A stretch of DNA of 64,000 nt from Mycobacteriales bacterium. Lineage in GTDB: Bacteria > Actinomycetota > Actinomycetes > Mycobacteriales > SCTD01. The notes under the pieces are model-generated. The model ran no database searches. It was given only the letters and a program-made list of their open reading frames with translations, and had not been told where the DNA came from. The stretch spans positions 7,804 to 71,803 of the forward strand of contig JBBDWV010000052.1 of assembly GCA_040902655.1 (NCBI GenBank), written 5' to 3'. The position numbers and the translations under genes were made by a program. Shown here piece after piece: positions 1 through 64,000 of this stretch (position 1 is its first letter; the number at the start of each line of letters is the position of its first letter).

Positions 1-255
1 CCCAGCGGTGTGCGGCCCAGCGGTGTGCGGCCCAGCGGTGTGCGGCCCAGCGGTGCGCGGCCCAGCGGTGCGCGACGAACTCGTCGGTCGCCCAGCGGTG
101 CGCGGCCCAGCGGTGCGCGGCCCAGATCCGCAGCTGCCACTCGCCGGCGCTGCCGTCGGCGCCGGCCCAGCGGTGCGCCGACCACTCGTCGGCCGCCCAC
201 CGGTGCGCCTGCGGGCTGAGCCCGGCCCAGCGGTGTGCAGCCCACCGGTGTGCGG
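1..255. repeat. 15-bp in-frame repeats encoding AHRWA
   Basis: The unit cccagcggtgtgcgg (or cccagcggtgcgcgg) is tandem at 1-75 and 91-120 and recurs singly at about 166, 196, 226 and 241. The period is a multiple of three, so on the minus strand it reads A-H-R-W-A throughout. Single copies towards the inner side are separated by variable residues. The array continues past the window edge. Confidence 0.85.
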
Positions 256-1660
256 CGGGGGACAGCTGTGACCAGCTCTTCGCAGCCGCGGCCCGGTCGC
301 CGTCCATCAGCGCCTGCAGGAACGCGTGCCACGTCTCGACGTCGCCGGCCGGGGGAGCGTCGGCGTCGGCGTCGGCCAGGACCGGTGTCGCAGCGGCCAG
401 GGCGGCGGTGACGTCCAGGCCACCGGCGCCGGCGTCACGGGAGTCGGCCAGGCCGGCAGCGGCGTACGTCGTGCCGGTGACCAGGGTCTTGACCTGGTCG
501 GGGGTCAGCTCCGGGCGCTGCTCGAGCAGCATCGCGGCGACGCCGGCGACGACGGAGGTGGAGAAGCTGGTGCCGGAGCCGCGGAAGTAGGCACCGTCCA
601 CCACGGCGCCCGGGTTGGCGACGTCGACGGCGCTGCCCGTGGCGCGCAGCGAGACCAGCGACTGGCCGGGGGCCACCAGGTCCGGCTTGGCCACACCCTG
701 CGGCGCGGGGCCGCGACCGGAGAACGGGGCGACGACGTCGTCACCCGTCTCGGCGGTGAGCCGCTCGTCGAGCGAGCCGACAGTGAGCAGCCTCGGGTCG
801 ACGCCGGGCGAGGTGATCGACGCCTTGTGTGGGCCGTCGTTGCCGGCCGGTACGACGACGACGATGCCGCGCGCCCACAGCCGGGACAGCGCGACCGTCA
901 GCGGGTCCATCTGGTAGGGCAGCTGGCTGCCGGACGACATCGACAGGTTGACGACGTCGGCGTCCAGCTGGGCGGCCTTCTCCAGACCCCTGAGCACGGT
1001 CACCAGGTCGGTCGCGCCCTCGTCGTCCGTGACGCGGATGTCCAGCACCTCCGCACCGGGAGCGGCTCCGGCGTACCGGCCGTCCGAGGCGGTGCCGTCG
1101 CCGGCGGCTGCACCGGCCACGAAGGTTCCATGCCCGTACGCGTCGCGCGACTCGCCCTCGCTCCAGGTGCCGCTGACGTCGTGGTGGCTGAGCCGCGTCC
1201 CGAAGTCGGTGCTCTGGGCGACGCCGCTGTCGACGATCGCGATCCTGACGCCGGCACCCTCACCGGCCGGCGCGCCCAGGCCGAGAGCTTCGCGGATGGC
1301 GGTGGCATCGCGGGTGGTGCTGGCGACCTTCTTGCCGGCCAGCGTGATGGGCGCGTTCTCCGCGGTCAGGAAGGCCGGGGCGAGCACAGCATCGGCCGGC
1401 AGCTGCGCGGAGACGCCGCCGACGAGCGGCAGCGACCCGCGGACGGTGCCGCCGGCTGCACGGACCGCCTCGGCCACCTGCGCGATGCTGTGCGTCGCCG
1501 ACGTCACCACCACGTCGATCAGGGCAACGCTCCGCGTGCTCGCTGCGGCGGCCGGCGACAGCATGGACACGGCTGTGGACGCGGCAAGCGCGAGAGCCAG
1601 CAGCGGGACGCCGCGGCCCTGGCTGGTGAACGCCCTCGGCGTCCGGCGAGCAGTGTCCAT
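1..1660 (-). CDS. Secreted S8 (subtilisin-like) serine peptidase, 3' end outside window
   Basis: Extracellular serine endopeptidase. The ATG at 1660 opens a signal peptide: basic MDTARR start, hydrophobic stretch around residues 18-32, AAA end near residue 40. A propeptide-like segment follows. The catalytic triad is intact: Asp144 in IVDSG, His177 in GHGTFVAG and Ser365 in GTSFSTSVVAG. After about residue 430 the chain changes to a Trp-rich repeat tail built from AHRWA units, still running at position 1, so 553 residues are visible and the end is missing. Actinobacterial S8 peptidases with Trp-containing C-terminal repeats are known; the role of such tails is unclear. The gene is alone in its direction, with about 600 bp upstream. 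Family assignment is secure; the substrate is unknown. Confidence 0.93.
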   Translation of the reverse strand, partial: MDTARRTPRAFTSQGRGVPLLALALAASTAVSMLSPAAAASTRSVALIDVVVTSATHSIAQVAEAVRAAGGTVRGSLPLVGGVSAQLPADAVLAPAFLTAENAPITLAGKKVASTTRDATAIREALGLGAPAGEGAGVRIAIVDSGVAQSTDFGTRLSHHDVSGTWSEGESRDAYGHGTFVAGAAAGDGTASDGRYAGAAPGAEVLDIRVTDDEGATDLVTVLRGLEKAAQLDADVVNLSMSSGSQLPYQMDPLTVALSRLWARGIVVVVPAGNDGPHKASITSPGVDPRLLTVGSLDERLTAETGDDVVAPFSGRGPAPQGVAKPDLVAPGQSLVSLRATGSAVDVANPGAVVDGAYFRGSGTSFSTSVVAGVAAMLLEQRPELTPDQVKTLVTGTTYAAAGLADSRDAGAGGLDVTAALAAATPVLADADADAPPAGDVETWHAFLQALMDGDRAAAAKSWSQLSPAAHRWAAHRWAGLSPQAHRWAADEWSAHRWAGADGSAGEWQLRIWAAHRWAAHRWATDEFVAHRWAAHRWAAHRWAAHRWAAHRW

Positions 1661-1830
1661 GGAAGTCCTCGAAGTCGTCCGGCCTGCCGGGTGCAGCAGA
1701 GCAGAGATGTACGGAGCGGTGACCCCTTTGACGTCGACCTGCGGGCACCCCGGTCCTGCCACCCGTACGGGTGACGTTCGGTGCCGTGGCCAGGTTCGAG
1801 CTGGCCGGTCTCGCGCACGCGGACAGCACC

Positions 1831-1896
1831 GAGCCCCCCGCCGACCGGGACCGTCCGCCTTCCCCTTGCGGACGGTCCCGGAGCGCCGGGGGGCTC
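1831..1896. terminator. Large composite stem-loop
   Basis: Inner arms gggaccgtccgc (from 1848) and gcggacggtccc (from 1868) are perfect complements. Outer arms gagccccccg (1831-1840) and cggggggctc (1887-1896) are also perfect complements. No T-run follows. It could end transcription arriving from the zincin gene or act in the peptidase leader; the sequence does not decide. Confidence 0.45.
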
Positions 1897-1955
1897 CGTG
1901 CTCGGGGACGCTACGAGGCGGCGGGGCGCTGCGTCAACGAGCGTCCCCCACACCC

Positions 1956-2009
1956 TGTGGACAACGCTGTGGACGGGGTGGGGACCCCTGCGCGTGTCCC
2001 TGTGGACCG
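1956..2009. repeat. Three TGTGGAC repeats, first is a DnaA-box match
   Basis: tgtggacaa at 1956-1964 is the reverse complement of TTGTCCACA, the actinobacterial DnaA-box consensus. tgtggacgg (1968-1976) and tgtggaccg (2001-2009) are weaker matches in the same orientation. There are no replication genes and no AT-rich unwinding element, so an origin is unlikely. Confidence 0.3.
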
Positions 2010-2123
2010 GTTCCGGTGGATGCTGTGGGTGGCGGCCCGGCGGCTCGGCCCCGACCCCGCTGACCTGCGACGATGATGCCTCACGGCTGTGGAGCAGAAG
2101 AAGTCGCCGCCGGTCTCGCTGAG

Positions 2124-2189
2124 TTGATCAACGCCGGGTTGGCGCGCATCTCGAGGCACCCGTACAGGAGGAAACACAGCGTTGATCAT
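2124..2189. repeat. Degenerate copy of TTGATCAACGCC palindromic element
   Basis: ttgatcaacgccgg at the left is matched by the inverted cagcgttgatcatg at the right, about 66 bp overall. It shares both arm ends and overall size with the perfect copy at 14030-14099; the central part has diverged. It lies just beyond the 3' end of the zincin gene. Confidence 0.55.
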
Positions 2190-2259
2190 GGTACGTGTGG
2201 GGGTGGCCGCAGGGCGTAGCGTCTGCGTCGTGGGCGGCCGGACACACGCTGCGCGTACC

Positions 2260-3735
2260 TCAGCCCGGCTGGTCCCCGCGGCCGGTCGGGCCGCTGTCCT
2301 GCTCGCCGGTCGGGCCGCTGTCCTGCTCGCCGGTCGGGCCGCTGTCCTGCTCGCCGGTCGGGCCGCTGGTCGCGTCCTCGTCCAGGGACCCGTCGAGGTC
2401 CTTGTCGAGGTCCCTCAGCCCGGCGTCCCAGTCGCCCGCGCCGCCGGCGGAGCGGGCCACGAATCCCGCCGGGTCGTCCAGGTCATCGGCCGCGGGGAGC
2501 AGGTCCGGGTGGGCCCAGAGCGCGTCCCGGGCCGCGGTGCCACCCGTCTCGGCCACGGCCGTCCACAGGGCGGCGGCCTCGCGGAGCCGGCGCGGCCGCA
2601 GCTGAAGGCCGACCAGCGTGGCGAAGGTCTGCTCGGCCGGGCCGCCGGAGGCGCGGCGCCGGCGGACCGTCTCGCGCAGGGCGGCGGCCGACGGCAGCTT
2701 GTCGGCGGCGGCCGCGTCCACCACCTGGTCGACCCAGCCCTCGACCAGGGCCAGGGCCGTCTCCAACCGGGCCAGTGCGGCCGACTGGGCAGCGGTGGGT
2801 GCCATCTCGAACAGCCCCTCGCCCATGGCGCGCTGCATCGATTCCGGGTCGGAGGGGTCGATGGAGCCGACCGCCCGCTCGATCGCCGACGGGTCGACCT
2901 CGATCCCGCGCGCGTAGGCATCGACGGCGTCGAACAGGTGGGCCTTGAGCCACGGCACCGACGCGAACAACCGCTGGTGCGCCAGCTCGCGCAGGCAGAG
3001 GTAGAGCCGTACCTCGTCAGCGGGGACCTGGAGGCCGCCCCCGAAGGCCGCGAGGTTTGCCGGCAGCAGGGCCGGGCGGCCGGGCGCGGACAGCGGCAGG
3101 CCCACCTCGCTGGCCGAGAGCACCTCCGCGGCCAGCGCGCCGAGCGCCTGCCCGACCTGCGCGCCGAAGACGAAGCCGCCGACCTGGTCCATGACCCCGC
3201 GCAGCGGCCCGAGACCGGCACCGCCGCCCAGGCCGCCGAGCATCCCGGCGAGCTCCGGCGGCAGGCCCTCGCCGAGCGAACCACCCAGGCCCTGCTCGAG
3301 CGCCTTACCCATGGCCGCGACCACGCGGCCGGCGACCGGGTCGACCAGCGCACGCCAGGACGGCAGCGTCGACTCCACCCAGCCCGTACGCGTCCAGGCC
3401 TGTGGCTCGGCGCCGCCCGCCGGCAGGGTCGTGACCGGGTCCAGCCACAGGTCGGCCAGCCGGCACGCCTCGGCGATCTCGCGGTGCTCGGCCGCCGTGA
3501 CCGGCCGGTCGTCGGCCCGGCTGGCGCCGGTGGCGACCTCCGTGGCGAGGTCCCAGTTGACCGGCCCGCCGGTCCAGCTCATGAGCCGCTGCATCTGGGC
3601 GAACACCGCGCCGATGTCGCCCCCGAACGGCCCGCTTGCGCCCCCGAACATCGCCGACAGACCGAAGGGGTCGTTGCCGTCCCCGGGCTCCTCGGCGGGG
3701 TCGGACGGTCCGAAGCCAAAGGGCGGCCGGGTCAT
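2260..3735 (-). CDS. Zincin-like metallopeptidase family protein (DUF2342/TIGR03624)
   Basis: A 491-residue cytosolic protein of the actinobacterial zinc-dependent metalloprotease family (PF10103 type). It has a Gly/Pro/Phe-rich N-terminus (FGFGPSDP, SGPFGGDIG), then the family core with VNWDLA, and the ELAHQRLF segment near residue 253, where family members carry their predicted metal-binding helix. The canonical HExxH motif is not seen, so peptidase activity is assumed from the family only. The C-terminus carries three and a half SGPTGEQD repeats, a low-complexity tail that varies within the family. The gene is divergent from the SDR gene at 3798, with only 62 bp between starts. Family call is firm; function unproven. 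Confidence 0.88.
   Translation of the reverse strand: MTRPPFGFGPSDPAEEPGDGNDPFGLSAMFGGASGPFGGDIGAVFAQMQRLMSWTGGPVNWDLATEVATGASRADDRPVTAAEHREIAEACRLADLWLDPVTTLPAGGAEPQAWTRTGWVESTLPSWRALVDPVAGRVVAAMGKALEQGLGGSLGEGLPPELAGMLGGLGGGAGLGPLRGVMDQVGGFVFGAQVGQALGALAAEVLSASEVGLPLSAPGRPALLPANLAAFGGGLQVPADEVRLYLCLRELAHQRLFASVPWLKAHLFDAVDAYARGIEVDPSAIERAVGSIDPSDPESMQRAMGEGLFEMAPTAAQSAALARLETALALVEGWVDQVVDAAAADKLPSAAALRETVRRRRASGGPAEQTFATLVGLQLRPRRLREAAALWTAVAETGGTAARDALWAHPDLLPAADDLDDPAGFVARSAGGAGDWDAGLRDLDKDLDGSLDEDATSGPTGEQDSGPTGEQDSGPTGEQDSGPTGRGDQPG
2283..2367. repeat. 24-bp tandem repeat in zincin gene 3' end
   Basis: Three exact copies (2283-2306, 2307-2330, 2331-2354) and a 13-bp partial copy encode SGPTGEQD on the minus strand. 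Exact identity at third positions points to recent slippage or unequal crossing-over, so copy number may vary between strains. Confidence 0.85.
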
Positions 3736-3797
3736 CGGTCGGCGCTCGTCTGCATGTGGTTCACGCTACGCCCGGTGCGGCCGCCGGAGCTGTCGTG

Positions 3798-4865
3798 GTG
3801 ATCCGCCGTCGGCGGGTGCCGTACCCCGCTGCGGTAGCGGTCACCGGCGCCGGACTCGGGCTGGGGCGGGCTCTCGTCGAGCGGCTCATGGCCCGGCCGG
3901 ACGTGCCGCTGGTGGTCGGTCTGGATGTCGTGCCCGCGGCGGTCGCCGGTGTCGAGTGGCGAGCCGGCGACCTGCGGGCGCCGGGATTGGCGGGCTCTCT
4001 GACCGGAATCGGCACCGTGGTGCACCTGGGCATGTCCTACGACATCGCTGCCCCCGCCGGTCCTCGCCGTGAGCACACCGTCCGCGGCACCGCTGCGCTG
4101 CTCGAGGCGGCCCGCGAGGCCGGCGTGCTGCGCGTGGTGCTGGTGACCTCCGTCGACGTCCATGCCGCACCGCCCGGCGGCGGGCTGCCACTGTCGGAGG
4201 ACCTGCCGCTGCGGGCACATCCGGACAGCGCGCTGACCGGCGACCTGCTCGAGGTCGAGCGGCTCGCGGACCACGCGACCCGCACCGGGCTGGAGGTCGT
4301 CGTCCTGCGGCCGGCCCCGCTGGTCGCTGGGCCGCTCGGGCCGGCCTACGACGGCGCGCTGCTGCACTCGCTCGCCGGCCCCCGGCTGCTGGCGGTGCGG
4401 GGGGTCGAGCCCGTGTGGCAGGTGTGCCACAGCGAGGACCTGCTGTCCGCTCTCGAGCTCGCTGCGACCGGTGCCGTGGGCGGAGCCGCCGTGGTGGCCA
4501 GTGCCGGGTGGTTGACGCAGCGCGAGGTCGAGCAGCTGTCGGGACAGCGCCGCCTCGAGCTGCCCGCGTCGGTCGCCCTTTCCACCGCCGAGCGCCTGCA
4601 CCGGGCCGGCCTGACCCCCGGCACGCCCGCCGAGCTGGACCGGCTGCTGTCGCCCCTGGTCGTCGAGCCGCAGCGGCTCACTGCTGCTGGCTGGACCCCT
4701 GCCTGGACGGCGGCCGACGCGATCGCCGCGCACCTGGCGGGCCGAGCCGCGCCGACGGCCCGGCCCGGTGTCTACACCGCCGCGGGTACCGCCGCCGGCG
4801 CCACCGTCGCCCTGATGGGCACCGCCGCGCTGGTCCGCCGGGCACGCCGCCGCCGGCGGAGCTGA
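3798..4865 (+). CDS. NAD-dependent epimerase / extended SDR family protein
   Basis: A 355-residue Rossmann protein. AVTGAGLGLGRALVERL near the N-terminus is the nucleotide-binding GxxGxxG loop, and VVHLGMSYD and VVLVTSVDVHAA match the second and third SDR strands. The usual YxxxK catalytic motif is not evident, so it may be an atypical binder rather than an epimerase. The C-terminus has one hydrophobic segment (GATVALMGTAALV) and an Arg-rich end, suggesting a membrane-anchored tail. GTG at 3798 was chosen because a GGAG sits 8 bases upstream; GTG 3795 is equally in frame. It is divergent from the zincin gene. Confidence 0.8.
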   Translation: MIRRRRVPYPAAVAVTGAGLGLGRALVERLMARPDVPLVVGLDVVPAAVAGVEWRAGDLRAPGLAGSLTGIGTVVHLGMSYDIAAPAGPRREHTVRGTAALLEAAREAGVLRVVLVTSVDVHAAPPGGGLPLSEDLPLRAHPDSALTGDLLEVERLADHATRTGLEVVVLRPAPLVAGPLGPAYDGALLHSLAGPRLLAVRGVEPVWQVCHSEDLLSALELAATGAVGGAAVVASAGWLTQREVEQLSGQRRLELPASVALSTAERLHRAGLTPGTPAELDRLLSPLVVEPQRLTAAGWTPAWTAADAIAAHLAGRAAPTARPGVYTAAGTAAGATVALMGTAALVRRARRRRRS

Positions 4866-4917
4866 CGCGCCCACCTTTCCCGTCGTACGCAGGACACCCA
4901 CCGGCGCGACCTCGTCG

Positions 4918-4923
4918 TACCGT
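4918..4923 (+). promoter_or_regulatory. -10 box TACCGT, leaderless start of moaE
   Basis: TACCGT lies exactly six bases before the ATG at 4930 and no Shine-Dalgarno is present, so transcription probably begins at the start codon. Confidence 0.55.
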
Positions 4924-4929
4924 GCCGGC

Positions 4930-5352
4930 ATGCACGTGATCCGCCTGCTCGCGCTGCGCGAGACGCCGCTGGACGTCGACGAGGTGCTGGCCGCCGTCGA
5001 GGACCCGCGGGCCGGCGGCGTGGTGTCGTTCACCGGGCTGGTGCGCGACCACGACGGCGGGCGGGGCGTGCGCGAGCTCGAGTACACCGCGCATCCGGAC
5101 GCGGGGGCGGCGCTGCGCCGGGTCGCGGAGGCGGTGGCGGCGGACCTGCCGGTGCACGGGCTGGCGGCGACGCACCGCACCGGGCTGCTCCGGGTCGGTG
5201 ACGTGGCCGTGGTGGTGGCGGCGTCCGCTGCGCACCGCGGCCAGGCGTTCGAAGCCGCCCGGCGGCTGATCGACGACCTGAAGGGCTCGGTGCCCATCTG
5301 GAAGCGGCAGGTCTTCGACGACGGCGACGAGGAGTGGGTCGGCACGCCCTGA
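4930..5352 (+). CDS. moaE: Molybdopterin synthase catalytic subunit MoaE
   Basis: The large, catalytic subunit of molybdopterin synthase. With thiocarboxylated MoaD it inserts dithiolene sulfurs into precursor Z during molybdenum cofactor synthesis in the cytosol. The 140-residue length is normal. Family landmarks are GGVVSFTGLVRDHDGG near residue 28, the AAHRGQAFEAAR segment, and the signature VPIWKRQ at residues 119-125 with its catalytic lysine. No other Moco gene is adjacent, so partners must lie elsewhere. It lies 64 bp after the SDR gene and appears to have its own leaderless promoter. Confidence 0.95.
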   Translation: MHVIRLLALRETPLDVDEVLAAVEDPRAGGVVSFTGLVRDHDGGRGVRELEYTAHPDAGAALRRVAEAVAADLPVHGLAATHRTGLLRVGDVAVVVAASAAHRGQAFEAARRLIDDLKGSVPIWKRQVFDDGDEEWVGTP

Positions 5353-5520
5353 CCCGGCCCCCGCGTCCTCGTGCGGATCGGCACACCTTGATGCGGCCCC
5401 CCCGTCTCCGGGCGGATCCTCGGCTGAAGCTGCGATGCTGTGCAGCGGCCTGGTCACAGACGGTGGCTGCCTGGTCATGAGCGCGGTGTGCCGGTGCGGA
5501 GAGGTGTGTGCTGTCGGGAG

Positions 5521-5569
5521 GTGTGCAGCACAGGTCAACAATCTGAAAAAGTTGACCTGTCCTGCACAC
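5521..5569. repeat. Imperfect 19-bp palindrome with AT-rich loop
   Basis: gtgtgcagcacaggtcaac (5521-5539) pairs with gttgacctgtcctgcacac (5551-5569) with two central mismatches and an 11-base A-rich loop. It sits 170 bp after moaE. It could be a terminator, an operator for an unknown repressor, or a member of a repeat family. Confidence 0.6.
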
Positions 5570-5604
5570 CCGCTGTGCGGCACATGTCGACGCGTGGCTG
5601 GTCC

Positions 5605-5648
5605 CCGTGCCCGCGGCAGCCCGGCTCCGTGCCCGCGGCAGCCCGGCT
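5605..5648. repeat. 22-bp tandem duplication
   Basis: Two exact adjacent copies (5605-5626 and 5627-5648) of a unit starting ccgtgcccgcggcagcc, followed by a partial third. No coding context is seen. Confidence 0.7.
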
Positions 5649-5783
5649 CCGCCCCGCAGCCCCACGTGCGCACCCCCCGCACGTCCTTGCCCGACCGATC
5701 TCGGTGCCGCGCCTGAATCGGGCGCTGCTGGCCCGAGAACGCCGGCAGCGGGTCGGGCGCCGAGAGCGTGGCCGGACCCGGCC

Positions 5784-5789
5784 TACTCT
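5784..5789 (+). promoter_or_regulatory. -10 box TACTCT, leaderless start
   Basis: TACTCT is six bases before the ATG at 5796; no Shine-Dalgarno is present. Confidence 0.5.
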
Positions 5790-5795
5790 CGGCGG

Positions 5796-5978
5796 ATGTC
5801 GGATTGGCTGCTCTGGTTGCTCCCCGTTCCGCTGGCGACGGCCGGCGCGATCGCCTGGGCCACGTGGAGCGGGCGCAGCCGAGGGCCGCGGGACACGGTG
5901 GACGGAATCGCGGAGTACGAACGGTTCCGCGCGGCGCTGGGCCGGCCGCCGCGGGACGAGCGCTCTGGCGGAGCGTGA
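5796..5978 (+). CDS. Small single-span membrane protein, unknown
   Basis: Sixty residues. The N-terminus is one membrane span (WLLWLLPVPLATAGAIAWATW), and the rest is a charged cytosolic tail containing DTVDGIAEYERFRAAL. I do not recognise a domain. The start is supported by a -10 box placed for a leaderless transcript. The next gene begins 92 bp later in the same direction, followed by the PDZ/Lon-like protease, so it may belong to the same envelope-related neighbourhood. Real gene likely; function unknown. Confidence 0.7.
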   Translation: MSDWLLWLLPVPLATAGAIAWATWSGRSRGPRDTVDGIAEYERFRAALGRPPRDERSGGA

Positions 5979-6070
5979 CCCGACCGGCCGCTCAAGTCAC
6001 GACCGCCTGCGTGCCGACAGGTGAGGGGACCGGCGGACGTCCAGGTCCCGCCAGAGCGAGAGGCCCCGCC

Positions 6071-6475
6071 GTGGAGCATGTCGTCTTCTTTCCCGCCCCG
6101 GACGACTCCCCGGCCTTCCGCCGGGTCGCCGACCTCGAGGAGGCGGTCCGGCTCGTGGAGCATCTGCGCAACGTGGAGGGCATCTCCAGCGTCAGCGTGC
6201 ACGCGCTGACCGAGGTGCCGCTGGCCTTCCGCGCCTACTACAAGGTCGAGGTGCCGGTCGGGGCGCTCGTGCAGGCGCAGCCGGTCGTCGAGCCGCCGCC
6301 GGTCGACCTCGACCCCGTGCCGCTGGCGGTCGAGCCGGCCGCTGAGCCGTTCACCGCGATTCACGGGGTCCCGCCGCTGGCCCTCGTCGAGGACGAGCCG
6401 GCCGAGCAGCCGGTGCTCGTCTCCAGCAACGGCCATGCCAAGGAAGGCCCGGCCAGCCTGGGCTTCTTCGCCTGA
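6071..6475 (+). CDS. Hypothetical protein with conserved N-terminal domain
   Basis: 134 residues. The first 65 (VEHVVFFPAPDD to YYKVEVPVG) look like a compact alpha/beta domain with a predicted helix over EEAVRLVEHLRNVEG. The remainder is Pro/Glu/Val-rich and low in complexity (VVEPPPVDLDPVPLAVEPA), ending in SLGFFA. The GTG at 6071 was chosen because the protein-like part starts there; upstream in-frame sequence is not protein-like. It lies 33 bp before the YlbL-type protease gene. No family name can be given. Confidence 0.65.
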   Translation: MEHVVFFPAPDDSPAFRRVADLEEAVRLVEHLRNVEGISSVSVHALTEVPLAFRAYYKVEVPVGALVQAQPVVEPPPVDLDPVPLAVEPAAEPFTAIHGVPPLALVEDEPAEQPVLVSSNGHAKEGPASLGFFA

Positions 6476-6496
6476 GCGCACTGACCCCCGGCCATC

Positions 6497-6502
6497 TAGG
6501 CT
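6497..6502 (+). promoter_or_regulatory. -10 box TAGGCT, leaderless start
   Basis: TAGGCT is six bases before GTG 6509, with no Shine-Dalgarno between. Confidence 0.5.
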
Positions 6503-6508
6503 GACGGC

Positions 6509-7546
6509 GTGTCCCGGCGAGCACTGTCCCTCCTGCTCGCCTGCCTGCTGGCGCTCGGGCTCAGCCTGACGGCCGCCGTGGCGCGGGTGCCCTACGTCGC
6601 GCTCGGCCCCGGCCCGACGTACAACACCCTCGGCGAGGTCGAGGGCACCCCGGTGCTGAGCGTGGAGGGGCGGCGCTCCTTCCCCGCCGACGGTCACCTG
6701 GATCTGACGACCGTCGGGGTGCAGCCGCAGCTCACCCTGGCGCAGGCGCTGCGCGGCTGGTTCGCCCGCGACCTGGCAGTCGTCCCGCGCGAGATCGTCT
6801 TCCCGGCCGGTCGCAGCAACGAGCAGATCGACGAGGAGAACGCCGCCGCGATGAAGGCGTCGCAGGGTGACGCCGTCCGCGCCGCGGCAAGGCAGCTGGG
6901 CCTGTCGGTCGCCCGGGTCGAGGTCGACGACCTGGCGCCGGACTCGCCCGCCCGCGGCCGGCTGCAGGTCGGCGACATCCTCACCGCCGTCGACGGGACG
7001 AAGGTGCGCGACGCCGCCGAGCTGCGGGCTCTCATCAGCGAGCGGCAGCCCGGCACCGCCGTGCGCGTCGCCTACACCCGCGAGGGTCGCGCCGACGAGA
7101 CCGAGATCGTCACGCGTACGGCGGGGGAGGAGGGCGCGCGGCGCGCCGTCATCGGCGTCGTCACGAAGGAGACGCCGATCGACGTGCCCTTCGACGTGAC
7201 GATCGCCCTCGCCGACGTCGGCGGGCCGAGCGCCGGGCTGATGTTCACCCTCGGCATCCTCGAGAAGCTCGGGCCGGAGTCCCTCACCGGCGGCCGGTAC
7301 ATCGCCGGCACCGGCGAGATCGCCGCCGACGGCAGCGTCGGTCCGATCGGTGGCATCTCCCAGAAGCTCATCGCCGCGCGCCGCCAGGGGGCGGAGGTCT
7401 TCCTGGTTCCCGCGGCCAACTGCGCCGAGGCGGTGGGCAACCCGCCGGCCGGGCTGACGCTGGTGAAGGTCGGCACCCTGGCGCAGGCGCTGACGGGTCT
7501 CGAGGCGGTACGCCGGGGCACCGCGCCCGTGACCTGCGCAGCCTGA
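6509..7546 (+). CDS. YlbL-type Lon-like membrane protease with PDZ domain
   Basis: A 345-residue secreted or membrane-anchored serine protease. A signal anchor occupies residues 4-25 (ALSLLLACLLALGLSLTAA). The family segment YVALGPGPTYNTLG follows, then a PDZ domain around residues 135-205 (LQVGDILTAVDGTKV), then a Lon-type (S16) protease domain. The Ser-Lys dyad is visible as Ser241 in GGPSAGLMF and Lys286 in GGISQKLIAAR. Bacillus YlbL and streptococcal SepM belong to this family and process peptides at the outer face of the membrane. The position before PPA1309 and UPF0182 genes is typical of actinobacteria. The GTG start fits a leaderless transcript. Confidence 0.93.
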   Translation: MSRRALSLLLACLLALGLSLTAAVARVPYVALGPGPTYNTLGEVEGTPVLSVEGRRSFPADGHLDLTTVGVQPQLTLAQALRGWFARDLAVVPREIVFPAGRSNEQIDEENAAAMKASQGDAVRAAARQLGLSVARVEVDDLAPDSPARGRLQVGDILTAVDGTKVRDAAELRALISERQPGTAVRVAYTREGRADETEIVTRTAGEEGARRAVIGVVTKETPIDVPFDVTIALADVGGPSAGLMFTLGILEKLGPESLTGGRYIAGTGEIAADGSVGPIGGISQKLIAARRQGAEVFLVPAANCAEAVGNPPAGLTLVKVGTLAQALTGLEAVRRGTAPVTCAA

Positions 7547-7561
7547 CGCCTTCCTGGCGTC
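7545..7561 (+). terminator. Short hairpin overlapping stop of YlbL-type gene
   Basis: gacgcc-ttcct-ggcgtc forms a 6-bp stem with a 5-base loop starting at the stop codon, followed by ctgaaaaggggg rather than a T-run. Weak terminator candidate. Confidence 0.3.
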
Positions 7562-7647
7562 CTGAAAAGGGGGCACGCCCGCCGCGCGTGGGCTAGGACG
7601 CTACGGGTCCAGGCGTCCGGGGAGGACGCCGCAGGCCGGCGCGTCCC

Positions 7648-7653
7648 TAGACT
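7648..7653 (+). promoter_or_regulatory. -10 box TAGACT, leaderless start of kinase
   Basis: TAGACT is seven bases before ATG 7661; no Shine-Dalgarno is present. Confidence 0.5.
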
Positions 7654-7660
7654 CCGGCTT

Positions 7661-10384
7661 ATGGAGCCCGGTGTTCCCTTCGCGCTCCTCGGCGCGGTGG
7701 TGCTGCTCGCCGTCGCCGCGTGGACCGGCCTGGCCGCCACCGCTGTGGTCGCTGCCGGCCGGGGCAGTCGCGCGGCGGCGGGCCTCGTGCTCGTCGGCGG
7801 CCTGGTGCTGGCGGCCGTGGAGACCGTCACCGGTACGACGTTCGGCAGCCAGGCCTCCGACCTGCTGCTGACTGCCCGCACCGCCGGGCTGCTGCTCGTC
7901 GCGGCCGGGCTGTGGTCCGGTGCGCTCGCCCGCCGCCAGGCGTCGCCCGACCCGGCTCCGACCGGCCCGGCTCCGACCGACGGGACGCTGCCCGGGGTCG
8001 TCGTTCCCCTGGCAGGTGCTCCCGCGCCGGCTGCGCTGGCCGCGGTAGCGGCTCTGGTCGCGGCGTTGGCGGCGGTACGCGCCCGCCGCGACGGTCCGGG
8101 GCTGCTCCTCGCCGGCGGGCTGCTGCTGGCCGGTGCGGCTGCCGCCGCCGCCCCGTGGGCCGACCGTGCGGACGGCGCGCTGGCCGTGCTGCTCCTGCGC
8201 CTGGCCGGGGCCCTGCTGCTGCTGGGTGGGCTGGTCGCGCTCTCGCGGTCCAGCCTGCTCGGCAAGGTCGTCGCTGCCATCCTGGCCGGTGTGCTGCTGA
8301 TGGCCACGGCCGCCGTCGGGGTGGTCGGGTCGGTCGTCGCCCGGGCGGCGGACCAGGAGCAGGCCGCCCTGCTCACCGACGCCGCGCAGGGCCGGCTGGA
8401 CCTGCTCGAGCAGAACCTCACGAACGTGCAGAACGACGCGAGCGCGGCTGCCCGGACCTGCGCCCAGAGCCCGGCCAGCTGCGCCGCCGGCTTCGACCTG
8501 CTGGCCGGCACCGGCGTACCGACCTTCGCCGCCCGCATCTCCGCCGCGGGACCGACGATCCTCGGCGGGCGTGCCCCGCTCGCGCCGGTCGAGGCGCTGG
8601 CCCTGGCCGGCGGGCCCGTGGTCCAGCGGGCGCTGGCCGGCGGAGCGAACGCCGTGCGCGCCGAGAACGGGCTGCCCGCCAAGATCCGGCTGCTCGGCGA
8701 CCCGCAGTCGCTGGCGCTCGTGGTCGTCGTGCCGCAGGACCGGCCGACCCCGACGTCGCCGGCTCCCTCCGCGCTGGTCTTCGGCGTACGCCTGGACGAC
8801 AGCTACGTCGGACGGGACTCCGAGGCGGCCGGCTTCGGCTTCTCGCTGCTGGTGGACGGCAACGTCGTGGCCTCCAACCGCAGCCAGGAGCAGCGGGTGC
8901 TGATCGAGCGGATCGCCGCGCAGGCCCGGGTCGCCTCCGACGCGCCGTCCACCGGCCGGACGGTCCCGGCCGCAGGCGACGCGCCGACGGTGCACTTCCG
9001 CTCTGTCACCGGTCTGGACGGCACTCCGGTCGGGACGCTTGCGCTGTCCCGGGACGCCGACATTGCGCTGGGCTCCCAGCGCAACGCGCTGCGGGTACTG
9101 CTGCTGACGGCTCTGGTCACCACCGGGCTGGTCGGCGGGCTGGCCCTGCTGCTCGGCCGGCGCACCGTCGACCCGCTGCGCCGGCTGACCGCCGCCGCCT
9201 CCCGGGTCGCCGCCGGCGATCTGTCGGTCACCACCGGCAGTGCCGGCCCCGACGAGGTCGGCACCCTGTCCCGCACATTCGACGCCATGACCGGCTCCGT
9301 CGCCCGGCTCAACGGCGACCTGCGCGCGGCGGCCGGCCGGCTCGAGACCGTGCTCGCGTCGATGTCGGACGGTCTGGTGGCCACCGACGCCGGCGGCCGG
9401 GTCACCAGCATCAACCCGGCCGCGCTGGCCATGGCCGGGCTGTCGGAGGCGTCGCAGGCGCTCGGGCGGCCGCTGGCCGAGGTGGTGGACGTCCGGGTCG
9501 GTGGCGCACCGCTGGTCCTCGACCGGCCGGACCCGACCGACCGGCGCCGGCCCGACGTCGACGCCGAGGTGCGGCCGGCGGCGGGGAACCCGGTGCCCGT
9601 ACGCGCCTCGCTGGCACCGCTGGACGACGGCGAGGGGGTCGTGCTCGTCCTGCGCGACACGACCCGGGAGCGCGAGGTCGAGCGGATGAAGACCGAGTTC
9701 CTGTCCAACGTCAGCCATGAGCTGCGGACGCCACTGACCCCGATCCGCGGCTACGCCGACCTCCTGATGACTCGCCGCGGGCTCCCGGCGGACAAGGTCG
9801 CCGCCTTCGCCACCACCATCGTGGCCGAGAGCCTGAAGATGAACCGTGTCGTGGACCTGCTGGTCGACGTGGCCGCCATCGAGGCCGGCCGGGTGACTGT
9901 CACGCCGCGGGCCGTGCCGCCGGCCGAGCTGGTCGACGGGCGGCTGGCGCACTGGCGGGACCGGGTGCCCGAGCGGGCGGGCGACCTGCGCCGGCGGGTC
10001 GCCGCCCGGCTGCCCGCGGTGCAGGTCGACCCCGACTGGCTCGGCAAGGCGCTCGACGAGCTGATCGACAACGCGGTGAAGTACACACCGGCCGGTACGC
10101 CGATCACGCTGGTCGCCGGCCTGGCCCCGGCCGGCGACCGGGTGCGGGTGGCCGTGCGCGACGCCGGCCCCGGCATCGCCGCGGCCGATCAGGACTCGAT
10201 GTTCCTGTCCTTCGAGCAGGTCGACGGCTCGGCCACCCGGCGGGTCGGCGGTCTGGGGCTGGGGCTGTCGTTCGTCCGCCGGCTGGCCGAGGAGGTCGGC
10301 TGGCCGCTGAGCGTCAGCTCCACACTCGGCAAGGGTGCGGAGTTCGCCCTGGACCTCCCGCTGGTCGACCGCACCAGGACGTGA
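7661..10384 (+). CDS. Large membrane sensor histidine kinase (multi-TM, HAMP, PAS, HisKA, HATPase)
   Basis: 907 residues. Several hydrophobic segments fill the first ~230 residues. An extracytoplasmic sensor region follows (about 235-480, with two Cys in AARTCAQSPASCAAG), then a membrane span (LLLTALVTTGLVGGLALLL), HAMP (RRTVDPLRRLTAAASRVAAG) and PAS (VLASMSDGLVATDAGGRV). The kinase core has H-box SHELRTPLTPIRGY with phospho-acceptor His686, N-box DELIDNAVKYTPAG, and ATP-lid glycines DAGPGI and GGLGLGLSFV. All key residues are present, so it should be active. No response regulator is encoded nearby, making it an orphan here. It sits between the YlbL-type and PPA1309 genes, which are often close neighbours, so it may be an insertion. 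Confidence 0.93.
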   Translation: MEPGVPFALLGAVVLLAVAAWTGLAATAVVAAGRGSRAAAGLVLVGGLVLAAVETVTGTTFGSQASDLLLTARTAGLLLVAAGLWSGALARRQASPDPAPTGPAPTDGTLPGVVVPLAGAPAPAALAAVAALVAALAAVRARRDGPGLLLAGGLLLAGAAAAAAPWADRADGALAVLLLRLAGALLLLGGLVALSRSSLLGKVVAAILAGVLLMATAAVGVVGSVVARAADQEQAALLTDAAQGRLDLLEQNLTNVQNDASAAARTCAQSPASCAAGFDLLAGTGVPTFAARISAAGPTILGGRAPLAPVEALALAGGPVVQRALAGGANAVRAENGLPAKIRLLGDPQSLALVVVVPQDRPTPTSPAPSALVFGVRLDDSYVGRDSEAAGFGFSLLVDGNVVASNRSQEQRVLIERIAAQARVASDAPSTGRTVPAAGDAPTVHFRSVTGLDGTPVGTLALSRDADIALGSQRNALRVLLLTALVTTGLVGGLALLLGRRTVDPLRRLTAAASRVAAGDLSVTTGSAGPDEVGTLSRTFDAMTGSVARLNGDLRAAAGRLETVLASMSDGLVATDAGGRVTSINPAALAMAGLSEASQALGRPLAEVVDVRVGGAPLVLDRPDPTDRRRPDVDAEVRPAAGNPVPVRASLAPLDDGEGVVLVLRDTTREREVERMKTEFLSNVSHELRTPLTPIRGYADLLMTRRGLPADKVAAFATTIVAESLKMNRVVDLLVDVAAIEAGRVTVTPRAVPPAELVDGRLAHWRDRVPERAGDLRRRVAARLPAVQVDPDWLGKALDELIDNAVKYTPAGTPITLVAGLAPAGDRVRVAVRDAGPGIAAADQDSMFLSFEQVDGSATRRVGGLGLGLSFVRRLAEEVGWPLSVSSTLGKGAEFALDLPLVDRTRT

Positions 10385-10436
10385 CCCGCTCGTAGGTCCC
10401 CAGCCACCTCACCCGGTCGGACAGGCGCAGGTGGTG

Positions 10437-10958
10437 TCAGTCCTCGAGGGTGGCCAGCAGCGCCGCGGCCAGGGTCGGCGCCAGATCGCTGCCGGTCACC
10501 CGCTCGTCCTGCTCGGGTTCCGCGCCGCGCAGCCGGAGCACACAGGCCGACCCGCCACCGCGGACGACCCCGACGACCATCCGTACGTCGCGCCGCGCGG
10601 GGTGCTCGGCGGCCAGCGCGGCCGGGTCCTCGGCCTGTGCGACGGCCGCCTCGGCCGCGGGCGGCAGGACGACCACCTCGTGCGCGAGGACGACCCCCAG
10701 CACCTCCTCGCCGAAGACCATGGCGGCCAGCTGCGCGTCCAGCGGGCCCTCGCCGAGCGGCTCCTGCGCGATGGGGGTGAGCGAGGCGGGGCCTCCGGCG
10801 ACCAGCCCCATCGTGCTGGCCAGCTGCGGCTCGGCGCGCAGCAGCTGCTCGGTCTGCACGAGCGCGAACAGCTGCGGCGGCTGGTCCCAGCCGGCTTCGG
10901 CCACGTGCCCCTCGACCTCGCCGACGACGGACTGCAGGGGGCTGGCCAACGGATCCAT
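10437..10958 (-). CDS. PPA1309 family protein
   Basis: A 173-residue cytosolic protein of a conserved actinobacterial family without known function. Recognisable parts are the N-terminal MDPLASPLQSVVGEVEGHVA, the WDQPPQLFALVQT segment and the C-terminal RLRGAEPEQDERVTGSDLAP. ATG 10958 is preferred because GGGAGG lies nine bases upstream. An in-frame ATG at 10967 directly abuts that ribosome-binding site, which is too close. It is divergent from the UPF0182 gene with 96 bp between starts, an arrangement conserved across actinobacteria. Confidence 0.88.
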   Translation of the reverse strand: MDPLASPLQSVVGEVEGHVAEAGWDQPPQLFALVQTEQLLRAEPQLASTMGLVAGGPASLTPIAQEPLGEGPLDAQLAAMVFGEEVLGVVLAHEVVVLPPAAEAAVAQAEDPAALAAEHPARRDVRMVVGVVRGGGSACVLRLRGAEPEQDERVTGSDLAPTLAAALLATLED

Positions 10959-11054
10959 GTCCGCCATCCTCCCCGCCCCCCGCCGCTGCGAGGAACCCGG
11001 CGCGGTGTGGAAGGGTTGCGCGGTCACCCCCCCCACGACGAGGAGGCGCCCAGC

Positions 11055-14000
11055 GTGGCCGTCCGCACCCCCGGAGCGGGCCTGCCTGCCCGCCCGCGCC
11101 TGCTCGGACCCGTACTCGCCGTCCTGGCGGTGATCCTGCTGTTCGGTGGCGTCGCGATCTCGCTCTACACCGACCTGCTGTGGTTCTCCAGCGTCGGTTA
11201 CCGCCGGGTCTTCAGCACCCTTTTGACCACGCGGCTGATGCTGTTCGTCGGCTTCGGTCTGCTCATGGCGCTGATCGTCGGCAGCAACGTGCTGCTGGCC
11301 TACCGGGTGCGCCCACCGTTTCGCCCGATGTCGCTCGAGCAGCAGAACCTCGAGCGCTACCGGCTGGCGGTCGAGCCGTTCCTGACCCCGGCGCTGCTGC
11401 TCGGCAGCAGCGTCTTCGGGCTGTTCGCCGGGCTGTCCGCGGCCGCTCGCTGGCAGACCTGGCTGCTCTGGCGCAACGGCACGAGCTTCGGCCAGGCCGA
11501 CCCGCAGTTCGACCGGGACATCTCCTACTTCGCCTTCACCTATCCGTTCCAGCGCTTCGTGCTCGGTTTCCTGCTGACCGCCTTCGTGCTGGCCCTGCTG
11601 ACCGCCGCGGCGACCCACTACCTGTTCGGCGGCGTGCGACTGCAGACGGTGGGGGAGAAGGTCAGCCCCGCCGCCCGCGCCCACCTGTCGGTGCTGGTCG
11701 GTGTCATCGTGCTGCTCAAGGCCTACGCCTACTACCTCGACCGGTTCGGTCTGGCCTTCTCGACCCGCGGCTATGTGGAGGGCGCGGGCTTCACCGATGT
11801 GCACGCGGTGCTGCCGGCCAAGAACATCCTGATCGGCATCGCGCTCATCTGCGCGCTGCTGTTCTTCGCCAACATCGTCGTGCGCAACATCCTGCTGCCG
11901 GCCGGCGCGCTCGGGCTGCTCGTCGTCTCGGCCGTCGTCATCGGCGGCATCTACCCGGCCTACACCCAGCAGTTCCGGGTCAACCCGAACGAGATCCAGC
12001 GCGAGGCACCGTTCATCGAGCGCAACATCGAGGCGACGCGGGCGGCGTACGGCATCGACGACACCGAGGTGGTGGATTACAAGGCCTCGCAGGACGTCTC
12101 CCCGGACGAGCTGCGCGCGCAGGCCTCGCAGGTCGACAGCGCCCGCCTGCTCGACCCGAACCGGCTGGCCCCGACCTACGAGCAGCTGCAGCGGCTGACC
12201 TTCTACTTCGGCGTCAACGACCAGCTCGACATCGACCGCTACGAGGTGGACGGCGAGCAGCAGGCGTACGTCCTGGCGGCGCGCGAGGTCGACATCAGCA
12301 ACCTGGCGCGGGCGCAGCGCAGCTGGATCAACGAGCGGCTCGTCTACACGCACGGCAACGGGCTGATCGCCGCACCGGCCGACGTCGTCGACGCCGAAGG
12401 GCGGCCGCTGTTCGTCGAATCCGACGACCCGGAGGGGCCGATCAGGCTGGACCAGGCCCGGCTGTACTTCGGCGAGCTGTCACCGAGCTACTCCATCGTC
12501 AACACCGAGCAGGCGGAGATCGACGGGCCGCTCGGCCTGACCCGCGGGCAGTCCGACGAGCAGGTCGAGGGGCAGGCGACGTTCAACTACGACGGCAAGG
12601 GCGGAGTGCAGCTGAGCCACCTGGGCCGCAAGCTCGCGTACGCACTGAAGTACCGCGAGCCGAACCTGCTGCTGTCGGACGCGATCCAGGACGACAGCCG
12701 GCTGATGTACACCCGCGAGCCACGTGACCGGGTCGAGAAGGTGGCGCCGTTCCTCGAGCTGGACGCCGACCCGTACCCCGCCGCGGTCGACGGGCGGATC
12801 GTGTGGATCGTCGACGGATACACCACGAGCAGCGGCTATCCGTACTCCCAGAGCACCAACTTCGGTGACGCGGTCATCGACAGCCAGAGCCGCGGACTGG
12901 CCGTGCAGCGGCGGGTCAACTACATCCGCAACTCGGTGAAGGCGACGGTGGACGCCTACGACGGGACGGTGACGCTCTATCAGTTCGGCGACGCCGACCC
13001 GGTCCTCGACACCTGGAACAAGGCCTTCGGCGGTGACCTGGTCCGGCCGGACAGCGAGATCAGCGACGAGTTGCGGGCGCACTTCCGCTATCCGGAGGAC
13101 CTGTTCAAGGTGCAGCGGGAGCTGCTCACGCAGTACCACGTCACCGACGCGCAGGAGTTCTTCACCCGTGAGGACTTCTGGGAGATCCCGGCGGATCCGG
13201 CGGAGGCGGTCAACAACGCTGCGGGCGGTGCGGTGCCGGCGCAGCCCGCTCCGGCAGCGGGGCCGGCGATCGACGCGGCCGCGCTGTCCGGCCCTCCGCA
13301 GCCGCCGTTCTACTCGCTGCTGGAGTTCCCCGGGGAGCCGGCCGGCGCCCAGTTCCGGCTGTCGACGTCCTTCACCGGGCTCAACCGGCCGAACCTCGCT
13401 GCCTTCGCCTCGGTGTCCTCCGATCCCGGGACCTACGGGAAGATCCAGGTGCTGCAGCTGCCGCGGAGCAACCCGCCGAACGGGCCCGGCCAGGTGGCGA
13501 ACCAGTTCCTGTCCGAGCAGGTCGTCGCCGAGTCGCTGTTCCCGTTCCGGCAGAACCGCGCCGAGGTCACCTTCGGCAACCTGCTGACCCTGCCGGCCGG
13601 CCAGGGGCTGCTCTACGTCCAGCCGGTGTTCGTGCGCGCCCAGGGCGGCGAGAGCTTCCCGACCCTGCAGCGGGTGCTGGTCAGCTACGGCAACGAGGTG
13701 GCCGCGAACACCACCCTGGCCCGGTCGCTCGCCGACCTGTTCGGTGCTGCCGCGCCGCCGGACTCGCCCGCACCCCAGCCGTCCGGACCGGCGTCCCCGG
13801 CGCCGGCTCCCGCCCCCGTCGCCGGTGATGTGGCGTCGCTGATCGCCGAGGCCGACGCGGCCTTCCGGCAGGGTCAGGACGCGCTGAAGCGGGGGGACTT
13901 CGCGGCGTACGGTGCGGCGCAGGACCGGCTGCGTGCCGCGCTCGACCGGCTCGCGTCGACCGCCGGCGGCGGCTCGCCCCGGCCGACGCCCTCCGGCTGA
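11055..14000 (+). CDS. UPF0182 family large membrane protein
   Basis: 981 residues. Seven or so membrane spans occupy the first 300 residues (e.g. LAVLAVILLFGGVAISLYTD, LMLFVGFGLLMALIVGSNVL). A long extracytoplasmic region follows with family landmarks WFSSVGYRRVF, IERNIEATRAAYGID and YTTSSGYPYSQ. The tail is Pro/Ala-rich (SPAPAPAPVAGD) before a short helical C-terminus. UPF0182 proteins are widespread in actinobacteria and their function is not established. GTG 11055 was chosen because AGGAGG lies eight bases upstream and the first span starts soon after. A hairpin at 14030-14099 probably ends the transcript. Confidence 0.95.
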   Translation: MAVRTPGAGLPARPRLLGPVLAVLAVILLFGGVAISLYTDLLWFSSVGYRRVFSTLLTTRLMLFVGFGLLMALIVGSNVLLAYRVRPPFRPMSLEQQNLERYRLAVEPFLTPALLLGSSVFGLFAGLSAAARWQTWLLWRNGTSFGQADPQFDRDISYFAFTYPFQRFVLGFLLTAFVLALLTAAATHYLFGGVRLQTVGEKVSPAARAHLSVLVGVIVLLKAYAYYLDRFGLAFSTRGYVEGAGFTDVHAVLPAKNILIGIALICALLFFANIVVRNILLPAGALGLLVVSAVVIGGIYPAYTQQFRVNPNEIQREAPFIERNIEATRAAYGIDDTEVVDYKASQDVSPDELRAQASQVDSARLLDPNRLAPTYEQLQRLTFYFGVNDQLDIDRYEVDGEQQAYVLAAREVDISNLARAQRSWINERLVYTHGNGLIAAPADVVDAEGRPLFVESDDPEGPIRLDQARLYFGELSPSYSIVNTEQAEIDGPLGLTRGQSDEQVEGQATFNYDGKGGVQLSHLGRKLAYALKYREPNLLLSDAIQDDSRLMYTREPRDRVEKVAPFLELDADPYPAAVDGRIVWIVDGYTTSSGYPYSQSTNFGDAVIDSQSRGLAVQRRVNYIRNSVKATVDAYDGTVTLYQFGDADPVLDTWNKAFGGDLVRPDSEISDELRAHFRYPEDLFKVQRELLTQYHVTDAQEFFTREDFWEIPADPAEAVNNAAGGAVPAQPAPAAGPAIDAAALSGPPQPPFYSLLEFPGEPAGAQFRLSTSFTGLNRPNLAAFASVSSDPGTYGKIQVLQLPRSNPPNGPGQVANQFLSEQVVAESLFPFRQNRAEVTFGNLLTLPAGQGLLYVQPVFVRAQGGESFPTLQRVLVSYGNEVAANTTLARSLADLFGAAAPPDSPAPQPSGPASPAPAPAPVAGDVASLIAEADAAFRQGQDALKRGDFAAYGAAQDRLRAALDRLASTAGGGSPRPTPSG

Positions 14001-14029
14001 CCGCGTGCCGCCCCGCGTTCAGCCGTGTT

Positions 14030-14099
14030 CCTTGATCAACGCCGGACTTGCCCACTTTTTCGGCGGCGGAAATCGGAGGAAGTCCGGCGTTGATCAAGG
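14030..14099. repeat. Perfect 20-bp inverted repeat, TTGATCAACGCC element
   Basis: CCTTGATCAACGCCGGACTT (14030-14049) and its exact complement (14080-14099) flank a 30-base centre. The element lies between the converging UPF0182 and ArsC-like genes, where it could act as a bidirectional terminator. A degenerate copy is at 2124-2189, so it belongs to a dispersed intergenic family. Confidence 0.75.
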
Positions 14100-14124
14100 G
14101 GAGTGTCGCCGGGCCCGAGGCCGT

Positions 14125-14472
14125 TCACGGGTCGAGCAGCTCGAGCAGCCGCTCTGGTGGCCGGGCGACCACTGCCCGGTCCCCGCGTACGATCACCGGC
14201 CGCTCGATCAGCCGCGGATGGCATACGAGCGCGTCCAGCAGCTCGGCCCGGCTCGCCGCCTCCAGGCCTTCGTACTCCGGCTCGCTGGTCCTGATCAGCA
14301 CGCGCGGGTCGTCCGTGCCCAGCCGGGCGAGCATCGCCTCGATCGCCTCGCGGGTGGGCGGGGCGTCGAGGTAGAGCACCCGTGTGGGCGTGATCCCGCG
14401 CTCCGCCAGCAGCTGTTCGGCGCCGCGGCTCTTGCTGCAGCGCGGGTTGGTCCAGATCGTCCAGTCGCTCAT
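14125..14472 (-). CDS. ArsC/Spx-type thioredoxin-fold protein (arsenate reductase-like)
   Basis: 115 residues, normal for the ArsC family. The catalytic cysteine is Cys12 in TNPRCSKSRGAEQLL. The YLDAPPTREAIEAML segment and the late arginine in HPRLIERPVIVRGDRAVV match arsenate reductases using glutathione/glutaredoxin-like thiols. No ArsR, ArsB or Acr3 gene is adjacent, so arsenate reduction is a family assumption; a general thiol-redox role is possible. The ATG at 14472 abuts the tRNA promoter region, and the two genes diverge. Confidence 0.92.
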   Translation of the reverse strand: MSDWTIWTNPRCSKSRGAEQLLAERGITPTRVLYLDAPPTREAIEAMLARLGTDDPRVLIRTSEPEYEGLEAASRAELLDALVCHPRLIERPVIVRGDRAVVARPPERLLELLDP

Positions 14473-14481
14473 GGCATGAGT

Positions 14482-14511
14482 TTGCAACGGCCGCAGCGGG
14501 TCACGTAAGGT
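14482..14511 (+). promoter_or_regulatory. Promoter of initiator tRNA
   Basis: TTGCAA (14482-14487), an 18-base spacer and TAAGGT (14506-14511) form a good -35/-10 pair, placing the start of transcription a few bases before the tRNA 5' end. Confidence 0.65.
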
Positions 14512-14522
14512 GGTGTCGCCGA

Positions 14523-14596
14523 CGCGGGGTGGAGCAGCTCGGTAGCTCGCTGGGCTCATAACCCAGAGGTCGCAGGTTCAAATCCTGCCCCCGCTA
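14523..14596 (+). tRNA. Initiator tRNA-fMet (CAU)
   Basis: A 74-base cloverleaf without encoded CCA. The acceptor stem is CGCGGGG/CCCCGCT, with the unpaired first position (C1 opposite T72) that marks initiator tRNAs. The anticodon stem-loop GGGCTCATAACCC contains the three G:C pairs needed for P-site entry. The T-loop is GGTTCAAATCC. It has its own promoter upstream and a strong hairpin downstream. Confidence 0.97.
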
Positions 14597-14611
14597 CAGA
14601 AGAAGTGCAGG

Positions 14612-14651
14612 TCAGGGGCCTGATCTCCGGAGAAGGAGGTCAGGCCCCTGA
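14612..14651 (+). terminator. Hairpin terminator after tRNA-fMet
   Basis: tcaggggcctga (14612-14623) and tcaggcccctga (14640-14651) are perfect 12-bp complements around a 16-base loop. tcgtttgta follows, a weak T-rich tail. Confidence 0.7.
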
Positions 14652-14840
14652 TCGTTTGTACGAGCCGCCGTTGCCGAGGCGCCGGGGGTCGTCGGCGCTG
14701 GGCCATCGCCGAGTTTCGTGGGATGGGCACGGCAGGCCGCTACTGCCGCCGATCTCCGGCGGCCTGCCCTGCGGGTGCGCACCACGGGGGCGGGTAGGCA
14801 AACCTGGGACCCGCCGTACAGGACCACGAAGGAGGACGAC

Positions 14841-15071
14841 ATGAGCAACACCGAGACCGGCAACGTCACCGGCGTCGCCGACAAGGACTACAACATCCTG
14901 TGGTGCACTGAGCAGTCGCTGAGCAACGCGCTGCGGCTCGAGACCTACATCCACGATGCCGAACGCGCCGGCGACGCCGAGCTCGCCGAGTTCTTCCGCA
15001 AGGCCCAGGCCGAGAGCCGCAAGGGCGGCGAGCAGGGCAAGAAGCTGCTCCAGGCACGCCTCGGCGGCTGA
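14841..15071 (+). CDS. Small conserved helical protein, unknown
   Basis: 76 residues, probably two or three helices (ILWCTEQSLSNALRLETYIHDAE and AELAEFFRKAQAESRKG). One Cys, no signal peptide. AAGGAGG lies close before ATG 14841, a strong ribosome-binding site, so the gene is well expressed in principle. It is followed ten bases later by the PPC-domain gene and probably co-transcribed. I have the impression of a conserved actinobacterial family but cannot name it. Confidence 0.8.
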   Translation: MSNTETGNVTGVADKDYNILWCTEQSLSNALRLETYIHDAERAGDAELAEFFRKAQAESRKGGEQGKKLLQARLGG

Positions 15072-15081
15072 TCGGTCGCGC

Positions 15082-15522
15082 GTGAAGGTCACCACGCTCA
15101 CCGAGGGCCCGCCTCGGCAGCACGCGCTCGTCTTCGACACAGGGAACGAGCTCGTGTCAGGGCTGACAAACTGGGCGAGCGAGCAGCGGCTCGGCGGCAG
15201 CTCGTTCACGGGCATTGGCGCGCTGTCCGAGGCGAGCCTTGGCTACTACGACCTGCAGAGCCAGGAGTACGTCGAGATCCCCGTCGTCGAGCAGGTCGAG
15301 CTGCTGGTGCTCGCCGGCGACATCACGCTCGACGGACAGGGCGGGTGGAAGGTGCACGCCCACGCCGTCTGCGGCCGGCGCGGCGGCTCCACGGTCGGCG
15401 GGCATGTCCTACGGGCCGTGGTGCGGCCGACCCTCGAGCTGGTCGTCACGACGATGCCGAGGCACCTGCAGCGCCGTCACGACGCGGCGTCCGGTCTCGC
15501 GCTCATCGACCCGGACGCCTAA
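15082..15522 (+). CDS. PPC (DUF296) domain protein
   Basis: 146 residues covering one PCC/PPC domain. Features are the GSSFTGIGALSEASLGYYD loop, the central VEQVELLVLAGDITL strands and HAHAVCGRRGGSTVGGHVL, whose histidines match the metal site of bacterial PPC proteins. Many annotations call these DNA-binding proteins by analogy with plant AT-hook proteins; no AT-hook is present here. It lies ten bases after the small helical gene and five bases before the phosphoketolase remnant. Confidence 0.9.
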   Translation: MKVTTLTEGPPRQHALVFDTGNELVSGLTNWASEQRLGGSSFTGIGALSEASLGYYDLQSQEYVEIPVVEQVELLVLAGDITLDGQGGWKVHAHAVCGRRGGSTVGGHVLRAVVRPTLELVVTTMPRHLQRRHDAASGLALIDPDA

Positions 15523-15526
15523 CGGC

Positions 15527-15694
15527 ATGACCGCCCGCTACACCGCGATCCTGCGCCGCTACCGGCAGGCGACCGACTACCCCGCGGCGGCGCAGATCTA
15601 CCTGCGGGACAACGTGCTCCTGCGCGAGCCGTTGGCGGCTGAGCACTTCACGTCGCAGCTGCTCGGGCACAGGGCGCCGCCGCCTGCACGTTGA
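15527..15694 (+). pseudogene. Remnant of phosphoketolase N-terminus
   Basis: ATG 15527 opens a 55-codon frame with ILRRYRQATDYPAAAQIYLR and NVLLREPLAAEH, then QLLGHR. This matches the start of xylulose-5-phosphate/fructose-6-phosphate phosphoketolase, where QIYL(K/R)DNPLL(R)EPL leads to a conserved LLGHWGT. The match stops exactly at LLGH; the remaining ~730 residues of the enzyme are absent. It is therefore a 5' stub left by a deletion, directly after the PPC gene. Loss of active-site regions makes function impossible. Confidence 0.7.
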
Positions 15695-16270
15695 GCGGCC
15701 GGTCGAGCACCTCGACCCGGCGGACGAGTTCCCGCCTGCCGGCGGGCCCTGCTCGGTCAGGTCGGCACCGGCGCGCAGTGTCATCGTCTCGGTCAGCCGG
15801 AGCGTGCCGGCGCGCCCCGCGTCTCGGCAACGATGACAGCGGTGTCCGTCGCGTGGCCACACGAATGTCGCGCGGCCGGTTCGTGATGTGCGTGTTGCGC
15901 GCGGGGCGGACCGCCAGCGGCAGTATCTGTGCTCGCTGCTCCTGGCTCATCCCGTACGCATCCGCAGGACGCGCGCACGATGTCCGGCGTCGGCTTCGGA
16001 AGAAGTCGATGCCCTGCGCCCACAAGTGACGCAGGAAGGCCTGAGCCGTGGCGGTGCACGGCCGAACCGGCCATCACACGTGTCTCAACACGAACGACCC
16101 GGGTGACACCGCCCTCTGCGAAACCGGCTCGTCTGACTGAGTAATCCCGGGACGACATCGGAGGCCCTGCGGGGTCGTAGGAAGGTGTTCCGCTCGCCCG
16201 CCGGCCCACGGCGTCGCCAGCGCATCCCGGCCGCCGGTCTCGTCAAAGCGCCGCTCGACCCCGGCGGCCG
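15695..16270. other. Decayed intergenic stretch, no defensible gene
   Basis: All six frames are interrupted or lack protein-like composition. The third-position GC bias typical of the surrounding genes is lost. It follows the phosphoketolase stub and precedes the MerR gene (3' side). I see no transposase, repeat or hairpin worth naming. Confidence 0.5.
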
Positions 16271-16690
16271 TCACGTGTAGCGGCGGCGCGCACCTCCGCG
16301 GGCACTGCGGCGGTCCGTCAGGCTCTTGGCGAAGATCTCAGCGTGGGCGAGTTGTGTCCGTAGCGCCTCGACGCGCTGGTCGGCCAGCTCGCGGTACATC
16401 ACCAGGCGCTCGCGCAGCGCGGACTGCTGCGCCGCCGGAGTGGCCGGGTCGTCGAGCTGGTCGACCGTGGTCAGCAGGTCCCGCATCTCCTCGAGCGTGA
16501 AGTCGAGCGGCTTCATCCGCTTGACGAGCTCGAGCCGCTCGATGTCGCCATCGGTGTACAGCCGGAAGCCACCGCTGGTGCGTGCCGAGGGCGGGACCAG
16601 TCCGACCTCTTCGTACCAGCGGATCGTGCGCAGACTGAGCCCGGTGCGCTCGGCGACGTCGCCGATCTGCACGTGCGCGGCGTCGCTCAT
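16271..16690 (-). CDS. MerR family transcriptional regulator
   Basis: 139 residues. The winged helix is IGDVAERTGLSLRTIRWYEE followed by VGLVPPSARTSGGFRLYT, at residues 8-47. A coiled coil of about 60 residues (LREMRD-like helix, then LRERLVMYRELADQRVEALR) and a basic C-terminus follow. No cysteine metal site is present, so it is not a metal-sensing MerR. It is the last gene of a minus-strand group with the adenylate kinase and an unknown gene. A MerR-like dyad at 17715-17734 in front of that group suggests autoregulation. Confidence 0.93.
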   Translation of the reverse strand: MSDAAHVQIGDVAERTGLSLRTIRWYEEVGLVPPSARTSGGFRLYTDGDIERLELVKRMKPLDFTLEEMRDLLTTVDQLDDPATPAAQQSALRERLVMYRELADQRVEALRTQLAHAEIFAKSLTDRRSARGGARRRYT

Positions 16691-16784
16691 CCTGCGCTCC
16701 TCCCGGGTGCCGTTGCCGTCCTTTCCGGGGCTATCGTCGTGTGAGGGTGGAGCCGGAGCGCTCGGCGCCGCGGAAGCATCCGCA

Positions 16785-17363
16785 TCAGGACGCCAGCCGC
16801 CGGCGCAGCCGCCACTCCTGCAGGCTCCGCACGACTGCGGTGCCCACGTCTTCGACGGGCGCGTCCCCGTCCACGACGATCAGCTGCTGGTGCTGCGCGT
16901 ACCAGTCGAGCATCGGGAGGGTCTGCGAGCGGTACACCGCCAGCCGGTGATCGATGACGGCAGTGCTGTCGTCTTCGCGGCCACGGGCGAGCAGCCGCTC
17001 GGTCAGCACGTCGTCGGGGACGTCGAGGTGGACGACGACCTCGACCGAGGCGCCGCTCGCGCCGAAGACGCGGTCCACCGTCACGGCCTGCGCGAGCGTG
17101 CGCGGGAATCCGTCGAGCACGTATCCGCCACGGGAGCCGGCCAGCACGAGCGTGGAGCGCAGGATCTCGACGATGACGTCGTCGGGCACCAGGTCGCCGC
17201 GCGCGACGGCGTCGCGTGCGGCGGCGCCGGCGGGGGTGCCAGCCGCGATGCTCTGCCTCACCAGGTCGCCGCTCGCGACGTGAGGCACGTCGAGCTGGTA
17301 GGCAAGCAGCGCCGCCTGGGTCCCCTTCCCGGCTCCGGGCGCTCCCGCCAGCAGCACTCTCAT
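16785..17363 (-). CDS. Adenylate kinase, short (LID-less) type
   Basis: 192 residues, a nucleoside monophosphate kinase converting ATP + AMP to 2 ADP. The P-loop is GAPGAGKGTQAAL at residues 7-15, the AMP-binding region VASGDLVRQSIAAGTPAG, then GYVLDGFPRTLAQA and the LARGREDDSTAVIDHRL lid segment without the long LID insert. The main actinobacterial adk is normally beside secY in the ribosomal-protein region, so this is probably a second copy. It overlaps the upstream gene by four bases (ATGA), indicating translational coupling, and is 94 bp ahead of the MerR gene. Confidence 0.94.
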   Translation of the reverse strand: MRVLLAGAPGAGKGTQAALLAYQLDVPHVASGDLVRQSIAAGTPAGAAARDAVARGDLVPDDVIVEILRSTLVLAGSRGGYVLDGFPRTLAQAVTVDRVFGASGASVEVVVHLDVPDDVLTERLLARGREDDSTAVIDHRLAVYRSQTLPMLDWYAQHQQLIVVDGDAPVEDVGTAVVRSLQEWRLRRRLAS

Positions 17364-17626
17364 CGGGGCTCTCCTTCTCTCGTGGTCGGCGACAGGCGCA
17401 GCCAGCCTCGTCGCGATCGCCTGGTCGTCGAGGTCTGCTCGGGCGGGAGGTGCTCCGGGATCTCCAATCCCGCCGTGGTGCGGACGTCCTCGGCCAGCCA
17501 GCGGTCGCCGCCCGCACACGGCACGCGGCGCTCGACCCTTTGGACCGAAGCCCGCGGGACCGTCGACACGCGCAGCCACGCACCGCCCTCGCGACGCTCG
17601 GCGACGAACACCTGCGAGTCCGACAT
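17360..17626 (-). CDS. Small hypothetical protein coupled to adenylate kinase
   Basis: At least 88 residues, beginning MSDSQVFVAERREGGAWLRV and ending in a basic TTRRSRRGWLRLSPTTREG stretch; contains one Cys. Protein-like sequence (RFVLHDSVRTVEADRV) extends upstream of ATG 17626 to about 17690. There AGGAGG (complement of 17692-17697) is followed by ATC and ATT but no ATG/GTG/TTG, so a rare AUU/AUC start is possible. The stop overlaps the adenylate kinase start. No domain recognised. Confidence 0.6.
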   Translation of the reverse strand: MSDSQVFVAERREGGAWLRVSTVPRASVQRVERRVPCAGGDRWLAEDVRTTAGLEIPEHLPPEQTSTTRRSRRGWLRLSPTTREGEPR

Positions 17627-17714
17627 GACCCGGTCGGCCTCAACCGTACGAACGCTGTCGTGCAGGACGAATCGAATCGTGGTGATGCCGGACCTCCTCC
17701 ACCTCGTCGTCAAC

Positions 17715-17734
17715 CTACCGTAACGTGAAGGTAG
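17715..17734. promoter_or_regulatory. Putative MerR-type operator
   Basis: CTACCGTAACGTGAAGGTAG is a dyad with eight of ten pairs matching. The ACGT-centred, ACCTTCACGT-like half-sites resemble operators of actinobacterial MerR regulators. It lies upstream of the unknown/adenylate kinase/MerR gene group. Confidence 0.5.
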
Positions 17735-17854
17735 AGTGATGCAGGAGCAGGAGGAGGAGCCGATGGCGGGGGCAGGTCGCAGCAGCACCGGCCCCCTCGA
17801 CGTGCTCGCAGTCGAGCCACGGCCTGCGTCCGTGACCACGAAGGATTGTCAAAG

Positions 17855-19465
17855 GTGAGTGCGCTGGCCGACGTCGCCGCGGCGCCCGTCGAGGTGAGGG
17901 CTCAGGCCGCCCGCCGCCGTACCTTCGCGGTGATCAGCCATCCTGACGCCGGAAAGTCCACGCTGACCGAGGCGCTCGCGCTGCATGCGCACGTCATCGC
18001 CGAAGCCGGTCACATCCACGGCAAGGCCGGTCGCAGGAGCACGGTCTCGGACTGGATGGACATGGAGAAGGCCCGCGGCATCTCCATCACCTCCGCCGCG
18101 CTGCAGTTCTCCTACGGCGACTGCGTGATCAACCTGCTGGACACCCCCGGACACGCCGATTTCAGCGAGGACACCTACCGCGTCCTTGCCGCCGTCGACT
18201 GCGCTGTCATGCTCCTCGACGCAGCCAAGGGCCTGGAGCCCCAGACCCTGAAGCTGTTCCAGGTCTGCCGTTTCCGCCGCATCCCGATCATCACGGTCGT
18301 CAACAAGTGGGACCGTCCGGGACGCGCAGCGCTCGAGCTGATGGACGAGATCAGCGAGCAAATCGGCATGGAGCCTACGCCCCTGACGTGGCCGGTCGGG
18401 ATCGCCGGGGACTTCCACGGCGTGCTCGACCGGCGTGACCGGACGATGACGTCGTACACCCGCACCGCCGGTGGAGCGACCATCGCGCCCGAGCAGCAGC
18501 TGAGTTCGGACCAGGCGCTCACGCAGTACGGCGACGACTGGACGACGGCGCTCGAGGAGAGCGAGCTGCTGTCGGCGACCGGTGCCGACTTCGACCAGGA
18601 CAGCTTCCTGGCGGGCGACACGACGCCGGTGCTGTTCGCCGCGGCAGTGCTCAACTTCGGCGTCGGTCGGCTGCTCGACGAGCTCGTGCGCATCGCACCG
18701 AGCGCTGCGGAGCGACAGGACGAGCAGGGGCGGCCCCGGCCGGTCGATGCGCCGTTCAGCGCGTTCGTGTTCAAGATCCAGGCGGGGATGGACGCCCAGC
18801 ACCGCGACCGTCTCGCGTACGCCCGCGTCTGCTCCGGCGTCTTCGAACGCGGAATGGTCGTCACACACGCGGCATCGGGCAGGCCTTTTGCCACCAAGTA
18901 CGCCCAGCAGGTCTTCGGACGCGACCGGCAGACGTTGGACACGGCCTGCCCCGGCGACGTCATCGGGCTGGTCAACGCGACAGCGCTGCGCGTCGGCGAC
19001 AGTCTGTACCTCGATCAGCCGGTCGTCTTCCCGCCGATCCCGAGCTTCGCGCCCGAGCACTTCGCCGTCTGCCGAGCCCTCGACAGCGGCCGGTACAAGC
19101 AGTTCCGGCGCGGCATCGAGCAGCTCGAGCAGGAAGGCGTCGTGCAGGTCCTGCGCTCGGACCGCCGCGGAGACCAGGCACCCGTCCTCGCTGCTGTGGG
19201 TCCCATGCAGTTCGAGGTCGCCCAGCACCGCATGGCCGGGGAGTTCTCCGCTCCCGTCGAGCTGTCGCCGCTGGAGTACAGCATCGCGCGGCTGACCGAT
19301 GCCGCGTCCGAACCTGTCCTGAACCGCGAGAGCGGTGTGGAGGTCCTCACCCGCGCCCACGACGGAGCACTGCTCGCGCTCGTCGCCGGCAAGTGGCGGC
19401 TGCAACGCCTGCACCGCGACCACCCAGACCTGGCGCTGGAACCGCTCATCGCTGCCACCGATTGA
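17855..19465 (+). CDS. prfC: Peptide chain release factor 3
   Basis: A 536-residue GTPase that recycles RF1/RF2 from terminated ribosomes. G1 is SHPDAGKSTLTEAL, with the switch I region WMDMEKARGISITSAA. G3 is DTPGHADFSED and G4 is NKWDRPG. The later EF-G-like domains include FKIQAGMDAQHRDR and GPMQFEVAQHRMAGEF, all RF3 hallmarks. GTG 17855 is preferred because AAGGA is nine bases upstream; TTG 17846 is also in frame. The gene is divergent from the MerR/adk group. A run of three small genes follows. Confidence 0.96.
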   Translation: MSALADVAAAPVEVRAQAARRRTFAVISHPDAGKSTLTEALALHAHVIAEAGHIHGKAGRRSTVSDWMDMEKARGISITSAALQFSYGDCVINLLDTPGHADFSEDTYRVLAAVDCAVMLLDAAKGLEPQTLKLFQVCRFRRIPIITVVNKWDRPGRAALELMDEISEQIGMEPTPLTWPVGIAGDFHGVLDRRDRTMTSYTRTAGGATIAPEQQLSSDQALTQYGDDWTTALEESELLSATGADFDQDSFLAGDTTPVLFAAAVLNFGVGRLLDELVRIAPSAAERQDEQGRPRPVDAPFSAFVFKIQAGMDAQHRDRLAYARVCSGVFERGMVVTHAASGRPFATKYAQQVFGRDRQTLDTACPGDVIGLVNATALRVGDSLYLDQPVVFPPIPSFAPEHFAVCRALDSGRYKQFRRGIEQLEQEGVVQVLRSDRRGDQAPVLAAVGPMQFEVAQHRMAGEFSAPVELSPLEYSIARLTDAASEPVLNRESGVEVLTRAHDGALLALVAGKWRLQRLHRDHPDLALEPLIAATD

Positions 19466-19513
19466 CCCGCACCGCATGCCCGACCGGGCCGGCACGACAC
19501 CACAGGAGGCCAC

Positions 19514-19762
19514 GTGCCCACCTTCCGTCTGGAAACCCACGACGGACAGCACGACACCATCGAGGCCAACCGCCTCGACATCACCGACGACCAGGTCGTC
19601 TTTCTCCAGCGGCGCGAGGCTGACTGGCGCGCTGTGGCGACCGCAGAGCTCACTGACGTACGTCGCGTCGAACGCCGCTTCACCGAGGCCGACGGCCGCC
19701 GCCGCTACGTTCCCGACAAGAACGTCGCGGCAGCACTGCAGTCCGCCGGGTGCCTGCAGTGA
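19514..19762 (+). CDS. Small hypothetical protein, first of three coupled genes
   Basis: 82 residues beginning VPTFRLETHDGQHDTIEANR; the pattern of beta strands (VVFLQRR, WRAVATAELTDVRRVERRF) suggests a compact beta-rich fold. CAGGAGG precedes the GTG at 19514 with good spacing. Its TGA overlaps the GTG of the next gene. No known domain seen. Confidence 0.75.
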   Translation: MPTFRLETHDGQHDTIEANRLDITDDQVVFLQRREADWRAVATAELTDVRRVERRFTEADGRRRYVPDKNVAAALQSAGCLQ

Positions 19763-19995
19763 CAGCTGTGGCTGTCCGCTCCGGCGGAACGGATTCCCGC
19801 CGATCCGTCCAGATCGACGAGGACGAGCTGGCGTCGGCGACGCGCAGCGCCCGGCTGATGCTGCAGCCCGGCAGCACATACACCTTCGGCGCGTACCGCG
19901 AGGCCGCGACACTCGCGCGCTTCGTCCTGTCCCTCGACCGTCCGCACCACCACGACGAACCATCCGCTTTCACACCTGACCGGAGCTCCGCATGA
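19759..19995 (+). CDS. Small hypothetical protein, second of three coupled genes
   Basis: 78 residues (VTAVAVRSGGTDSRRSVQID..., later LMLQPGSTYTFGAYREAATL). GTG 19759 overlaps the previous stop (GTGA) and its own stop overlaps the following ATG (ATGA), so the three genes are translationally coupled. An in-frame GTG at 19750 is an alternative start. Function unknown. Confidence 0.65.
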   Translation: MTAVAVRSGGTDSRRSVQIDEDELASATRSARLMLQPGSTYTFGAYREAATLARFVLSLDRPHHHDEPSAFTPDRSSA

Positions 19996-20222
19996 CGCAC
20001 GACACGTACGTGTTCAAGACCAGTCGACTGGAGATCGCCGACGCCATCGGTGACCGCTTCACCGGAGACGCCAAGACGCGCGAAGAGTTGGTGGAGCTCG
20101 CCAAGGAGGGGCACGCCTCCAGCGAGGTGCTGCTGGCGCTGTCGTCGCTGCTGCCCGACAAGCGCTACGGCGGCTTGCGCGAGCTGTGGCCCGACCTCCC
20201 CGACCTGCCCGTCGAGGGATAG
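19992..20222 (+). CDS. Small protein, DUF2795-like
   Basis: 76 residues. IADAIGDRFTGDAKTREELVELA, then SSEVLLALSSLLPDKRYGGL, fits the pattern of small actinobacterial DUF2795 proteins (helix, turn, helix, PDR/KxY motif), though I cannot confirm by alignment. It overlaps the preceding gene by four bases (ATGA) and lies 12 bp before the methyltransferase gene. Confidence 0.6.
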   Translation: MTHDTYVFKTSRLEIADAIGDRFTGDAKTREELVELAKEGHASSEVLLALSSLLPDKRYGGLRELWPDLPDLPVEG

Positions 20223-20234
20223 GCGCACGAGGAG

Positions 20235-21230
20235 GTGGCCGCCAAGCAGCCGCCGCGCCCCGCCGGGGGGGGCGCGGCCCAACTGGCGCGCACCGGAGCG
20301 CGCGCCCTACTTGCGCGGCTTCCGGCGCCGGTTGCGGACGGGGCGCGGCGCATGAGGTCAGCGGTGGTACTCCGGATCGACCAGCGGGCCAGGCGCGCCC
20401 GGGTCGCGTGGGAGGTTCCGGTCGGTGACCGGCGGACCCGGCAGTGGCCGGAGGCCGCGGTCGCCTCGACGACCGCGAAGAGCGCGCAGTGCAACGTCTG
20501 CGGCTGGCACGGCGCGGCGTTCGGTGGTGTGGAGCACTGCGAATCGGCGACGTGCCCGGTATGCGGCTCGATCGCCCGCGACCGGTTCTTGTACTGGTGC
20601 TGGACGCAACGGACGAGCTATGACCCGAAGGCGGTCGTGCTGGAGACCTCGCCCCGCCTCGACGGCACCTACCGCGCGAAGATGTGCGACCGCGTCAGCT
20701 ATCTGTGCAGCGACTTCGACCAGGCGGCACACGCCGGCCAGGTCGTCCTGGACCTGCAGCAGATCGACCTGCCCGATGCCAGCATCGACCTCGTCCTGAC
20801 GCCGCACGTCCTCGAGCACGTCCCGGACACCGACCGGGCGCTGTCCGAGCTGTTGCGCATCCTCAGGCCAGGCGGGCACGTGCTGCTGCAGGTGCCGTTC
20901 CTGCAGTCCCGGACCGGCCGGCCGCCGGTGCCGGAGTATCACGGCGACAGCACGCTGGTGCACTGGCGCTTCGGCTGGGACCTGGCCGCCCGGACTCGCG
21001 GGCACGGCTTCGAGACCGACGTGCTGGTCACGAGCGAGCTGAGCGACGCCGTCACGCAGGGTCGGTCGTTCTCCTACGCCGGGTCGGACTGCGACGTGCA
21101 CGACCTGCTCAGCGGTGCGACCGGCGTCGAACTCACGCCGGTGGCCGACGCGGAGCAGGCCGCTCGGCACGGCTTCCGCCCTGCCTTCCTGTTCATCACC
21201 CTGCACCTGCGCAAGGCTGACCCAGCATGA
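20235..21230 (+). CDS. Class I SAM-dependent methyltransferase with N-terminal zinc ribbon
   Basis: 331 residues from GTG 20235. A C4 zinc ribbon (CNVCGWHG...CPVCGS) at about residues 85-113 precedes a Rossmann methyltransferase fold: VVLETSPRLDGTY, SIDLVLTPHVLEHVPDTDRAL (post-motif II) and LLRILRPGGHVLLQVPF (motif III). Methyltransferases of this layout act on small molecules or glycans; the substrate is unknown. The first 39 residues are low-complexity and include an eight-G run (20265-20272) prone to slippage. ATG 20352 is a plausible alternative start. The AGGAGG at 20230 abuts GTG 20235 too closely to be its ribosome-binding site. Confidence 0.8.
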   Translation: MAAKQPPRPAGGGAAQLARTGARALLARLPAPVADGARRMRSAVVLRIDQRARRARVAWEVPVGDRRTRQWPEAAVASTTAKSAQCNVCGWHGAAFGGVEHCESATCPVCGSIARDRFLYWCWTQRTSYDPKAVVLETSPRLDGTYRAKMCDRVSYLCSDFDQAAHAGQVVLDLQQIDLPDASIDLVLTPHVLEHVPDTDRALSELLRILRPGGHVLLQVPFLQSRTGRPPVPEYHGDSTLVHWRFGWDLAARTRGHGFETDVLVTSELSDAVTQGRSFSYAGSDCDVHDLLSGATGVELTPVADAEQAARHGFRPAFLFITLHLRKADPA

Positions 21231-21268
21231 CCGTGCGTCTGCTGTGACCACGTCGGAGATCACGTCGA

Positions 21269-21284
21269 GTGGTGACGTCATCAC
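21269..21284. promoter_or_regulatory. TGACGTCA-centred dyad upstream of helicase
   Basis: gtggtgacgtcatcac has seven of eight pairs matching. It lies about 75 bp before the HelD-like gene. A possible operator; the rifampicin-associated element known upstream of some helR genes was not found. Confidence 0.35.
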
Positions 21285-21357
21285 AGCGAGAAGGGCCGAG
21301 GCGACCGCTGTGTCCGGTGTCACCGGGTCGCGGCAACCAACCTGACGTGAGGGCAGA

Positions 21358-23442
21358 ATGAGCGAAGGGCAGCACGGGAGAGACGCCGTCGGCGCGGCTC
21401 AGCACGCGCCAACCGTCTCTCGCGCGACACGACTAGACGGCGACCTGTCCGCTGAGGTCACGCACCACGACCGGGTGCGCGCGGCCATTGCCGCCATGCG
21501 TCGCAGCGTGGTTGACGTCGTGGACGGTTTCCACGCCGACTTCGAAGAGGGCAAGAAGAACCGGTTCGCCCATGACGCAGGCCCGGACTACCTGCTCGGG
21601 GTCGCGATGGCGGACTACCGTATCGCCCGCCTCGAGGGCCTCGCCGATCTGGACGTTCCGCTGTTCTTCGGCCGACTCTGGCTCGACTCCGGAGAGGACT
21701 ACCACCTGGGGCGCCGCCACGTCCGGGACGAGTCCGACCGTTCCCTCCCGCTCGTCGTCGACTGGCGAGCACCGGTCGCCCGCCTGTACTACCAGTCCTC
21801 GTCCCACAACCGCCTCGACGTGGCGAAGCGACGCCGCTTCGGCTTTCGCGGAGGCACGCTCACCGGGTTCGAGGACGAGGACCTGCGGGCCGGGCAGGAG
21901 TTTGTCTCGGACATCCTCGTCAACGAGATCGAACGACCGCGCACCGGGCCGATGCGTGACATCGTCGCCACGATCCAGCCCGAGCAGGACGCGCTCATCC
22001 GGCGCGACGTCGACACGAGCCTGTGTGTCCAGGGAGCACCCGGAACGGGCAAGACCGCGGTCGGTCTGCACCGGGTGGCGTGGCTGCTCTACACCTTCCC
22101 GAACAAGCTCGCGAGCACCGGGATGCTCGTCATCGGCCCGAACGACAGTTTTCTGCGCTACGTCGCCAGCGTGCTGCCCACGCTCGGCGAGGGCGCAGTG
22201 CGCCAGGCCACCGTGGACCGCCTGATCGGCTCAGGGAACGTCCGCATCCAAGACACCGACGGGGTCACTGCACTCAAGCACGATGCCCGGATGGCAGTAG
22301 TGTGCGAACGGGCCGTGTGGAGCCATCTCGGCCACGTCGAGGACGATGTCGCCATCACGCACGCCGGCCGCACGTGGACGTTGTCTGCGGACATGATGCA
22401 GCAGTTCGTGCTCCAAGCGCGAAGCCGGACGCGGGGCTGGCACGACGGCCGCAAGGCCGTCGAGAGCGCCGTCATGAACGCCCTCAAGCGGCAGTACGAG
22501 GCTCGCACGATGCGGCAGGTCGACAGCCGCTGGCGGGCCGACCTCAAGCGCCACCCCTCCTTGAAGGCGTTGTTCGACGGACTGTGGCCGCACCTCACGG
22601 CCAAGCAGGTCCTGCGGCGGCTCTATGCAGATGCGGACTTCCGTGCGGCGGTCTGCTCCGGCCTTCTGGCTGCCGACGAGGCGGGCCTGCTCGCCCGCGG
22701 AGCCGGGCCGCTCAAGCTCTCGGCGGCGGACGTGGTGCTGCTCGACGAGCTGCAGGGCGCGATCCGCCCTCTGACCGCGGAGCAGCTGTTCGGCCACGTG
22801 GTCGTCGACGAAGCCCAGGACCTCTCCCCGATGCAGTGCCGCGCGATCGCCCGCCGGACCGCCAACGGCTCAATGACCGTCCTCGGTGACCTGGCCCAAG
22901 GCACGACACCCTGGGCCGCGACGGAGTGGACGACGCAGATGCAGCACCTGGATCACGCCGATGCAGAGTTCACCGAGATGACCACGGGTTACCGTGTACC
23001 GGGCGTCATCATCGAGGTGGCCAACCGCCTGCTGCGTCATCTCGGAGTCTCGGTCTCCCCGGCTCGCTCTCTCCGGGCCGACGGCACCGTCGAGGTGATC
23101 ACCGTCGATGACCTCGCCGCCGGGACCGCTGACGCCGTCGAGAAGGCACTCGTCAGCGACGGCATGGTCGGCGTGATCGCTCCCGACAGGCTCGTCGAGG
23201 CCCTGCGTCCAGCGCTGCCCGTGAGCGACCGCGTCGAACTGGTCGCCGCCACTGCGGCCAAGGGCCTCGAGTTCGATCACGTCCTCGTCGTCGAACCAGC
23301 CGAGTTCGCGTCCGTGCCCTCGTCCGCTGCAGACACATCCGACCGGAGGTGGCTCCGGCACCTGTACGTAGCAATCACCCGTGCCGTCTCGGCGCTCACG
23401 ATCGTGACGACTCAGCCGCTGCCGCCCGAGCTGGCCGAGTGA
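21358..23442 (+). CDS. HelD/HelR-like RNA polymerase-associated helicase
   Basis: 694 residues, UvrD/Rep superfamily I ATPase. The N-terminal coiled region (DGFHADFEEGKKNRFAHDAG) and DWRAPVARLYYQ are typical of HelD. Walker A is GAPGTGKTAVGLHR near residue 225, Walker B VVDEAQDLSPMQCRAI, and LYVAITRAVSALTIV near the C-terminus is helicase motif VI. HelD proteins remove stalled or inhibitor-bound RNA polymerase from DNA, and actinobacterial HelR gives rifamycin resistance. Which subtype this is cannot be told by eye. It stands alone with 127 bp upstream. Confidence 0.9.
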   Translation: MSEGQHGRDAVGAAQHAPTVSRATRLDGDLSAEVTHHDRVRAAIAAMRRSVVDVVDGFHADFEEGKKNRFAHDAGPDYLLGVAMADYRIARLEGLADLDVPLFFGRLWLDSGEDYHLGRRHVRDESDRSLPLVVDWRAPVARLYYQSSSHNRLDVAKRRRFGFRGGTLTGFEDEDLRAGQEFVSDILVNEIERPRTGPMRDIVATIQPEQDALIRRDVDTSLCVQGAPGTGKTAVGLHRVAWLLYTFPNKLASTGMLVIGPNDSFLRYVASVLPTLGEGAVRQATVDRLIGSGNVRIQDTDGVTALKHDARMAVVCERAVWSHLGHVEDDVAITHAGRTWTLSADMMQQFVLQARSRTRGWHDGRKAVESAVMNALKRQYEARTMRQVDSRWRADLKRHPSLKALFDGLWPHLTAKQVLRRLYADADFRAAVCSGLLAADEAGLLARGAGPLKLSAADVVLLDELQGAIRPLTAEQLFGHVVVDEAQDLSPMQCRAIARRTANGSMTVLGDLAQGTTPWAATEWTTQMQHLDHADAEFTEMTTGYRVPGVIIEVANRLLRHLGVSVSPARSLRADGTVEVITVDDLAAGTADAVEKALVSDGMVGVIAPDRLVEALRPALPVSDRVELVAATAAKGLEFDHVLVVEPAEFASVPSSAADTSDRRWLRHLYVAITRAVSALTIVTTQPLPPELAE

Positions 23443-23636
23443 GAGAACACCGATGACGAGCCCTTCCGATTCATACGGCCGGTGCTGCGGGAAGGTGCTC
23501 AACAAGCGCTGATGGTGGCAGCTGTCGTGCATCCAGAGCGGCGCCCTGACCGCCCGGACAATGCTGCGATGACGCCGGACCTATCCGGGACATCTGCCCA
23601 ATGCGACAGCAGGCAGCGGCAGGGCATGCTGGTCTC

Positions 23637-24464
23637 GTGGCACGGCCGGCAGTTCTCGTCACGGCCAGTGCGGTGGTGCTCGCCGCGCTGGTAGTCGCTG
23701 CGATCTGGGCCTTCCAGCGACAGCTGGTGTACCTGCCGGGCCGGGATCCGGTACCGCCGGCAGGGGCGGTCATCTCCGGAGCTCTGGACGTCGTACTCGA
23801 AACCGAGGACGGGCTGGAGCTCGGCGGGTGGTACCTACCTGTGGCGGCGGCCGGGGCGCCGGCCGTGCTGGTCGCCAATGGCAATGGCGGTTCTCGCGAG
23901 CTGCGCGCACCGCTGGCACGCGCCCTCGCTGACCGGGGCTTGTCGGTGCTCCTGTTCGACTACCGGGGATACGGCGGCAACGCTGGGAGTCCCAGCGAGC
24001 AGGGCCTGGCCCTCGACGTGCGCGCGGCTCGCCGGTTCTTGCTGGAGGTGGCCGGGGTGCCGGCCGACCGACTGCTGTACTTCGGCGAGAGCCTGGGCGC
24101 TGCCGTCGTGACCGAGTTGGCGACGGAGCACCCGCCGGCGGGGCTGGTGCTGCGGTCGCCGTTCGAGGACCTCGCCTCCGTCGGCAGCGTCCACTACCCG
24201 CTGCTGCCGGTGCGGGCCCTGTTGAAGGACCGGTACCCGGTCGCCCAGCACATCTCTGAGGTGAACACGCTGACGACGGTCATTTACGGCACTGCGGACT
24301 CGATCGTCCCCCCAGAGCAGAGCCGACGCGTGGCGGCCTCCGCAGCAGAGCTCCACCGCCTGGTGCCGATCAGCGGCGCCGATCACAACGACCTCGTCCT
24401 GATCGCCGGTGACGACGTCGCCCGAGCGGTCGTCGAGCTCATGGACGCCCGCCGGGCCGGATGA
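23637..24464 (+). CDS. Membrane-anchored alpha/beta hydrolase
   Basis: About 275 residues. A single N-terminal membrane span (VLVTASAVVLAALVVAAIWAF) leads to an alpha/beta-hydrolase domain similar to the ABHD13/17 group. It has the VLVANGNGGSRELR oxyanion region, FDYRGYGGNAGSPSE, nucleophile elbow GESLGAAVV, Asp in YGTADSIVPPEQ and His in GADHNDLVL. All three catalytic residues are present. GTG 23637 places the span at the N-terminus; ATG 23601 would add 12 residues. Substrate unknown; likely an esterase or thioesterase acting at the membrane. Confidence 0.9.
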   Translation: MARPAVLVTASAVVLAALVVAAIWAFQRQLVYLPGRDPVPPAGAVISGALDVVLETEDGLELGGWYLPVAAAGAPAVLVANGNGGSRELRAPLARALADRGLSVLLFDYRGYGGNAGSPSEQGLALDVRAARRFLLEVAGVPADRLLYFGESLGAAVVTELATEHPPAGLVLRSPFEDLASVGSVHYPLLPVRALLKDRYPVAQHISEVNTLTTVIYGTADSIVPPEQSRRVAASAAELHRLVPISGADHNDLVLIAGDDVARAVVELMDARRAG

Positions 24465-24598
24465 CGGCGAGAAATCCGTAGCGCCGCGAGCGCGAGGACT
24501 TGCTCCTTTGTCAGCTCACCTGTCTTGCCCGCCGCGATCGCAACCTGCACGGCCTCCGTCTCGCGGGCTGGTTCCCAAGACGCGCGGGCACGACTCAC
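24383..24598 (-). CDS. Possible small gene B overlapping hydrolase 3' end
   Basis: 71 codons from GTG 24598, which overlaps the stop of the frame at 24595-24753 (GTGA). The middle VQVAIAAGKTGELTKEQVLALAAL looks helical and protein-like; the last 27 codons are antisense to the hydrolase gene. No known family. Low confidence; may be part of the decayed patch. Confidence 0.25.
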   Translation of the reverse strand: MSRARASWEPARETEAVQVAIAAGKTGELTKEQVLALAALRISRRHPARRASMSSTTARATSSPAIRTRSL

Positions 24599-24753
24599 CG
24601 GTCGAACCCAACGCTCCTGACCACCCCGAGCTGACGCAGCGGGAGGCGTTTCTCGACGCGCCCGCGCCGCTCGATCTGTCGCTCCTCTTCGACGTTGAGA
24701 TGGGCCCTGTACCCCCTCGCTTGCCACTCGTGAACGGCGCGCTTGGCCGTCAC
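24595..24753 (-). CDS. Possible small gene A
   Basis: 52 codons from GTG 24753: VTAKRAVHEWQARGYRAHLN, then VEEERQIERRGRVEKRLPLR and QLGVVRSVGFDR. Composition is strongly charged and helical. Its stop overlaps the start of the next small frame, an arrangement seen in two-gene modules, but no ribosome-binding site is obvious. Low confidence. Confidence 0.25.
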   Translation of the reverse strand: MTAKRAVHEWQARGYRAHLNVEEERQIERRGRVEKRLPLRQLGVVRSVGFDR

Positions 24754-24899
24754 TATCGATGTGCAAGCACGAGATCGTGCAGGCCTCCGGTAGAGAGCGC
24801 CCATTGCTGGGTTACACCTCGTACGCGGAGGTCTCGGAAGCCGAACGAGGTTCGGAACCGCGCAGAGCGGCACCCCTCGTGCGGCGGCTCGTCGACAGT

Positions 24900-24971
24900 T
24901 GATCTTCTGGATGCTGGATTCGCAGCAGATGCGCCGGCGTGTCCGCTGCCGATCCAGCAACCAGAAGATCA
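24900..24971. repeat. 72-bp imperfect palindrome
   Basis: tgatcttctgg (24900-24910) and ccagaagatca (24961-24971) are perfect complements. Inside them gctggat (24913-24919) pairs with atccagc (24952-24958), and more pairing continues towards a GC-rich loop. It could be a terminator, a mobile-element end or a recombination site. No second copy is seen in the window. Confidence 0.6.
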
Positions 24972-25039
24972 CCAGGCCTGAAGATCTTGGTCCGGCCGCA
25001 CGTGAGTGGCCGTGCAGCCTCGTAGAAAGGTGCTGCGAG

Positions 25040-25290
25040 AGCCGCACGTCAGCTTCCGGTGCGGGCGCAGCCAGCGGCCACCGCCACTGCAGCGTCGCCA
25101 CACCCTCGCCGTCGTCGCGCTGCACCCGCAGCACCTCGACCTCCGGCTGCACCTCCAGCCCGGTGACGACCTGCTCGTACGCCTCTGCCGATGCCTGGTC
25201 GAGCAGCTGGCCGCCGGACATCTCCCCCTCGGTCGCAGCGCGGGCGAAGGTGCGCGCGGCATCCTGGGCGGCCTCGTCCCGGCCGCGGCA
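25040..25290 (-). pseudogene. Fragment of penicillin-binding protein (NTF2-like N-terminal domain)
   Basis: The minus-strand frame reads DEAAQDAARTFARAATEGEM, then EAYEQVVTGLEVQPEVEVLR and GEGVATLQWRWPLA. This resembles the MecA-N/NTF2-like domain at the start of actinobacterial class B penicillin-binding proteins, which ends in a TATxTW(T)WP pattern. There is no membrane anchor before it and no transpeptidase domain after it. It is therefore a stranded domain fragment. Assignment rests on pattern only. Confidence 0.4.
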
Positions 25291-25433
25291 CTTCCGTTGG
25301 TCCTTGATCTGTAGTCGACCGATGGGGCCGCTCCTGCCGAAGCGTTGCCTCGCCGACGGACGACGGCCCGAGCGCCACCGGTGCGTGAGTGACGGCCGCC
25401 GCGCGACATCCTGCGCCGGCTCGAGCGCAGCGG

Positions 25434-25967
25434 CTAGCGCGCCGGTCCGAGGGCCTCGGCGCCGCGTACCCCCTGCAGCAGCTCGGAGTCGAGATCACCG
25501 CGCCGCAGCACGCTCATGTCGCCGGTCGTCTCGAACACGACGGCACCTACCTGATCACGACTGTGCACCCCGGCCAGTCTCAGCTGAGACCACAGCTCCT
25601 CTCTGCTGATGCGTGCGTGCCGCAGGTTCGCCTCGAGGACCTGTGGGCCGGCCATGAGCAGGATCGGCGGGTTGTCGACGAGCCCGTGCAGCAGGTTCCT
25701 CCTGCGCAGCGTGGCGACGACGTACTGCAGCGCGTACAGCAGCGCCAGGACCAGCAGGCCGGCGGTGAGCGGGACGCTGCCCGCGGACGTGGACGCAACG
25801 GCGGAGCCGACCGCGACCGTCGCGGCGAAGTCGAAGCTCGACATCTTCGCCAGCGAGCGGACCCCCGCCAGCCGGGTGAGCAGGATCACCGCCAGGTAGA
25901 CCGCACAGGCGGCCACGAGGACCGCCCCCAGCCTGGTCCAGCTCGCACCGAGCAGCTCGAGCAGCAT
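25434..25967 (-). CDS. DUF421 (YetF-type) membrane protein
   Basis: 177 residues. Two or three N-terminal spans (LGAVLVAACAVYLAVILLTRL and PLTAGLLVLALLYALQYVVA) carry the family segment GVRSLAKMSSFDFAATVAVGS. The soluble DUF421 domain follows: NPPILLMAGPQVLEANLRHA, SREELWSQLR, VGAVVFETTGDMSVL. In Bacillus, YetF/YrbG-type proteins are membrane proteins of unclear role. GAGGAGG precedes ATG 25967. It is divergent from the ZIP-like gene at 26065. Confidence 0.92.
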   Translation of the reverse strand: MLLELLGASWTRLGAVLVAACAVYLAVILLTRLAGVRSLAKMSSFDFAATVAVGSAVASTSAGSVPLTAGLLVLALLYALQYVVATLRRRNLLHGLVDNPPILLMAGPQVLEANLRHARISREELWSQLRLAGVHSRDQVGAVVFETTGDMSVLRRGDLDSELLQGVRGAEALGPAR

Positions 25968-26064
25968 CGCTACCTCCTCGTGGTTCTCCTGCTGCTACCC
26001 GTCCGCGGCGGCCGACCGGCCGGTTGTCACAGGATCGTCACGCGACAGCGGGTAGGGGCTGAAG

Positions 26065-26913
26065 ATGCTGATCCACACCGGCGAACCCACCCTGTCCGCA
26101 GGCGCGGCTGTGACAGCAGCTCTGCTCGCGGCGGCCCTGCTGTCCGTCCTGCACCTGGCGGCGCCGAGGATTCGCCGGCTGCCGCTGGTTCCGGAGCACG
26201 TGACCGCGTCGTTCGCGGGTGGCGTCGCCGTGGCCTATGTCTTCCTGCATCTGCTGCCGGAGTTGAGTGAAGGAAACGCACGGGTACGGGAGGTGCTGGA
26301 CGAGCAGGGTGGGCAGACGCCGCTGCTCGGCTTGGAGGTCTTCGCCGTCGCGCTGCTGGGCTTCCTCGTCTTCTACGGCCTGCAGCGACTGGCGGAGTCG
26401 CGCCGTCCTGAAAGCGACGGCCCGGTCTTCGCGGTGCATCTCGGCAGTTACGCCCTCTACAACGCCATTCTCGGCTACACGCTGCCGTTGACCTGGCGCA
26501 CGAGCGTCGCCTTCGCCGGTCTGTTCACCCTGGCCATGGGGCTGCACTTCGTGCTGACCGACCGCGGGCTCGAGGAGCACTACGGGCGGCGCTTCGACCG
26601 TTGGCCGCCGCGGATCGTGCTGGCCGGCGCGGTGCTCGCGGGCTGTGCGCTCGCGGCGGTGCTCGCCCCCACCAGTACGACGCTGGTCAGCGTCCTGGTG
26701 GCCTTCCTCGCCGGAAGCGTGCTGCTCAACGTGTTCAAGGAGGAGATCCCGTCGGCACGGCGCTCGCACTTCGGCTGGTTCGCGACCGGCCTGGTGCTGT
26801 ACGCCGTACTGCTGGCTGCCGTCACGGCGTCAGAGGAGGTGGGCGAAGGTGGTGTCGAGGCGGCAGGGCAGCTCGCGGCGCATCCCGCCGGCGTCCCCGC
26901 TCCTTCGCGCTGA
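26065..26913 (+). CDS. ZIP-like multi-span membrane protein
   Basis: 282 residues with about eight hydrophobic spans. VTASFAGGVAVAYVFLHLLPEL in the second span resembles the HxxPE-type metal motif region of ZIP transporters, and DRGLEEHYGRRFDRW is a charged cytosolic loop. The final span is GWFATGLVLYAVLLAAVTA. A role in divalent metal transport is an inference from the HLLPE segment; the family is otherwise annotated as hypothetical. It has no operon partners. Confidence 0.7.
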   Translation: MLIHTGEPTLSAGAAVTAALLAAALLSVLHLAAPRIRRLPLVPEHVTASFAGGVAVAYVFLHLLPELSEGNARVREVLDEQGGQTPLLGLEVFAVALLGFLVFYGLQRLAESRRPESDGPVFAVHLGSYALYNAILGYTLPLTWRTSVAFAGLFTLAMGLHFVLTDRGLEEHYGRRFDRWPPRIVLAGAVLAGCALAAVLAPTSTTLVSVLVAFLAGSVLLNVFKEEIPSARRSHFGWFATGLVLYAVLLAAVTASEEVGEGGVEAAGQLAAHPAGVPAPSR

Positions 26914-27036
26914 GCTCCGGGGCGGCGGGATCCGCGATGTCGGATGCAGGGCATGAAGGGCTGGTCGTCCTGTGCCTGAGGCGTGGTGGTCGAGGCCTTT
27001 TCGAGCCCGGGGCTGTTACGCCCGCGCTCCTCCTTC

Positions 27037-27042
27037 TAAGGT
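27037..27042 (+). promoter_or_regulatory. -10 box TAAGGT, leaderless start
   Basis: TAAGGT is six bases before GTG 27049, with no Shine-Dalgarno. Confidence 0.5.
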
Positions 27043-27048
27043 CTGCCC

Positions 27049-27828
27049 GTGGCCATCACCTATGTCGTGGACGACGCGGTCGTCGTGATCACCATCGAGC
27101 GGCCGGAGGCAATGAACAGCCTCGATCCGGAGCACAACGATGCGCTGGGCGAGGCCTACCGTCGGTTCCAGGACGACGACGCCCTGCGCTGCGCGGTGCT
27201 CACCGGCGCCGGTGACGCTGCTTTCAGCGCCGGAGCCGACCTCAAGCGGCTCATCCCCAAGGTGCGTGAGGCGGTTCTCGACGAGGACGGCGATCCCTGG
27301 GTGCTGGGCGGCATGACATGGACCCCAGAACTGGGCAAGCCAGTGGTGGCAGCCATCAACGGTCACGCGCTGGCGGGTGGGCTCGAGCTGGCGCTGGCGT
27401 GTGACATCCGGATCTGCTCCCCGAACGCCACCTTCGGGCTGGCCGAGACCAAGTGGGCGATCATACCCGGCGCCGGCGGAACCCAGCGCCTGCCGCGGGC
27501 CGTCCCCCTTGGGGTCGCCGTCGAGATGATCCTGACCGGGGACCCGATCGACGCGGAGGCCGCGTTCGCACACGGTCTCGTCAACCGCATCGTGCCGGCC
27601 GACGAACTGATGGCGGAGGCGCTCCGGGTCGCCCGGTCGATCGCCAGCCGCGGACCGGTCGCCGTGCTGGCCGCCAAACGGGCAATCTTCACCGGGCTCG
27701 ACCGGGGTTTGGAGGCCGGGTTGGTCGAGGAGCAGCGGTCACTCGCCCAGTGCCTGCGCACGGACGACGCGGAGGAGGGGCCCCGCGCCTTCCTGGAGAA
27801 GCGGCCGCCGGTGTATCGGGGCCGCTGA
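27049..27828 (+). CDS. Enoyl-CoA hydratase/isomerase family protein
   Basis: 259 residues of the crotonase fold. Oxyanion-hole segments are FSAGADLKRL and NGHALAGGLELALACDIRI. AETKWAIIPGAGGTQRLPR carries the catalytic Glu region, and PVAVLAAKRAIFTGLDRGL is the C-terminal helix. It probably hydrates a 2-enoyl-CoA or acts on a related CoA ester. It has its own leaderless promoter and converges on the SDR/carboxylase-like operon (46 bp between stops), so a shared pathway is plausible but not shown. Confidence 0.95.
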   Translation: MAITYVVDDAVVVITIERPEAMNSLDPEHNDALGEAYRRFQDDDALRCAVLTGAGDAAFSAGADLKRLIPKVREAVLDEDGDPWVLGGMTWTPELGKPVVAAINGHALAGGLELALACDIRICSPNATFGLAETKWAIIPGAGGTQRLPRAVPLGVAVEMILTGDPIDAEAAFAHGLVNRIVPADELMAEALRVARSIASRGPVAVLAAKRAIFTGLDRGLEAGLVEEQRSLAQCLRTDDAEEGPRAFLEKRPPVYRGR

Positions 27829-27874
27829 CGGACTGCCGCTCGGACCGGGGTGTCGCGGGCTCGTTCACGGTGTG

Positions 27875-28612
27875 TCAGGGGGCTGCGTAACCCCCGTCGA
27901 CGACCATCGCAGTGCCCGTGGTCCAGCCCGACTCGGCACCCGCAAGGTAGGCGAACGCGCCGACCAGATCCGCGGGCTTCCCTAGACCCAGGGGATATCG
28001 GGCGGTCAAGCCGGCAAGTGCCGCCTCCGGAATGAGCTGGCTCATGCTGGACTCGAACGTGCCGGGACATACGCAGTTGACGCGGATCCGGTCGCGGGCG
28101 TACTCCACGGCAGCGACCTTGCTCAGGTGGATCACGGCGGCCTTGGCTGCGCAGTACGGCGCAGAATGGGTCCACGCCGTGAGGCCCGCGACCGAGGCGG
28201 TGTTGACGATCGAGCCGCCGCCACCGGAACGCATCACCCGAATCGCCGCAGTCATGCCGTGGACGGTGCCCATCAGGTTCACGCGCAGCTGGGCATCCCA
28301 GTCCTGCGGGGTCAGCTGGTGCATACGTTTGTTCGGGGAGAGGATCCCGGCATTGTTGATCATGACGTCGAGGCCGCCGAACCGGTCCACGGCGAAAGCC
28401 ACAGCGGCGTCGACCTCGCCGGCGTCCCCGACGTCGGCGACCACCGTCTCGACATCGGACCCGGACAGGCTGCTGCGGGCGACCTCCAGCCCGGCGGCGT
28501 CCCGGTCGCACAGGACGAGGCGGGTGCCGGGCTCGGCCAGTCTGTGCGCCACTGCCAGGCCCAGCGCGCCCGCGGCACCGGTGATCAGGACGGTCCGTCC
28601 CGGCAAGCTCAC
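27875..28612 (-). CDS. SDR family oxidoreductase (3 of 3)
   Basis: 245 residues, classical SDR. Cofactor loop is TGAAGALGLAVA; then LCDRDAAGLE (Asp suggests NAD preference), NNAGIL, and catalytic Ser in NTASVAGL with PYCAAKAAV (Tyr-x-x-x-Lys). The C-terminus is GTAMVVDGGYAAP. GTG 28612 is at the start of the fold; an in-frame GTG at 28660 would add 16 residues. Last gene of the minus-strand catabolic operon, 150 bp after the second SDR. Substrate probably a secondary alcohol or beta-hydroxy acid. Confidence 0.93.
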   Translation of the reverse strand: MSLPGRTVLITGAAGALGLAVAHRLAEPGTRLVLCDRDAAGLEVARSSLSGSDVETVVADVGDAGEVDAAVAFAVDRFGGLDVMINNAGILSPNKRMHQLTPQDWDAQLRVNLMGTVHGMTAAIRVMRSGGGGSIVNTASVAGLTAWTHSAPYCAAKAAVIHLSKVAAVEYARDRIRVNCVCPGTFESSMSQLIPEAALAGLTARYPLGLGKPADLVGAFAYLAGAESGWTTGTAMVVDGGYAAP

Positions 28613-28762
28613 TGGAACACCGCCCGCGAGTACACCGGTTCGGCTTCGGCTGCGGTGCACTCGAGCTGCTGGGCGGTCGTGCGGGGCTGCTGCCCCGGGG
28701 AGCGAGTGCTCGATGGACCGGTGACGATCATCTTTTCCTCCGCTGGTCGGTTGGACAAGCCA

Positions 28763-29506
28763 TCAGTCCGACAGCACGTAGCCGCCGTCGACGGTGAGAA
28801 CCTTGCCGGTGACGTAGTTCGAGGCCTGCGACGCGAGGTAAACGGCAGTCTGCGCGATGTCCTCCGGCTCGGCGAAGCGGCCGAGCGGGCAGTAGTCCTC
28901 GCGGTACGGGTGGCCCTCGATCATGTCGGTCCGGACCGCTCCCGGCGCGATCCCGTTGGCGTACACCCCGTGCTGCGCACCGTGCTTGGCCAACCAGCGG
29001 ACGAGGGCGTGGATGGCGCCCTTGCTCGCCACGTAGTGCGGCCCGGCGAGCACCCCGCCCACCTTGCCGGCGATCGACCCGATGCACACGATCTTGCCGC
29101 GGCCGGCCTCCGCCATGACCGGGAAGGCTGCCTGCACCGGCAGGTAGGTGCCCTTGACGTTCACGTCGAGGACCCGGTCCCATTCCCGCTCGTCCACGTC
29201 GAGTCCCCCGGCGCCGTAGACACCGGCGCAGGTGACCAGCATGTCCAACCGGCCGAAGGCCTCGACGGCCGCGGTCGCCAGGCCGGCTGCATCGGCCTGC
29301 TGGGTGACGTCGGTGCGCAGCGGGACGCACCGCCGGCCCGCAGCCTCGACCTGCGCGACCGTGTCCGAGAGGTCGAGCAGGTCGCCGACGACCAGGTCCG
29401 TGCCCTCCGCGGCCAGGGCGACCGCAGTCGCCCGGCCGATGCCGCGCGCGGCACCGGTGATGACCGCGACCTGTCCGGTGAGGTCCGTTCTGCTGCTGAC
29501 GGGCAC
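28763..29506 (-). CDS. SDR family oxidoreductase (2 of 3)
   Basis: 247 residues. TGAARGIGRATAVAL binds the nucleotide, VVGDLLDLSD ends strand 2, TCAGVYG replaces the usual NNAG, and catalytic residues lie in GSIAGKVGG and HYVASKGAI. The C-terminus is GKVLTVDGGYVLSD. AGGAGG sits six bases before GTG 29506, which fixes the start. It lies 38 bp after the first SDR in the same operon. Confidence 0.94.
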   Translation of the reverse strand: MPVSSRTDLTGQVAVITGAARGIGRATAVALAAEGTDLVVGDLLDLSDTVAQVEAAGRRCVPLRTDVTQQADAAGLATAAVEAFGRLDMLVTCAGVYGAGGLDVDEREWDRVLDVNVKGTYLPVQAAFPVMAEAGRGKIVCIGSIAGKVGGVLAGPHYVASKGAIHALVRWLAKHGAQHGVYANGIAPGAVRTDMIEGHPYREDYCPLGRFAEPEDIAQTAVYLASQASNYVTGKVLTVDGGYVLSD

Positions 29507-29544
29507 GGCGCCTCCTGGGGCGGGTCGAGGGCGGGACAGTCCGA

Positions 29545-30327
29545 TCAACGCTTGTCCGGCACGCCCCTGTAGGTGTCCCAGCTCGGCGCGACCAGCCACC
29601 CGGCGTCGACGGGCAGGTTGACCCCGGTGATCGCGGAGGCCTGATCCGAGGCGAGGAAGCAGATTGCCTGCGCCACCTCCTCAGGGTCCACCAGTCGGCC
29701 CAGTGCGGAGGCGCCGGCCAGATTTGCGGGGTCGCGCTCACCGCGGTCGATGACGTCCCGGAGCAGCGGCGTGAGGGTGTAGCCGGGCGACACGCAGTTC
29801 ACCCTGACGCCGGAGCGGCCCCACTCCGTCGCCAGGTCGGCGGTCAGCCCGATCACTGCAGCCTTGGCAGGAGCGTAGGCGTGCAGCGGCATGGACCTCA
29901 TGCCGGCCACCGACGCGACGGTGACGATGCTCCCGCGTCCGCGGGTGGCCATGCGGCCCCCGAACTCGGCTGCTGCCAGCCATGTCCCGCGCAGGTCGAC
30001 GTGCACGACGCGATCCCAGAGCTCCTGCGAGAGCTGCTCGGGAGGCAGCGGGGGCTGAGTGATCCCCGCGGAGGTGATCAGCACGTCAGCGGTACCGATC
30101 TGCCCTTCGATGAGGTCGGCTGCCTCGGTGGTGGCCTCAGCCGAGCCCACGTCGAGTCGCATATAGTGGCCGCCGGTTTCCTGGGCCATGCGCGTTCCGT
30201 TCTCGTCGTCGACGTCGGCCACGACGACGACCGCCCCGCGCGCTGCGCACAGTCGTGCCGCCGCCGCTCCGATGCCGCTGGCGCCTCCGGTGACGACGAC
30301 CAGCCGGTCTGCCAGCTCGGCGTTCAC
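29545..30327 (-). CDS. SDR family oxidoreductase (1 of 3)
   Basis: 260 residues. TGGASGIGAAAARL is the cofactor loop and VADVDDENG has the acidic residue typical of NAD-dependent members. SAGITQPP follows, then catalytic Ser in ASVAGMRS with AYAPAKAAV (YxxxK). The C-terminus is GVNLPVDAGWLVAPSWDTY. GTG 30327. It follows the HyuB-like gene by 137 bp in the same direction. 1-Phenylethanol dehydrogenase, which feeds acetophenone carboxylase in Aromatoleum, is an SDR, so this gene is a candidate alcohol dehydrogenase for the neighbouring enzyme. Confidence 0.94.
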   Translation of the reverse strand: MNAELADRLVVVTGGASGIGAAAARLCAARGAVVVVADVDDENGTRMAQETGGHYMRLDVGSAEATTEAADLIEGQIGTADVLITSAGITQPPLPPEQLSQELWDRVVHVDLRGTWLAAAEFGGRMATRGRGSIVTVASVAGMRSMPLHAYAPAKAAVIGLTADLATEWGRSGVRVNCVSPGYTLTPLLRDVIDRGERDPANLAGASALGRLVDPEEVAQAICFLASDQASAITGVNLPVDAGWLVAPSWDTYRGVPDKR

Positions 30328-30464
30328 GGACCGCCCTCGGGGACGTCATGGATGGGCGCGGCCGAGCTCGTGGGACGCGCGCAGGTGGAGGGCCGGGACG
30401 GTGGTGATGCTGGCGACGTCGCGGGGCAGCAGGAGCGTCACCGCTCCCGCTGCCCCGAAACGGA

Positions 30465-32420
30465 TCAGCTCTGCCCGGCGAGTTCCTCTCGACGCACCCT
30501 GGTGGCCTGCTCGTCGACGATCAGGCCCTCGGGGTCGTTGACCGGGTCGCCGATGACCACCACGCCGAAGTCACGTGCCGCGCCTTCGATCGTCACGTAC
30601 TCGTCGCGGACGTCGCGCATGACGCGTTCGGGCTCCCGCTCCATCGGGTTCCCCCAGCCACCACCGCCGTTGGTGATGTAGCGGAAGACGTCGCCCGACT
30701 TGGTGTGCCAGAGCGGGTTGCTCCCGAACCAGAAGTACTCACCCCGCTCCTGGTCCTGGGCGTTGGTGTCGGTATCGAGCAGCCCGCTGATGGGGATGGA
30801 CCTGCGGAAGACCTCGGGGTCGTCGGTCGGCACCAGGTCCTTCTCGGCCGCCACGTCGAAGGAGGAAGCCGGGAACATCCAGACGGCGCCGGCCCGCCCG
30901 GTCCCGCCGCCGTGCGCGCCCGCGCCGCTGCTGCGCTTGGTGTGGACAGGGCTCGACGTGTGGTGCGCCTCGGTCAGGAACAGGCTGTCGCGCCGCACCG
31001 CCGCCCCGCCGCGGTTGTAGCCCGTCCCGGCGCTGTCGACGACGTACTCCTTGCGCAGCACCACGATGGGCAGTTCGCTCTCGATGGCCTCGGTGGCCGG
31101 GTCGAGGTTGTTGGCCAGGTAGATGGCCTCGTAGCTGTCGGCGTCGCCGTGTCGTGTCGCGCCCCAGGGGCCGTGCTCGCCGCCGCACTGGGCGACCGTG
31201 ACCCACGGGGTGCCGTCGGCCAGGACGCCGTGCCCGTTGTGGATGGACAGCGAGCCGTAGTCACCCCCCACGGCGTTTTCGCCGACTGCCGACTCCAGGG
31301 CGCGGAACACCGCGAGCAGGACCGGCATGGATGCCTCCCAGTACAGGAAGATCGGTCCGTCCGGCGGTGCGGCGCCGACGAAGGATCCGGCGGGGATGAG
31401 CATGTCGACGTTGCGGTAGACCCCGGAGTTGAAGGCCGACTTCGGATCCAGTAGCAGCTTCAAGGCGATGCCGACGGCGGTCTTGGTGTCGAACATGCCG
31501 CAGTTGATGCTGGTCCTGGCCTGCTCCGAGGTCCCGCTGAAGTCGATCTCCATGGCAGAGCCCACCTTGGTGATCGTCACCTTGACGAGGTATTCGCGGC
31601 TCTGGTCGATGCCGTCTGCGTCCACCAGGTCGTCGCCCTCGTACACCCCGTCCGGCAGGGCGGTGATCGCGTCGGCCATGGATTCCGCGCTGACGTCACA
31701 GCTGTAGCGGATCGCGCCCAGCCAGGCATCGACGCCGTAGCGGGCGATGCTCTCGCCCATCAATCGCTCGCCGAGCAGCAGGTTGTGGTAGATCGTGATC
31801 ATGTCCGGGAGCAGCAACGCGCAGAAGCGGGCGTTGTCGAAGATCAGGTGGAAGGCCGACTCGATGGGCTTGTCGTCCCGGTAGACCAAGGTGGGCGGAA
31901 TGACCAGCCCCGTCTCGTAGACGTCCTTCTTCGTGGCCGAGAACCCCGCCGGCACCACGCCACCCATGTCGAGCTGGTGGGCACGCAGGGACACGAAGGT
32001 GACGATCTGGCCTTCGTGGAAGACGGGCCGGATGAAGCAGATGTCGTTGACGTGGTTGCCGCCCCGGTAGGGATCGTTGACCATCAGCACGTCGCCGGGC
32101 TCGAGGTTCTCGGGCCCGTACTCCTCGACGGCGTTGCGGACGGCGTGCTCCATGGCCCCGGTGAACAGCACCAGGCTGTTCGACACGGTCGACATCGGGT
32201 AGTCCATCGCCGGCGGGCCGGAGATGGTCGCGGCGAAGTCGTACCAGTCTCGCAGGATCATCGAGAAGGCATGGTGCAGCAGGTTCGTGCACATGTGCTC
32301 GACGACGTAGCGCATCCGGTTGGACAGCACCGTGGCTGTGTAGCGGTCGCAGGCGTACCGCTGTTCGAACTCGGCGTCGGAGAGGTTCTTGAGCGACGGC
32401 CCGGTGGTCAGATCGATCAT
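30465..32420 (-). CDS. Hydantoinase B/oxoprolinase family subunit (carboxylase-like)
   Basis: 651 residues, HyuB superfamily. Landmarks are GDVLMVNDPYRGGNHVNDIC near residue 105, RAHQLDMGG, CGGEHGPWGATRHGD and the Gly-rich GAGAHGGGTGRAGA and ITNGGGGWGNP segments near the end. Members pair with a HyuA-type ATP-binding subunit and act as ATP-dependent hydantoinases, 5-oxoprolinases or ketone carboxylases. The starts are 11 bp apart from the HyuA stop. Together with the extra small subunit upstream, a carboxylase of the acetone/acetophenone type is the best guess; a hydantoin-type amidase remains possible. Confidence 0.93.
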   Translation of the reverse strand: MIDLTTGPSLKNLSDAEFEQRYACDRYTATVLSNRMRYVVEHMCTNLLHHAFSMILRDWYDFAATISGPPAMDYPMSTVSNSLVLFTGAMEHAVRNAVEEYGPENLEPGDVLMVNDPYRGGNHVNDICFIRPVFHEGQIVTFVSLRAHQLDMGGVVPAGFSATKKDVYETGLVIPPTLVYRDDKPIESAFHLIFDNARFCALLLPDMITIYHNLLLGERLMGESIARYGVDAWLGAIRYSCDVSAESMADAITALPDGVYEGDDLVDADGIDQSREYLVKVTITKVGSAMEIDFSGTSEQARTSINCGMFDTKTAVGIALKLLLDPKSAFNSGVYRNVDMLIPAGSFVGAAPPDGPIFLYWEASMPVLLAVFRALESAVGENAVGGDYGSLSIHNGHGVLADGTPWVTVAQCGGEHGPWGATRHGDADSYEAIYLANNLDPATEAIESELPIVVLRKEYVVDSAGTGYNRGGAAVRRDSLFLTEAHHTSSPVHTKRSSGAGAHGGGTGRAGAVWMFPASSFDVAAEKDLVPTDDPEVFRRSIPISGLLDTDTNAQDQERGEYFWFGSNPLWHTKSGDVFRYITNGGGGWGNPMEREPERVMRDVRDEYVTIEGAARDFGVVVIGDPVNDPEGLIVDEQATRVRREELAGQS

Positions 32421-32431
32421 GGTCAGTCTCC

Positions 32432-34459
32432 TCAGACTCTCGTGATCCGCAGCTCGCCGTACTCGCCGACCACGGCGACCTGGCCGGGCAGCATGAACGT
32501 GGTGGACAGGGTCTCGTGGATGACAGCCGGGCCTTCGACCCTGTCGCCCGCCTTGAGGTTCTCCCGCTGGTAACGACCTGCGGCGATGGGCTCATCCTGC
32601 AGGTAGCGCAACTCGAACGTCGACTCCGGCGCGACGACGCCACCGTCGCCCTGGGGCAGCTGGGGGTACTCGACCTTGGTCGCCTTGATGACGGCCTCGA
32701 CCCGGTAGGTCACCCCCTGGACGGGGAGGGCCTCGAAGCGGTTGCCGGCCCTGGACTCGTAGACGTCGTGGAAGTTGGCGATCATCTCGTCCATCTTCTC
32801 GGGTGTGATCTCACCGGAGGGCACGGAGACGAACGGCGTCTCCCACGTCTGGCCGGCCAGTCGGGCGTCCATGCTGCGCACGAAGTCGACCTCGCCGGAG
32901 GTGTCGTCGAAGCGCTCCCGGAGCTTGCCCTCCATCTGCTCGTACACCTTGTTGACGGACTCGACAGCTTCCACGCCGAGCATCGTGTAGGAGCTGCGGC
33001 TGTCGCCGTAGACCTGGTCGGAGCTCACGAGGCCCAGCGCCGAGAAGAGCCCGGGGTGGGGCGGCACGATGACCTCGCGGGCGTGGACGAGGTCCATCGT
33101 CGCCGGCAGCAGCATCGGGCCGGCCGCCCCGAAGGCGACGAGGCTGTAGTCGCGTGCGTCGATGCCATGCTTGATGGCGATGTTCGTGATGCCCTCGGCG
33201 ATGTTGTTGACGCCGATGTTGAAGGCATAGTTCACCCGCTGGTGGAACGGCAAGCTCGTCGGCAGGTCCTCGAAGGCCTTGCGGGAGAGGTCGGGGTCGA
33301 GCTTCATCCGCCCGCCCGCGAAGGATGACGGGTCGACCACTCCCATCATGATGAACGTGTCGGTCGAGGCGGGCTGCGTGCCGCCCTTGCCGTAGCAGGC
33401 GGGGCCGGGGTCGGCGCCTGCGCTGCCCGGCCCGACGAGCACCTCGCCGGCGGGACTGATCGTCACGAGGCTGCCGCCTCCCGCGCCGATGCTCTCCACC
33501 TCGTTGGACAGCGCGTTCACGATGAGGTCGTGCTCGAGTTCGAATGTGGTGTTCACGTAGGGGCTGCCGTCGGAGACCATGCTGATGTCGCACGATGTGC
33601 CGCCGACGTCGACGCACAGCAGGTTGCCGCGGTCGATCAGCTTGCCGAAGTGGGCGCTGGCGACGGTGCCGGCAGCTGGGCCGGCGAAGACGATCTCGAA
33701 CGGCTGCTCCATCGCGATGTCGGCGCGCACGAGCTGCGCCGCGCAGTTGGCGTAGTTGAACGAGCCGCCGAAGCCGAGCTCCGCGAGCCCGCCACCGAGC
33801 TTCTTCGTGTAGGTGTCGTAGATGAGCTTCATCAGCACGTCGACGGTGGTGGTCGAGGCGCGGGCCCACTCCTTGGCCAGCGGCGAGGTCTCGCTGGAGA
33901 TCGAGACCGGGATGTCGCCGAGCTCCTCGCGCACCAGCTGGCGCAGCCGCTCCTCGTGGTGTGAGTTCACGTAGGCGTTGATGAGGCAGATCGCGACGCC
34001 TTGCACGTCACAGCGTCCGAGCACGGCGATCTGCTCTCGGGCCTGCGCCTCGTCGAGCGGGATGAGGACGCCACCGTCCGCGGTGAGTCGTTCACGGATG
34101 CCGCGGCGCAGGTAGCGCGGGACGATCGGCCGCATCGCGTCACCGAACGACCGCCGCCAGCTCGCGTCGGTCAGCGCGTCCAGCGGCCGGTAGTTGCTCC
34201 CGATGTCGAGGATGTCGCGGTGACCCAGTGTCGTCAGGAAGGCGATCTTCGGCAGCCGGCGGGTGATCACTGCGTTCAGGCCGTGGGTGCTGGCGTGGTT
34301 GAAGACAGACGCCCTGCCCACCCCTGCCTCTTCAGCGCCCTGCAGCACGGCCAGGTGGGTGTCCTTGACGTTGGTCGAGACCTTGACAGTCTTGATCTTG
34401 CCATCCTCGATGGCGACGACATCGGTGAAGGTGCCCCCGACGTCCACTCCGATCATCAT
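32432..34459 (-). CDS. Hydantoinase A/oxoprolinase family subunit (carboxylase-like)
   Basis: 675 residues, HyuA superfamily with an ASKHA-type nucleotide-binding fold. GVDVGGTFTDVVAIEDGKI at residues 4-22 is the phosphate-binding loop. LLCVDVGGTSCDISMV near residue 285 is the second phosphate motif, followed by GAGGGSLVTISPAGE and GPGSAGADPGPACYGKGGTQ. The enzyme uses ATP to phosphorylate the substrate or bicarbonate before ring opening or carboxylation. It lies between the small subunit gene (28 bp) and the HyuB-like gene (11 bp). All binding motifs are intact. Confidence 0.94.
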   Translation of the reverse strand: MMIGVDVGGTFTDVVAIEDGKIKTVKVSTNVKDTHLAVLQGAEEAGVGRASVFNHASTHGLNAVITRRLPKIAFLTTLGHRDILDIGSNYRPLDALTDASWRRSFGDAMRPIVPRYLRRGIRERLTADGGVLIPLDEAQAREQIAVLGRCDVQGVAICLINAYVNSHHEERLRQLVREELGDIPVSISSETSPLAKEWARASTTTVDVLMKLIYDTYTKKLGGGLAELGFGGSFNYANCAAQLVRADIAMEQPFEIVFAGPAAGTVASAHFGKLIDRGNLLCVDVGGTSCDISMVSDGSPYVNTTFELEHDLIVNALSNEVESIGAGGGSLVTISPAGEVLVGPGSAGADPGPACYGKGGTQPASTDTFIMMGVVDPSSFAGGRMKLDPDLSRKAFEDLPTSLPFHQRVNYAFNIGVNNIAEGITNIAIKHGIDARDYSLVAFGAAGPMLLPATMDLVHAREVIVPPHPGLFSALGLVSSDQVYGDSRSSYTMLGVEAVESVNKVYEQMEGKLRERFDDTSGEVDFVRSMDARLAGQTWETPFVSVPSGEITPEKMDEMIANFHDVYESRAGNRFEALPVQGVTYRVEAVIKATKVEYPQLPQGDGGVVAPESTFELRYLQDEPIAAGRYQRENLKAGDRVEGPAVIHETLSTTFMLPGQVAVVGEYGELRITRV

Positions 34460-34487
34460 GTGTTGTCCCCTTTGCCGTCGTCGGTGG

Positions 34488-34751
34488 TCATGCGAGGTGC
34501 AGTCCCTCGGAGGTGAGGAAGATCGGCCCGAGCAGCCGGTCCTTCTCGCGGCTGACCGAGGTGAGCGTCGGCTGGTGCTTCACGACGCGATACCAGCCGC
34601 CGTCGGAGAGCACCTGGTAGCGCTTGAAGTCGGCTGCCGTGGAGCCAGGGAACGCCGCGAGGTCCACCCCCAGCTGGGCGAGGTCGTCGGACGTCACCTC
34701 TTTTCGTTCTACGGTCAGCCCTGGGGCGATCTGCGGTCCATCTCCTGCCAC
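34488..34751 (-). CDS. Small third subunit of HyuAB-type complex, probable
   Basis: 87 residues beginning VAGDGPQIAPGLTVERKEVT; later WYRVVKHQPTLTSVSR and LLGPIFLTSEGLHLA. No cysteines, no membrane span. Acetone and acetophenone carboxylases differ from hydantoinases by having an additional small subunit, and the position directly ahead of the HyuA gene fits that role. Sequence alone does not identify it. GGAGG lies five bases before GTG 34751, supporting this start. First gene of the minus-strand operon. Confidence 0.65.
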   Translation of the reverse strand: MAGDGPQIAPGLTVERKEVTSDDLAQLGVDLAAFPGSTAADFKRYQVLSDGGWYRVVKHQPTLTSVSREKDRLLGPIFLTSEGLHLA

Positions 34752-34903
34752 GACAGCCTCCGGTCGGGTTTCGCGTGCACACCGCGCTCGGGCTCGGCCT
34801 TGCGTGCGCCTGCCGGCGCCCTCGGTGCGCTTGGATGTCCAGAACCTAGGAGCGGCCGTGTGCCGCGCACCACAGATGGACTGACCGGTGATCGGGGGGT
34901 CGC

Positions 34904-34922
34904 CATGGGTACTTCACCCATG
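34904..34922. promoter_or_regulatory. CATGGGT-N5-ACCCATG palindrome
   Basis: A perfect 7-bp inverted repeat with a five-base spacer lies between the regulator's stop and the start of the carboxylase-like operon. It may be an operator for the operon or a small terminator for the regulator gene. Confidence 0.4.
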
Positions 34923-34990
34923 CACCGCGCAAGGGCTGCGTGCGGGCCGTGCGTTCAGCGCCGGGCGGGAGCACCGGCCGCCGGCCGGCG

Positions 34991-36982
34991 TCATGGCAGG
35001 GAGACGCCCACCTGCTGGCTGAGACGGTACAGGCGCACGGCCACCGAAACCCGGAACAACGGCTCCGGGTCGCGCCAGTCAGGCCCGAGCAGGGCGCTGA
35101 TCCTGTCGAGCCGCTGTAGGACGGTGTTGGTGTGCAGACCGAGGCTACGGGCGGTCCGGGTCGGGCTGGCGTTGGCCTCGACGAACTCACGCAGGGTCAG
35201 CATCAGGTCGGTGCCCCGTTCCCGGTCCCAGTCCATGACCTTGCCGACGGTGTGGTGGATGTAGGCGGCGAGATCCTCGCGGCCCGAGCCGAACATCGCG
35301 AGGTACGGCGAGAAGCCGTCGGTGGAGGTCGCGGCATCGCACCGGTCCAGGCCCACGAGCAACCGCGAGCAGCGCTGCGCCATCTCGAAGCGCTCGAGCA
35401 GCGTCTCCGGCGCGCCGGCAGGACCGGCGACGACGAGCACCGGACCGGGCACGACCTGCCGGATGCGGCTGCGTACGGCGTGCGCGGCGTGCAGTGGTGG
35501 TTCCGTGGGCACCAGCACGGCCAGAACGCCTGCATGTTCGCCGGACAACGTCCCCTCGGCGACAGCGTTGGCAGCCCGCAGCGCCGCCCGGCGGTGCTCG
35601 GGTGCGACCACGACCACCACCGGCGTACGCAGCTCAGCGATGCGCACACCGCGCGAGCGCGCGCGCAGCAGCAGCTCCCGCCGGTGGACCGAGTCCACCT
35701 CCAGGACGTCCGAGACCAGCGCTCCCCGCACGCGCTCCTCCGCCTCGGCCACCGCCTCCTGCTGCAGGGTCAGCAAGGCGATGATCTGGGCAGCACGCTC
35801 GACGGAACGCTGGTCCAGCGGGTCGAGTTCGCCGCCGTCCAGGGCCACAGCCACCGAACCCAGCAGCGAGTCGCCTGCCATGACGGCGACCACTGCGGGA
35901 CCGCCAGGCACCGATACCAGACGTCCCGAGCGGCGGCTCTCGTCGACGGCCGGGATCAGGTTCGGCGTCGTCTCCGGGTCACCACACGGCCACGGGGAAC
36001 CGCAGGTCACCAGGGGCCCACCCCGCTGGTCGGCGACCAGAACGCCCCGGTCCAGAGCGGCGTGCAGGATGCCGGCGACGTCCTCAACACTGCCTCCGTG
36101 CAGCACTGCCGCGGTGAGTTCGGTGTGCAGGCTCGCGGCCCGTTCCATGGCTGCGGTGTAGGCGGTCAGCTGCGCCAGCGCGACCCCGGTCTCCTTCGCC
36201 GAGGCGCGCGCGCGATCCATCAGCCTGGAGTTCTGCAGCACGACCGCGGCGTGGTCGGCGAAGGTGGCCAGCAGGTTGATCTCGTCGGTCGAGAAGCTCC
36301 TCGGCGCGCGGCTGGCCGCCACGAGCACCCCTACGGCCTGGTCACCGAGCAGCATGGGCACCCCGGCCATCGCGACAATGTCCTCGCCGGCCACGATCGC
36401 GTCGACGAAGGAGTCGTGGTCGAGCCCGGCGTCCTCCGTGTACCGATTGGTGGTGTGCGCCGAGCGGGTCTGGGCAACGAGGGCGGCCAGGCCCTTGCCC
36501 GGTGGGACGCGGACGCCGTGGAAGGCGGACGTCACCAGCCCGAGACCCGCCCGGATGAACAGTTCCCCGGTCGCCGTGTCCCGCTCGGCCAGGTAGGTGA
36601 TGTCCGTGCCGGTCAGGTCGTGTGCGCGCTGCAGGAGCCGTCGGAGCAGCACGTCGGTGTCACGCAGCTCCACCAGCTCGCGGGCGCTGGAGAACAGCGC
36701 GGACGCCTCGTGGTGGTGACGTCGGAGCCGGGTCACGGTGGCCTGGGCCCTGAGCGCCGAGTCCTCCAGGGCCAGCGTCGTGGCCGGGTCCAGGTCCTCC
36801 TGGGCGAGCACCGCCGAGATCTGCTGGGCCGTCTCACTGTCCTCGCAGATCGCGTCGAGCAGCGCCTGCACCGACTGCACCGAGACCCGCTCGGTGTCGG
36901 CGACCCGCTCGGTGTCGGCGCCGAAGGTGGCCCGGGCGGCCGTCCCGCCGTCGATGGCCGTCGCGCCTGCCTGGATCTGCAT
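34991..36982 (-). CDS. GAF-domain, PucR/CdaR-type transcriptional regulator
   Basis: 663 residues. A helical N-terminal part (LLDAICEDSETAQQISAVLA) is followed by a GAF domain at about residues 115-270 (GTDITYLAERDTATGELFIR, GVPMLLGDQAVGVLVA). A central domain follows, and a C-terminal PucR-type helix-turn-helix (LMLTLREFVEANASPTRTAR, SLGLHTNTVLQRLDRI). Such proteins activate catabolic genes in response to a small molecule bound by GAF. ATG 36982 has GGAGG six bases upstream; upstream in-frame sequence is not protein-like. It diverges from the CoA-transferase gene, with a palindrome between them, and precedes the carboxylase-like operon. Confidence 0.92.
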   Translation of the reverse strand: MQIQAGATAIDGGTAARATFGADTERVADTERVSVQSVQALLDAICEDSETAQQISAVLAQEDLDPATTLALEDSALRAQATVTRLRRHHHEASALFSSARELVELRDTDVLLRRLLQRAHDLTGTDITYLAERDTATGELFIRAGLGLVTSAFHGVRVPPGKGLAALVAQTRSAHTTNRYTEDAGLDHDSFVDAIVAGEDIVAMAGVPMLLGDQAVGVLVAASRAPRSFSTDEINLLATFADHAAVVLQNSRLMDRARASAKETGVALAQLTAYTAAMERAASLHTELTAAVLHGGSVEDVAGILHAALDRGVLVADQRGGPLVTCGSPWPCGDPETTPNLIPAVDESRRSGRLVSVPGGPAVVAVMAGDSLLGSVAVALDGGELDPLDQRSVERAAQIIALLTLQQEAVAEAEERVRGALVSDVLEVDSVHRRELLLRARSRGVRIAELRTPVVVVVAPEHRRAALRAANAVAEGTLSGEHAGVLAVLVPTEPPLHAAHAVRSRIRQVVPGPVLVVAGPAGAPETLLERFEMAQRCSRLLVGLDRCDAATSTDGFSPYLAMFGSGREDLAAYIHHTVGKVMDWDRERGTDLMLTLREFVEANASPTRTARSLGLHTNTVLQRLDRISALLGPDWRDPEPLFRVSVAVRLYRLSQQVGVSLP

Positions 36983-37045
36983 GCCGTGCCTCCAGCTGTT
37001 CTGCAAGGTGTGCGGCTGCGAGTCTGCACCGGCAGGGGGGTCCCA

Positions 37046-37079
37046 TCCACCCACTGTCGCGCCGTGCTCTGTGGGTGGA
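37046..37079. promoter_or_regulatory. Inverted repeat in divergent promoter region
   Basis: TCCACCCAC (37046-37054) and GTGGGTGGA (37071-37079) are perfect complements with a 16-base spacer, in the 188 bp between regulator and CoA-transferase. Candidate operator of the GAF/PucR regulator. It shares the GGGT/ACCC core with the palindrome at 34904. Confidence 0.4.
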
Positions 37080-37170
37080 CCGTCCGTAGCCGGGCCGAAG
37101 CCTGCCCACCTAGCCTCCGCACGGCCACCCGCGTCGACGGGGTCCAGGGCAGTGGCGGACAGGAGAGCGC

Positions 37171-38421
37171 ATGAACAGCAGCGGTGAGACGGACCGGTCC
37201 GCCCGACAGAGCCCCAAGCCGCTGGTCGGGGTGGTGGTCCTGGACATCACGCGCGTGCTGGCGGGCCCGTACTGCTCTATGATCCTGGCCGATCTGGGTG
37301 CCACCGTGATCAAGGTGGAGAACCCGGCCGAGCCCGATTACACGCGCGACTTCCCCCCGTTCCTGACTTCTTCGGACGGGTCGCGGTTCAGCGCCTACTT
37401 CGCGCAGTACAACCGGCACAAGCTGGGACTGACACTCGACCTCGGCTGTGAGGACGGCAAGCGACTGCTGATGGATCTGGCGGCGAAGGCGGACGTCGTG
37501 GTGGAGAACTTCCGCGCCGGCGTGATGGACCGCCTCGGCGTCGGGCACCGCGAGCTCCTGGAGGTGAACCCGCGACTGGTCTACACCGCGATCTCCGGCT
37601 TCGGTCAGACCGGCCCGTACCGGCGCCGTCCCTCCTACGACAACAACGCCCAGGCGACCGGCGGGCTGTGGGGCATGAACGGCGAGCTGGACCGCCCGCC
37701 CGTGCGGGTCGGGACGGTCATCGGCGACATCTCGGCCACGATGTACGGCGTCATCGGCACGCTGGCGGCGCTGCGGCACGCCGAGCGCACGGGACAGGGT
37801 CAGCTGGTCGACGTCTCGCAGCAGGACGCGGTGCTGACGCTCACCGAGGCGGCGGTCGTCTCCTATACCGTCGACCAGAAGGTGGCAGCGCCGCTGGGAA
37901 ATGCGCATCCGTTCGTACGTCCCTATCAGCTGTATCCCTGCAAGGACGGCTACGTCTTCTTCGGCGGCTATACCGACAAGTTCTGGCGGCTGACCTGCGA
38001 GCTGTTCCTGGAGCCGGAGTGGGCCGTCGATCCGGAGATCGACACGATGGCCAAGCGCTTCGACAGCGAGATCTACGAGCGCAGGGTGCGGCCCCTGCTC
38101 GAGCGATGGTTCGCCGTCCGCACCAAGGCTGAACTCGAGGAACTCGTGGCGGACCAGGTGCCGCTGTCGGCCATCAAGGCCATCGATGAGATCGTGCACG
38201 ATCCGCACGTCACCGCGCGGGACATGATCGTCGACGTCGACTACTGCGACTTCGGCCCACTGAGCATGGTCGGCACGCCGATCAAGCTCGGTGCGACCCC
38301 TGCGGACGCGCGGGGAGTGGCGCCGCGGGTCGGCGAGCACACGGACATGCTCCTGCGCTCGTTCGGTGGCCTCGACGACACGCGGATCGCCCAGCTGCGG
38401 GCTGCGGGGGTGGTGAGCTGA
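37171..38421 (+). CDS. CaiB/BaiF family III CoA-transferase
   Basis: 416 residues. RVLAGPYCSMILADLGATVI near residue 29 and the family III core QTGPYRRRPSYDNNAQATGG are clear. The catalytic aspartate that carries the acyl anhydride is Asp186 in GTVIGDISA. PHVTARDMI is the usual C-terminal motif. It moves CoA between carboxylic acids and would be the step that activates an acid made by the neighbouring carboxylase-like complex. A Shine-Dalgarno (AGGAGAG) precedes ATG 37171. It is divergently transcribed from the regulator and probably controlled by it. Confidence 0.95.
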   Translation: MNSSGETDRSARQSPKPLVGVVVLDITRVLAGPYCSMILADLGATVIKVENPAEPDYTRDFPPFLTSSDGSRFSAYFAQYNRHKLGLTLDLGCEDGKRLLMDLAAKADVVVENFRAGVMDRLGVGHRELLEVNPRLVYTAISGFGQTGPYRRRPSYDNNAQATGGLWGMNGELDRPPVRVGTVIGDISATMYGVIGTLAALRHAERTGQGQLVDVSQQDAVLTLTEAAVVSYTVDQKVAAPLGNAHPFVRPYQLYPCKDGYVFFGGYTDKFWRLTCELFLEPEWAVDPEIDTMAKRFDSEIYERRVRPLLERWFAVRTKAELEELVADQVPLSAIKAIDEIVHDPHVTARDMIVDVDYCDFGPLSMVGTPIKLGATPADARGVAPRVGEHTDMLLRSFGGLDDTRIAQLRAAGVVS

Positions 38422-38491
38422 CCGGGGCCCGGTGCCGTGCGGCGTCGCGCCGGGTCGGCCGGCGGCGGTTCCCGAGCCCGGGCGGCCGCTG

Positions 38492-39283
38492 ATGGCCGTC
38501 GACATGGCGCAGTTGACCGATGACCTGGCCGCGGAGTCCGGGGACCTGTTCCGGCTCCTGTCCCGCCTGGAGGTCGACGACTGGGACCGACCGACCCCGG
38601 CGGCTCCGTGGACGATCCGGGACCAGGTCACGCACCTCGCCTTCTTCGACGACATCTCCACGTTGGCAGCCACCGACGTCGCCCGCTTCGAGCGTGAGGC
38701 GACGGAGCTGACGGCGCTCGGCGAGGACTTCGCCGCCGTCGTCGCGCAGCGCCGCCAGGACCGAGCGGGTCCGGTTGCGGCCGCCTGGCTGCAGCGGTCG
38801 CGCAGCGAGTATCTGCAAGTCTTCCGTGGGCTGTCCCCATCGCAGACCCTGCCCTGGTTCGGTCCGCCGATGAGCGCGGCGTCCTCCGTCACCGCCCGGC
38901 TGATGGAGACGTGGGCACACGGGCAGGACATCGCCGACACCGTGCAGGTGGGACGCACCCCCACGTCGCGCCTGCGTCACGTGGCGCACCTGGGCGTCCG
39001 CACCCTGGCGTGGAGTTTCACGGTGCAGGGTCGTCCTGCGCCCGACCGTGCCGTGCGGGTGGAGCTGGCCGGACCCGACGGCGAGACGTGGAGGTGGGGA
39101 CCGGAGGACGCCGAGGATCGCGTGCTCGGGTCTGCCGAGGAATTCTGCCTCGTGGCAACTCAGCGCAGACACCGCGGCCAGACGGGGCTGCAGGCCACCG
39201 GGCCTGTCGCCACGGCCTGGTTGGACATCGCCCAGGCCTACGCCGGCCCTCCCGGTCCCGGCCGTCCACCAGGTGGACGATGA
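38492..39283 (+). CDS. TIGR03084/mycothiol-dependent-type metal-binding protein
   Basis: 263 residues of the actinobacterial DinB-like/maleylpyruvate-isomerase superfamily. The N-terminal helical bundle has PAAPWTIRDQVTHLAFFDD and MSAASSVTARLMETWAHGQD, where the histidines and Glu/Asp match the divalent-metal site of these thiol-dependent enzymes. The C-terminal half (LGVRTLAWSFTVQG, VRVELAGPDGETWRWG) matches the second domain of TIGR03084. Family members use mycothiol; the reaction is unknown. It lies 70 bp after the CoA-transferase, same strand, and could be part of that unit. A GTG at 38432 is in frame but the upstream part is not protein-like. Confidence 0.9.
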   Translation: MAVDMAQLTDDLAAESGDLFRLLSRLEVDDWDRPTPAAPWTIRDQVTHLAFFDDISTLAATDVARFEREATELTALGEDFAAVVAQRRQDRAGPVAAAWLQRSRSEYLQVFRGLSPSQTLPWFGPPMSAASSVTARLMETWAHGQDIADTVQVGRTPTSRLRHVAHLGVRTLAWSFTVQGRPAPDRAVRVELAGPDGETWRWGPEDAEDRVLGSAEEFCLVATQRRHRGQTGLQATGPVATAWLDIAQAYAGPPGPGRPPGGR

Positions 39284-39334
39284 GGAAAGAGGGTCGAGAG
39301 GGGCGGCGGCCCGCCCGCGGGTGGACCGGCGCGA

Positions 39335-39757
39335 TCAGGAGGCGCCGCCGCCGTACCCGTGCGTGACCGGGATCGTGAGCAGCAGTCGACGCTCGTCGAC
39401 CATGGCCTGGTGGAACTCCTTCCAGTCGGGGTGCTCTGCCCCGGCGATCTGGACGTAGAGCTGCGCCAGGGAGCGGCCGGCCTCGTCGCCTGGGACGGTC
39501 GTCACCGGCGACAGCTGCGCCTCGCCCTCGACGCACGCCCAGGCGGAGCCGTCCGGGGTGCTCACGTGGAGCGCCGTGCGCGGGTCCCGCCGCAGGTTGC
39601 GCGTCTTGGCGCGGCTGTCGGTCACGGACACGAGGACCTCCCGGTCCCGCACGGCGTAGACGACGTTGCTGGTCTGTGGCCGGCCGTCCCGTCGCAGCGT
39701 GACCAGCGCGCCGAGCTGCTGTCGGGCGACCAGGGCGAGCGCCTCCTCGAGGGTCAT
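39335..39757 (-). CDS. PPOX-class F420-dependent split-barrel protein
   Basis: 140 residues. LGALVTLRRDGRPQTSNVVY, VLVSVTDSRAKTRNLRRDPR and TALHVSTPDGSAWACVEGEA form the FMN/F420-binding split barrel of the TIGR03618 group; the ending is ERRLLLTIPVTHGYG. Such proteins reduce small molecules with F420H2. The cofactor choice is a family inference. AGGAG precedes ATG 39757. It lies 36 bp upstream, in the direction of the left edge, of the YrdC-family gene and may be co-transcribed with it. Confidence 0.92.
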   Translation of the reverse strand: MTLEEALALVARQQLGALVTLRRDGRPQTSNVVYAVRDREVLVSVTDSRAKTRNLRRDPRTALHVSTPDGSAWACVEGEAQLSPVTTVPGDEAGRSLAQLYVQIAGAEHPDWKEFHQAMVDERRLLLTIPVTHGYGGGAS

Positions 39758-39793
39758 CGCCTGCTCCTCACCGGCTGCGTCACGACACCTGTT

Positions 39794-40414
39794 CTACCCG
39801 AACCGCGCGGGGTCCCCGGCTCCGGCGCGCACGACCTCGGGGAACCCCTCGGACCAGTCCACGACGGTCGTCGGCTCGGTCCCGCAGTCACCGGCATCGA
39901 GCACCGCGTCGACCTGGTTGTCGAGCGCCTCCTTGATGCTCCAGCCGTCGGTCATCGGCTGATCGGCTCCGGGAAGCAGGAGCGTGCTGGACACCAGAGG
40001 GGTGCCCAGCTCGCGCAGGAGCGCCTGTACGACGGGGTGGTCCGGGATCCGGACACCGACGGTGCGCTTCTTCGGGTGTGCCAGTCGCTTCGGTACCTCC
40101 TTGGTCGCCGGAACGATGAAGGTGTACGGCCCGGGTGTCGCGGCCTTGATGCTGCGGAAGGCGGCGTTGTCCAGGTGCACGAACTGCCCGAGCTGCGCGA
40201 AGTCGGCGCAGACGAGGGTGAAGTGGTGCCGGTCGTCGAGCGACCGGATCCGACGGATGCGGTCAGCGCCGGTCGCGCTGTCGATCGCGAAACCGAGCGC
40301 GTAGCAGGAGTCGGTCGGGTAGGCGACGAGGGCATCGTCCCGCAGCAGTGCCACGGCCTGCCCGATCAGCCGTGGTTGCGGGTCGACCGGGTGGACGTCG
40401 AAGTAGCGGGCCAT
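39794..40414 (-). CDS. YrdC/Sua5 domain protein (threonylcarbamoyl-AMP synthase family)
   Basis: 206 residues. YPTDSCYALGFAIDSATGAD, RSLDDRHHFTLVCADFAQL and ATPGPYTFIVPATKEVPKRL, plus KKRTVGVRIPDHPVVQALLR, are the YrdC ATP/threonine-binding core. The family makes threonylcarbamoyl-AMP for tRNA t6A37. Actinobacteria usually also encode a Sua5 near prmC/rho, so this may be the second YrdC-like copy with a different or redundant role. ATG 40414 is preceded six bases upstream by a TACGCT -10 box, pointing to a leaderless mRNA. Confidence 0.93.
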   Translation of the reverse strand: MARYFDVHPVDPQPRLIGQAVALLRDDALVAYPTDSCYALGFAIDSATGADRIRRIRSLDDRHHFTLVCADFAQLGQFVHLDNAAFRSIKAATPGPYTFIVPATKEVPKRLAHPKKRTVGVRIPDHPVVQALLRELGTPLVSSTLLLPGADQPMTDGWSIKEALDNQVDAVLDAGDCGTEPTTVVDWSEGFPEVVRAGAGDPARFG

Positions 40415-40420
40415 CCGGCG

Positions 40421-40426
40421 AGCGTA
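40421..40426 (-). promoter_or_regulatory. -10 box TACGCT, leaderless start
   Basis: On the minus strand TACGCT is six bases before ATG 40414; no Shine-Dalgarno. Confidence 0.5.
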
Positions 40427-40540
40427 GAACGGGCAGGCTCTCGTGCTGGGGTCATACTGCTGGCTGCGGGCGGCCTGTCGCACCGGGTCGGTACACCGGA
40501 GATGGGGGCCTGACGTGACGTCGACGAGAGCCCCCGTGGA

Positions 40541-41800
40541 ATGACCGCCCCGCACCCGCCGCGGGGGAACGGTCGTGTCGTCGTCGTCGGCAGCTCGGTG
40601 GCCGGCGTCCGCACCGCGCAGGCGCTGCGGGCAGAGGGCCACCAGGGAGAGGTCCTGCTCGTCGGCGAGGAGCACGAGCTTCCCTACGACAAGCCCCCCC
40701 TGTCCAAGGGGCTGCTGGTCGGCGGCACCGACGTCGAGTCGATCCGGCTGCTCACCCAGGATCAGGCCGCGCAGGCGGGCATCGAGCTGCTCCTGGGGCA
40801 CCGCGCCCTGCGCATCCAGGTCGCCGGGCGTCGCCTGCTGCTCGCGGACCACGATCCGGTCGGGTACGACCACCTCGTGATCGCCACCGGCGCCCGTGCC
40901 CGCCCGTCACGGTGGGGGAGCCGGCCGGGCGTGCACCTCCTGCGCACCCTCGCCGACGCCGCGGACCTGCGGGGCGACCTGCTCGCCGGCGGACCTGTCG
41001 TCGTCGTCGGCGGCGGGTTCGTCGGGGCGGAGGTGGCCTCGGCCGCCCGCACCATGGGCCTGCGGGTGACGGTCGTGGACCCCCTGCCGGTGCCGATGAC
41101 CTCGGTCCTGAACGAGCAGATCGGCGGCTGGTTCGCCGACCTGCACCGGCGGCACGGTGTCGACACGCGGTTCGGCACCGGCGTGGCGGCGATCGACGGC
41201 GAGCGCGGTGCCTTCAGCGTCCGGCTCACCGACGGCAGCGCCGTGCCGGCCGCCACGGTCGTCGTGGGTATCGGCGCGCACCCCAACGACGAGTGGGTCG
41301 CGGACTCGGGGCTGCTCGTCGACGACGGCGTGGTCTGTGACGAGTACTGCAGGGCGGTCGAGGCCGCCGACGTCTACGCCGCCGGTGACGTGGCGCGCTG
41401 GATGCATCCGCACCGGCAGGTGTCCACGCGCATCGAGCACTGGACCAACGCGGTCGAGCAGGCCGCGTGTGTCGCGCACAATCTCGTGCACCCGGACGAC
41501 CTGCGGGCCTACGCGCCGGTCGAGTACGTCTGGAGCGACCAGCACGACTGGAGGATGCAGGTGATCGGCCGCACCGGCGGCCCGCTGGAGCACGTCGTCC
41601 TGGGCGACCCGTCGGTGGACGGCCGGTTCGTGGCGCTCTACACCGGCGACGGCACCGAGCTCGCAGGGGCGGTCGTGGTGAACTGGCCGCGGGCCCTGCT
41701 CGTCTGCCGCCGGGCGCTGCGGGACGGCGCCCGGCTGGCCGAGGTGCGGACGAGGATCGAGCAGCTGGCGCCACCCGGTCCGCTGCGCACCGGACCGTGA
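40541..41800 (+). CDS. FAD-dependent ferredoxin reductase (rhodocoxin/putidaredoxin reductase type)
   Basis: 419 residues. RVVVVGSSVAGVRTAQALRA binds FAD, PYDKPPLSKGLL is the family segment near the flavin, VVVVGGGFVGAEVASAARTM binds NAD(P)H, and YAAGDVARW is the second FAD motif; the C-terminal domain is ARGHI-like. It passes electrons from NAD(P)H to a 2Fe-2S ferredoxin serving a P450 or Rieske oxygenase. No oxygenase is adjacent; the ferredoxin at 54029 and oxygenase at 54445 are too far to be co-transcribed and a second reductase is at 63283. It converges with the desaturase gene. Confidence 0.94.
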   Translation: MTAPHPPRGNGRVVVVGSSVAGVRTAQALRAEGHQGEVLLVGEEHELPYDKPPLSKGLLVGGTDVESIRLLTQDQAAQAGIELLLGHRALRIQVAGRRLLLADHDPVGYDHLVIATGARARPSRWGSRPGVHLLRTLADAADLRGDLLAGGPVVVVGGGFVGAEVASAARTMGLRVTVVDPLPVPMTSVLNEQIGGWFADLHRRHGVDTRFGTGVAAIDGERGAFSVRLTDGSAVPAATVVVGIGAHPNDEWVADSGLLVDDGVVCDEYCRAVEAADVYAAGDVARWMHPHRQVSTRIEHWTNAVEQAACVAHNLVHPDDLRAYAPVEYVWSDQHDWRMQVIGRTGGPLEHVVLGDPSVDGRFVALYTGDGTELAGAVVVNWPRALLVCRRALRDGARLAEVRTRIEQLAPPGPLRTGP

Positions 41801-41813
41801 CGTCCCGGGGCGG

Positions 41814-41850
41814 GAGCCGGTCTCACCTCCTCGAACGGGGAAACCGGCTC
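41814..41850. terminator. Inverted repeat between convergent genes
   Basis: gagccggt (41814-41821) and accggctc (41843-41850) are perfect 8-bp complements in the 48 bp between the reductase and desaturase stops. Plausible bidirectional terminator, without a T-run. Confidence 0.4.
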
Positions 41851-43030
41851 AGGCCGCGGACGCGGCCGGCTCGACCGTGGCCGGACGGACCCGCCGCAGC
41901 AGGGCGAGTGGGGTGACGCCGGACACGGCGGCTGCACCTGCCCGGCCGAGGTCGTTGGGCAGCGAGAGCCGGAACACCTTCTTCCACGCGGACCCGAGCT
42001 GCCGGGGGAGCGGCCCGGTGGCGTAGCTGAGGCCGTACCGCTCGAACAGCTCCTGGATCTTCGGTGCGATCTCCTTGTACCGGTTGCTCGGCAGGTCGGG
42101 GTAGAGGTGGTGCTCGATCTGGAAGGACAGGTTCCCGGTCATCAGGTGCAGGAACTCCCCGCCGCTGATGTTGGCGGCTCCGAGCATCTGGCGCAGGTAC
42201 CACTGCCCTCGGGTCTCGCCGTCGATCGAGGTCTTGGTGAAGGTCTCCACGCCGTCCGGGAAGTGGCCGCACATGATGACCGAGTGGGTCCACAGGTTGC
42301 GGACCAGGTTGGCGGTGGCGTTGGCCGCCAGGGTGGGTAGGAACGAGGGGCCGGACAGCAACGGGTGCACGACGTAGTCCCGGGCGGCCTGCTTCTTGAT
42401 CTTGGTCAGTACCTGCCGGCCCTGACGGCGGAACAGGTCCTTGTCCTTGCGTCCCTTGACCACCTTGCCGATCTCGAGGTCGTACGCGGCGATGCCGTAC
42501 TCGAACAGGCAGGCGTTGAGGAAGTTCCACAGCGGCTGTCCGAGGTAGAGCGGGTGCCAGCGCTGGTCCTCGTCGACCCGCATGATGCCGTAGCCGAGGT
42601 CGTTGTCGCGGCCGAGCACGTTGGTGAACGTGTGGTGGATCTGGTTGTGCGAGTGCTTCCACATGTCCGACGGGGAGGCGTTGTCCCACTCCCAGCTGGT
42701 GGAGTGGATCTTGGGGTCGCGCATCCAGTCCCACTGGCCGTGCATGACGTTGTGCCCGATCTCCATGTTCTCGAGGATCTTCGAGACCGACAGGCCTGCC
42801 GTGCCGATCAGCCACACGGGCGGGAACAGCGAGAACAGCAGCAGTCCGCGGCTGGCGAGCTCCAGGCTGCGCTGGGCGTCGATGATCTTGCGGATGTAGG
42901 TCGCGTCGCGCTCCCCGCGGCTGGCCAGGACCTGCTCGCGGATCGCGTCGAGCTCGCGGCCGAGGGTCTCCACGTCCTCGTCGGTGAGGTGCGCGATCGG
43001 GTTGTGCGGCTTGTTCTGGACAGCAGTCAT
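41849..43030 (-). CDS. Membrane fatty acid desaturase (DesA3-like)
   Basis: 393 residues, integral membrane di-iron acyl-CoA or acyl-lipid desaturase. The three histidine boxes are GHNVMHGQWDW, HSHNQIHHTF and QIEHHLYPDLP. Hydrophobic segments lie around residues 60-80 and 165-185. The family includes mycobacterial DesA3, which introduces the delta-9 double bond into stearoyl-CoA with electrons from a dedicated oxidoreductase. Its partner gene is 25 bp upstream in the same operon, as in mycobacteria. All iron ligands are present. Confidence 0.95.
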   Translation of the reverse strand: MTAVQNKPHNPIAHLTDEDVETLGRELDAIREQVLASRGERDATYIRKIIDAQRSLELASRGLLLFSLFPPVWLIGTAGLSVSKILENMEIGHNVMHGQWDWMRDPKIHSTSWEWDNASPSDMWKHSHNQIHHTFTNVLGRDNDLGYGIMRVDEDQRWHPLYLGQPLWNFLNACLFEYGIAAYDLEIGKVVKGRKDKDLFRRQGRQVLTKIKKQAARDYVVHPLLSGPSFLPTLAANATANLVRNLWTHSVIMCGHFPDGVETFTKTSIDGETRGQWYLRQMLGAANISGGEFLHLMTGNLSFQIEHHLYPDLPSNRYKEIAPKIQELFERYGLSYATGPLPRQLGSAWKKVFRLSLPNDLGRAGAAAVSGVTPLALLRRVRPATVEPAASAA

Positions 43031-43055
43031 GCGGTGTCCTCCACGGGTCCGGGTG

Positions 43056-44147
43056 TCAGAGTTCGATGTCGCAGGCGCCGGCAGCGGCGTTGATGCAGGT
43101 CTGGATGCGCACGCCGTCGCCCTCGGCGGCGGTGGTGAGCGCGCCGTCGCGCAGGTCGCGGACGGCGCCGGAGCGCAGCGGTACGACGCAGCCGAAGCAG
43201 ATGCCCATCCGGCAGCCGGACGGCATGAGCACCCCGGCCTTCTCGCCGGCGTCGAGCAGGGGCGTGCCGCCGCCGGCTTCGAGGGTGACCTGCTGCTCGA
43301 GGAAGCGCACCGTGCCGCCCTCGCCGGTCGCCAGGACGGTGGCCCGGAAGCGTTCGGTGTGCAGCCGGTCGGCGATGCCGCGGGCGCCGAAGTGTTCCTC
43401 GAGCGCGTCGAGCATCCCGACCGGGCCGCAGGCCCAGGTCTGCCGCTCGGCCAGGTCGGGCACCAGCCCTTCGACGTCCTCGGCGGTGAGCAGCCCGGCT
43501 TCGTCGGTGTGCTGTTCCACCAGCCGGATGCGGCCGCGCGCGGCCAGGGCGCGCAACTCGCCGCCGAAGACGACGTCGCCTGCGGTCGGTGCCGAGTGCA
43601 CCAGGACGACGTCCTCGAGCTCGTCGAGCGCGTTGCGCAGCATCCCCATGACGGGGGTGATCCCGCTGCCGGCCGTCACGAAGAGCACCTTCGCCGGCCG
43701 GGGCTCGGGCAGGACGAAGGCCCCGGTCGCCTGGTCGAGCTGGACCACGAGGCCGGGGCGGGCGCGGCGGACGAGGTGGTTGCTGACCGTGCCGTCAGGG
43801 ATGGCCTTGACGGTGACGGCGATGCACCCGTCGGGCCGGTCCACCGGCGAGGTGAGGGAGTAAGCTCGCCATTGGCGGACCCCGTCGACGTCGACGCCGA
43901 GCCGCACGTACTGGCCGGGGGTGTGTGGCCGCCAGCCACGTCCCGGGCGGAGAACGAGGGACACCGCGTCGCGGGTCTCCGGATGCACCGCGACGATCCG
44001 TCCGCGCAGGTCGGCGCCGGACCGCAGCGGGTCCAGCAGGTCGACGTAGTCGGACGGGACGAGCGGCGTGGCCACCAGCCCCGCGAGCTGGACAGCGCGC
44101 TCGCGCAGCCGGGTCAGGGCGGCAGGAGCAAGGGCCGGTGCAGTCAT
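43056..44147 (-). CDS. Flavodoxin-reductase/2Fe-2S electron transfer protein for desaturase
   Basis: 363 residues, oxygenase-reductase layout. The FAD domain has RAYSLTSPVDRPDG. The NAD(P) domain has VLFVTAGSGITPVMGMLR and WACGPVGMLDALEEHF. The plant-type 2Fe-2S domain carries its ligands in PSGCRMGICFGCV and QTCIN. It moves electrons from NAD(P)H to the desaturase encoded next, matching the mycobacterial Rv3230c-DesA3 pair. It lies 88 bp after the regulator gene and 25 bp before the desaturase. Confidence 0.94.
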   Translation of the reverse strand: MTAPALAPAALTRLRERAVQLAGLVATPLVPSDYVDLLDPLRSGADLRGRIVAVHPETRDAVSLVLRPGRGWRPHTPGQYVRLGVDVDGVRQWRAYSLTSPVDRPDGCIAVTVKAIPDGTVSNHLVRRARPGLVVQLDQATGAFVLPEPRPAKVLFVTAGSGITPVMGMLRNALDELEDVVLVHSAPTAGDVVFGGELRALAARGRIRLVEQHTDEAGLLTAEDVEGLVPDLAERQTWACGPVGMLDALEEHFGARGIADRLHTERFRATVLATGEGGTVRFLEQQVTLEAGGGTPLLDAGEKAGVLMPSGCRMGICFGCVVPLRSGAVRDLRDGALTTAAEGDGVRIQTCINAAAGACDIEL

Positions 44148-44235
44148 GCTGTCAGGCTGCCCCGATCGGGACGCTAAGTCGCTGGTCCGTCCGGAGGAGG
44201 TTGTGCGGCGGAATTCATCGCGTCACAACAAGGAG

Positions 44236-44916
44236 TCAGCCAGACTGCCGGAAAGCGACGCAGCAGCTGTCCGGGTCGGGGCGCAGGTCGGCCTGCAGGT
44301 CCCGGTCCAGCCCGAGCCCCTCGAGATAGCCGTCCGAGAGGGAGAGGTTCAGCGAGCAGACCTGCTCGGTGTTCGTGGCCCGGAACGTGTCGAACGGACA
44401 GTTCCGTACGAACAGCTCGTCGCCCTGCCGGCGCGGGGCATAGCCGAGCGTGGACAGCAGCCGCTCCAGCCGCGCGAACCGGGCCGTCGCCGTCCGGGGG
44501 AGCCGTCCGGAGGCGAGCTGCCGGCCCAGCTCCGCGCCGCGGCGCCGGGCGGCCCGCAGGGCGCTCGTGTGCGCCGTGTCGTCGGGTCGGAAGTCGGCGA
44601 TGCTGTCGAGCAGGACGCCGGCGAGCAGGTCGTAGCGGCGGTCCGGCACGCTCGCCACCACCTCCTGCTTCGATACGCGGTAGCGCTGCGCCGGGCGACC
44701 GGGTCCGCCGGTGGTGGCGTCCGGCCCGATTCCCTCGACGAAGCCGGACTCGAGCAGCTTGCCCAGGTGGAAGGCGACGAGGGTGCGGCCCACGCCCAGC
44801 GTGTCGACCAGCGCGGTCACCGTGCACGGCCCGTCCGCCTGCAGCCGCTCGAAGACGCGCCGCCGCTGCGGCTCGGTGAACACGCCCAGCTGACTGATGT
44901 CCTGCTCGAATCCCAC
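44236..44916 (-). CDS. Helix-turn-helix regulator with SufR-like Cys cluster
   Basis: 226 residues. The winged helix covers residues 15-60 (QRRRVFERLQADGPCTVTAL, LGVGRTLVAFHLGKLLESGF). The C-terminal half contains NCPFDTF, EQVCSLNLSLSDGYLEGLG and PDPDSCCVAFR. These four cysteines are spaced as in SufR-type Fe-S or related metal-sensing repressors. It heads the reductase-desaturase operon and is divergent from the Cys-rich mini-gene. Two matching repeats at 44935 and 45024 are likely binding sites. The GTG start follows a TAGGCT box by six bases (leaderless). The bound ligand is inferred, not shown. Confidence 0.88.
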   Translation of the reverse strand: MGFEQDISQLGVFTEPQRRRVFERLQADGPCTVTALVDTLGVGRTLVAFHLGKLLESGFVEGIGPDATTGGPGRPAQRYRVSKQEVVASVPDRRYDLLAGVLLDSIADFRPDDTAHTSALRAARRRGAELGRQLASGRLPRTATARFARLERLLSTLGYAPRRQGDELFVRNCPFDTFRATNTEQVCSLNLSLSDGYLEGLGLDRDLQADLRPDPDSCCVAFRQSG

Positions 44917-44922
44917 AGCGAC

Positions 44923-44928
44923 AGCCTA
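44923..44928 (-). promoter_or_regulatory. -10 box TAGGCT, leaderless start of regulator
   Basis: On the minus strand TAGGCT is six bases before GTG 44916. Confidence 0.5.
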
Positions 44929-44934
44929 CCGACG

Positions 44935-44960
44935 TTTGTCCAACAGTGGTTGACCGAACG
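44935..44960. promoter_or_regulatory. Repeat 1: TCCAAC-N5-TTGACCGAA
   Basis: First of two 26-bp direct repeats. This copy contains the dyad CAAC-N4-GTTG, close to the CAAC-N6-GTTG reported for cyanobacterial SufR sites. It lies just upstream of the regulator's -10 box, well placed for autorepression. Confidence 0.5.
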
Positions 44961-45023
44961 GGGGATGACGGGGTTGCGTCTCGATGGGGCGAGCAGCCCG
45001 GTCGGCGCCCCGACCCCTCATCT

Positions 45024-45049
45024 TTTCTCCAACGAAAATTGACCGAATG
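45024..45049. promoter_or_regulatory. Repeat 2: TCCAAC-N5-TTGACCGAA
   Basis: Second direct repeat, 89 bp from the first, identical at TCCAAC and TTGACCGAA. It lies about 55 bp before the mini-gene, so it may control that transcript. Confidence 0.45.
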
Positions 45050-45104
45050 CGGCAGAGCGAGTAGTAACAACATCTGTAGGTACAACATCGGAAGGGAGGT
45101 CGAC

Positions 45105-45167
45105 ATGTGCAAGGAGTGCGGCTGCGAGACCGCCAAGAAGGACGACAACGCGGATCAGGGCCACTGA
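45105..45167 (+). CDS. 20-residue Cys-rich mini-protein or leader peptide
   Basis: MCKECGCETAKKDDNADQGH. GGGAGG lies five bases before the ATG, and a 10-bp GC hairpin begins six bases after the stop. Both support real translation of this very short frame. Three of the first seven residues are cysteine, with acidic residues and a C-terminal His: a possible metal-binding peptide. Alternatively it is a cysteine-sensing leader peptide controlling the DUF2231 operon through the hairpin; Cys-codon attenuators are known from mycobacteria. It diverges from the SufR-like regulator and shares its repeats. Function unproven. Confidence 0.6.
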   Translation: MCKECGCETAKKDDNADQGH

Positions 45168-45173
45168 CGGCCG

Positions 45174-45202
45174 GCCGGGCAGCCTGACCCGTGCTGCCCG
45201 GC
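45174..45202 (+). terminator. Hairpin after mini-gene
   Basis: gccgggcagc (45174-45183) and gctgcccggc (45193-45202) form a perfect 10-bp stem with a nine-base loop, 52 bp before the DUF2231 gene. Terminator or attenuator; no T-run. Confidence 0.6.
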
Positions 45203-45254
45203 AGCGTCGACCCGCTGCATAGCCGATTTCCGTTCCCACTCCGAGGAGCATCCG

Positions 45255-45794
45255 ATGGACAGTTCCGCCAAGCTCGCCGGACACGCCATTCACCAGCAAC
45301 TGATCGTTCTGCCCCTGGGCCTGCTGGCCACCGCAGTCGTGTTCGACCTCCTGCGGCTGTCCACCGGCAACGCCGACTTCGCCACCGCCAGCTACCTGAT
45401 GATCGCCGCGGGGGTGCTCGGCGGTCTGCTCGCCGCCGTGTTCGGCTTCATCGACTACCTCGCCGTGCCGGCCGGCACCCGCGCCAAGCGGGTCGGCGCC
45501 GTGCATGGTGTGGGCAACGTCGTGGTCGTGGTGCTGTTCGCCGCCAGCTGGCTGCTGCGGGCGGCTGAGACGGATCATGTCGCCACCGGCCTGGCGCTGG
45601 GGCTGGCGCTGGCCGGTGCCGCGCTGGCGCTGCTGACCGGGTGGCTCGGCGGCGAGCTGGTAGGCCGCCTCGGTGTCGGGGTCGACGACGACGCCGAGCT
45701 GGATGCACGGCCCTCGTTCACCACCGGCATCCAGCTGGGCCGGCGCGATGCCGCCGCCGTCCGCTCACCGGCGCCGCCGTCCTACGGGTCGTGA
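45255..45794 (+). CDS. DUF2231 membrane protein
   Basis: 179 residues with four spans. GHAIHQQLIVLPLGLLATAV at the start is the DUF2231 signature with its histidines. ASYLMIAAGVLGGLLAAVFG, VVVVVLFAASWLLRA and GLALGLALAGAALALLTGWL are further spans. DUF2231 proteins are quinone- or heme-associated redox membrane proteins by prediction. GAGGAGCATCCG precedes ATG 45255. Its stop overlaps the GTG of the next gene, starting a tightly packed operon. Confidence 0.9.
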   Translation: MDSSAKLAGHAIHQQLIVLPLGLLATAVVFDLLRLSTGNADFATASYLMIAAGVLGGLLAAVFGFIDYLAVPAGTRAKRVGAVHGVGNVVVVVLFAASWLLRAAETDHVATGLALGLALAGAALALLTGWLGGELVGRLGVGVDDDAELDARPSFTTGIQLGRRDAAAVRSPAPPSYGS

Positions 45795-46465
45795 CAGCGC
45801 AGCGGATCTCCCACCGCACCGTCTGGCGGCGGTATGCCCTGGCTGCCGGCCTGGTCGTGGGGATCACGCTGGCGACGTTCGCGGTCGTGCAGATGGCGCA
45901 GGTGCCGGGCTTCCAGGATGCGCGCCTGCTCCACGGCAGCAGCGCCTGGACGGCCGCCGCCTCCGGCATCGGCCTGCTCATCGCCGACGTGCTCCTGCCG
46001 GTGCCGTCCAGCGGCGTCATGACGGCACACGGAGCGCTGTTCGGCGTCGCGGTCGGCACCATGCTGTCGCTGGTGGGAAACACCGGAGCGGTGCTCGCCG
46101 GGTGGCTGGTCGGTCGCACGGGGCGGGGCCGCCTGGAGCAGCCGCTGTCACCGCTCCAACGGGCCCGGGCGAGCGCCCTGCTGGGCCGGTGGGGGCCGGC
46201 CGCCCTGATCGTGACGCGCCCGGTGCCTGTGCTCGCCGAGACCGTGACCATCATGGCCGGAGCCACCGGGATGCGGCTCGTCCCGGTGCTGGCGGCGGGG
46301 GTAGCGGGCTCGCTACCGGTCGCACTCGCGTACGCCGTCGCGGGCCGGTGGGCAGCGACATCGGGCGTGGCGTTGCTGGTGTTCATCGTTCTGGTGGGAC
46401 TCGCCCTCGCCGCGCTCCTGCTGGCGCGGCGCGCGTCCTTCCGTGAGCGGCAGGCGGCGGCATGA
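45791..46465 (+). CDS. VTT/DedA-type (TVP38-like) membrane protein
   Basis: 224 residues, about five spans. The conserved core is LLIADVLLPVPSSGVMTAHG, GNTGAVLAGWLVGRTGRG and WGPAALIVTRPVPVLAETVT, matching the re-entrant loops of DedA/VTT proteins, some of which flip polyprenyl phosphates or phospholipids. GTG 45791 overlaps the DUF2231 stop (GTGA) and the stop overlaps the next ATG. Substrate unknown. Confidence 0.88.
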   Translation: MTAQRISHRTVWRRYALAAGLVVGITLATFAVVQMAQVPGFQDARLLHGSSAWTAAASGIGLLIADVLLPVPSSGVMTAHGALFGVAVGTMLSLVGNTGAVLAGWLVGRTGRGRLEQPLSPLQRARASALLGRWGPAALIVTRPVPVLAETVTIMAGATGMRLVPVLAAGVAGSLPVALAYAVAGRWAATSGVALLVFIVLVGLALAALLLARRASFRERQAAA

Positions 46466-47733
46466 CATCCCCCTTCCTTGCCGGCCTGACGTTCCCGACG
46501 AGCATCGCGCTGTCCGGCGACGGGAGCGTGTTCGTGGCCGAGGCCGGGCTCCCGTTCGGCGGAGCTGCACCGGGTGGCCGGGTCTGGCGGGTGGTGGCCG
46601 ACGGCTCGAAGCAGCTGGTCGCGGACGGCCTGCGGGCACCGGTGAACGGCCTGTCGCCGTACGGCCCCGACCTGTTGCTCGCCGAGGGCGGCCATCCGGG
46701 CCGGATCAGCGTGCTCACGGCGACAGGGGAACGCCGGACGCTGCTGGACGGGCTGCCCGGGCCGGGCAATTACCACACCAACACCGCGCTGGCGGGCCCG
46801 GACGGCTGGATCTACTTCAGCCAGGGCGCGATGACGAACACCGGGATCGTCGGCCTCGACTCCTACGAGATCGGCTGGCTCGGCCGGCTGCCGCACGCGC
46901 ACGACCTTCCCGGCTACGACGTGGTCCTCGCCGCCCACGTCGCCGAGACCGCCGATCCGTTCGCGCCGGACACCGGCGCCCGGGCGCGGACGGGTGGGTT
47001 CGCGCCCTTCGGGGTTGCGCACCCCGCCGGGCACCGCATCCCGGGTCAGGTGCCGGCGACCGCCGCGGTCATGCGCTGCCGGCCGGACGGCACCGGGCTC
47101 GAGGTGGTCGCGTGGGGACTGCGCAATGCCTGGGCGCTGGGCTTCCTGCCGGACGGCCGCCTGCTCGCCATCGACCAGGGAGCCGACGACCGGGGCAGCC
47201 GGCCGGTCGGCGCCGCGCCCGATGCGTTGTTCGAGGTGCGTCCCGGCGCGTGGTACGGCTGGCCCGATTTCGTCGCCGGCCGGCCGGTCACCGACCCGCG
47301 CTTCCTGCCCGGCTGCGGGCCGGAGCCGGTTTTCCTGCTCGCCCACCACGACGAGCTGCCCCCGCCCGAGCGGCCGCTGGTCGAGTTCGCGCCGCACGTG
47401 GCCGCCGTCAAGTTCGACGTCTATCCGGAGGGCAGCCGCTACGCCGGGCAGCTGCTGGTCGCGCTGTTCGGCGACGAGGCCCCCATGACGGTGCCGGGCG
47501 GCGGGGCATCCGTCGGGCGGGCACTCGTCCGCGTGGACACGGGGGAGTGGACGGTGCATCCGGTCGCCCTCGACGCCGAGCTCGCCCGGCCCATCGACGT
47601 GCGCTTCGACCCGGCGGACGGCACCGCGCTCGTCCTCGACTTCGGGCGCTTCGAGATGACGGAGCAGGGGGTGCGCGCGGAGCCCGGCAGCGGTGCGCTC
47701 TGGCGCCTCCCGACAGACCTGCTGGAGCAGTGA
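46462..47733 (+). CDS. PQQ-dependent glucose/sorbosone dehydrogenase-like beta-propeller (1)
   Basis: 423 residues, six-bladed propeller of the soluble glucose dehydrogenase superfamily. Repeating blade motifs include SIALSGDGSVFVAEAG, NTALAGPDGWIYFSQGA, VAWGLRNAWALGFLPDGRLL and VRFDPADGTALVLDFG. GLRNAW near residue 222 contains the conserved Arg of the PQQ/calcium region. There is no signal peptide, so it stays in the cytosol unless carried by a partner. It overlaps the preceding gene by four bases. The following gene is a longer paralogue. Confidence 0.87.
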   Translation: MTSPFLAGLTFPTSIALSGDGSVFVAEAGLPFGGAAPGGRVWRVVADGSKQLVADGLRAPVNGLSPYGPDLLLAEGGHPGRISVLTATGERRTLLDGLPGPGNYHTNTALAGPDGWIYFSQGAMTNTGIVGLDSYEIGWLGRLPHAHDLPGYDVVLAAHVAETADPFAPDTGARARTGGFAPFGVAHPAGHRIPGQVPATAAVMRCRPDGTGLEVVAWGLRNAWALGFLPDGRLLAIDQGADDRGSRPVGAAPDALFEVRPGAWYGWPDFVAGRPVTDPRFLPGCGPEPVFLLAHHDELPPPERPLVEFAPHVAAVKFDVYPEGSRYAGQLLVALFGDEAPMTVPGGGASVGRALVRVDTGEWTVHPVALDAELARPIDVRFDPADGTALVLDFGRFEMTEQGVRAEPGSGALWRLPTDLLEQ

Positions 47734-47752
47734 CGACCCGAGGAGCGGCGAC

Positions 47753-49333
47753 ATGAGCACGAAAAGGCCCGGCGGCCCGGCGGTCCAGGCAGCCAAACTC
47801 GACCAGTGGCTGGCCTATCTCTACAAGCCGTTCCAGCCGCTCGTCCGGGGACGGTCGCTGCGCCGCGTCGAGTCCCGGCAGTGGCGCGCCGAGGACATCC
47901 TGCTCCCCGACGGCTTCGTCGCCGAGGTCGTGACGACGGGCCTGAACGCCCCGGTGCACTGCACCTTCGCCCCCGACGGCAGCTGCTACGTCATCGAGTG
48001 CGGGCACAAGATCGAGACCCGGCCCCGGGTGCTGCGGGTGGACCCGGCGACCGGCGCGACCGAGGTCGTGTACGAGTTCTCCGATGCGGAGTGGAGGAAG
48101 ACCGGAGCGGTCACCGGCGCCTGCTGGCACGACGGCGCGCTGATCGTCACCGACACCGACCGGCTGCTGCGCATCACGCCGGACGGAAAGGCGCAGACGC
48201 TGCTCGACGGACTGCCGGGGCTGGGTGACCACCAGACCAACTACCCGGTCCTCGGGCCGGACGGCAGGATCTACTGGGGGCAGGGCACGGCCACCAACAC
48301 TGCCGTGGTCGGCGCCGACAACTTCGCCTACGAGTGGCTTCCCGCCTTCCCGGACTTCCACGACGTGCCCGGAGCGGACGTGGTGCTCACCGGCCGCAAC
48401 GTCCGTTACCGCGACGTGCTCGGATCGCTGACCCACGAGGTCAGCTGCGGCGCCTATGTCCCCTTCGGCACCGCGACGGAGCCGGGCCAGATCATCCGGG
48501 GGAGCGCAGCGGCGAGCGGCGCCGTCCTGCGCTGCCGGCCGGACGGCAGCGAGCTGGAGTGCGTGGCGTGGGGCCTGCGCAACCCGTACGGAATCGCCTT
48601 CCACCCCGACGGCCGGCTGTTCGCGACCGAGCACGGCATCGACGAGCGAGGTGAGCGCTACATCGTCGGGGATCTGGAGGATTTCTACGAGATCCGGGAG
48701 GGAGCCTGGTACGGCTGGCCCGACTACGCCTCGGGCATCCGGCTGGACGACCCGTACTGGGGCGACAAGGGCCGCAACCGCGAGCCGTTGCTCGCGGACC
48801 CGCCGGATCCGGACCCGCCGAAGCCGTTCGTGAGCCTGCCGCCGCACGCGGCTCCCAACGGCGTCGACTTCTGCCGGGACCCGGCCTTCGGCTACGAGGG
48901 CGACGCCTTCATCGCGCTGTTCGGCGACGTCGCGCCCGTGACGGCCCGCCCGATGACGCCGGTCGGTTTCAAGGTGGTGCGGGTCGACATGCGCAGCGGC
49001 GAGGTGGCGGACTTCGCCGTCAACAAGATCAACGGCCCCGCGTCGAAGCTGCCGCACTCCGGGTTCGAGCGTCCGTCGCACTGCCAGTTCGGCCCGGACG
49101 GCGCGCTCTACGTCGTCGACTGGGGTCAGATCGACATCGCCCCCGAGGTCGGCGGCATCCGCATGCCGCTCGCAAGCGGGGCGCTGTGGCGCATCCGCCG
49201 CACGTCAGGTCCGGTCGGTCCGCCGCCGCGAGCCAGGCAGGTCCCGCTCTACCTGCTCCAGGCGCTGGTCGCAGCTGCGGGGCTGGCCGCGCTGGTGGCC
49301 CTCGTGGTCTACCTGCTGCGCCGCGGAGGCTGA
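47753..49333 (+). CDS. PQQ-dependent dehydrogenase-like beta-propeller with C-terminal anchor (2)
   Basis: 526 residues, paralogue of the preceding protein. Blades include GLNAPVHCTFAPDGSCYVIE, YPVLGPDGRIYWGQGTATNT, VAWGLRNPYGIAFHPDGRLF, WYGWPDYASGI and CQFGPDGALYVVDWG. GLRNPYG is the conserved Arg-containing loop. Residues 500-520 form one membrane span (LLQALVAAAGLAALVALVVYL) with basic residues after it, so a tail-anchored protein facing the cytosol is predicted. AGGAG lies upstream of ATG 47753. The gap to the first paralogue is 19 bp. Confidence 0.88.
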   Translation: MSTKRPGGPAVQAAKLDQWLAYLYKPFQPLVRGRSLRRVESRQWRAEDILLPDGFVAEVVTTGLNAPVHCTFAPDGSCYVIECGHKIETRPRVLRVDPATGATEVVYEFSDAEWRKTGAVTGACWHDGALIVTDTDRLLRITPDGKAQTLLDGLPGLGDHQTNYPVLGPDGRIYWGQGTATNTAVVGADNFAYEWLPAFPDFHDVPGADVVLTGRNVRYRDVLGSLTHEVSCGAYVPFGTATEPGQIIRGSAAASGAVLRCRPDGSELECVAWGLRNPYGIAFHPDGRLFATEHGIDERGERYIVGDLEDFYEIREGAWYGWPDYASGIRLDDPYWGDKGRNREPLLADPPDPDPPKPFVSLPPHAAPNGVDFCRDPAFGYEGDAFIALFGDVAPVTARPMTPVGFKVVRVDMRSGEVADFAVNKINGPASKLPHSGFERPSHCQFGPDGALYVVDWGQIDIAPEVGGIRMPLASGALWRIRRTSGPVGPPPRARQVPLYLLQALVAAAGLAALVALVVYLLRRGG

Positions 49334-49353
49334 CCCTCGTCCTGCCCGGAACG

Positions 49354-49381
49354 CCAGGATTTTCCGGAAGAGCTGTCCTGG
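49354..49381 (+). terminator. Weak hairpin after second propeller gene
   Basis: ccagga (49354-49359) and tcctgg (49376-49381) enclose tttccggaa. Short stem, 20 bp after the stop; weak terminator candidate within a 160-bp gap. Confidence 0.25.
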
Positions 49382-49493
49382 TCAGGCGTGTAGCGCACCC
49401 TCAGTGACCGTGCGGGCACGGCAACCGGGGTGACGCTGCACGTTCGTGTTCGCGCCCGTCGGGAAGGACGGCGGCAATGACTCCTGGTGACGC

Positions 49494-51422
49494 GTGACGA
49501 CGGCGACCCGGCCGGGGCCGCGGCAGGTCCGCTGGTCCCCGGAGCTGGGTGCGCACCGGCTGCTCGGCGACGACAGGACGGTGGCGGTGCTGGCGCCGGA
49601 CGGCACCGTCCGATGGTGGTGCGCCCCGCAGTTCGACGACGCGCCGCTGTGCTGGCAGTTGCTCGACCCCGACGGGGGTTTCGCAGGCTTTCCCGACCTC
49701 GACTTCGTCGACTGCGACGACGGGCCGGCCGGCGCCACGAGCCGTACCGTCCTGCGCAGCGGGACGGTGCTGGTGGAGGTCCGCGACGGGCTGCTGACCG
49801 ACGACGACGGGTCGGCCCTGGTCCGCTGCCTGCGGCTGCTGCCCACAGCGGGACTGCCGTCCCCGGCGCCGGCCACCGTCGAGCACGCGCTGCGACTCGG
49901 CGGCTTCGGAACCGAGCCGGTCCGGCTGTCCCTCGAGGGCGACACCGCTACCGGCCGGCGCCGGTCGCGGGGGGTCGACCAGCAGCTGCTGGTGCGGGCC
50001 GCCGACCACCGGCTGCAGGGTGACCGGTTGCTCAGCACGGTGCACCTGACGCCGGACCGCTGGAGTGTGCTCATCGTCGCGGTGGGCGGCGACCCGGGAC
50101 GCGACGCCGACGCGCTGCTCGACCGGCTCAGGGCCCGCGAGCAGCACGAGCAGAGCCTGCTGCACAGCGCCCGCCTCCCGCGGACCCACCCGGAGCGCGC
50201 GCTCGACGCGCTGGCGGTGATCCGGGCCTGCACCTACCAGCCGACCGGCGCGGTCGTTGCCTCGCCGACGACCAGCCTGCCGGAGGCGGTGGGGCACGAT
50301 CGGCAGTTCGACTACCGCTACACCTGGCTGCGCGACGCCTCGCTGTCCACGGCCGTCGCGGCGCTGCTGGGCCGGTCCGCCGACGCCCGCCGCTACCTCG
50401 AGTTCGTGCACGACGCCTGGGGTGACACCGACCTGCTGACCCGGCCGATGCTCGACGTCCGCGGCGAGCCGGTGCCGGAGGAGTCCGAAGTGCCCGGCGT
50501 TTCCGGCTGGGCCGCCTCCCGGCCGGTCCGGGTCGGCAACGGCGCCCGGGACCAGCGGCAGTACGACGCGCTCGGCCTGCTCACCGAGGCCGTCTCGGTG
50601 TACGTGCAGGTCGGCGGTCGGCTCGACGACCGCACCTGGGCGCTGGTGTCCCGGCTGGCCGACAGCATCGCCGCGGACGAGCCGGAGCAGCCGAAGGCCA
50701 GCCACGGCATCTGGGAGATGCGCGAGGCGCAGCCGCTGATCGACGGCGACATCGGCCGCTGGCTGGTCCTGGACCGTGCGCTGTGGATCGCCCGCGGGTG
50801 GCGGCCGTGGACCCGGCGCAGGCAGTGGAAAAAGGCCCGCGACGTCATCTCCCGGCGGGTGCTGTCGGCCCTCGGACCGGACGGCCTGCTGCCGCAGAGC
50901 TACGACGGGCCCGCCGACCGACCCGATGCGTCCTCGCTGATGGCCGTCGCCTTCGGACTGTTCGCGCGCGACGACCCCCGGGCGGGCCGGCTGGTCGACG
51001 CCGTGCTGGCCCGGCTCGGCGCCGGCGCCCACCTGCACCGCTACCCGCCCGGCGAGGAGGACGGCTTCTCCGGCATCGAGGGAGCATTCCTGCCGATGAG
51101 CTTCCTCGCGGTCACCGCGCTGGCCCGGATCGGCCGTGTCGAGCAGGCCCGGCAGCGCCTGGACCGGCTGTGTGCCGGCCTGCCACGGCTGCTGTCGGAG
51201 GAGGTCGACCCGCAGACCGGCCGGCTGCTGGGCAACACCCCGCTGGTCTGGTCGCACGCCGAGCTCGCCCGCGCGGTGTACGTCCTGGACGCCGCGCAGC
51301 GGCGGGAGACGTGGGGCGCTCCCGGGTTGTGGGCCTGGCGGCTGTACCGCTACGTGCGGCTGCGGGCCGGACAGGGCACGGAGCAGGACCACGAGCGCCC
51401 GACGTCAGAGGAGAATCGATGA
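49494..51422 (+). CDS. Glycoside hydrolase family 15 protein (glucoamylase/trehalase type)
   Basis: 642 residues. The N-terminal beta domain (TVAVLAPDGTVRWWCAPQFD) precedes the (alpha/alpha)6 barrel. GH15 motifs are YRYTWLRDASLSTAV, NGARDQRQYDALG, HGIWEMREAQPL with the general acid Glu, and FSGIEGAFLPMSF with the general base Glu. Actinobacterial members hydrolyse trehalose or alpha-glucans. No signal peptide, so it acts inside the cell. GTG 49494 lacks a clear ribosome-binding site. The 3' end overlaps the VKOR gene by four bases. Confidence 0.94.
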   Translation: MTTATRPGPRQVRWSPELGAHRLLGDDRTVAVLAPDGTVRWWCAPQFDDAPLCWQLLDPDGGFAGFPDLDFVDCDDGPAGATSRTVLRSGTVLVEVRDGLLTDDDGSALVRCLRLLPTAGLPSPAPATVEHALRLGGFGTEPVRLSLEGDTATGRRRSRGVDQQLLVRAADHRLQGDRLLSTVHLTPDRWSVLIVAVGGDPGRDADALLDRLRAREQHEQSLLHSARLPRTHPERALDALAVIRACTYQPTGAVVASPTTSLPEAVGHDRQFDYRYTWLRDASLSTAVAALLGRSADARRYLEFVHDAWGDTDLLTRPMLDVRGEPVPEESEVPGVSGWAASRPVRVGNGARDQRQYDALGLLTEAVSVYVQVGGRLDDRTWALVSRLADSIAADEPEQPKASHGIWEMREAQPLIDGDIGRWLVLDRALWIARGWRPWTRRRQWKKARDVISRRVLSALGPDGLLPQSYDGPADRPDASSLMAVAFGLFARDDPRAGRLVDAVLARLGAGAHLHRYPPGEEDGFSGIEGAFLPMSFLAVTALARIGRVEQARQRLDRLCAGLPRLLSEEVDPQTGRLLGNTPLVWSHAELARAVYVLDAAQRRETWGAPGLWAWRLYRYVRLRAGQGTEQDHERPTSEENR

Positions 51423-52000
51423 GCACCCGATTGCACCCGGCCGGCCCGCCGGCCGCCAGCATCCGCCCCGGTGAGGGCGGCATCGGCCGTGGCAGCAACG
51501 CGCGGGCCGAGGCCGTCTCCGACGCTCTGCGCCGTGAGGCGGGGGAGTTCCTCGACCGGCGGCGCCGCACCGCGCTGCTGCAGACGGCCGCGGCCGGCAG
51601 CCTGTCCGTCGTCGCGCTCTACCAGTTCGGCGTGCTCCGGTCCGTCCCGGAGCCGTCGCTGCCGGGGATCGACGCGGACCGGGTCGACGCGTCAGGGGAG
51701 GCGTACGCCGTCCTCAACACGCCCGACGCGGCCCTGGGCATCGCCAGCGCGGGGCTCTCGCTCGTGCTGGCCGGGATGGGCGGTGCCGAGCGTCACCGAG
51801 AGCAGCCGTGGATCCCGCTGGCGCTGCTGGCCAAGAGCCTCGTCGACGCCGCCGGCGGGATCTACCTGTTCGCCGAGCAGGTCAGCAAGCACAAGAAGAT
51901 CTGCTCCTGGTGCACCCTCAGCGCCGGCCTGCTGGTCGCGACCGTCCCCGGTGCGCTGCCCGAGGCGCGCGCCGCCTGGCGGGCCTTCCGCGACCGGTGA
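51419..52000 (+). CDS. Vitamin K epoxide reductase family membrane protein
   Basis: 193 residues. Hydrophobic segments lie at LLQTAAAGSLSVVALYQFGV, ALGIASAGLSLVLAGMG and IPLALLAKSLVDAAGGIYLF. KKICSWCTLSAGLLV holds the CxxC redox centre of VKOR-type enzymes, which reoxidise disulfide-forming proteins with quinone. The outer cysteine pair usual in VKOR is missing, so it is a partial or divergent member. ATG 51419 overlaps the GH15 stop (ATGA). It is in the same operon as the SDR that follows. Confidence 0.85.
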   Translation: MSTRLHPAGPPAASIRPGEGGIGRGSNARAEAVSDALRREAGEFLDRRRRTALLQTAAAGSLSVVALYQFGVLRSVPEPSLPGIDADRVDASGEAYAVLNTPDAALGIASAGLSLVLAGMGGAERHREQPWIPLALLAKSLVDAAGGIYLFAEQVSKHKKICSWCTLSAGLLVATVPGALPEARAAWRAFRDR

Positions 52001-52011
52001 GGACACCGACA

Positions 52012-53013
52012 GTGCGCAAGCGCTCCAGGCCCCGCGGGACGGCTGTCGTCACCGGGGGCACCGCCGGTGTCGGCCGGGCGGTGACCCGCGAGCTCGCCCG
52101 GCGCGGCTGGGACGTCGCCGTGCTCGCCCGTGGGCAGGAGCGGCTGGACGCCACCGTGGCCGAGGTCCGTGCGCTCGGTCGCTCGGCGACGGGCGTGTCG
52201 GTCGACGTCGCCGACGCCGCGGCCCTCGAGCGTGCCGCCGACGCGGTCGAGGCCGCGCTCGGACCCATCGAGCTGTGGGTCAACAACGCCTTCACCGGCG
52301 CCATCGCCTTCTTCGACGAGTTGCAGCCCGATGAGTACGACCGCATCACGATGGTCACCTACCTGGGCTTCGTGAACGGGACCCGGGCCGCGCTCCGGCG
52401 GATGACCCCCCGCAACCGCGGTCAGGTCATCCAGATCGGTTCCGCGCTGGCTTTTCACGGTATTCCGCTGCAGAGCGCCTACTGCGGCGCAAAACATGCC
52501 ATCAAGGGCTTCACCGAGTCGGTCCGCACCGAGCTCGCGCACAAGGGCGTGGCCGTCCACCTGTCCGAGGTGCACCTGCCCGGCGTCAACACCCCGCAGT
52601 TCGACTGGGTGCTGCACCGCGGCATCGAGCACCACCCCATGCCGGTGCCGCCGATCTTCCAGCCCGAGGTCTGCGCCCGGGCCGTGGCGCACGTCGCCGA
52701 TCACCCCCGGCGAACGACGTGGGTCGGGCTGCCGACCGCGCTCACCATCCTCGGCAACCGCCTCGCGCCGGCGCTGCTCGACCGTTACCTCGCCAGCACC
52801 AACGTGCAGGGGCAGCAGTCACCGGACCACGACCCGCCGGGGCGGCAGGCCAACACCTGGGAGCCGGCGTACGGCGCCGAGGTCGCGGCACACGGCAGCT
52901 TCGACCGGCAGGCGTACGCGCACAGCCCGCTGGTGTGGGTCGGTCAGCACCGCGCGCTGCTGGGCGCGGGACTGGCCGGTGCGGGCCTGCTGGCCCGCCG
53001 GCTGCGGCGCTGA
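52012..53013 (+). CDS. SDR family oxidoreductase with C-terminal extension
   Basis: 333 residues. Cofactor loop TGGTAGVGRAVTREL, then NNAFTGAI in place of NNAG, catalytic Ser in QIGSALAFHG and Tyr-Lys in SAYCGAKHAI. A C-terminal extension (about residues 270-333) includes TWEPAYGAEVAAHGSFDRQA and ends with ALLGAGLAGAGLLARRLRR, a possible membrane-associating helix. GTG 52012 lies 11 bp after the VKOR stop. This is the last gene of the operon; it converges with the FadR-type regulator. Substrate unknown. Confidence 0.93.
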   Translation: MRKRSRPRGTAVVTGGTAGVGRAVTRELARRGWDVAVLARGQERLDATVAEVRALGRSATGVSVDVADAAALERAADAVEAALGPIELWVNNAFTGAIAFFDELQPDEYDRITMVTYLGFVNGTRAALRRMTPRNRGQVIQIGSALAFHGIPLQSAYCGAKHAIKGFTESVRTELAHKGVAVHLSEVHLPGVNTPQFDWVLHRGIEHHPMPVPPIFQPEVCARAVAHVADHPRRTTWVGLPTALTILGNRLAPALLDRYLASTNVQGQQSPDHDPPGRQANTWEPAYGAEVAAHGSFDRQAYAHSPLVWVGQHRALLGAGLAGAGLLARRLRR

Positions 53014-53036
53014 GGCCGGTCGCTCAGCCCGGTCGC

Positions 53037-53807
53037 TCAGTCCTTGAGGCTGCTCTCGTGCTGCGCCAACCGCTCGGCCGTCCGGGTGAGGTGCGTGCTC
53101 ATCAGGTCGGTGGCCTTGCGTACGCTGCGCCGGGCGATCGCGTCGACCAGGGCCCGGTGCTCCTCCACACCTCGTCGGCCGTGCGCCGGCACAGCCTCGC
53201 GCGCTCGCTCGAGGGACATCAGCAGGGGGCCGTGCAGGGACTCCACCAGCATGGCGACCGCCCGGTTGTGCGCGGCCTGGGCATACCGCGTGTGCCACTC
53301 GGCAGACAGCTCGAGCGGGTAGGAGTCGCCCTCGAGGGCGGCGCTGCTGCGGTCGCAGATCTCGTACAACGCCGCGATGTCGTCCTTGGTCGCGCGCTCG
53401 CAGACCAGCGGCACGATGCCGAGCTCGAAGACCAGCCGGGCCTCGGTGACCTCCACCGCCGTCAGGGAGGCCAGCGTGATCAGGTCGGCGATCCCCTCGC
53501 CGACCAGGCGACTGCTCGGCGCGGTGACGAAGGCCCCGCCGCGGGCGCCGACCCGGATCTCGACCAGGCCGTTGGCCTCCAGCACGCGCAGCGCCTCACG
53601 GACCGTCACCCGGCTGACGCCGAAGCGCTCGCACAGCTCGCGCTCAGAGGGCAGCCGGTCACCTGCGGACAGCTGGCCCTGGCGGATGAGCAGCCGGACC
53701 TGCTCCACGATGACCTCCGAGATCCGCCCGATGCTGACGCGGGTCAGCAGGTCACCCTTGCCCGTATCGACCAGATCGGGGGCTGAGGTCGTGCCGGGGG
53801 TCTTCAC
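53037..53807 (-). CDS. FadR/GntR-type regulator (FCD domain), likely repressor of aromatic cluster
   Basis: 256 residues. The winged helix is LSAGDRLPSERELCERFGVS followed by RVTVREALRVLEANGLVEIR. The FCD ligand domain follows, with ARLVFELGIVPLVCERA and EWHTRYAQAAHNRAVAMLVE, whose histidines and Asp/Glu form the usual metal/ligand site. GTG 53807 follows a TACGAT box by six bases, so the mRNA is probably leaderless; ATG 53837 would add ten residues ahead of that box. It is divergent from the ferredoxin-oxygenase operon, with a GntR-type palindrome between them. Confidence 0.94.
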   Translation of the reverse strand: MKTPGTTSAPDLVDTGKGDLLTRVSIGRISEVIVEQVRLLIRQGQLSAGDRLPSERELCERFGVSRVTVREALRVLEANGLVEIRVGARGGAFVTAPSSRLVGEGIADLITLASLTAVEVTEARLVFELGIVPLVCERATKDDIAALYEICDRSSAALEGDSYPLELSAEWHTRYAQAAHNRAVAMLVESLHGPLLMSLERAREAVPAHGRRGVEEHRALVDAIARRSVRKATDLMSTHLTRTAERLAQHESSLKD

Positions 53808-53813
53808 CGGGGC

Positions 53814-53819
53814 ATCGTA
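53814..53819 (-). promoter_or_regulatory. -10 box TACGAT, leaderless start of regulator
   Basis: On the minus strand TACGAT is six bases before GTG 53807. Confidence 0.5.
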
Positions 53820-53947
53820 TAGGCGGGCGCCGGGCATTCGGTCCAATGGTTCGACGCCGGACCGCTTTCTTTTCTGGTCGGGCGACGGCGCCGGCTGCCG
53901 CGCGGGCCTGTGCCGGTCCCCGGCAACGACCCCCGGGACGGGAGGGC

Positions 53948-53968
53948 ATGGTCTAATGGACAGACCAT
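53948..53968. promoter_or_regulatory. Putative FadR-type operator 1
   Basis: ATGGTCT-N7-AGACCAT, a perfect 7-bp inverted repeat, matching the TGGT/ACCA style of FCD-type GntR operators. It lies between the regulator and the ferredoxin gene, 60 bp before the latter's start. Confidence 0.65.
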
Positions 53969-54028
53969 ACGCGTGCACCCGCGCCACCAACCTGAGGCCC
54001 AGCCTCGCCGTCGAGAGGACACCCGACC

Positions 54029-54352
54029 GTGCCGAAGGTGGTCTACGTCGCCGACACCGGCGAGCAGCACACGGTCGACGCGGCCGTCGGCGAATCGGTC
54101 ATGTCGGCCGCCGTGAAGAACGGCGTCCCCGGAATCGTCGGTGAGTGCGGCGGCAACGCCTCCTGCGCCACCTGCCACGTCTGGGTGCGGGAGGAGTTCG
54201 CACCGCTGGTCGGTGAGCCGAACGACATGGAGGAGGACCTGCTGGACCTCGGCGTCTCGGAGCGACGCGCGACCAGCCGGTTGTCCTGTCAGATCCCGGT
54301 CAGCTCCGAGCTGGACGGGCTCACGGTCGACGTGCCGGCGGATCAGCCGTGA
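54029..54352 (+). CDS. 2Fe-2S ferredoxin (adrenodoxin type)
   Basis: 107 residues. Cluster ligands lie in ECGGNASCATCHVWV plus the later Cys in RLSCQIPVS, the C-x5-C-x2-C...C pattern of adrenodoxin/putidaredoxin-type ferredoxins. DMEEDLLD and the C-terminal LTVDVPADQP are typical. It should carry electrons from the FAD reductase (gene at 63283) to the Rieske oxygenase encoded 92 bp downstream. GTG 54029. Expression is probably controlled through the operator at 53948. Confidence 0.95.
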   Translation: MPKVVYVADTGEQHTVDAAVGESVMSAAVKNGVPGIVGECGGNASCATCHVWVREEFAPLVGEPNDMEEDLLDLGVSERRATSRLSCQIPVSSELDGLTVDVPADQP

Positions 54353-54372
54353 CGGTTGACACCGCCTGCTGA

Positions 54373-54393
54373 AAGGTAAGACAATTAGACCCC
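54373..54393. promoter_or_regulatory. Putative FadR-type operator 2, degenerate
   Basis: AAGGTAA-N7-AGACCCC has the same 21-bp length and AGACC right half as operator 1; the left half keeps A-GGT. It lies 52 bp before the Rieske oxygenase start. Confidence 0.4.
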
Positions 54394-54444
54394 GATCGGG
54401 CAGCCGTTGCCCGATGCCCGGTCGGCTCGTACTAGGGAGACCGT

Positions 54445-55731
54445 GTGCTTCGTCAGGACATCAACGACCTGCTCACCCAGACGGCGCCGACGACGCCGAT
54501 GGGCGAGCTGTTCCGGCAGTACTGGATCCCGGCACTGCTCGCCGAGGAGCTGCCGGAGGACGACTGCCCGCAGGTCCGCGTGAAGCTGCTCTCCGAGCGC
54601 CTGATCGCCTTCCGCGACAGCGAGGGCCGGTACGGGCTGATCGACGAGTTCTGCGCCCACCGGGGGGTGTCGCTCTGGTTCGGCCGGGTCGAGGAGTCCG
54701 GGCTGCGCTGCGCCTACCACGGCTGGAAGTTCGACGTCACCGGGCAGTGCGTGGAGGTGCCCTCGGAGGCCGACAACAGCAGCTTCTGCCAGAACGTGAA
54801 GCTGCGCGCCTACCCCCTGGTCAGGATCGGCGACGTGCTCTGGACCTACATGGGGGACCCAGCCACGCAGCCGCCGCTGCCCGAGTGGGAGTTCGCGCTG
54901 GTCCCGCCGGAGCAGACCTACACCTCGAAGCGGTGGCAGCAGTGCAACTGGCTGCAGGCCTTCGAGGGCGGCATCGACTCCAGCCACGTGACCTTCCTGC
55001 ACTCCGGTGGCCTCAAGACCGACCCGCTCTTCAAGGGCGCCAAGGGCAACGAGTACAACCTCAACGACACCAAGCCCTTCTTCGAAGTCGCCGACAGTTC
55101 GGGTGGGTTGTTCGTCGGCGCCCGGCGCAACGCCGAGGAAGGCCAGTACTACTGGCGCATCACGCCGTGGGTGATGCCGTGCTTCACGATGGTCCCGCCG
55201 CGCGGTGACCACCCGATCCACGGGCACTTCTGGATCCCGATCGACGACGAGAACTGCTGGGCCTGGAGTTTCGACTATCACCCGGTACGGCCGTTGTCGG
55301 CGGCGGAGCGGCAGGCGATGATCGACGGCCACGGGATCCACAGCGAGAACATCCCGGGCACCTACCGGCCGGTGGCCAACATGGACAACGACTACCTGAT
55401 GGACCGCGACGCGCAGAAGCGCGGGGAGTACTACTCGGGGGTCAAGGGCATCTCGATCCAGGACTCCTCGCTGCAGGAGAGCATGGGCCCGATCGTCGAC
55501 CGCATGAAGGAGCGGCTGGTCCCGGCGGACAGCGGCATCATCAAGGCCCGTCAGAAGCTTCGGAAGGCGGCGCTCGCGCTGCGCGACGAGGGGGTGACGC
55601 CGCCCGGTGTCGACCCGGCGCACCATCACGTCAGGTCGGCAGCGGTGGTGCTGCCGCAGGCGGAGGCGTTCCTGGACGGCTGCGCGGACGCGGTGCGGGT
55701 GGTTCCCGGCACGCCGGTGGCGTCGGTCTGA
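54445..55731 (+). CDS. Rieske non-heme iron oxygenase, alpha subunit (phthalate 4,5-dioxygenase-like)
   Basis: 428 residues. The Rieske domain has ligands in FCAHRGVSLWFG and RCAYHGWKFD at about residues 69-95. The catalytic domain has the mononuclear iron site in GGIDSSHVTFLH, with the bridging Asp before the first His, and an acidic ligand expected near NDYLMDRDAQKRGEY. The layout and length match the phthalate 4,5-dioxygenase/vanillate-demethylase class without a beta subunit. It probably hydroxylates an aromatic acid; the exact substrate is not readable. GTG 54445. The stop shares one base with the next ATG (TGATG). Confidence 0.94.
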   Translation: MLRQDINDLLTQTAPTTPMGELFRQYWIPALLAEELPEDDCPQVRVKLLSERLIAFRDSEGRYGLIDEFCAHRGVSLWFGRVEESGLRCAYHGWKFDVTGQCVEVPSEADNSSFCQNVKLRAYPLVRIGDVLWTYMGDPATQPPLPEWEFALVPPEQTYTSKRWQQCNWLQAFEGGIDSSHVTFLHSGGLKTDPLFKGAKGNEYNLNDTKPFFEVADSSGGLFVGARRNAEEGQYYWRITPWVMPCFTMVPPRGDHPIHGHFWIPIDDENCWAWSFDYHPVRPLSAAERQAMIDGHGIHSENIPGTYRPVANMDNDYLMDRDAQKRGEYYSGVKGISIQDSSLQESMGPIVDRMKERLVPADSGIIKARQKLRKAALALRDEGVTPPGVDPAHHHVRSAAVVLPQAEAFLDGCADAVRVVPGTPVASV

Positions 55732-56222
55732 TGCCGGTCCCCCCGACGACGACACTCAGCAGTTGCGCCCGCGCGGCCACCGCTGCCGAGACGCGCTACC
55801 GGATCAGTACGCCCATCGCGCCGGCCCGTGGCGCCCGGGTGATTGCGCTCGACGCGGGTGCCGCGGCTGTCGTGGGTCGCCTGGCCGGGCAGCCCTGGGC
55901 CAACGCCCGCTTCCTCGGCTGCACCGGTGACGCCGACCGGCTGGTGCTCACCGGTCTCGGCGGGGAGCCTGCGAGCCTGGCCGAGCAGCTGCAGGACGCC
56001 GATGTCGTGGTGTTGGTCGCGACGGACGACACGGGCGCGGCCTGCGCTTCCGCGCTCGGCCGCGCGTGCCGGGAGCGCGGCATCATGACCGCCGGCCTGG
56101 TCCTCGTGTCCGGCTCCGGGGCCCAGCACGCCGTGGCCGCGCTGCGCCCGCACGCCCGCGTGCTGCTCCCGACAGCGGACGAGACCGACGTCCTCGAGCT
56201 GCTCACCGCGTTGCGGGCCTGA
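55731..56222 (+). CDS. Hypothetical Rossmann-like protein
   Basis: 163 residues. ARVIALDAGAAAVVGRLAGQ, ADVVVLVATDDTGAACASAL and ERGIMTAGLVLVSGS suggest an alpha/beta nucleotide-binding fold, with a faint resemblance to the FtsZ/tubulin glycine loop. Ends with VLLPTADETDVLELLTALRA. It overlaps the oxygenase stop by one base, so it is translated together with it, and is followed 32 bp later by the PanB-like gene. No function can be given. Confidence 0.7.
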   Translation: MPVPPTTTLSSCARAATAAETRYRISTPIAPARGARVIALDAGAAAVVGRLAGQPWANARFLGCTGDADRLVLTGLGGEPASLAEQLQDADVVVLVATDDTGAACASALGRACRERGIMTAGLVLVSGSGAQHAVAALRPHARVLLPTADETDVLELLTALRA

Positions 56223-56254
56223 CCGCGCACACCGACGACGACAGACAGGGCGAC

Positions 56255-57091
56255 ATGGACGACCAGAAGATCAGCCTGCGCACCCTGCAGCAGATGAAGC
56301 AGGACGGCCGCAAGATCGTCGGCGTGGTGGCCTGGGACTACCAGGTGGCCCGGATCGTGGACCGGGCCGGCGTCGAGATCGTGTCGGTCGGTGACACAGT
56401 CGGGGTCAACCTGTGGGGCCACACGAACCCGTTCGAGATCACGATGGAGCAGATGCTCACCGTGACGCAGGCGGTGCGCCGGGGCACCCGGCGTGCGCTG
56501 GTGTCCGCCGACTTCCCGTTCGGGCCGCTCCAGGAGGGCACCGTAAGCGCCGTGCGCGCTGCGATCCGGTTCGTCAAGGAGGCCGGGGTCGACCTGGTCA
56601 AGCTCGACGCGGCGTCGGATCACCTGGACGCGGTCGAGGCCGTGACCCGCGCGGGCATCCCGGTCTTCGCGCAGTTCGGCATCACCCCGCAGACCGCGCT
56701 GCGCTACGGCGTGGAGTACAAGGCGATCCCCTCGGCCGCGGACGCAGTCCCGGTGGAGCTGAAGGACGAGCTGGTCGCCGAGGCCAAGCGGCTCGAGGCG
56801 GCCGGAGCCGCCCTGCTGAACTTCACCAACTCCGGCCCGGTGGTCGGGGCGGCGGTCGCCCAGGCGGTCACCGTCCCGGTGCTCGGCGGCTTCGGTGGCG
56901 GACCCTGGCTGGACGGTCGGATGCGGATGGTGAACGCCGCCGTCGGCTACGCCGCTTCGGCGCTCGACGGTGCCCCCGACACCTACGCCAACGTCGCGCG
57001 GATCACCCTGGACGCCATCACCTCGTACGCCGAGGACGTCCGCTCCGCGCGGCAGCTGCCCGGCGGCATCCCCGTCCCCCCGGCGAGCTAG
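56255..57091 (+). CDS. PanB-like ketopantoate hydroxymethyltransferase family protein
   Basis: 278 residues of the PEP-mutase/PanB TIM-barrel superfamily. VGVVAWDYQVARIVDRAGVE, EIVSVGDTVGVNLWGHTNPF and RALVSADFPFG match PanB metal- and substrate-binding segments, and VFAQFGITPQTALRYG corresponds to the G(H)xGLTPQ region. In pantothenate synthesis PanB adds hydroxymethyl to alpha-ketoisovalerate. Its place inside an aromatic-catabolism operon, away from panC, suggests a recruited C-C lyase or aldolase acting on a ring-cleavage product. Start ATG 56255. Confidence 0.87.
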   Translation: MDDQKISLRTLQQMKQDGRKIVGVVAWDYQVARIVDRAGVEIVSVGDTVGVNLWGHTNPFEITMEQMLTVTQAVRRGTRRALVSADFPFGPLQEGTVSAVRAAIRFVKEAGVDLVKLDAASDHLDAVEAVTRAGIPVFAQFGITPQTALRYGVEYKAIPSAADAVPVELKDELVAEAKRLEAAGAALLNFTNSGPVVGAAVAQAVTVPVLGGFGGGPWLDGRMRMVNAAVGYAASALDGAPDTYANVARITLDAITSYAEDVRSARQLPGGIPVPPAS

Positions 57092-57103
57092 AGGAGCCGC
57101 GTC

Positions 57104-57961
57104 ATGCCCACCGCCGTCCTCGACGGGATCCCGACGCGCTACCAGCTGACCGGCGACGGCCCGCCGCTGCTGATGTTCTCACCCGGCGGCTTCGACTCGA
57201 GCCTGGAGAGCTGGCGAACCATCGGCATCTATCGGCGGCTCGGCCTGCTCGAGCAGCTGAGCCACAGCTATACCTGCATCACCTTCGACCGCCGCGAGTC
57301 GGGGCAGTCCGGAGGGCGGGTCGAACGCATCTCCTGGGGCGACTACGTCGCTCAGGCGCGGGCGCTGCTCGACCACCTCGGCACCGGGCGCGCGCACCTG
57401 ATGGGCGGCTGCGTCGGCTGCTCGGCCGTCGCCGCCTTCGCCGTCACGCACCCGGAGCGGGTGGCGAGCATGGTCCTGTTCTCCCCGGCCGGCGGCGTGA
57501 AGTACCGGCTCAAGCAGCACGCGCGCTTCACCCGGCACCTGGCCTACGTGGAGGAGCACGGCCTCGGACAGGTCGTCGACCTCGTGCTGGGCTGCGACAA
57601 GGGCTTCACCGCCGACCCCCGGGTCGGCCCCTGGAACAGCGTGATCCGCACCGACCCGGACTTCGCGAGCGCCTACGCCGGCATGGACCCCGCTCGCTAC
57701 GCCGTCGTGGTGAGCGGCCTCGCGCGGCTGATGTTCGACCGCGACACGGTCTCCGGTGCCGAGCCCGAGGACCTGCTGCAGCTCGAGATCCCCGCGCTGA
57801 TCGTGCCGGGACAGGACGAGTCGCACGCGCCCTCGGCGGCGCGTTACCTGCAGGAGTGCCTGCCCCTCGCGCAGTACTGGGACGTCCCGGTCGTGGAGCA
57901 GACCGAGCAGACGGCCCCCCCGCGGATCCTGGAGTTCCTGGCCGCGGTGCCGCTCAGTTGA
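57104..57961 (+). CDS. Alpha/beta hydrolase with Cys nucleophile
   Basis: 285 residues. LLMFSPGGFDSSLESW is the oxyanion region and TFDRRESGQSGGR follows strand 4. The nucleophile elbow reads MGGCVGCSAV, so Cys103 replaces the usual Ser; dienelactone hydrolase is the known precedent for a Cys nucleophile. The acid is probably Asp in PGQDESHAPSAARYL, with His nearby or later. In an aromatic cluster it could open a lactone or cleave a C-C bond. It lies 12 bp after the PanB-like gene with GAGGAG before the ATG. Its 3' end overlaps the convergent RpiB-like gene by 8 bp. Confidence 0.88.
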   Translation: MPTAVLDGIPTRYQLTGDGPPLLMFSPGGFDSSLESWRTIGIYRRLGLLEQLSHSYTCITFDRRESGQSGGRVERISWGDYVAQARALLDHLGTGRAHLMGGCVGCSAVAAFAVTHPERVASMVLFSPAGGVKYRLKQHARFTRHLAYVEEHGLGQVVDLVLGCDKGFTADPRVGPWNSVIRTDPDFASAYAGMDPARYAVVVSGLARLMFDRDTVSGAEPEDLLQLEIPALIVPGQDESHAPSAARYLQECLPLAQYWDVPVVEQTEQTAPPRILEFLAAVPLS

Positions 57962-58406
57962 GCGGCTCGCCGCGCTCCAGCGCGGCGATCTGGGCGAGCC
58001 GCCGGGCGTGCACCCCGCCCTTGAAGGGGGTCGCGAGCCAGGTCTCGAGGATCTGCTCGGCGAGCTCCGGGCCGACGACCTTCGCGCCGAGGACCAGGAC
58101 GTTGGAGTCGTTGTTGCCGCGCGAGATCCCGGTGCCCCACACGTCGTGGCACAGGCCGGCCCGGATACCGCGGTGCTTGTTGCAGGCGATGGCCTCGCCG
58201 GAGCCGCTGCCCCCGATCACGATGCCGCGGTCGACCGTGCCGGCCAGCACCCGCCGGCAGACATCGGAGCACAGCGGCGGATAGTCCACGACCTCCTCGT
58301 CGTGTGCGCCACGGTCGTCGACGTCGTGCCCCCGCTCCCTCAGCCAGGCGATCAGCCGTGCCTTGAGGGCGATGCCGTTGTGGTCTGCCGCCACCGCCAG
58401 GCGCAT
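57954..58406 (-). CDS. RpiB/LacA/LacB-type isomerase
   Basis: 150 residues, normal for the family. ADHNGIALKARLIAWLRERG binds phosphate in RpiB. GIVIGGSGSGEAIACNK has Glu71 in the place used as catalytic base in mycobacterial RpiB, rather than the Cys of E. coli, and RGIRAGLCHD follows. NDSNVLVLGAKVVG is the C-terminal motif. It could be a ribose-5-phosphate isomerase, but the setting among aromatic genes suggests isomerising a keto/enol acid. Its ATG shares a base with the stop of the upstream decarboxylase-like gene. Confidence 0.93.
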   Translation of the reverse strand: MRLAVAADHNGIALKARLIAWLRERGHDVDDRGAHDEEVVDYPPLCSDVCRRVLAGTVDRGIVIGGSGSGEAIACNKHRGIRAGLCHDVWGTGISRGNNDSNVLVLGAKVVGPELAEQILETWLATPFKGGVHARRLAQIAALERGEPLN

Positions 58407-59353
58407 CAGGCACTCAGACCGTGCGTGGTGGGCGCGAACACGTCCTCCAGGGCGACCGTCCGGTCGAGGATCCGCTGGTCCACCGCGGAGCGCACGAGCT
58501 GCTCCAGCACCGCCCGGTTCGGCTCCAGGCCGTACGGCAGCGGGTCGGCGCCGGTCAGCTCCATGACGCGCAGGTGCATGCGGTCGGTCGCTGTCGCCGT
58601 CTCGATCGCGCCGGCGCGGAGCCGGTCCACGTAGATCCCCTTGGCACGGGCGAAGGCGTCGAAGACGTCGGCCGCGAGTTCCGGGCGGGCGTCGAGCAGC
58701 TCGTCCCGCACCACGACGAGGTGGTTGATCGGATAGTGGCCGCGCGCCTGCAGTGCGGCCAACCCTGCCTCGAGCGGGTCCGGGAGCAGGGGGACGACGT
58801 CCGGGGCGTCGAGGTCGGCGCCGATGACGGCGGCCAGCTCACCGGCGCGAAGCAGCTCCTCGAGCGTCCGGCCGGGCTCGACCGCGACGACGTTGGCCGG
58901 CGGCACGTACTGCGTCACATGCTCGTCGCCGGACAGCACCCACGTGACACGGTCGAGGTCCACCCCGTGCTCCTCGGCGAGCACCGCGCGGGCCCAGACG
59001 CCGGTCGTGACGGTGTAGCCGCGGTGCACCCCGACCCGGCGGCCCTCGAGGTCCCGGGGCGTCCGGACGTCGGAGCCGGCGAGCACCTGTACGGCGCCGT
59101 GGTGGAAGCCCCTGACGAGGAACACCGGCACGGCGGTGCAGCGGACGCCGTGGGCCTTGGCGGCCAGGTAGGTGGTCAGCGCCAGCTCGCTCACGTCGAA
59201 CTCCAGCCCGCGCACCATGCGCCGGAACGCCGAGGGCAGGACCGGCACCTCCTCGAAGTCGAACCGGAAGCTCCGCGGGGTCACGGTCCCGTCCTTGAGC
59301 GCTGCGTTCGCGCCGGAGGTGCGCGTCACGGTCGTCAGTCGCGGCTCGGTCAC
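58406..59353 (-). CDS. 4,5-dihydroxyphthalate decarboxylase-like protein (1)
   Basis: 315 residues with a periplasmic-binding-protein-like fold but no signal peptide. FDVSELALTTYLAAKAHG, TAVPVFLVRGFHHGAVQVLA, DLEGRRVGVHRGYTVTTGVW and HYPINHLVVVRDELLD match the Pht5/DHP decarboxylase family. Family members remove a carboxyl group from dihydroxyphthalate; many relatives are uncharacterised. It is divergent from the dehydrogenase operon, with operator 3 in between, and is followed by the RpiB-like gene. A paralogue is at 62283. Confidence 0.85.
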   Translation of the reverse strand: MTEPRLTTVTRTSGANAALKDGTVTPRSFRFDFEEVPVLPSAFRRMVRGLEFDVSELALTTYLAAKAHGVRCTAVPVFLVRGFHHGAVQVLAGSDVRTPRDLEGRRVGVHRGYTVTTGVWARAVLAEEHGVDLDRVTWVLSGDEHVTQYVPPANVVAVEPGRTLEELLRAGELAAVIGADLDAPDVVPLLPDPLEAGLAALQARGHYPINHLVVVRDELLDARPELAADVFDAFARAKGIYVDRLRAGAIETATATDRMHLRVMELTGADPLPYGLEPNRAVLEQLVRSAVDQRILDRTVALEDVFAPTTHGLSA

Positions 59354-59386
59354 GGGAGCTCCTCAGGTAGGCAAAGGTCTGCAGCC

Positions 59387-59407
59387 ATGGTCATACCATC
59401 AGACCTT
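59387..59407. promoter_or_regulatory. Putative FadR-type operator 3
   Basis: ATGGTCA-N7-AGACCTT repeats operator 1 (ATGGTC and AGACC at identical spacing). A further half-site aaggtct is at 59374-59380. It lies between divergent genes starting at 59353 and 59455, so it could control both. Confidence 0.6.
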
Positions 59408-59454
59408 CGATAGGGTGACGCGGACAGGCGGCGCACGCGGCGGAGGGACAGGCG

Positions 59455-60573
59455 ATGGCAGAGCAGGTGCTGGCAGCGGTTCGGACAGGACCGGGGGCCA
59501 CCGAGCTCCGCGAGTTCCCGATGCCGGACGTGCCGGACGACGGGGCGTTGCTGAAGGTCGAGGTCGCCGGCATCTGCGGCACCGACGTGAAGATGTACGC
59601 CAAGCCGCCGTTCGCCGACCCGGTGATCATGGGGCACGAGAACGTCGGCATCATCGCGAAGGCCGGCAAGGGGTTCCTCCAGCGCAAGGGCCTGCGCGAG
59701 GGCGACCGCGTCTTCGTCGAGCACTACGTCGGCTGCTTCCACTGTGACTGGTGCCATGCCGGGGAGTACCGCCACTGCGAGCTCACCGACTGGCGCACCA
59801 ACCCCGATGCCCGCCGCTACGGCTACACCTCCGCCGACCACCCGGGCCGGCTGTGGGGTGGCTTCTCGCAGTACATGTTCCTGCCGTGGAACTCCGTCAC
59901 GCACAAGGTGCCGGACGGCGTGTCCGCCGAGCTGGCGGGTCTGGTCACGCCGCTGTCCAACGGCATCGAGTGGGCGCTCAACGCCGGCGGCGTCGGCTAC
60001 GACTCCACGGTGCTGATCCAGGGGCCCGGTCAGCAGGGCCTGTCGCAGGTCGTGGCCTCCAAGCAGGCAGGCGCCTCGCTCATCGTCGTCACCGGCACCA
60101 CCCGCGACGCGGCCCGGCTCGAGCTGGCTCGGGACCTGGGGGCCGACGCGGTCGTCGACGTGCAGGCCGAGGACCCCCTGGCGCGGATCCTGGAGCTCAC
60201 CGGCGGCCGGGGTGTGGACGTGGTGCTCGATTGCACGGCCGGAGCGGGGACGGCGCCGGTGCTGCTCGGCATCGACGCGCTCAAGCGCCGGGAGGGCGTG
60301 ATGGTGACTCAGGGTGAGCTGGCCGGCTTCCCGGACTTCCCGCTGAAGAAGATGTCGGAGAAGGCGATCACCCTCAAGAGCGCGCGCGGTCACGGCTACC
60401 GGGCTGTCGAGCTGGCCCTCGGGCAGCTGGCCTCCGGCCGCTTCCCGCTGGACCGGCTGGCCACCCACACCTTCGGCCTGCAGGACGTGGACCGGGCGAT
60501 CCGCCTGCTCGGTGGCGAGACCGGCGAGGACGCCATCCACGTGTCCCTGCTGCCCTGGGGCGTGCAGTCATGA
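59455..60573 (+). CDS. Zinc-dependent alcohol dehydrogenase (MDR family)
   Basis: 372 residues. The catalytic zinc site is GICGTDVKM (Cys) with GHENVG (His-Glu). A structural zinc-like Cys cluster lies in [15 protein letters not shown]. The Rossmann motif is in [20 protein letters not shown]. It oxidises an alcohol or dihydrodiol-type substrate with NAD(P)+. GGAGGGACAGGCG precedes ATG 59455. It is the first gene of a tightly overlapped group with LigK-, LigJ- and decarboxylase-like genes. Confidence 0.94.
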
Positions 60574-61262
60574 GCATCGTCGTCCGCGGCATCCGGCGAG
60601 CCGGCCAGGACGTCGTCGACGGGCTCGCGCAGTGCGGCGTCTCGACGGTCCACGAGGCACAGGGGCGCCGCCACCTGCTCGACCCGGCGCTGCGCCCGAT
60701 CTACCCGGGTGCCCGCGTCGCCGGGACGGCCGTGACCGTCAGCGTCGCTCCGGCCGACAACTGGATGATCCACGTGGCCGTCGAGCAGTGTCAGGCGGGC
60801 GACCTGCTGGTCGTCGCCCCGACCTCGCCCTCGCAGGCGGGCTACTTCGGTGACCTGCTGGCGACCTCCCTCGCCGCGAGGGGGGTGCGCGGCCTGGTGA
60901 TCGACGCCGGCTGTCGTGACGTCGCCGACCTCACCGCCATGCGCTTCCCCGTCTGGTCGCGGCACGTCTCGGCGTTCGGCACCGTGAAGGAGACGCTCGG
61001 CAGCGTGAACATCGGGCTGGTGTGCGCCGGCCAGTGGGTCGAGCCGGGTGACGTGGTGGTGGCCGACGACGACGGGGTCGTGGTCGTTCCGCGGGTCAGG
61101 GCCGCACAGGTGCTCGAGGCCTCCCGCACGCGCGAGCAGAAGGAGGCGGTCACCCGGGAGCGCTACGCGCGGGGGGAGCTCGGACTCGACGTGAACGCGA
61201 TGCGCGAGCGGCTCGCGCGCAAGGGCCTGACGTACGTCGACCAGGAGGTGGACGGACAGTGA
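60570..61262 (+). CDS. 4-carboxy-4-hydroxy-2-oxoadipate aldolase-like (LigK/RraA family)
   Basis: 230 residues, RraA/class II pyruvate-aldolase fold. [40 protein letters not shown] and [11 protein letters not shown], with the metal-binding Arg-Asp pair, match the CHA aldolases LigK/ProA. They split 4-carboxy-4-hydroxy-2-oxoadipate into pyruvate and oxaloacetate, the final step of the protocatechuate 4,5-cleavage and gallate routes. It overlaps the dehydrogenase stop (ATGA) and the following LigJ-like start (GTGA). The neighbour supports the assignment. Confidence 0.92.
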
Positions 61263-62278
61263 TCATCGACATCCACGGCCACTACACGACCACCCCGCCG
61301 GCGCACCAGGAGTTCCGGGACGCGCAGCTGGCCGCCCTCACCGACCCGTCCCTCCCCGTCCCGCAGCCGTCGGTCGTCCCGGACGACGCCATTCGCGAGA
61401 GCATCGAGGACAACCAGCTGCGCATCCTGCGTGAGCGCGGTGGCGACCTGATGATCTTCTCGCCGAAGGCGTCGGGCATGGAGCACCACGTTCCTGACCC
61501 CACCACGGCGGTCGCCTGGGCGCAGGCCGGCAACGACCTCGTGGCCCGGGTCGCCGGGCTGTTCCCCGAGCACTTCGCGAGCGTGTGCCAGCTGCCGCAG
61601 ACGCCCGGTGGCTCCCTCGACGACGCCGTCGCCGAACTGCGGCGGTGCGTCGAGACGATGGACTTCGTCGGGTGCAACCTCAATCCCGACCCCTCCGGCG
61701 GCTTCTGGACCTCGCCCCCGCTGACCGACGAGTACTGGTTCCCGCTGTACGAGGCGATGGTGGAGCTGGACGTGCCGGCGATGGTGCACGTCTCCAGCTC
61801 GTGCAACCCCGTCTTCCACGCCCTCGGCGCGCACTACCTCAACGCCGACACGTCGGCGTTCATGCAGCTGCTCGAGGGTGACCTGTTCGGCCGCTTCCCG
61901 ACGCTGCGTCTGGTGATCCCGCACGGGGGAGGGGCGGTGCCCTACCACTGGGGGCGCTACCGCGGACTGGCGATGCGCAACGGCTGGCAGGACCCGACCG
62001 AGCTGCTGCGCAACGTCTTCTTCGACACCTGCGTCTATCACCAGCCGGGCATCGACCTGCTGCTCGAGGTGGTGCCGGCCGACAACGTGCTGTTCGCCTC
62101 CGAGATGCTCGGTGCAGTCCGCGGCGCCGACCCCGACACCGGGATCGCGTGGGACGACACCAAGCAGTACGTCGATGCCGCGGGCCTGACCGAGCAGCAA
62201 CGCCGGAAGGTGTTCGAGGGGAACGCGCGGCGGGTCTACCCGCGGCTCGACGCACAGCTCACGGCGAGCGGGAGGTAG
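61259..62278 (+). CDS. ligJ: 4-oxalomesaconate hydratase-like (LigJ, amidohydrolase fold)
   Basis: 339 residues. [17 protein letters not shown] has the metal-binding His6 and His8. INPDPSGG-like text ([20 protein letters not shown]), [55 protein letters not shown] and [18 protein letters not shown] match LigJ along its whole length from memory. LigJ hydrates 4-oxalomesaconate to 4-carboxy-4-hydroxy-2-oxoadipate, the substrate of LigK encoded just upstream. GTG 61259 overlaps the LigK-like stop. This is the most confident pathway marker in the cluster. Confidence 0.94.
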
Positions 62279-62282
62279 GGCA

Positions 62283-63275
62283 GTGGCCAGGCTCGCCCTG
62301 ACCTTCGCCTGCGGCGACTACGACCGGACCCGGGCCCTGGAGGAGGGCATGATCCGGGCGGACGGCATCGAGCTGACGTACCTGCGGCTGCCGGTCGAGG
62401 AGACCTTCTTCCGGATGATGCGGCACCGGGAGTTCGAAGTGGCCGAGATGTCGCTGTCCTCCTACGTCATGTCGCTGCAGCAGGATCCCGCGCCGTTCGT
62501 GGCGCTGCCCGTCTTCACCTCCCGGCAGTTCCGGCACGGTGGCATCTACTGCCATGCCGGCGCGGGCATCGAGCGGCCGGAGGACCTGCGGGGCAAGCGG
62601 GTGGGCACCCCGGAGTACCAGGTCAGCGCCGGGGTGTGGATCCGCGGCATCCTCGCCGACCGGCACGGCGTCCCGGCGGACTCGGTGCGCTACCTGACCG
62701 GCGGGCAGGAGACGGCCGGCCGGATCGAGAAGGCACCGCTGCAGCTCAGCACGAACGTCGACATCACCCGCATCGCTGCGGACCAGACGCTGTCGGCCCT
62801 GCTCGCCGAGGGCGAGATCGACGCGCTCTACACCCCCCGCATCCCGTCGCCGTTCGCGGCGCGTGATCCCCGCGTACGCCGGCTGTTCCCGGACGCCGTC
62901 GCGGCCGAGAAGCAGTACTACGCGGACACCGGGATCTTCCCGATCATGCACGTGGTGGTGGTGCGGCGGGACGTCTACGAGCGCCATCGCTGGGTCGCCC
63001 AGTCGCTGTACAAGGCGCTGCTGCTGGCCAAGCAGGAGGCGATGGTGAGCCTGTACGACTCCTCCGCGCTGCGCTTCATGCTCCCGTGGCTGAACCACGA
63101 CCTGGAGCAGGCCAAGCAGCTCATGGGCGACGACTTCTGGTCCTACGGGCTGGAGGCGAACTCCCACGTACTCGCGACGTTCCTGCGCTACCACCACGAG
63201 CAGGGGCTTTCCTCCCGGCAGCTCGAGCCGGCGGAGCTGTTCGCGCCGGAGGCGACGGAGTCCGCGGTCATCTGA
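62283..63275 (+). CDS. 4,5-dihydroxyphthalate decarboxylase-like protein (2)
   Basis: 330 residues. LTFACGDYDRTRALEEGMIR, EVAEMSLSSYVMSLQQDPAP, FVALPVFTSRQFRHGGIYCH and RVGTPEYQVSAGVWIRGIL are close to Pht5-type DHP decarboxylases, and this copy is nearer to them than the paralogue at 58406. It would decarboxylate dihydroxyphthalate (or a similar diacid) to protocatechuate. GTG 62283 lies four bases after the LigJ-like stop, so it is in the same operon. It converges with the ferredoxin reductase gene, with seven bases between. Confidence 0.9.
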   Translation: MARLALTFACGDYDRTRALEEGMIRADGIELTYLRLPVEETFFRMMRHREFEVAEMSLSSYVMSLQQDPAPFVALPVFTSRQFRHGGIYCHAGAGIERPEDLRGKRVGTPEYQVSAGVWIRGILADRHGVPADSVRYLTGGQETAGRIEKAPLQLSTNVDITRIAADQTLSALLAEGEIDALYTPRIPSPFAARDPRVRRLFPDAVAAEKQYYADTGIFPIMHVVVVRRDVYERHRWVAQSLYKALLLAKQEAMVSLYDSSALRFMLPWLNHDLEQAKQLMGDDFWSYGLEANSHVLATFLRYHHEQGLSSRQLEPAELFAPEATESAVI

Positions 63276-63282
63276 GCTCGGC

Positions 63283-64000
63283 TCAGCCGGCGGCGACGAC
63301 CAGGGATTTCAGTGGCACGGCGGCGTCGGCGGCGTCGGCAGCGGGGATGCTCGCTCCCGAGGTGAGTGCCTTGCGGACGACCATGTAGTCGATCGGGTTG
63401 TTCACGGCGTCGACCGCCAGCAGCTCGCCGCCGCGGTAGTACAGGCACGAGAACCGCTCGCTGTCCGGCTCTCCCCGCACCACGCACTGGTCGTAGCCCG
63501 TCGACAGGCCGGCGATCTGCAGCTTCAGGTCGCCCTGGTAGGACCAGAACCACGGGACCGTCCGGGTCTCGACGTCCCGGCCGAGCAGGCTGGCGGCGGC
63601 GATGCCGGCCTGCGCCACGGCGTTCTGGACCGACTCGAGGCGGACCCGGCCCACGCCGGTCAGGGGGTGCGGCTGGACGGTGCAGTCACCGGCGGCGACC
63701 ACGGCCGGGTCGCTGGTGCGGGCCGCGGCGTCCACGACGATGCCGCCGTCGCATGCGAGGCCGAGCTGCTCGGCCAGCTCCGTGCGCGGGGCGACGCCGA
63801 CGCCGACCACGACGAGGTCGGCGGGCAGCTCGGTCCCGTCGGTGAGGACCACCGCACGTACCCGACCACCGTCGCCGTGGAACCCGGCGACGCCGGTCGA
63901 GACCAGGACGTCGGTGCCGCGGCGTCGGTGCGCCTGGCGGTAGAAGTCGGAGACCACCGGTGCCACGGCGCGCGCGATCAGCCGGTCGGTGGCCTCCACG
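63283..64000 (-). CDS. FAD-dependent ferredoxin reductase, 5' end outside window
   Basis: The C-terminal ~239 residues are visible. VVVGVGVAPRTELAEQLGLA, the FAD motif VVAAGDCTVQPHPLT, and the reductase-specific C-terminal domain WFWSYQGDLKLQIAGLSTGY with YYRGGELLAVDAVNNPIDYM are seen. It is the same family as the protein at 40541 and the probable electron donor for the ferredoxin at 54029 and the Rieske oxygenase. The frame is open to the right edge, so the N-terminal FAD and NAD domains lie beyond position 64000. Confidence 0.94.
   Translation of the reverse strand, partial: VEATDRLIARAVAPVVSDFYRQAHRRRGTDVLVSTGVAGFHGDGGRVRAVVLTDGTELPADLVVVGVGVAPRTELAEQLGLACDGGIVVDAAARTSDPAVVAAGDCTVQPHPLTGVGRVRLESVQNAVAQAGIAAASLLGRDVETRTVPWFWSYQGDLKLQIAGLSTGYDQCVVRGEPDSERFSCLYYRGGELLAVDAVNNPIDYMVVRKALTSGASIPAADAADAAVPLKSLVVAAG

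Follow-up and report, generated by a model that had tools for sequence, protein, structure and literature searches.

A conserved 20-codon gene facing a SufR-like regulator in Mycobacteriales: a candidate metal-binding micropeptide

The window analyzed here is a stretch of 64,000 nucleotides from a Mycobacteriales bacterium (G000:C52:7804-71803, strand +, where G000 is the bacterium's own genome). Within it, an ArsR/SufR-like regulator gene and a reading frame of only 20 codons diverge from a shared intergenic region, and the latter is followed by a hairpin and by genes for membrane proteins. The features are as follows, with the basis of each assignment in parentheses.

44236-44916, minus strand: ArsR/SufR-like HTH regulator with C173, C187, C218 and C219 (Pfam HTH_20/HTH_5; NCBIfam SufR; alignment; ortholog pairing)
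44939-44957, plus strand: second putative operator copy, TCCAACAGTGGTTGACCGA, upstream of the regulator start (counts in the genome and the window)
45028-45046, plus strand: putative operator, TCCAACGAAAATTGACCGA, overlapping the -35 box (promoter comparison; counts in the genome and the window)
45039-45044, plus strand: -35 box TTGACC (same placement relative to the operator and the -10 box in three loci)
45062-45067, plus strand: -10 box TAGTAA after a 17-bp spacer (TAGAAC in genome G020 and TAACAA in genome G008, with the same spacer)
45093-45099, plus strand: Shine-Dalgarno (SD) sequence AGGGAGG, 5 nt 5' of the ATG (sequence reading; SD kept in all copies)
45105-45167, plus strand: mini-gene of 20 codons, peptide MCKECGCETAKKDDNADQGH (direct reading; eight kept copies in six genomes)
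45174-45202, plus strand: GC hairpin, perfect over 10 bp, with a loop of 9 nt; it begins six bases past the stop and lacks a U-run (sequence reading; z = -2.4)
45255-45794, plus strand: DUF2231 membrane protein, the next gene downstream (Pfam PF09990, E = 2e-30)
45791-46465, plus strand: VTT-domain membrane protein, probably in the same operon (Pfam PF09335)

The mini-gene starts with the ATG at 45105, stops with the TGA at 45165-45167 and contains Cys codons at positions 2, 5 and 7 only, so that no run of consecutive Cys codons is present; the form named for a synthetic version of its product is CKECGCETAKKDDNADQGH. Annotation is normally blind to genes shorter than 25 codons, and the ORF finder merged this frame with an upstream GTG (44946) into a protein of 73 aa. 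We rejected the GTG-started ORF (44946-45167), because the homology to the relatives begins exactly at the ATG. The peptide had no match in Pfam and carries no GTPase domain (all copies are 15-20 codons long), it was assigned to no family in a PHROGs search, and a tblastn search against plasmid and phage records yielded no match, a null result that a query of 20 aa makes non-decisive. On the strand of the regulator and behind it lie the genes of an FAD/Fer2 oxidoreductase and a fatty-acid desaturase (41849-44147), which may be co-transcribed with the regulator.

We searched the whole genomes of 61 relatives, all 24 genomes of the family with a pattern, and the order with a profile, and the results agreed with one another. 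Altogether, eight mini-genes encoding 15-20 aa each were identified in six genomes of a single taxonomic family, as listed below by genome.

G000 (own genome), one copy: MCKECGCETAKKDDNADQGH
G002, one copy: MCEECGCETTSKDDK
G003, two copies: MCKECGCETTTSDDT and MCKECGCETSTTTESE
G005, one copy: MCKECGCESGKTDSSEDE
G008, two copies: MCKECGCATTSNDDK and MCEECGCEPAPKDTKKDDSK
G020, one copy: MCKECGCEPSDKKKDDK

All eight copies share the head MC[KE]ECGC[EA], in which M1, C2, E4, C5, G6 and C7 are invariant, and each has its own ATG and stop, with a purine-rich SD directly 5' of the ATG. The tails are hydrophilic and rich in D, K, T and S; their 72 residues in total comprise D, T, K, S, E, A, P, N, G, Q and H only. 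V, I, L, M, F, W, Y, R and C, which make up 37% of the codons of the same DNA read in all frames, are absent from the tails (naive p = 4e-15, relatedness of the copies being ignored). The reversed pattern, used as a control in the 24 family genomes, gave almost no matches. No copy was found in four genomes of the same genus (G001, G004, G006 and G007), some of which are incomplete. Considering the invariant head, the restricted composition of the tail and the nearly empty control, we see no reasonable explanation other than selection acting on the peptide, and chance does not reasonably account for the frame. The original prediction proposed a 20-codon Cys-rich frame with a strong ribosome-binding site and named conservation in close relatives as one test that could refute it; the frame, including its SD, was found to be kept in five other genomes besides our own. 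Thus, the genome comparison confirms the 20-codon ORF as a genuine, unannotated gene, and the gene is probably translated.

The 15-20 aa form appeared to be confined to two genera of one family among approximately 1,110 genomes. The searches ran at the levels of family, order, class and phylum, and the patterns or profiles they used were not equally strict. Outside the family, mini-genes of the same kind were found neither in 397 genomes of the phylum (with a pattern requiring GGAG) nor in 399 genomes of the order (profile and pattern) nor in 395 genomes of the class. The outside matches that were translated, approximately half of the matches in one of the searches, turned out to be HypB-type or hemerythrin-like N-termini or spurious frames. 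Among the matches listed for GTDB contigs, short copies of the same kind came only from the family genomes already found, and the named records are MAGs labelled Mycobacteriales, Frankiales, Frankiaceae or Actinomycetota. A literature search on the literal motif retrieved no report of such a peptide.

The MCxxCGC head also occurs at the N-termini of longer proteins, including members of CopZ-like and NifU/NfuA-like families (weak model matches) and others that, judged by eye, we take to be HypB and hemerythrin-like proteins. Actinobacterial proteins of approximately 140-170 aa that are hemerythrin-like in appearance start with MC[DENQ][YH]CGC (L020, L021, L022, L142, L146, L271, L275, L276, L278, L284-L291, L294 and L299). 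A conserved protein of approximately 80 aa on Selenomonadaceae contigs (L024-L140), very common in Selenomonadales, starts with MCKECGCG, and the domain after it is weakly CopZ-like. In IMG/VR (L204-L247), the MCKECGC pattern matched 44 contigs, and on 42 of them the match is a short frame of 29-43 aa; the tails are of several unrelated types. Most of these frames are free-standing, albeit a few are in-frame C-terminal pieces and not free genes; some adjoin genes for the major head protein or tail/glycosyltransferase genes, and most of those tested belong to no PHROG family. The viral micropeptides resemble the mini-gene product in having a free-standing MCKECGC head and a hydrophilic tail, whereas they are longer and their tails are unrelated, with no homology seen beyond the head.

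The original prediction that the mini-gene carries a copy of a putative operator held well. The window contains two exact copies of CAACNNNNRTTGAC (44941 and 45030; 0.05 occurrences expected), both of them in this intergenic region, and exact matches of the longer form TCCAACNNNNRTTGACCGA exist in the whole own genome only at these two sites. The copy located upstream of the regulator start suggests that the regulator controls its own expression. Close orthologs of the regulator were detected in three family genomes only (G000, G008 and G020, with identity figures of 61% and 49% for those of G008 and G020), and each of them is divergent from a mini-gene. The three paired loci share the promoter TCnnCAAC-N4-RTTGAC, a 17-bp spacer and TAGTAA, TAGAAC or TAACAA, with the operator 60-80 bp 5' of the ATG. 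Six more distant homologs of the regulator (31-38%) have neither a mini-gene nor the operator alongside, and the remaining five mini-gene copies lack both the operator and a regulator nearby.

The regulator shares with SufR an ArsR/DeoR-like HTH domain and a C-terminal pattern resembling the Cys triad, and the locus shares CAAC...GTTG half-sites, a divergent gene probably under its control and likely autoregulation. The Cys pattern, C173-X13-C187-X30-C218C219, is kept in the alignment of the three orthologs; M. tuberculosis SufR requires C203, C216 and C244 (PMC6034842), and its spacing of X12/X27 differs from X13/X30 here. The operator of cyanobacterial SufR is CAAC-N6-GTTG, and the holo-protein is the repressing form (PMC8593673), whereas both sites in the window and the orthologous loci have the spacer N4 (CAAC-N4-RTTG), and the target here is not a suf operon. 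On the SufR model (NCBIfam, TIGR02702), the regulator scored 26.4 bits and its G008 ortholog 23.0 bits, far below the equivalog cut-off of 178.8, and we rejected its membership in SufR; a PDB search with the regulator profile matched HTH domains only. Of the SufR-like Cys-cluster regulator predicted originally, the divergent orientation and a fair resemblance remain. The mini-gene is probably under the control of a repressor resembling sensors of Fe-S cluster status. As the regulator resembles SufR yet scores so low on its model, repression by the cluster-bearing form, the sensing of Fe-S and the direction of regulation are what we infer by analogy.

The genes behind the mini-gene differ among genomes. 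In the window, DUF2231 comes first, then VTT and then a pair of GSDH-like genes (Pfam), and the operon has no Rieske gene, while the mini-gene is followed by a Rieske ferredoxin, an FAD ferredoxin reductase and DUF2231 in G002 and on contig 9 of G008, by Rieske and then the contig end on contig 178 of G003, by Rieske, reductase and thioredoxin in G020, and by reductase in G005. Linkage to Rieske or ferredoxin-reductase genes was therefore seen in G002, G003, G005, G008 and G020. Of the five Rieske homologs in the family whose E-values are better than 1e-30, four have a mini-gene directly in front of them; the exception is a paralog on contig 11 of G008. The DUF2231 protein of the window (31% over 71 aa) and the reductase (34-40%) are only distant relatives of the proteins in the other operons. 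The search of relatives for the frame upstream of DUF2231 genes, proposed with the original prediction, was thus positive in two of them, with Rieske and reductase genes in between. As for the predicted redox/membrane operon, the membrane genes were found as described, but the clearer redox module (Rieske plus ferredoxin reductase) resides in the relatives. On contig 8 of G008, the mini-gene stands alone with its own operator, the next gene being a convergent class II ribonucleotide reductase; on contig 178 of G003, a co-directional DUF4383-type gene lies 45 nt upstream of the mini-gene, and a partial co-directional ORF precedes that of G002.

The predicted 10-bp hairpin within six bases of the stop is present as a perfect inverted repeat, with the arms GCCGGGCAGC (45174-45183) and GCTGCCCGGC (45193-45202). 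The 60 nt past the stop have a minimum free energy of -32.4, and dinucleotide shuffles gave -25.3 +- 2.9 (z = -2.4). Hairpins are strong at the three regulated loci, namely the window, G020 and contig 8 of G008, the last with a hairpin of 13 bp (z = -2.4 for the window, -4.1 and -3.9 for the other two), and non-significant at the copy on contig 9 of G008 (z = +1.2).

A metal-binding micropeptide should keep its Cys ligands within a short free-standing ORF that is itself conserved, and this is what was found here; all eight copies possess the N-terminal MCxxCGC head of the HypB type. In E. coli HypB, Cys2, Cys5 and Cys7 bind Ni(II) together with the N-terminal amine at a sub-picomolar Kd (PMC7055735), while isolated HypB head peptides bound Cu (Ka near 1e6 per M) and neither Ni nor Zn at pH 5.5 (PMC6848105). 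The mini-gene product is alike in Cys2, Cys5, Gly6 and Cys7 straight after the start Met, and short head peptides of this type do bind metal; it differs in lacking the GTPase domain, in being 15-20 residues in total and in its genomic context. We regard the product, with a probability of about 0.5, as a micropeptide under repressor control, whose ligand would be a soft metal or a precursor of Fe-S clusters and which would work for an electron-transfer module of the Rieske type. The function would reside in the cytosolic 20-aa peptide itself. Its MCxECGC head, probably after removal of Met, would supply three thiolates and the N-terminal amine, the ligand set of the E. coli HypB N-terminus, for a soft or borderline metal ion or an Fe-S precursor, and the acidic and lysine-rich tail may keep the peptide soluble. 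In view of these HypB results, we leave the candidate metal as Cu(I), Ni(II) or Fe. The dedicated SufR-like repressor, probably bearing an Fe-S cluster, would occupy the -35 box, and loss of the cluster under iron shortage or oxidative or copper stress would lead to production of the peptide in quantity. The hairpin may end or protect the short message, making it abundant relative to the downstream membrane and electron-transfer genes, which would be expressed in lower amounts by read-through. Several observations speak against this reading: the low SufR score and the N4 spacer, the five copies devoid of the operator, the lack of a Rieske gene and the distant DUF2231 and reductase in the window, the non-significant hairpin on contig 9 of G008 and the restriction to one family.

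The original prediction left the choice between a metal-binding micropeptide and a Cys-responsive attenuator leader, in which translation at the Cys codons would decide whether the hairpin forms and, through it, the expression of the downstream operon. Three Cys codons among the first seven, the hairpin immediately past the stop and the mycobacterial precedent for Cys-responsive short ORFs (Canestrari et al., 2020, as cited in PMC7790235) agree with a leader, and like the mycobacterial polycysteine attenuators the mini-gene is a very short Cys-containing ORF heading some operons. Unlike them, it has an SD and a 5' UTR, its Cys codons are not in tandem, and it is also found as a monocistron or inside an operon. 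The copy on contig 8 of G008 has no downstream gene on its strand to be attenuated, and the copy behind the DUF4383 gene in G003 is, judged by gene order, not the first ORF of its transcript. Because of these two copies, we favor a peptide product and rejected an attenuator leader as the general function. Conservation of amino-acid identity and tail composition across copies, the hairpin without a U-run and neighbors other than sulfur-assimilation genes add to this, and a leader is highly improbable. Of the two options, the metal-binding micropeptide is thus favored, with its head kept residue for residue, the composition of its tail kept and its motif matching a known metal site, and the attenuator is contradicted.

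Two other roles for the peptide are unlikely, if less so. It could bind the SufR-like repressor, or load or unload its cluster, and serve in feedback regulation instead of supplying metal to other proteins; a mini-gene lies opposite each of the three close regulator orthologs, and the mini-gene on contig 8 of G008 is the sole apparent target of its promoter. Against such feedback, five copies have no regulator nearby, and no regulator ortholog was found in G002, G003 or G005. Alternatively, the peptide could be a detached nickel site of the HypB N-terminus that helps, in trans, to mature hydrogenase or urease where the cell has no HypB. The ligand positions are those of HypB, the [NiFe] hydrogenase large subunit occurs in G000, G002 and G008, homologs of HypD, HypE and HypF lie near the hydrogenase in G000 and G008, and no HypB above the cut-off was detected in the 24 family genomes (the best match to the HypB model in the own genome lies within a urease-type cluster and is probably UreG). 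However, no mini-gene is near hydrogenase, hyp or urease genes; the mini-gene holders G003, G005 and G020, whose genomes are incomplete, had no hydrogenase found; G016 and G022 have hydrogenase matches without a mini-gene; the place of HypB may be taken by a CbiA/ParA-type ATPase encoded next to the hydrogenase; and the SufR-like control and the Rieske linkage point to Fe-S.

Separately, the hydrogenase loci (L301 7093-13075, L302 6448-15162, L306 and L315) encode a large subunit starting with MCFKTLPV and ending with VNTCSCGGD. The CbiA/ParA-type protein, a P-loop ATPase, adjoins the [NiFe] hydrogenase in both genomes, with homologs of HypD, HypE and HypF nearby and HypB not found in the genome.

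Returning to the metal-binding micropeptide, a more speculative extension, which we consider doubtful, is that the HypB-type MCxxCGC site was split off into a gene for 15-20 aa with an Fe-S-sensing repressor of its own, and that the free-standing peptide is a dedicated mobile carrier of metal or Fe-S precursors, which loads ferredoxin systems of the Rieske type or gives nickel to hydrogenase maturation lacking HypB. To our knowledge, no carrier peptide this small is directed to Fe-S or Ni enzymes. If this reading is true, the MCKECGC micropeptides on viral contigs may represent the same principle used by viruses. A gene of fewer than 25 codons is backed here by conservation, a common promoter and operator and a strictly paired regulator, and a metal-site motif familiar from N-terminal tags on larger proteins appears to exist also as an independent gene product. 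The locus would add a class of targets outside suf operons for SufR-like regulators, and it would offer a tiny, chemically synthesizable system that joins metal binding, Fe-S sensing and electron transfer.
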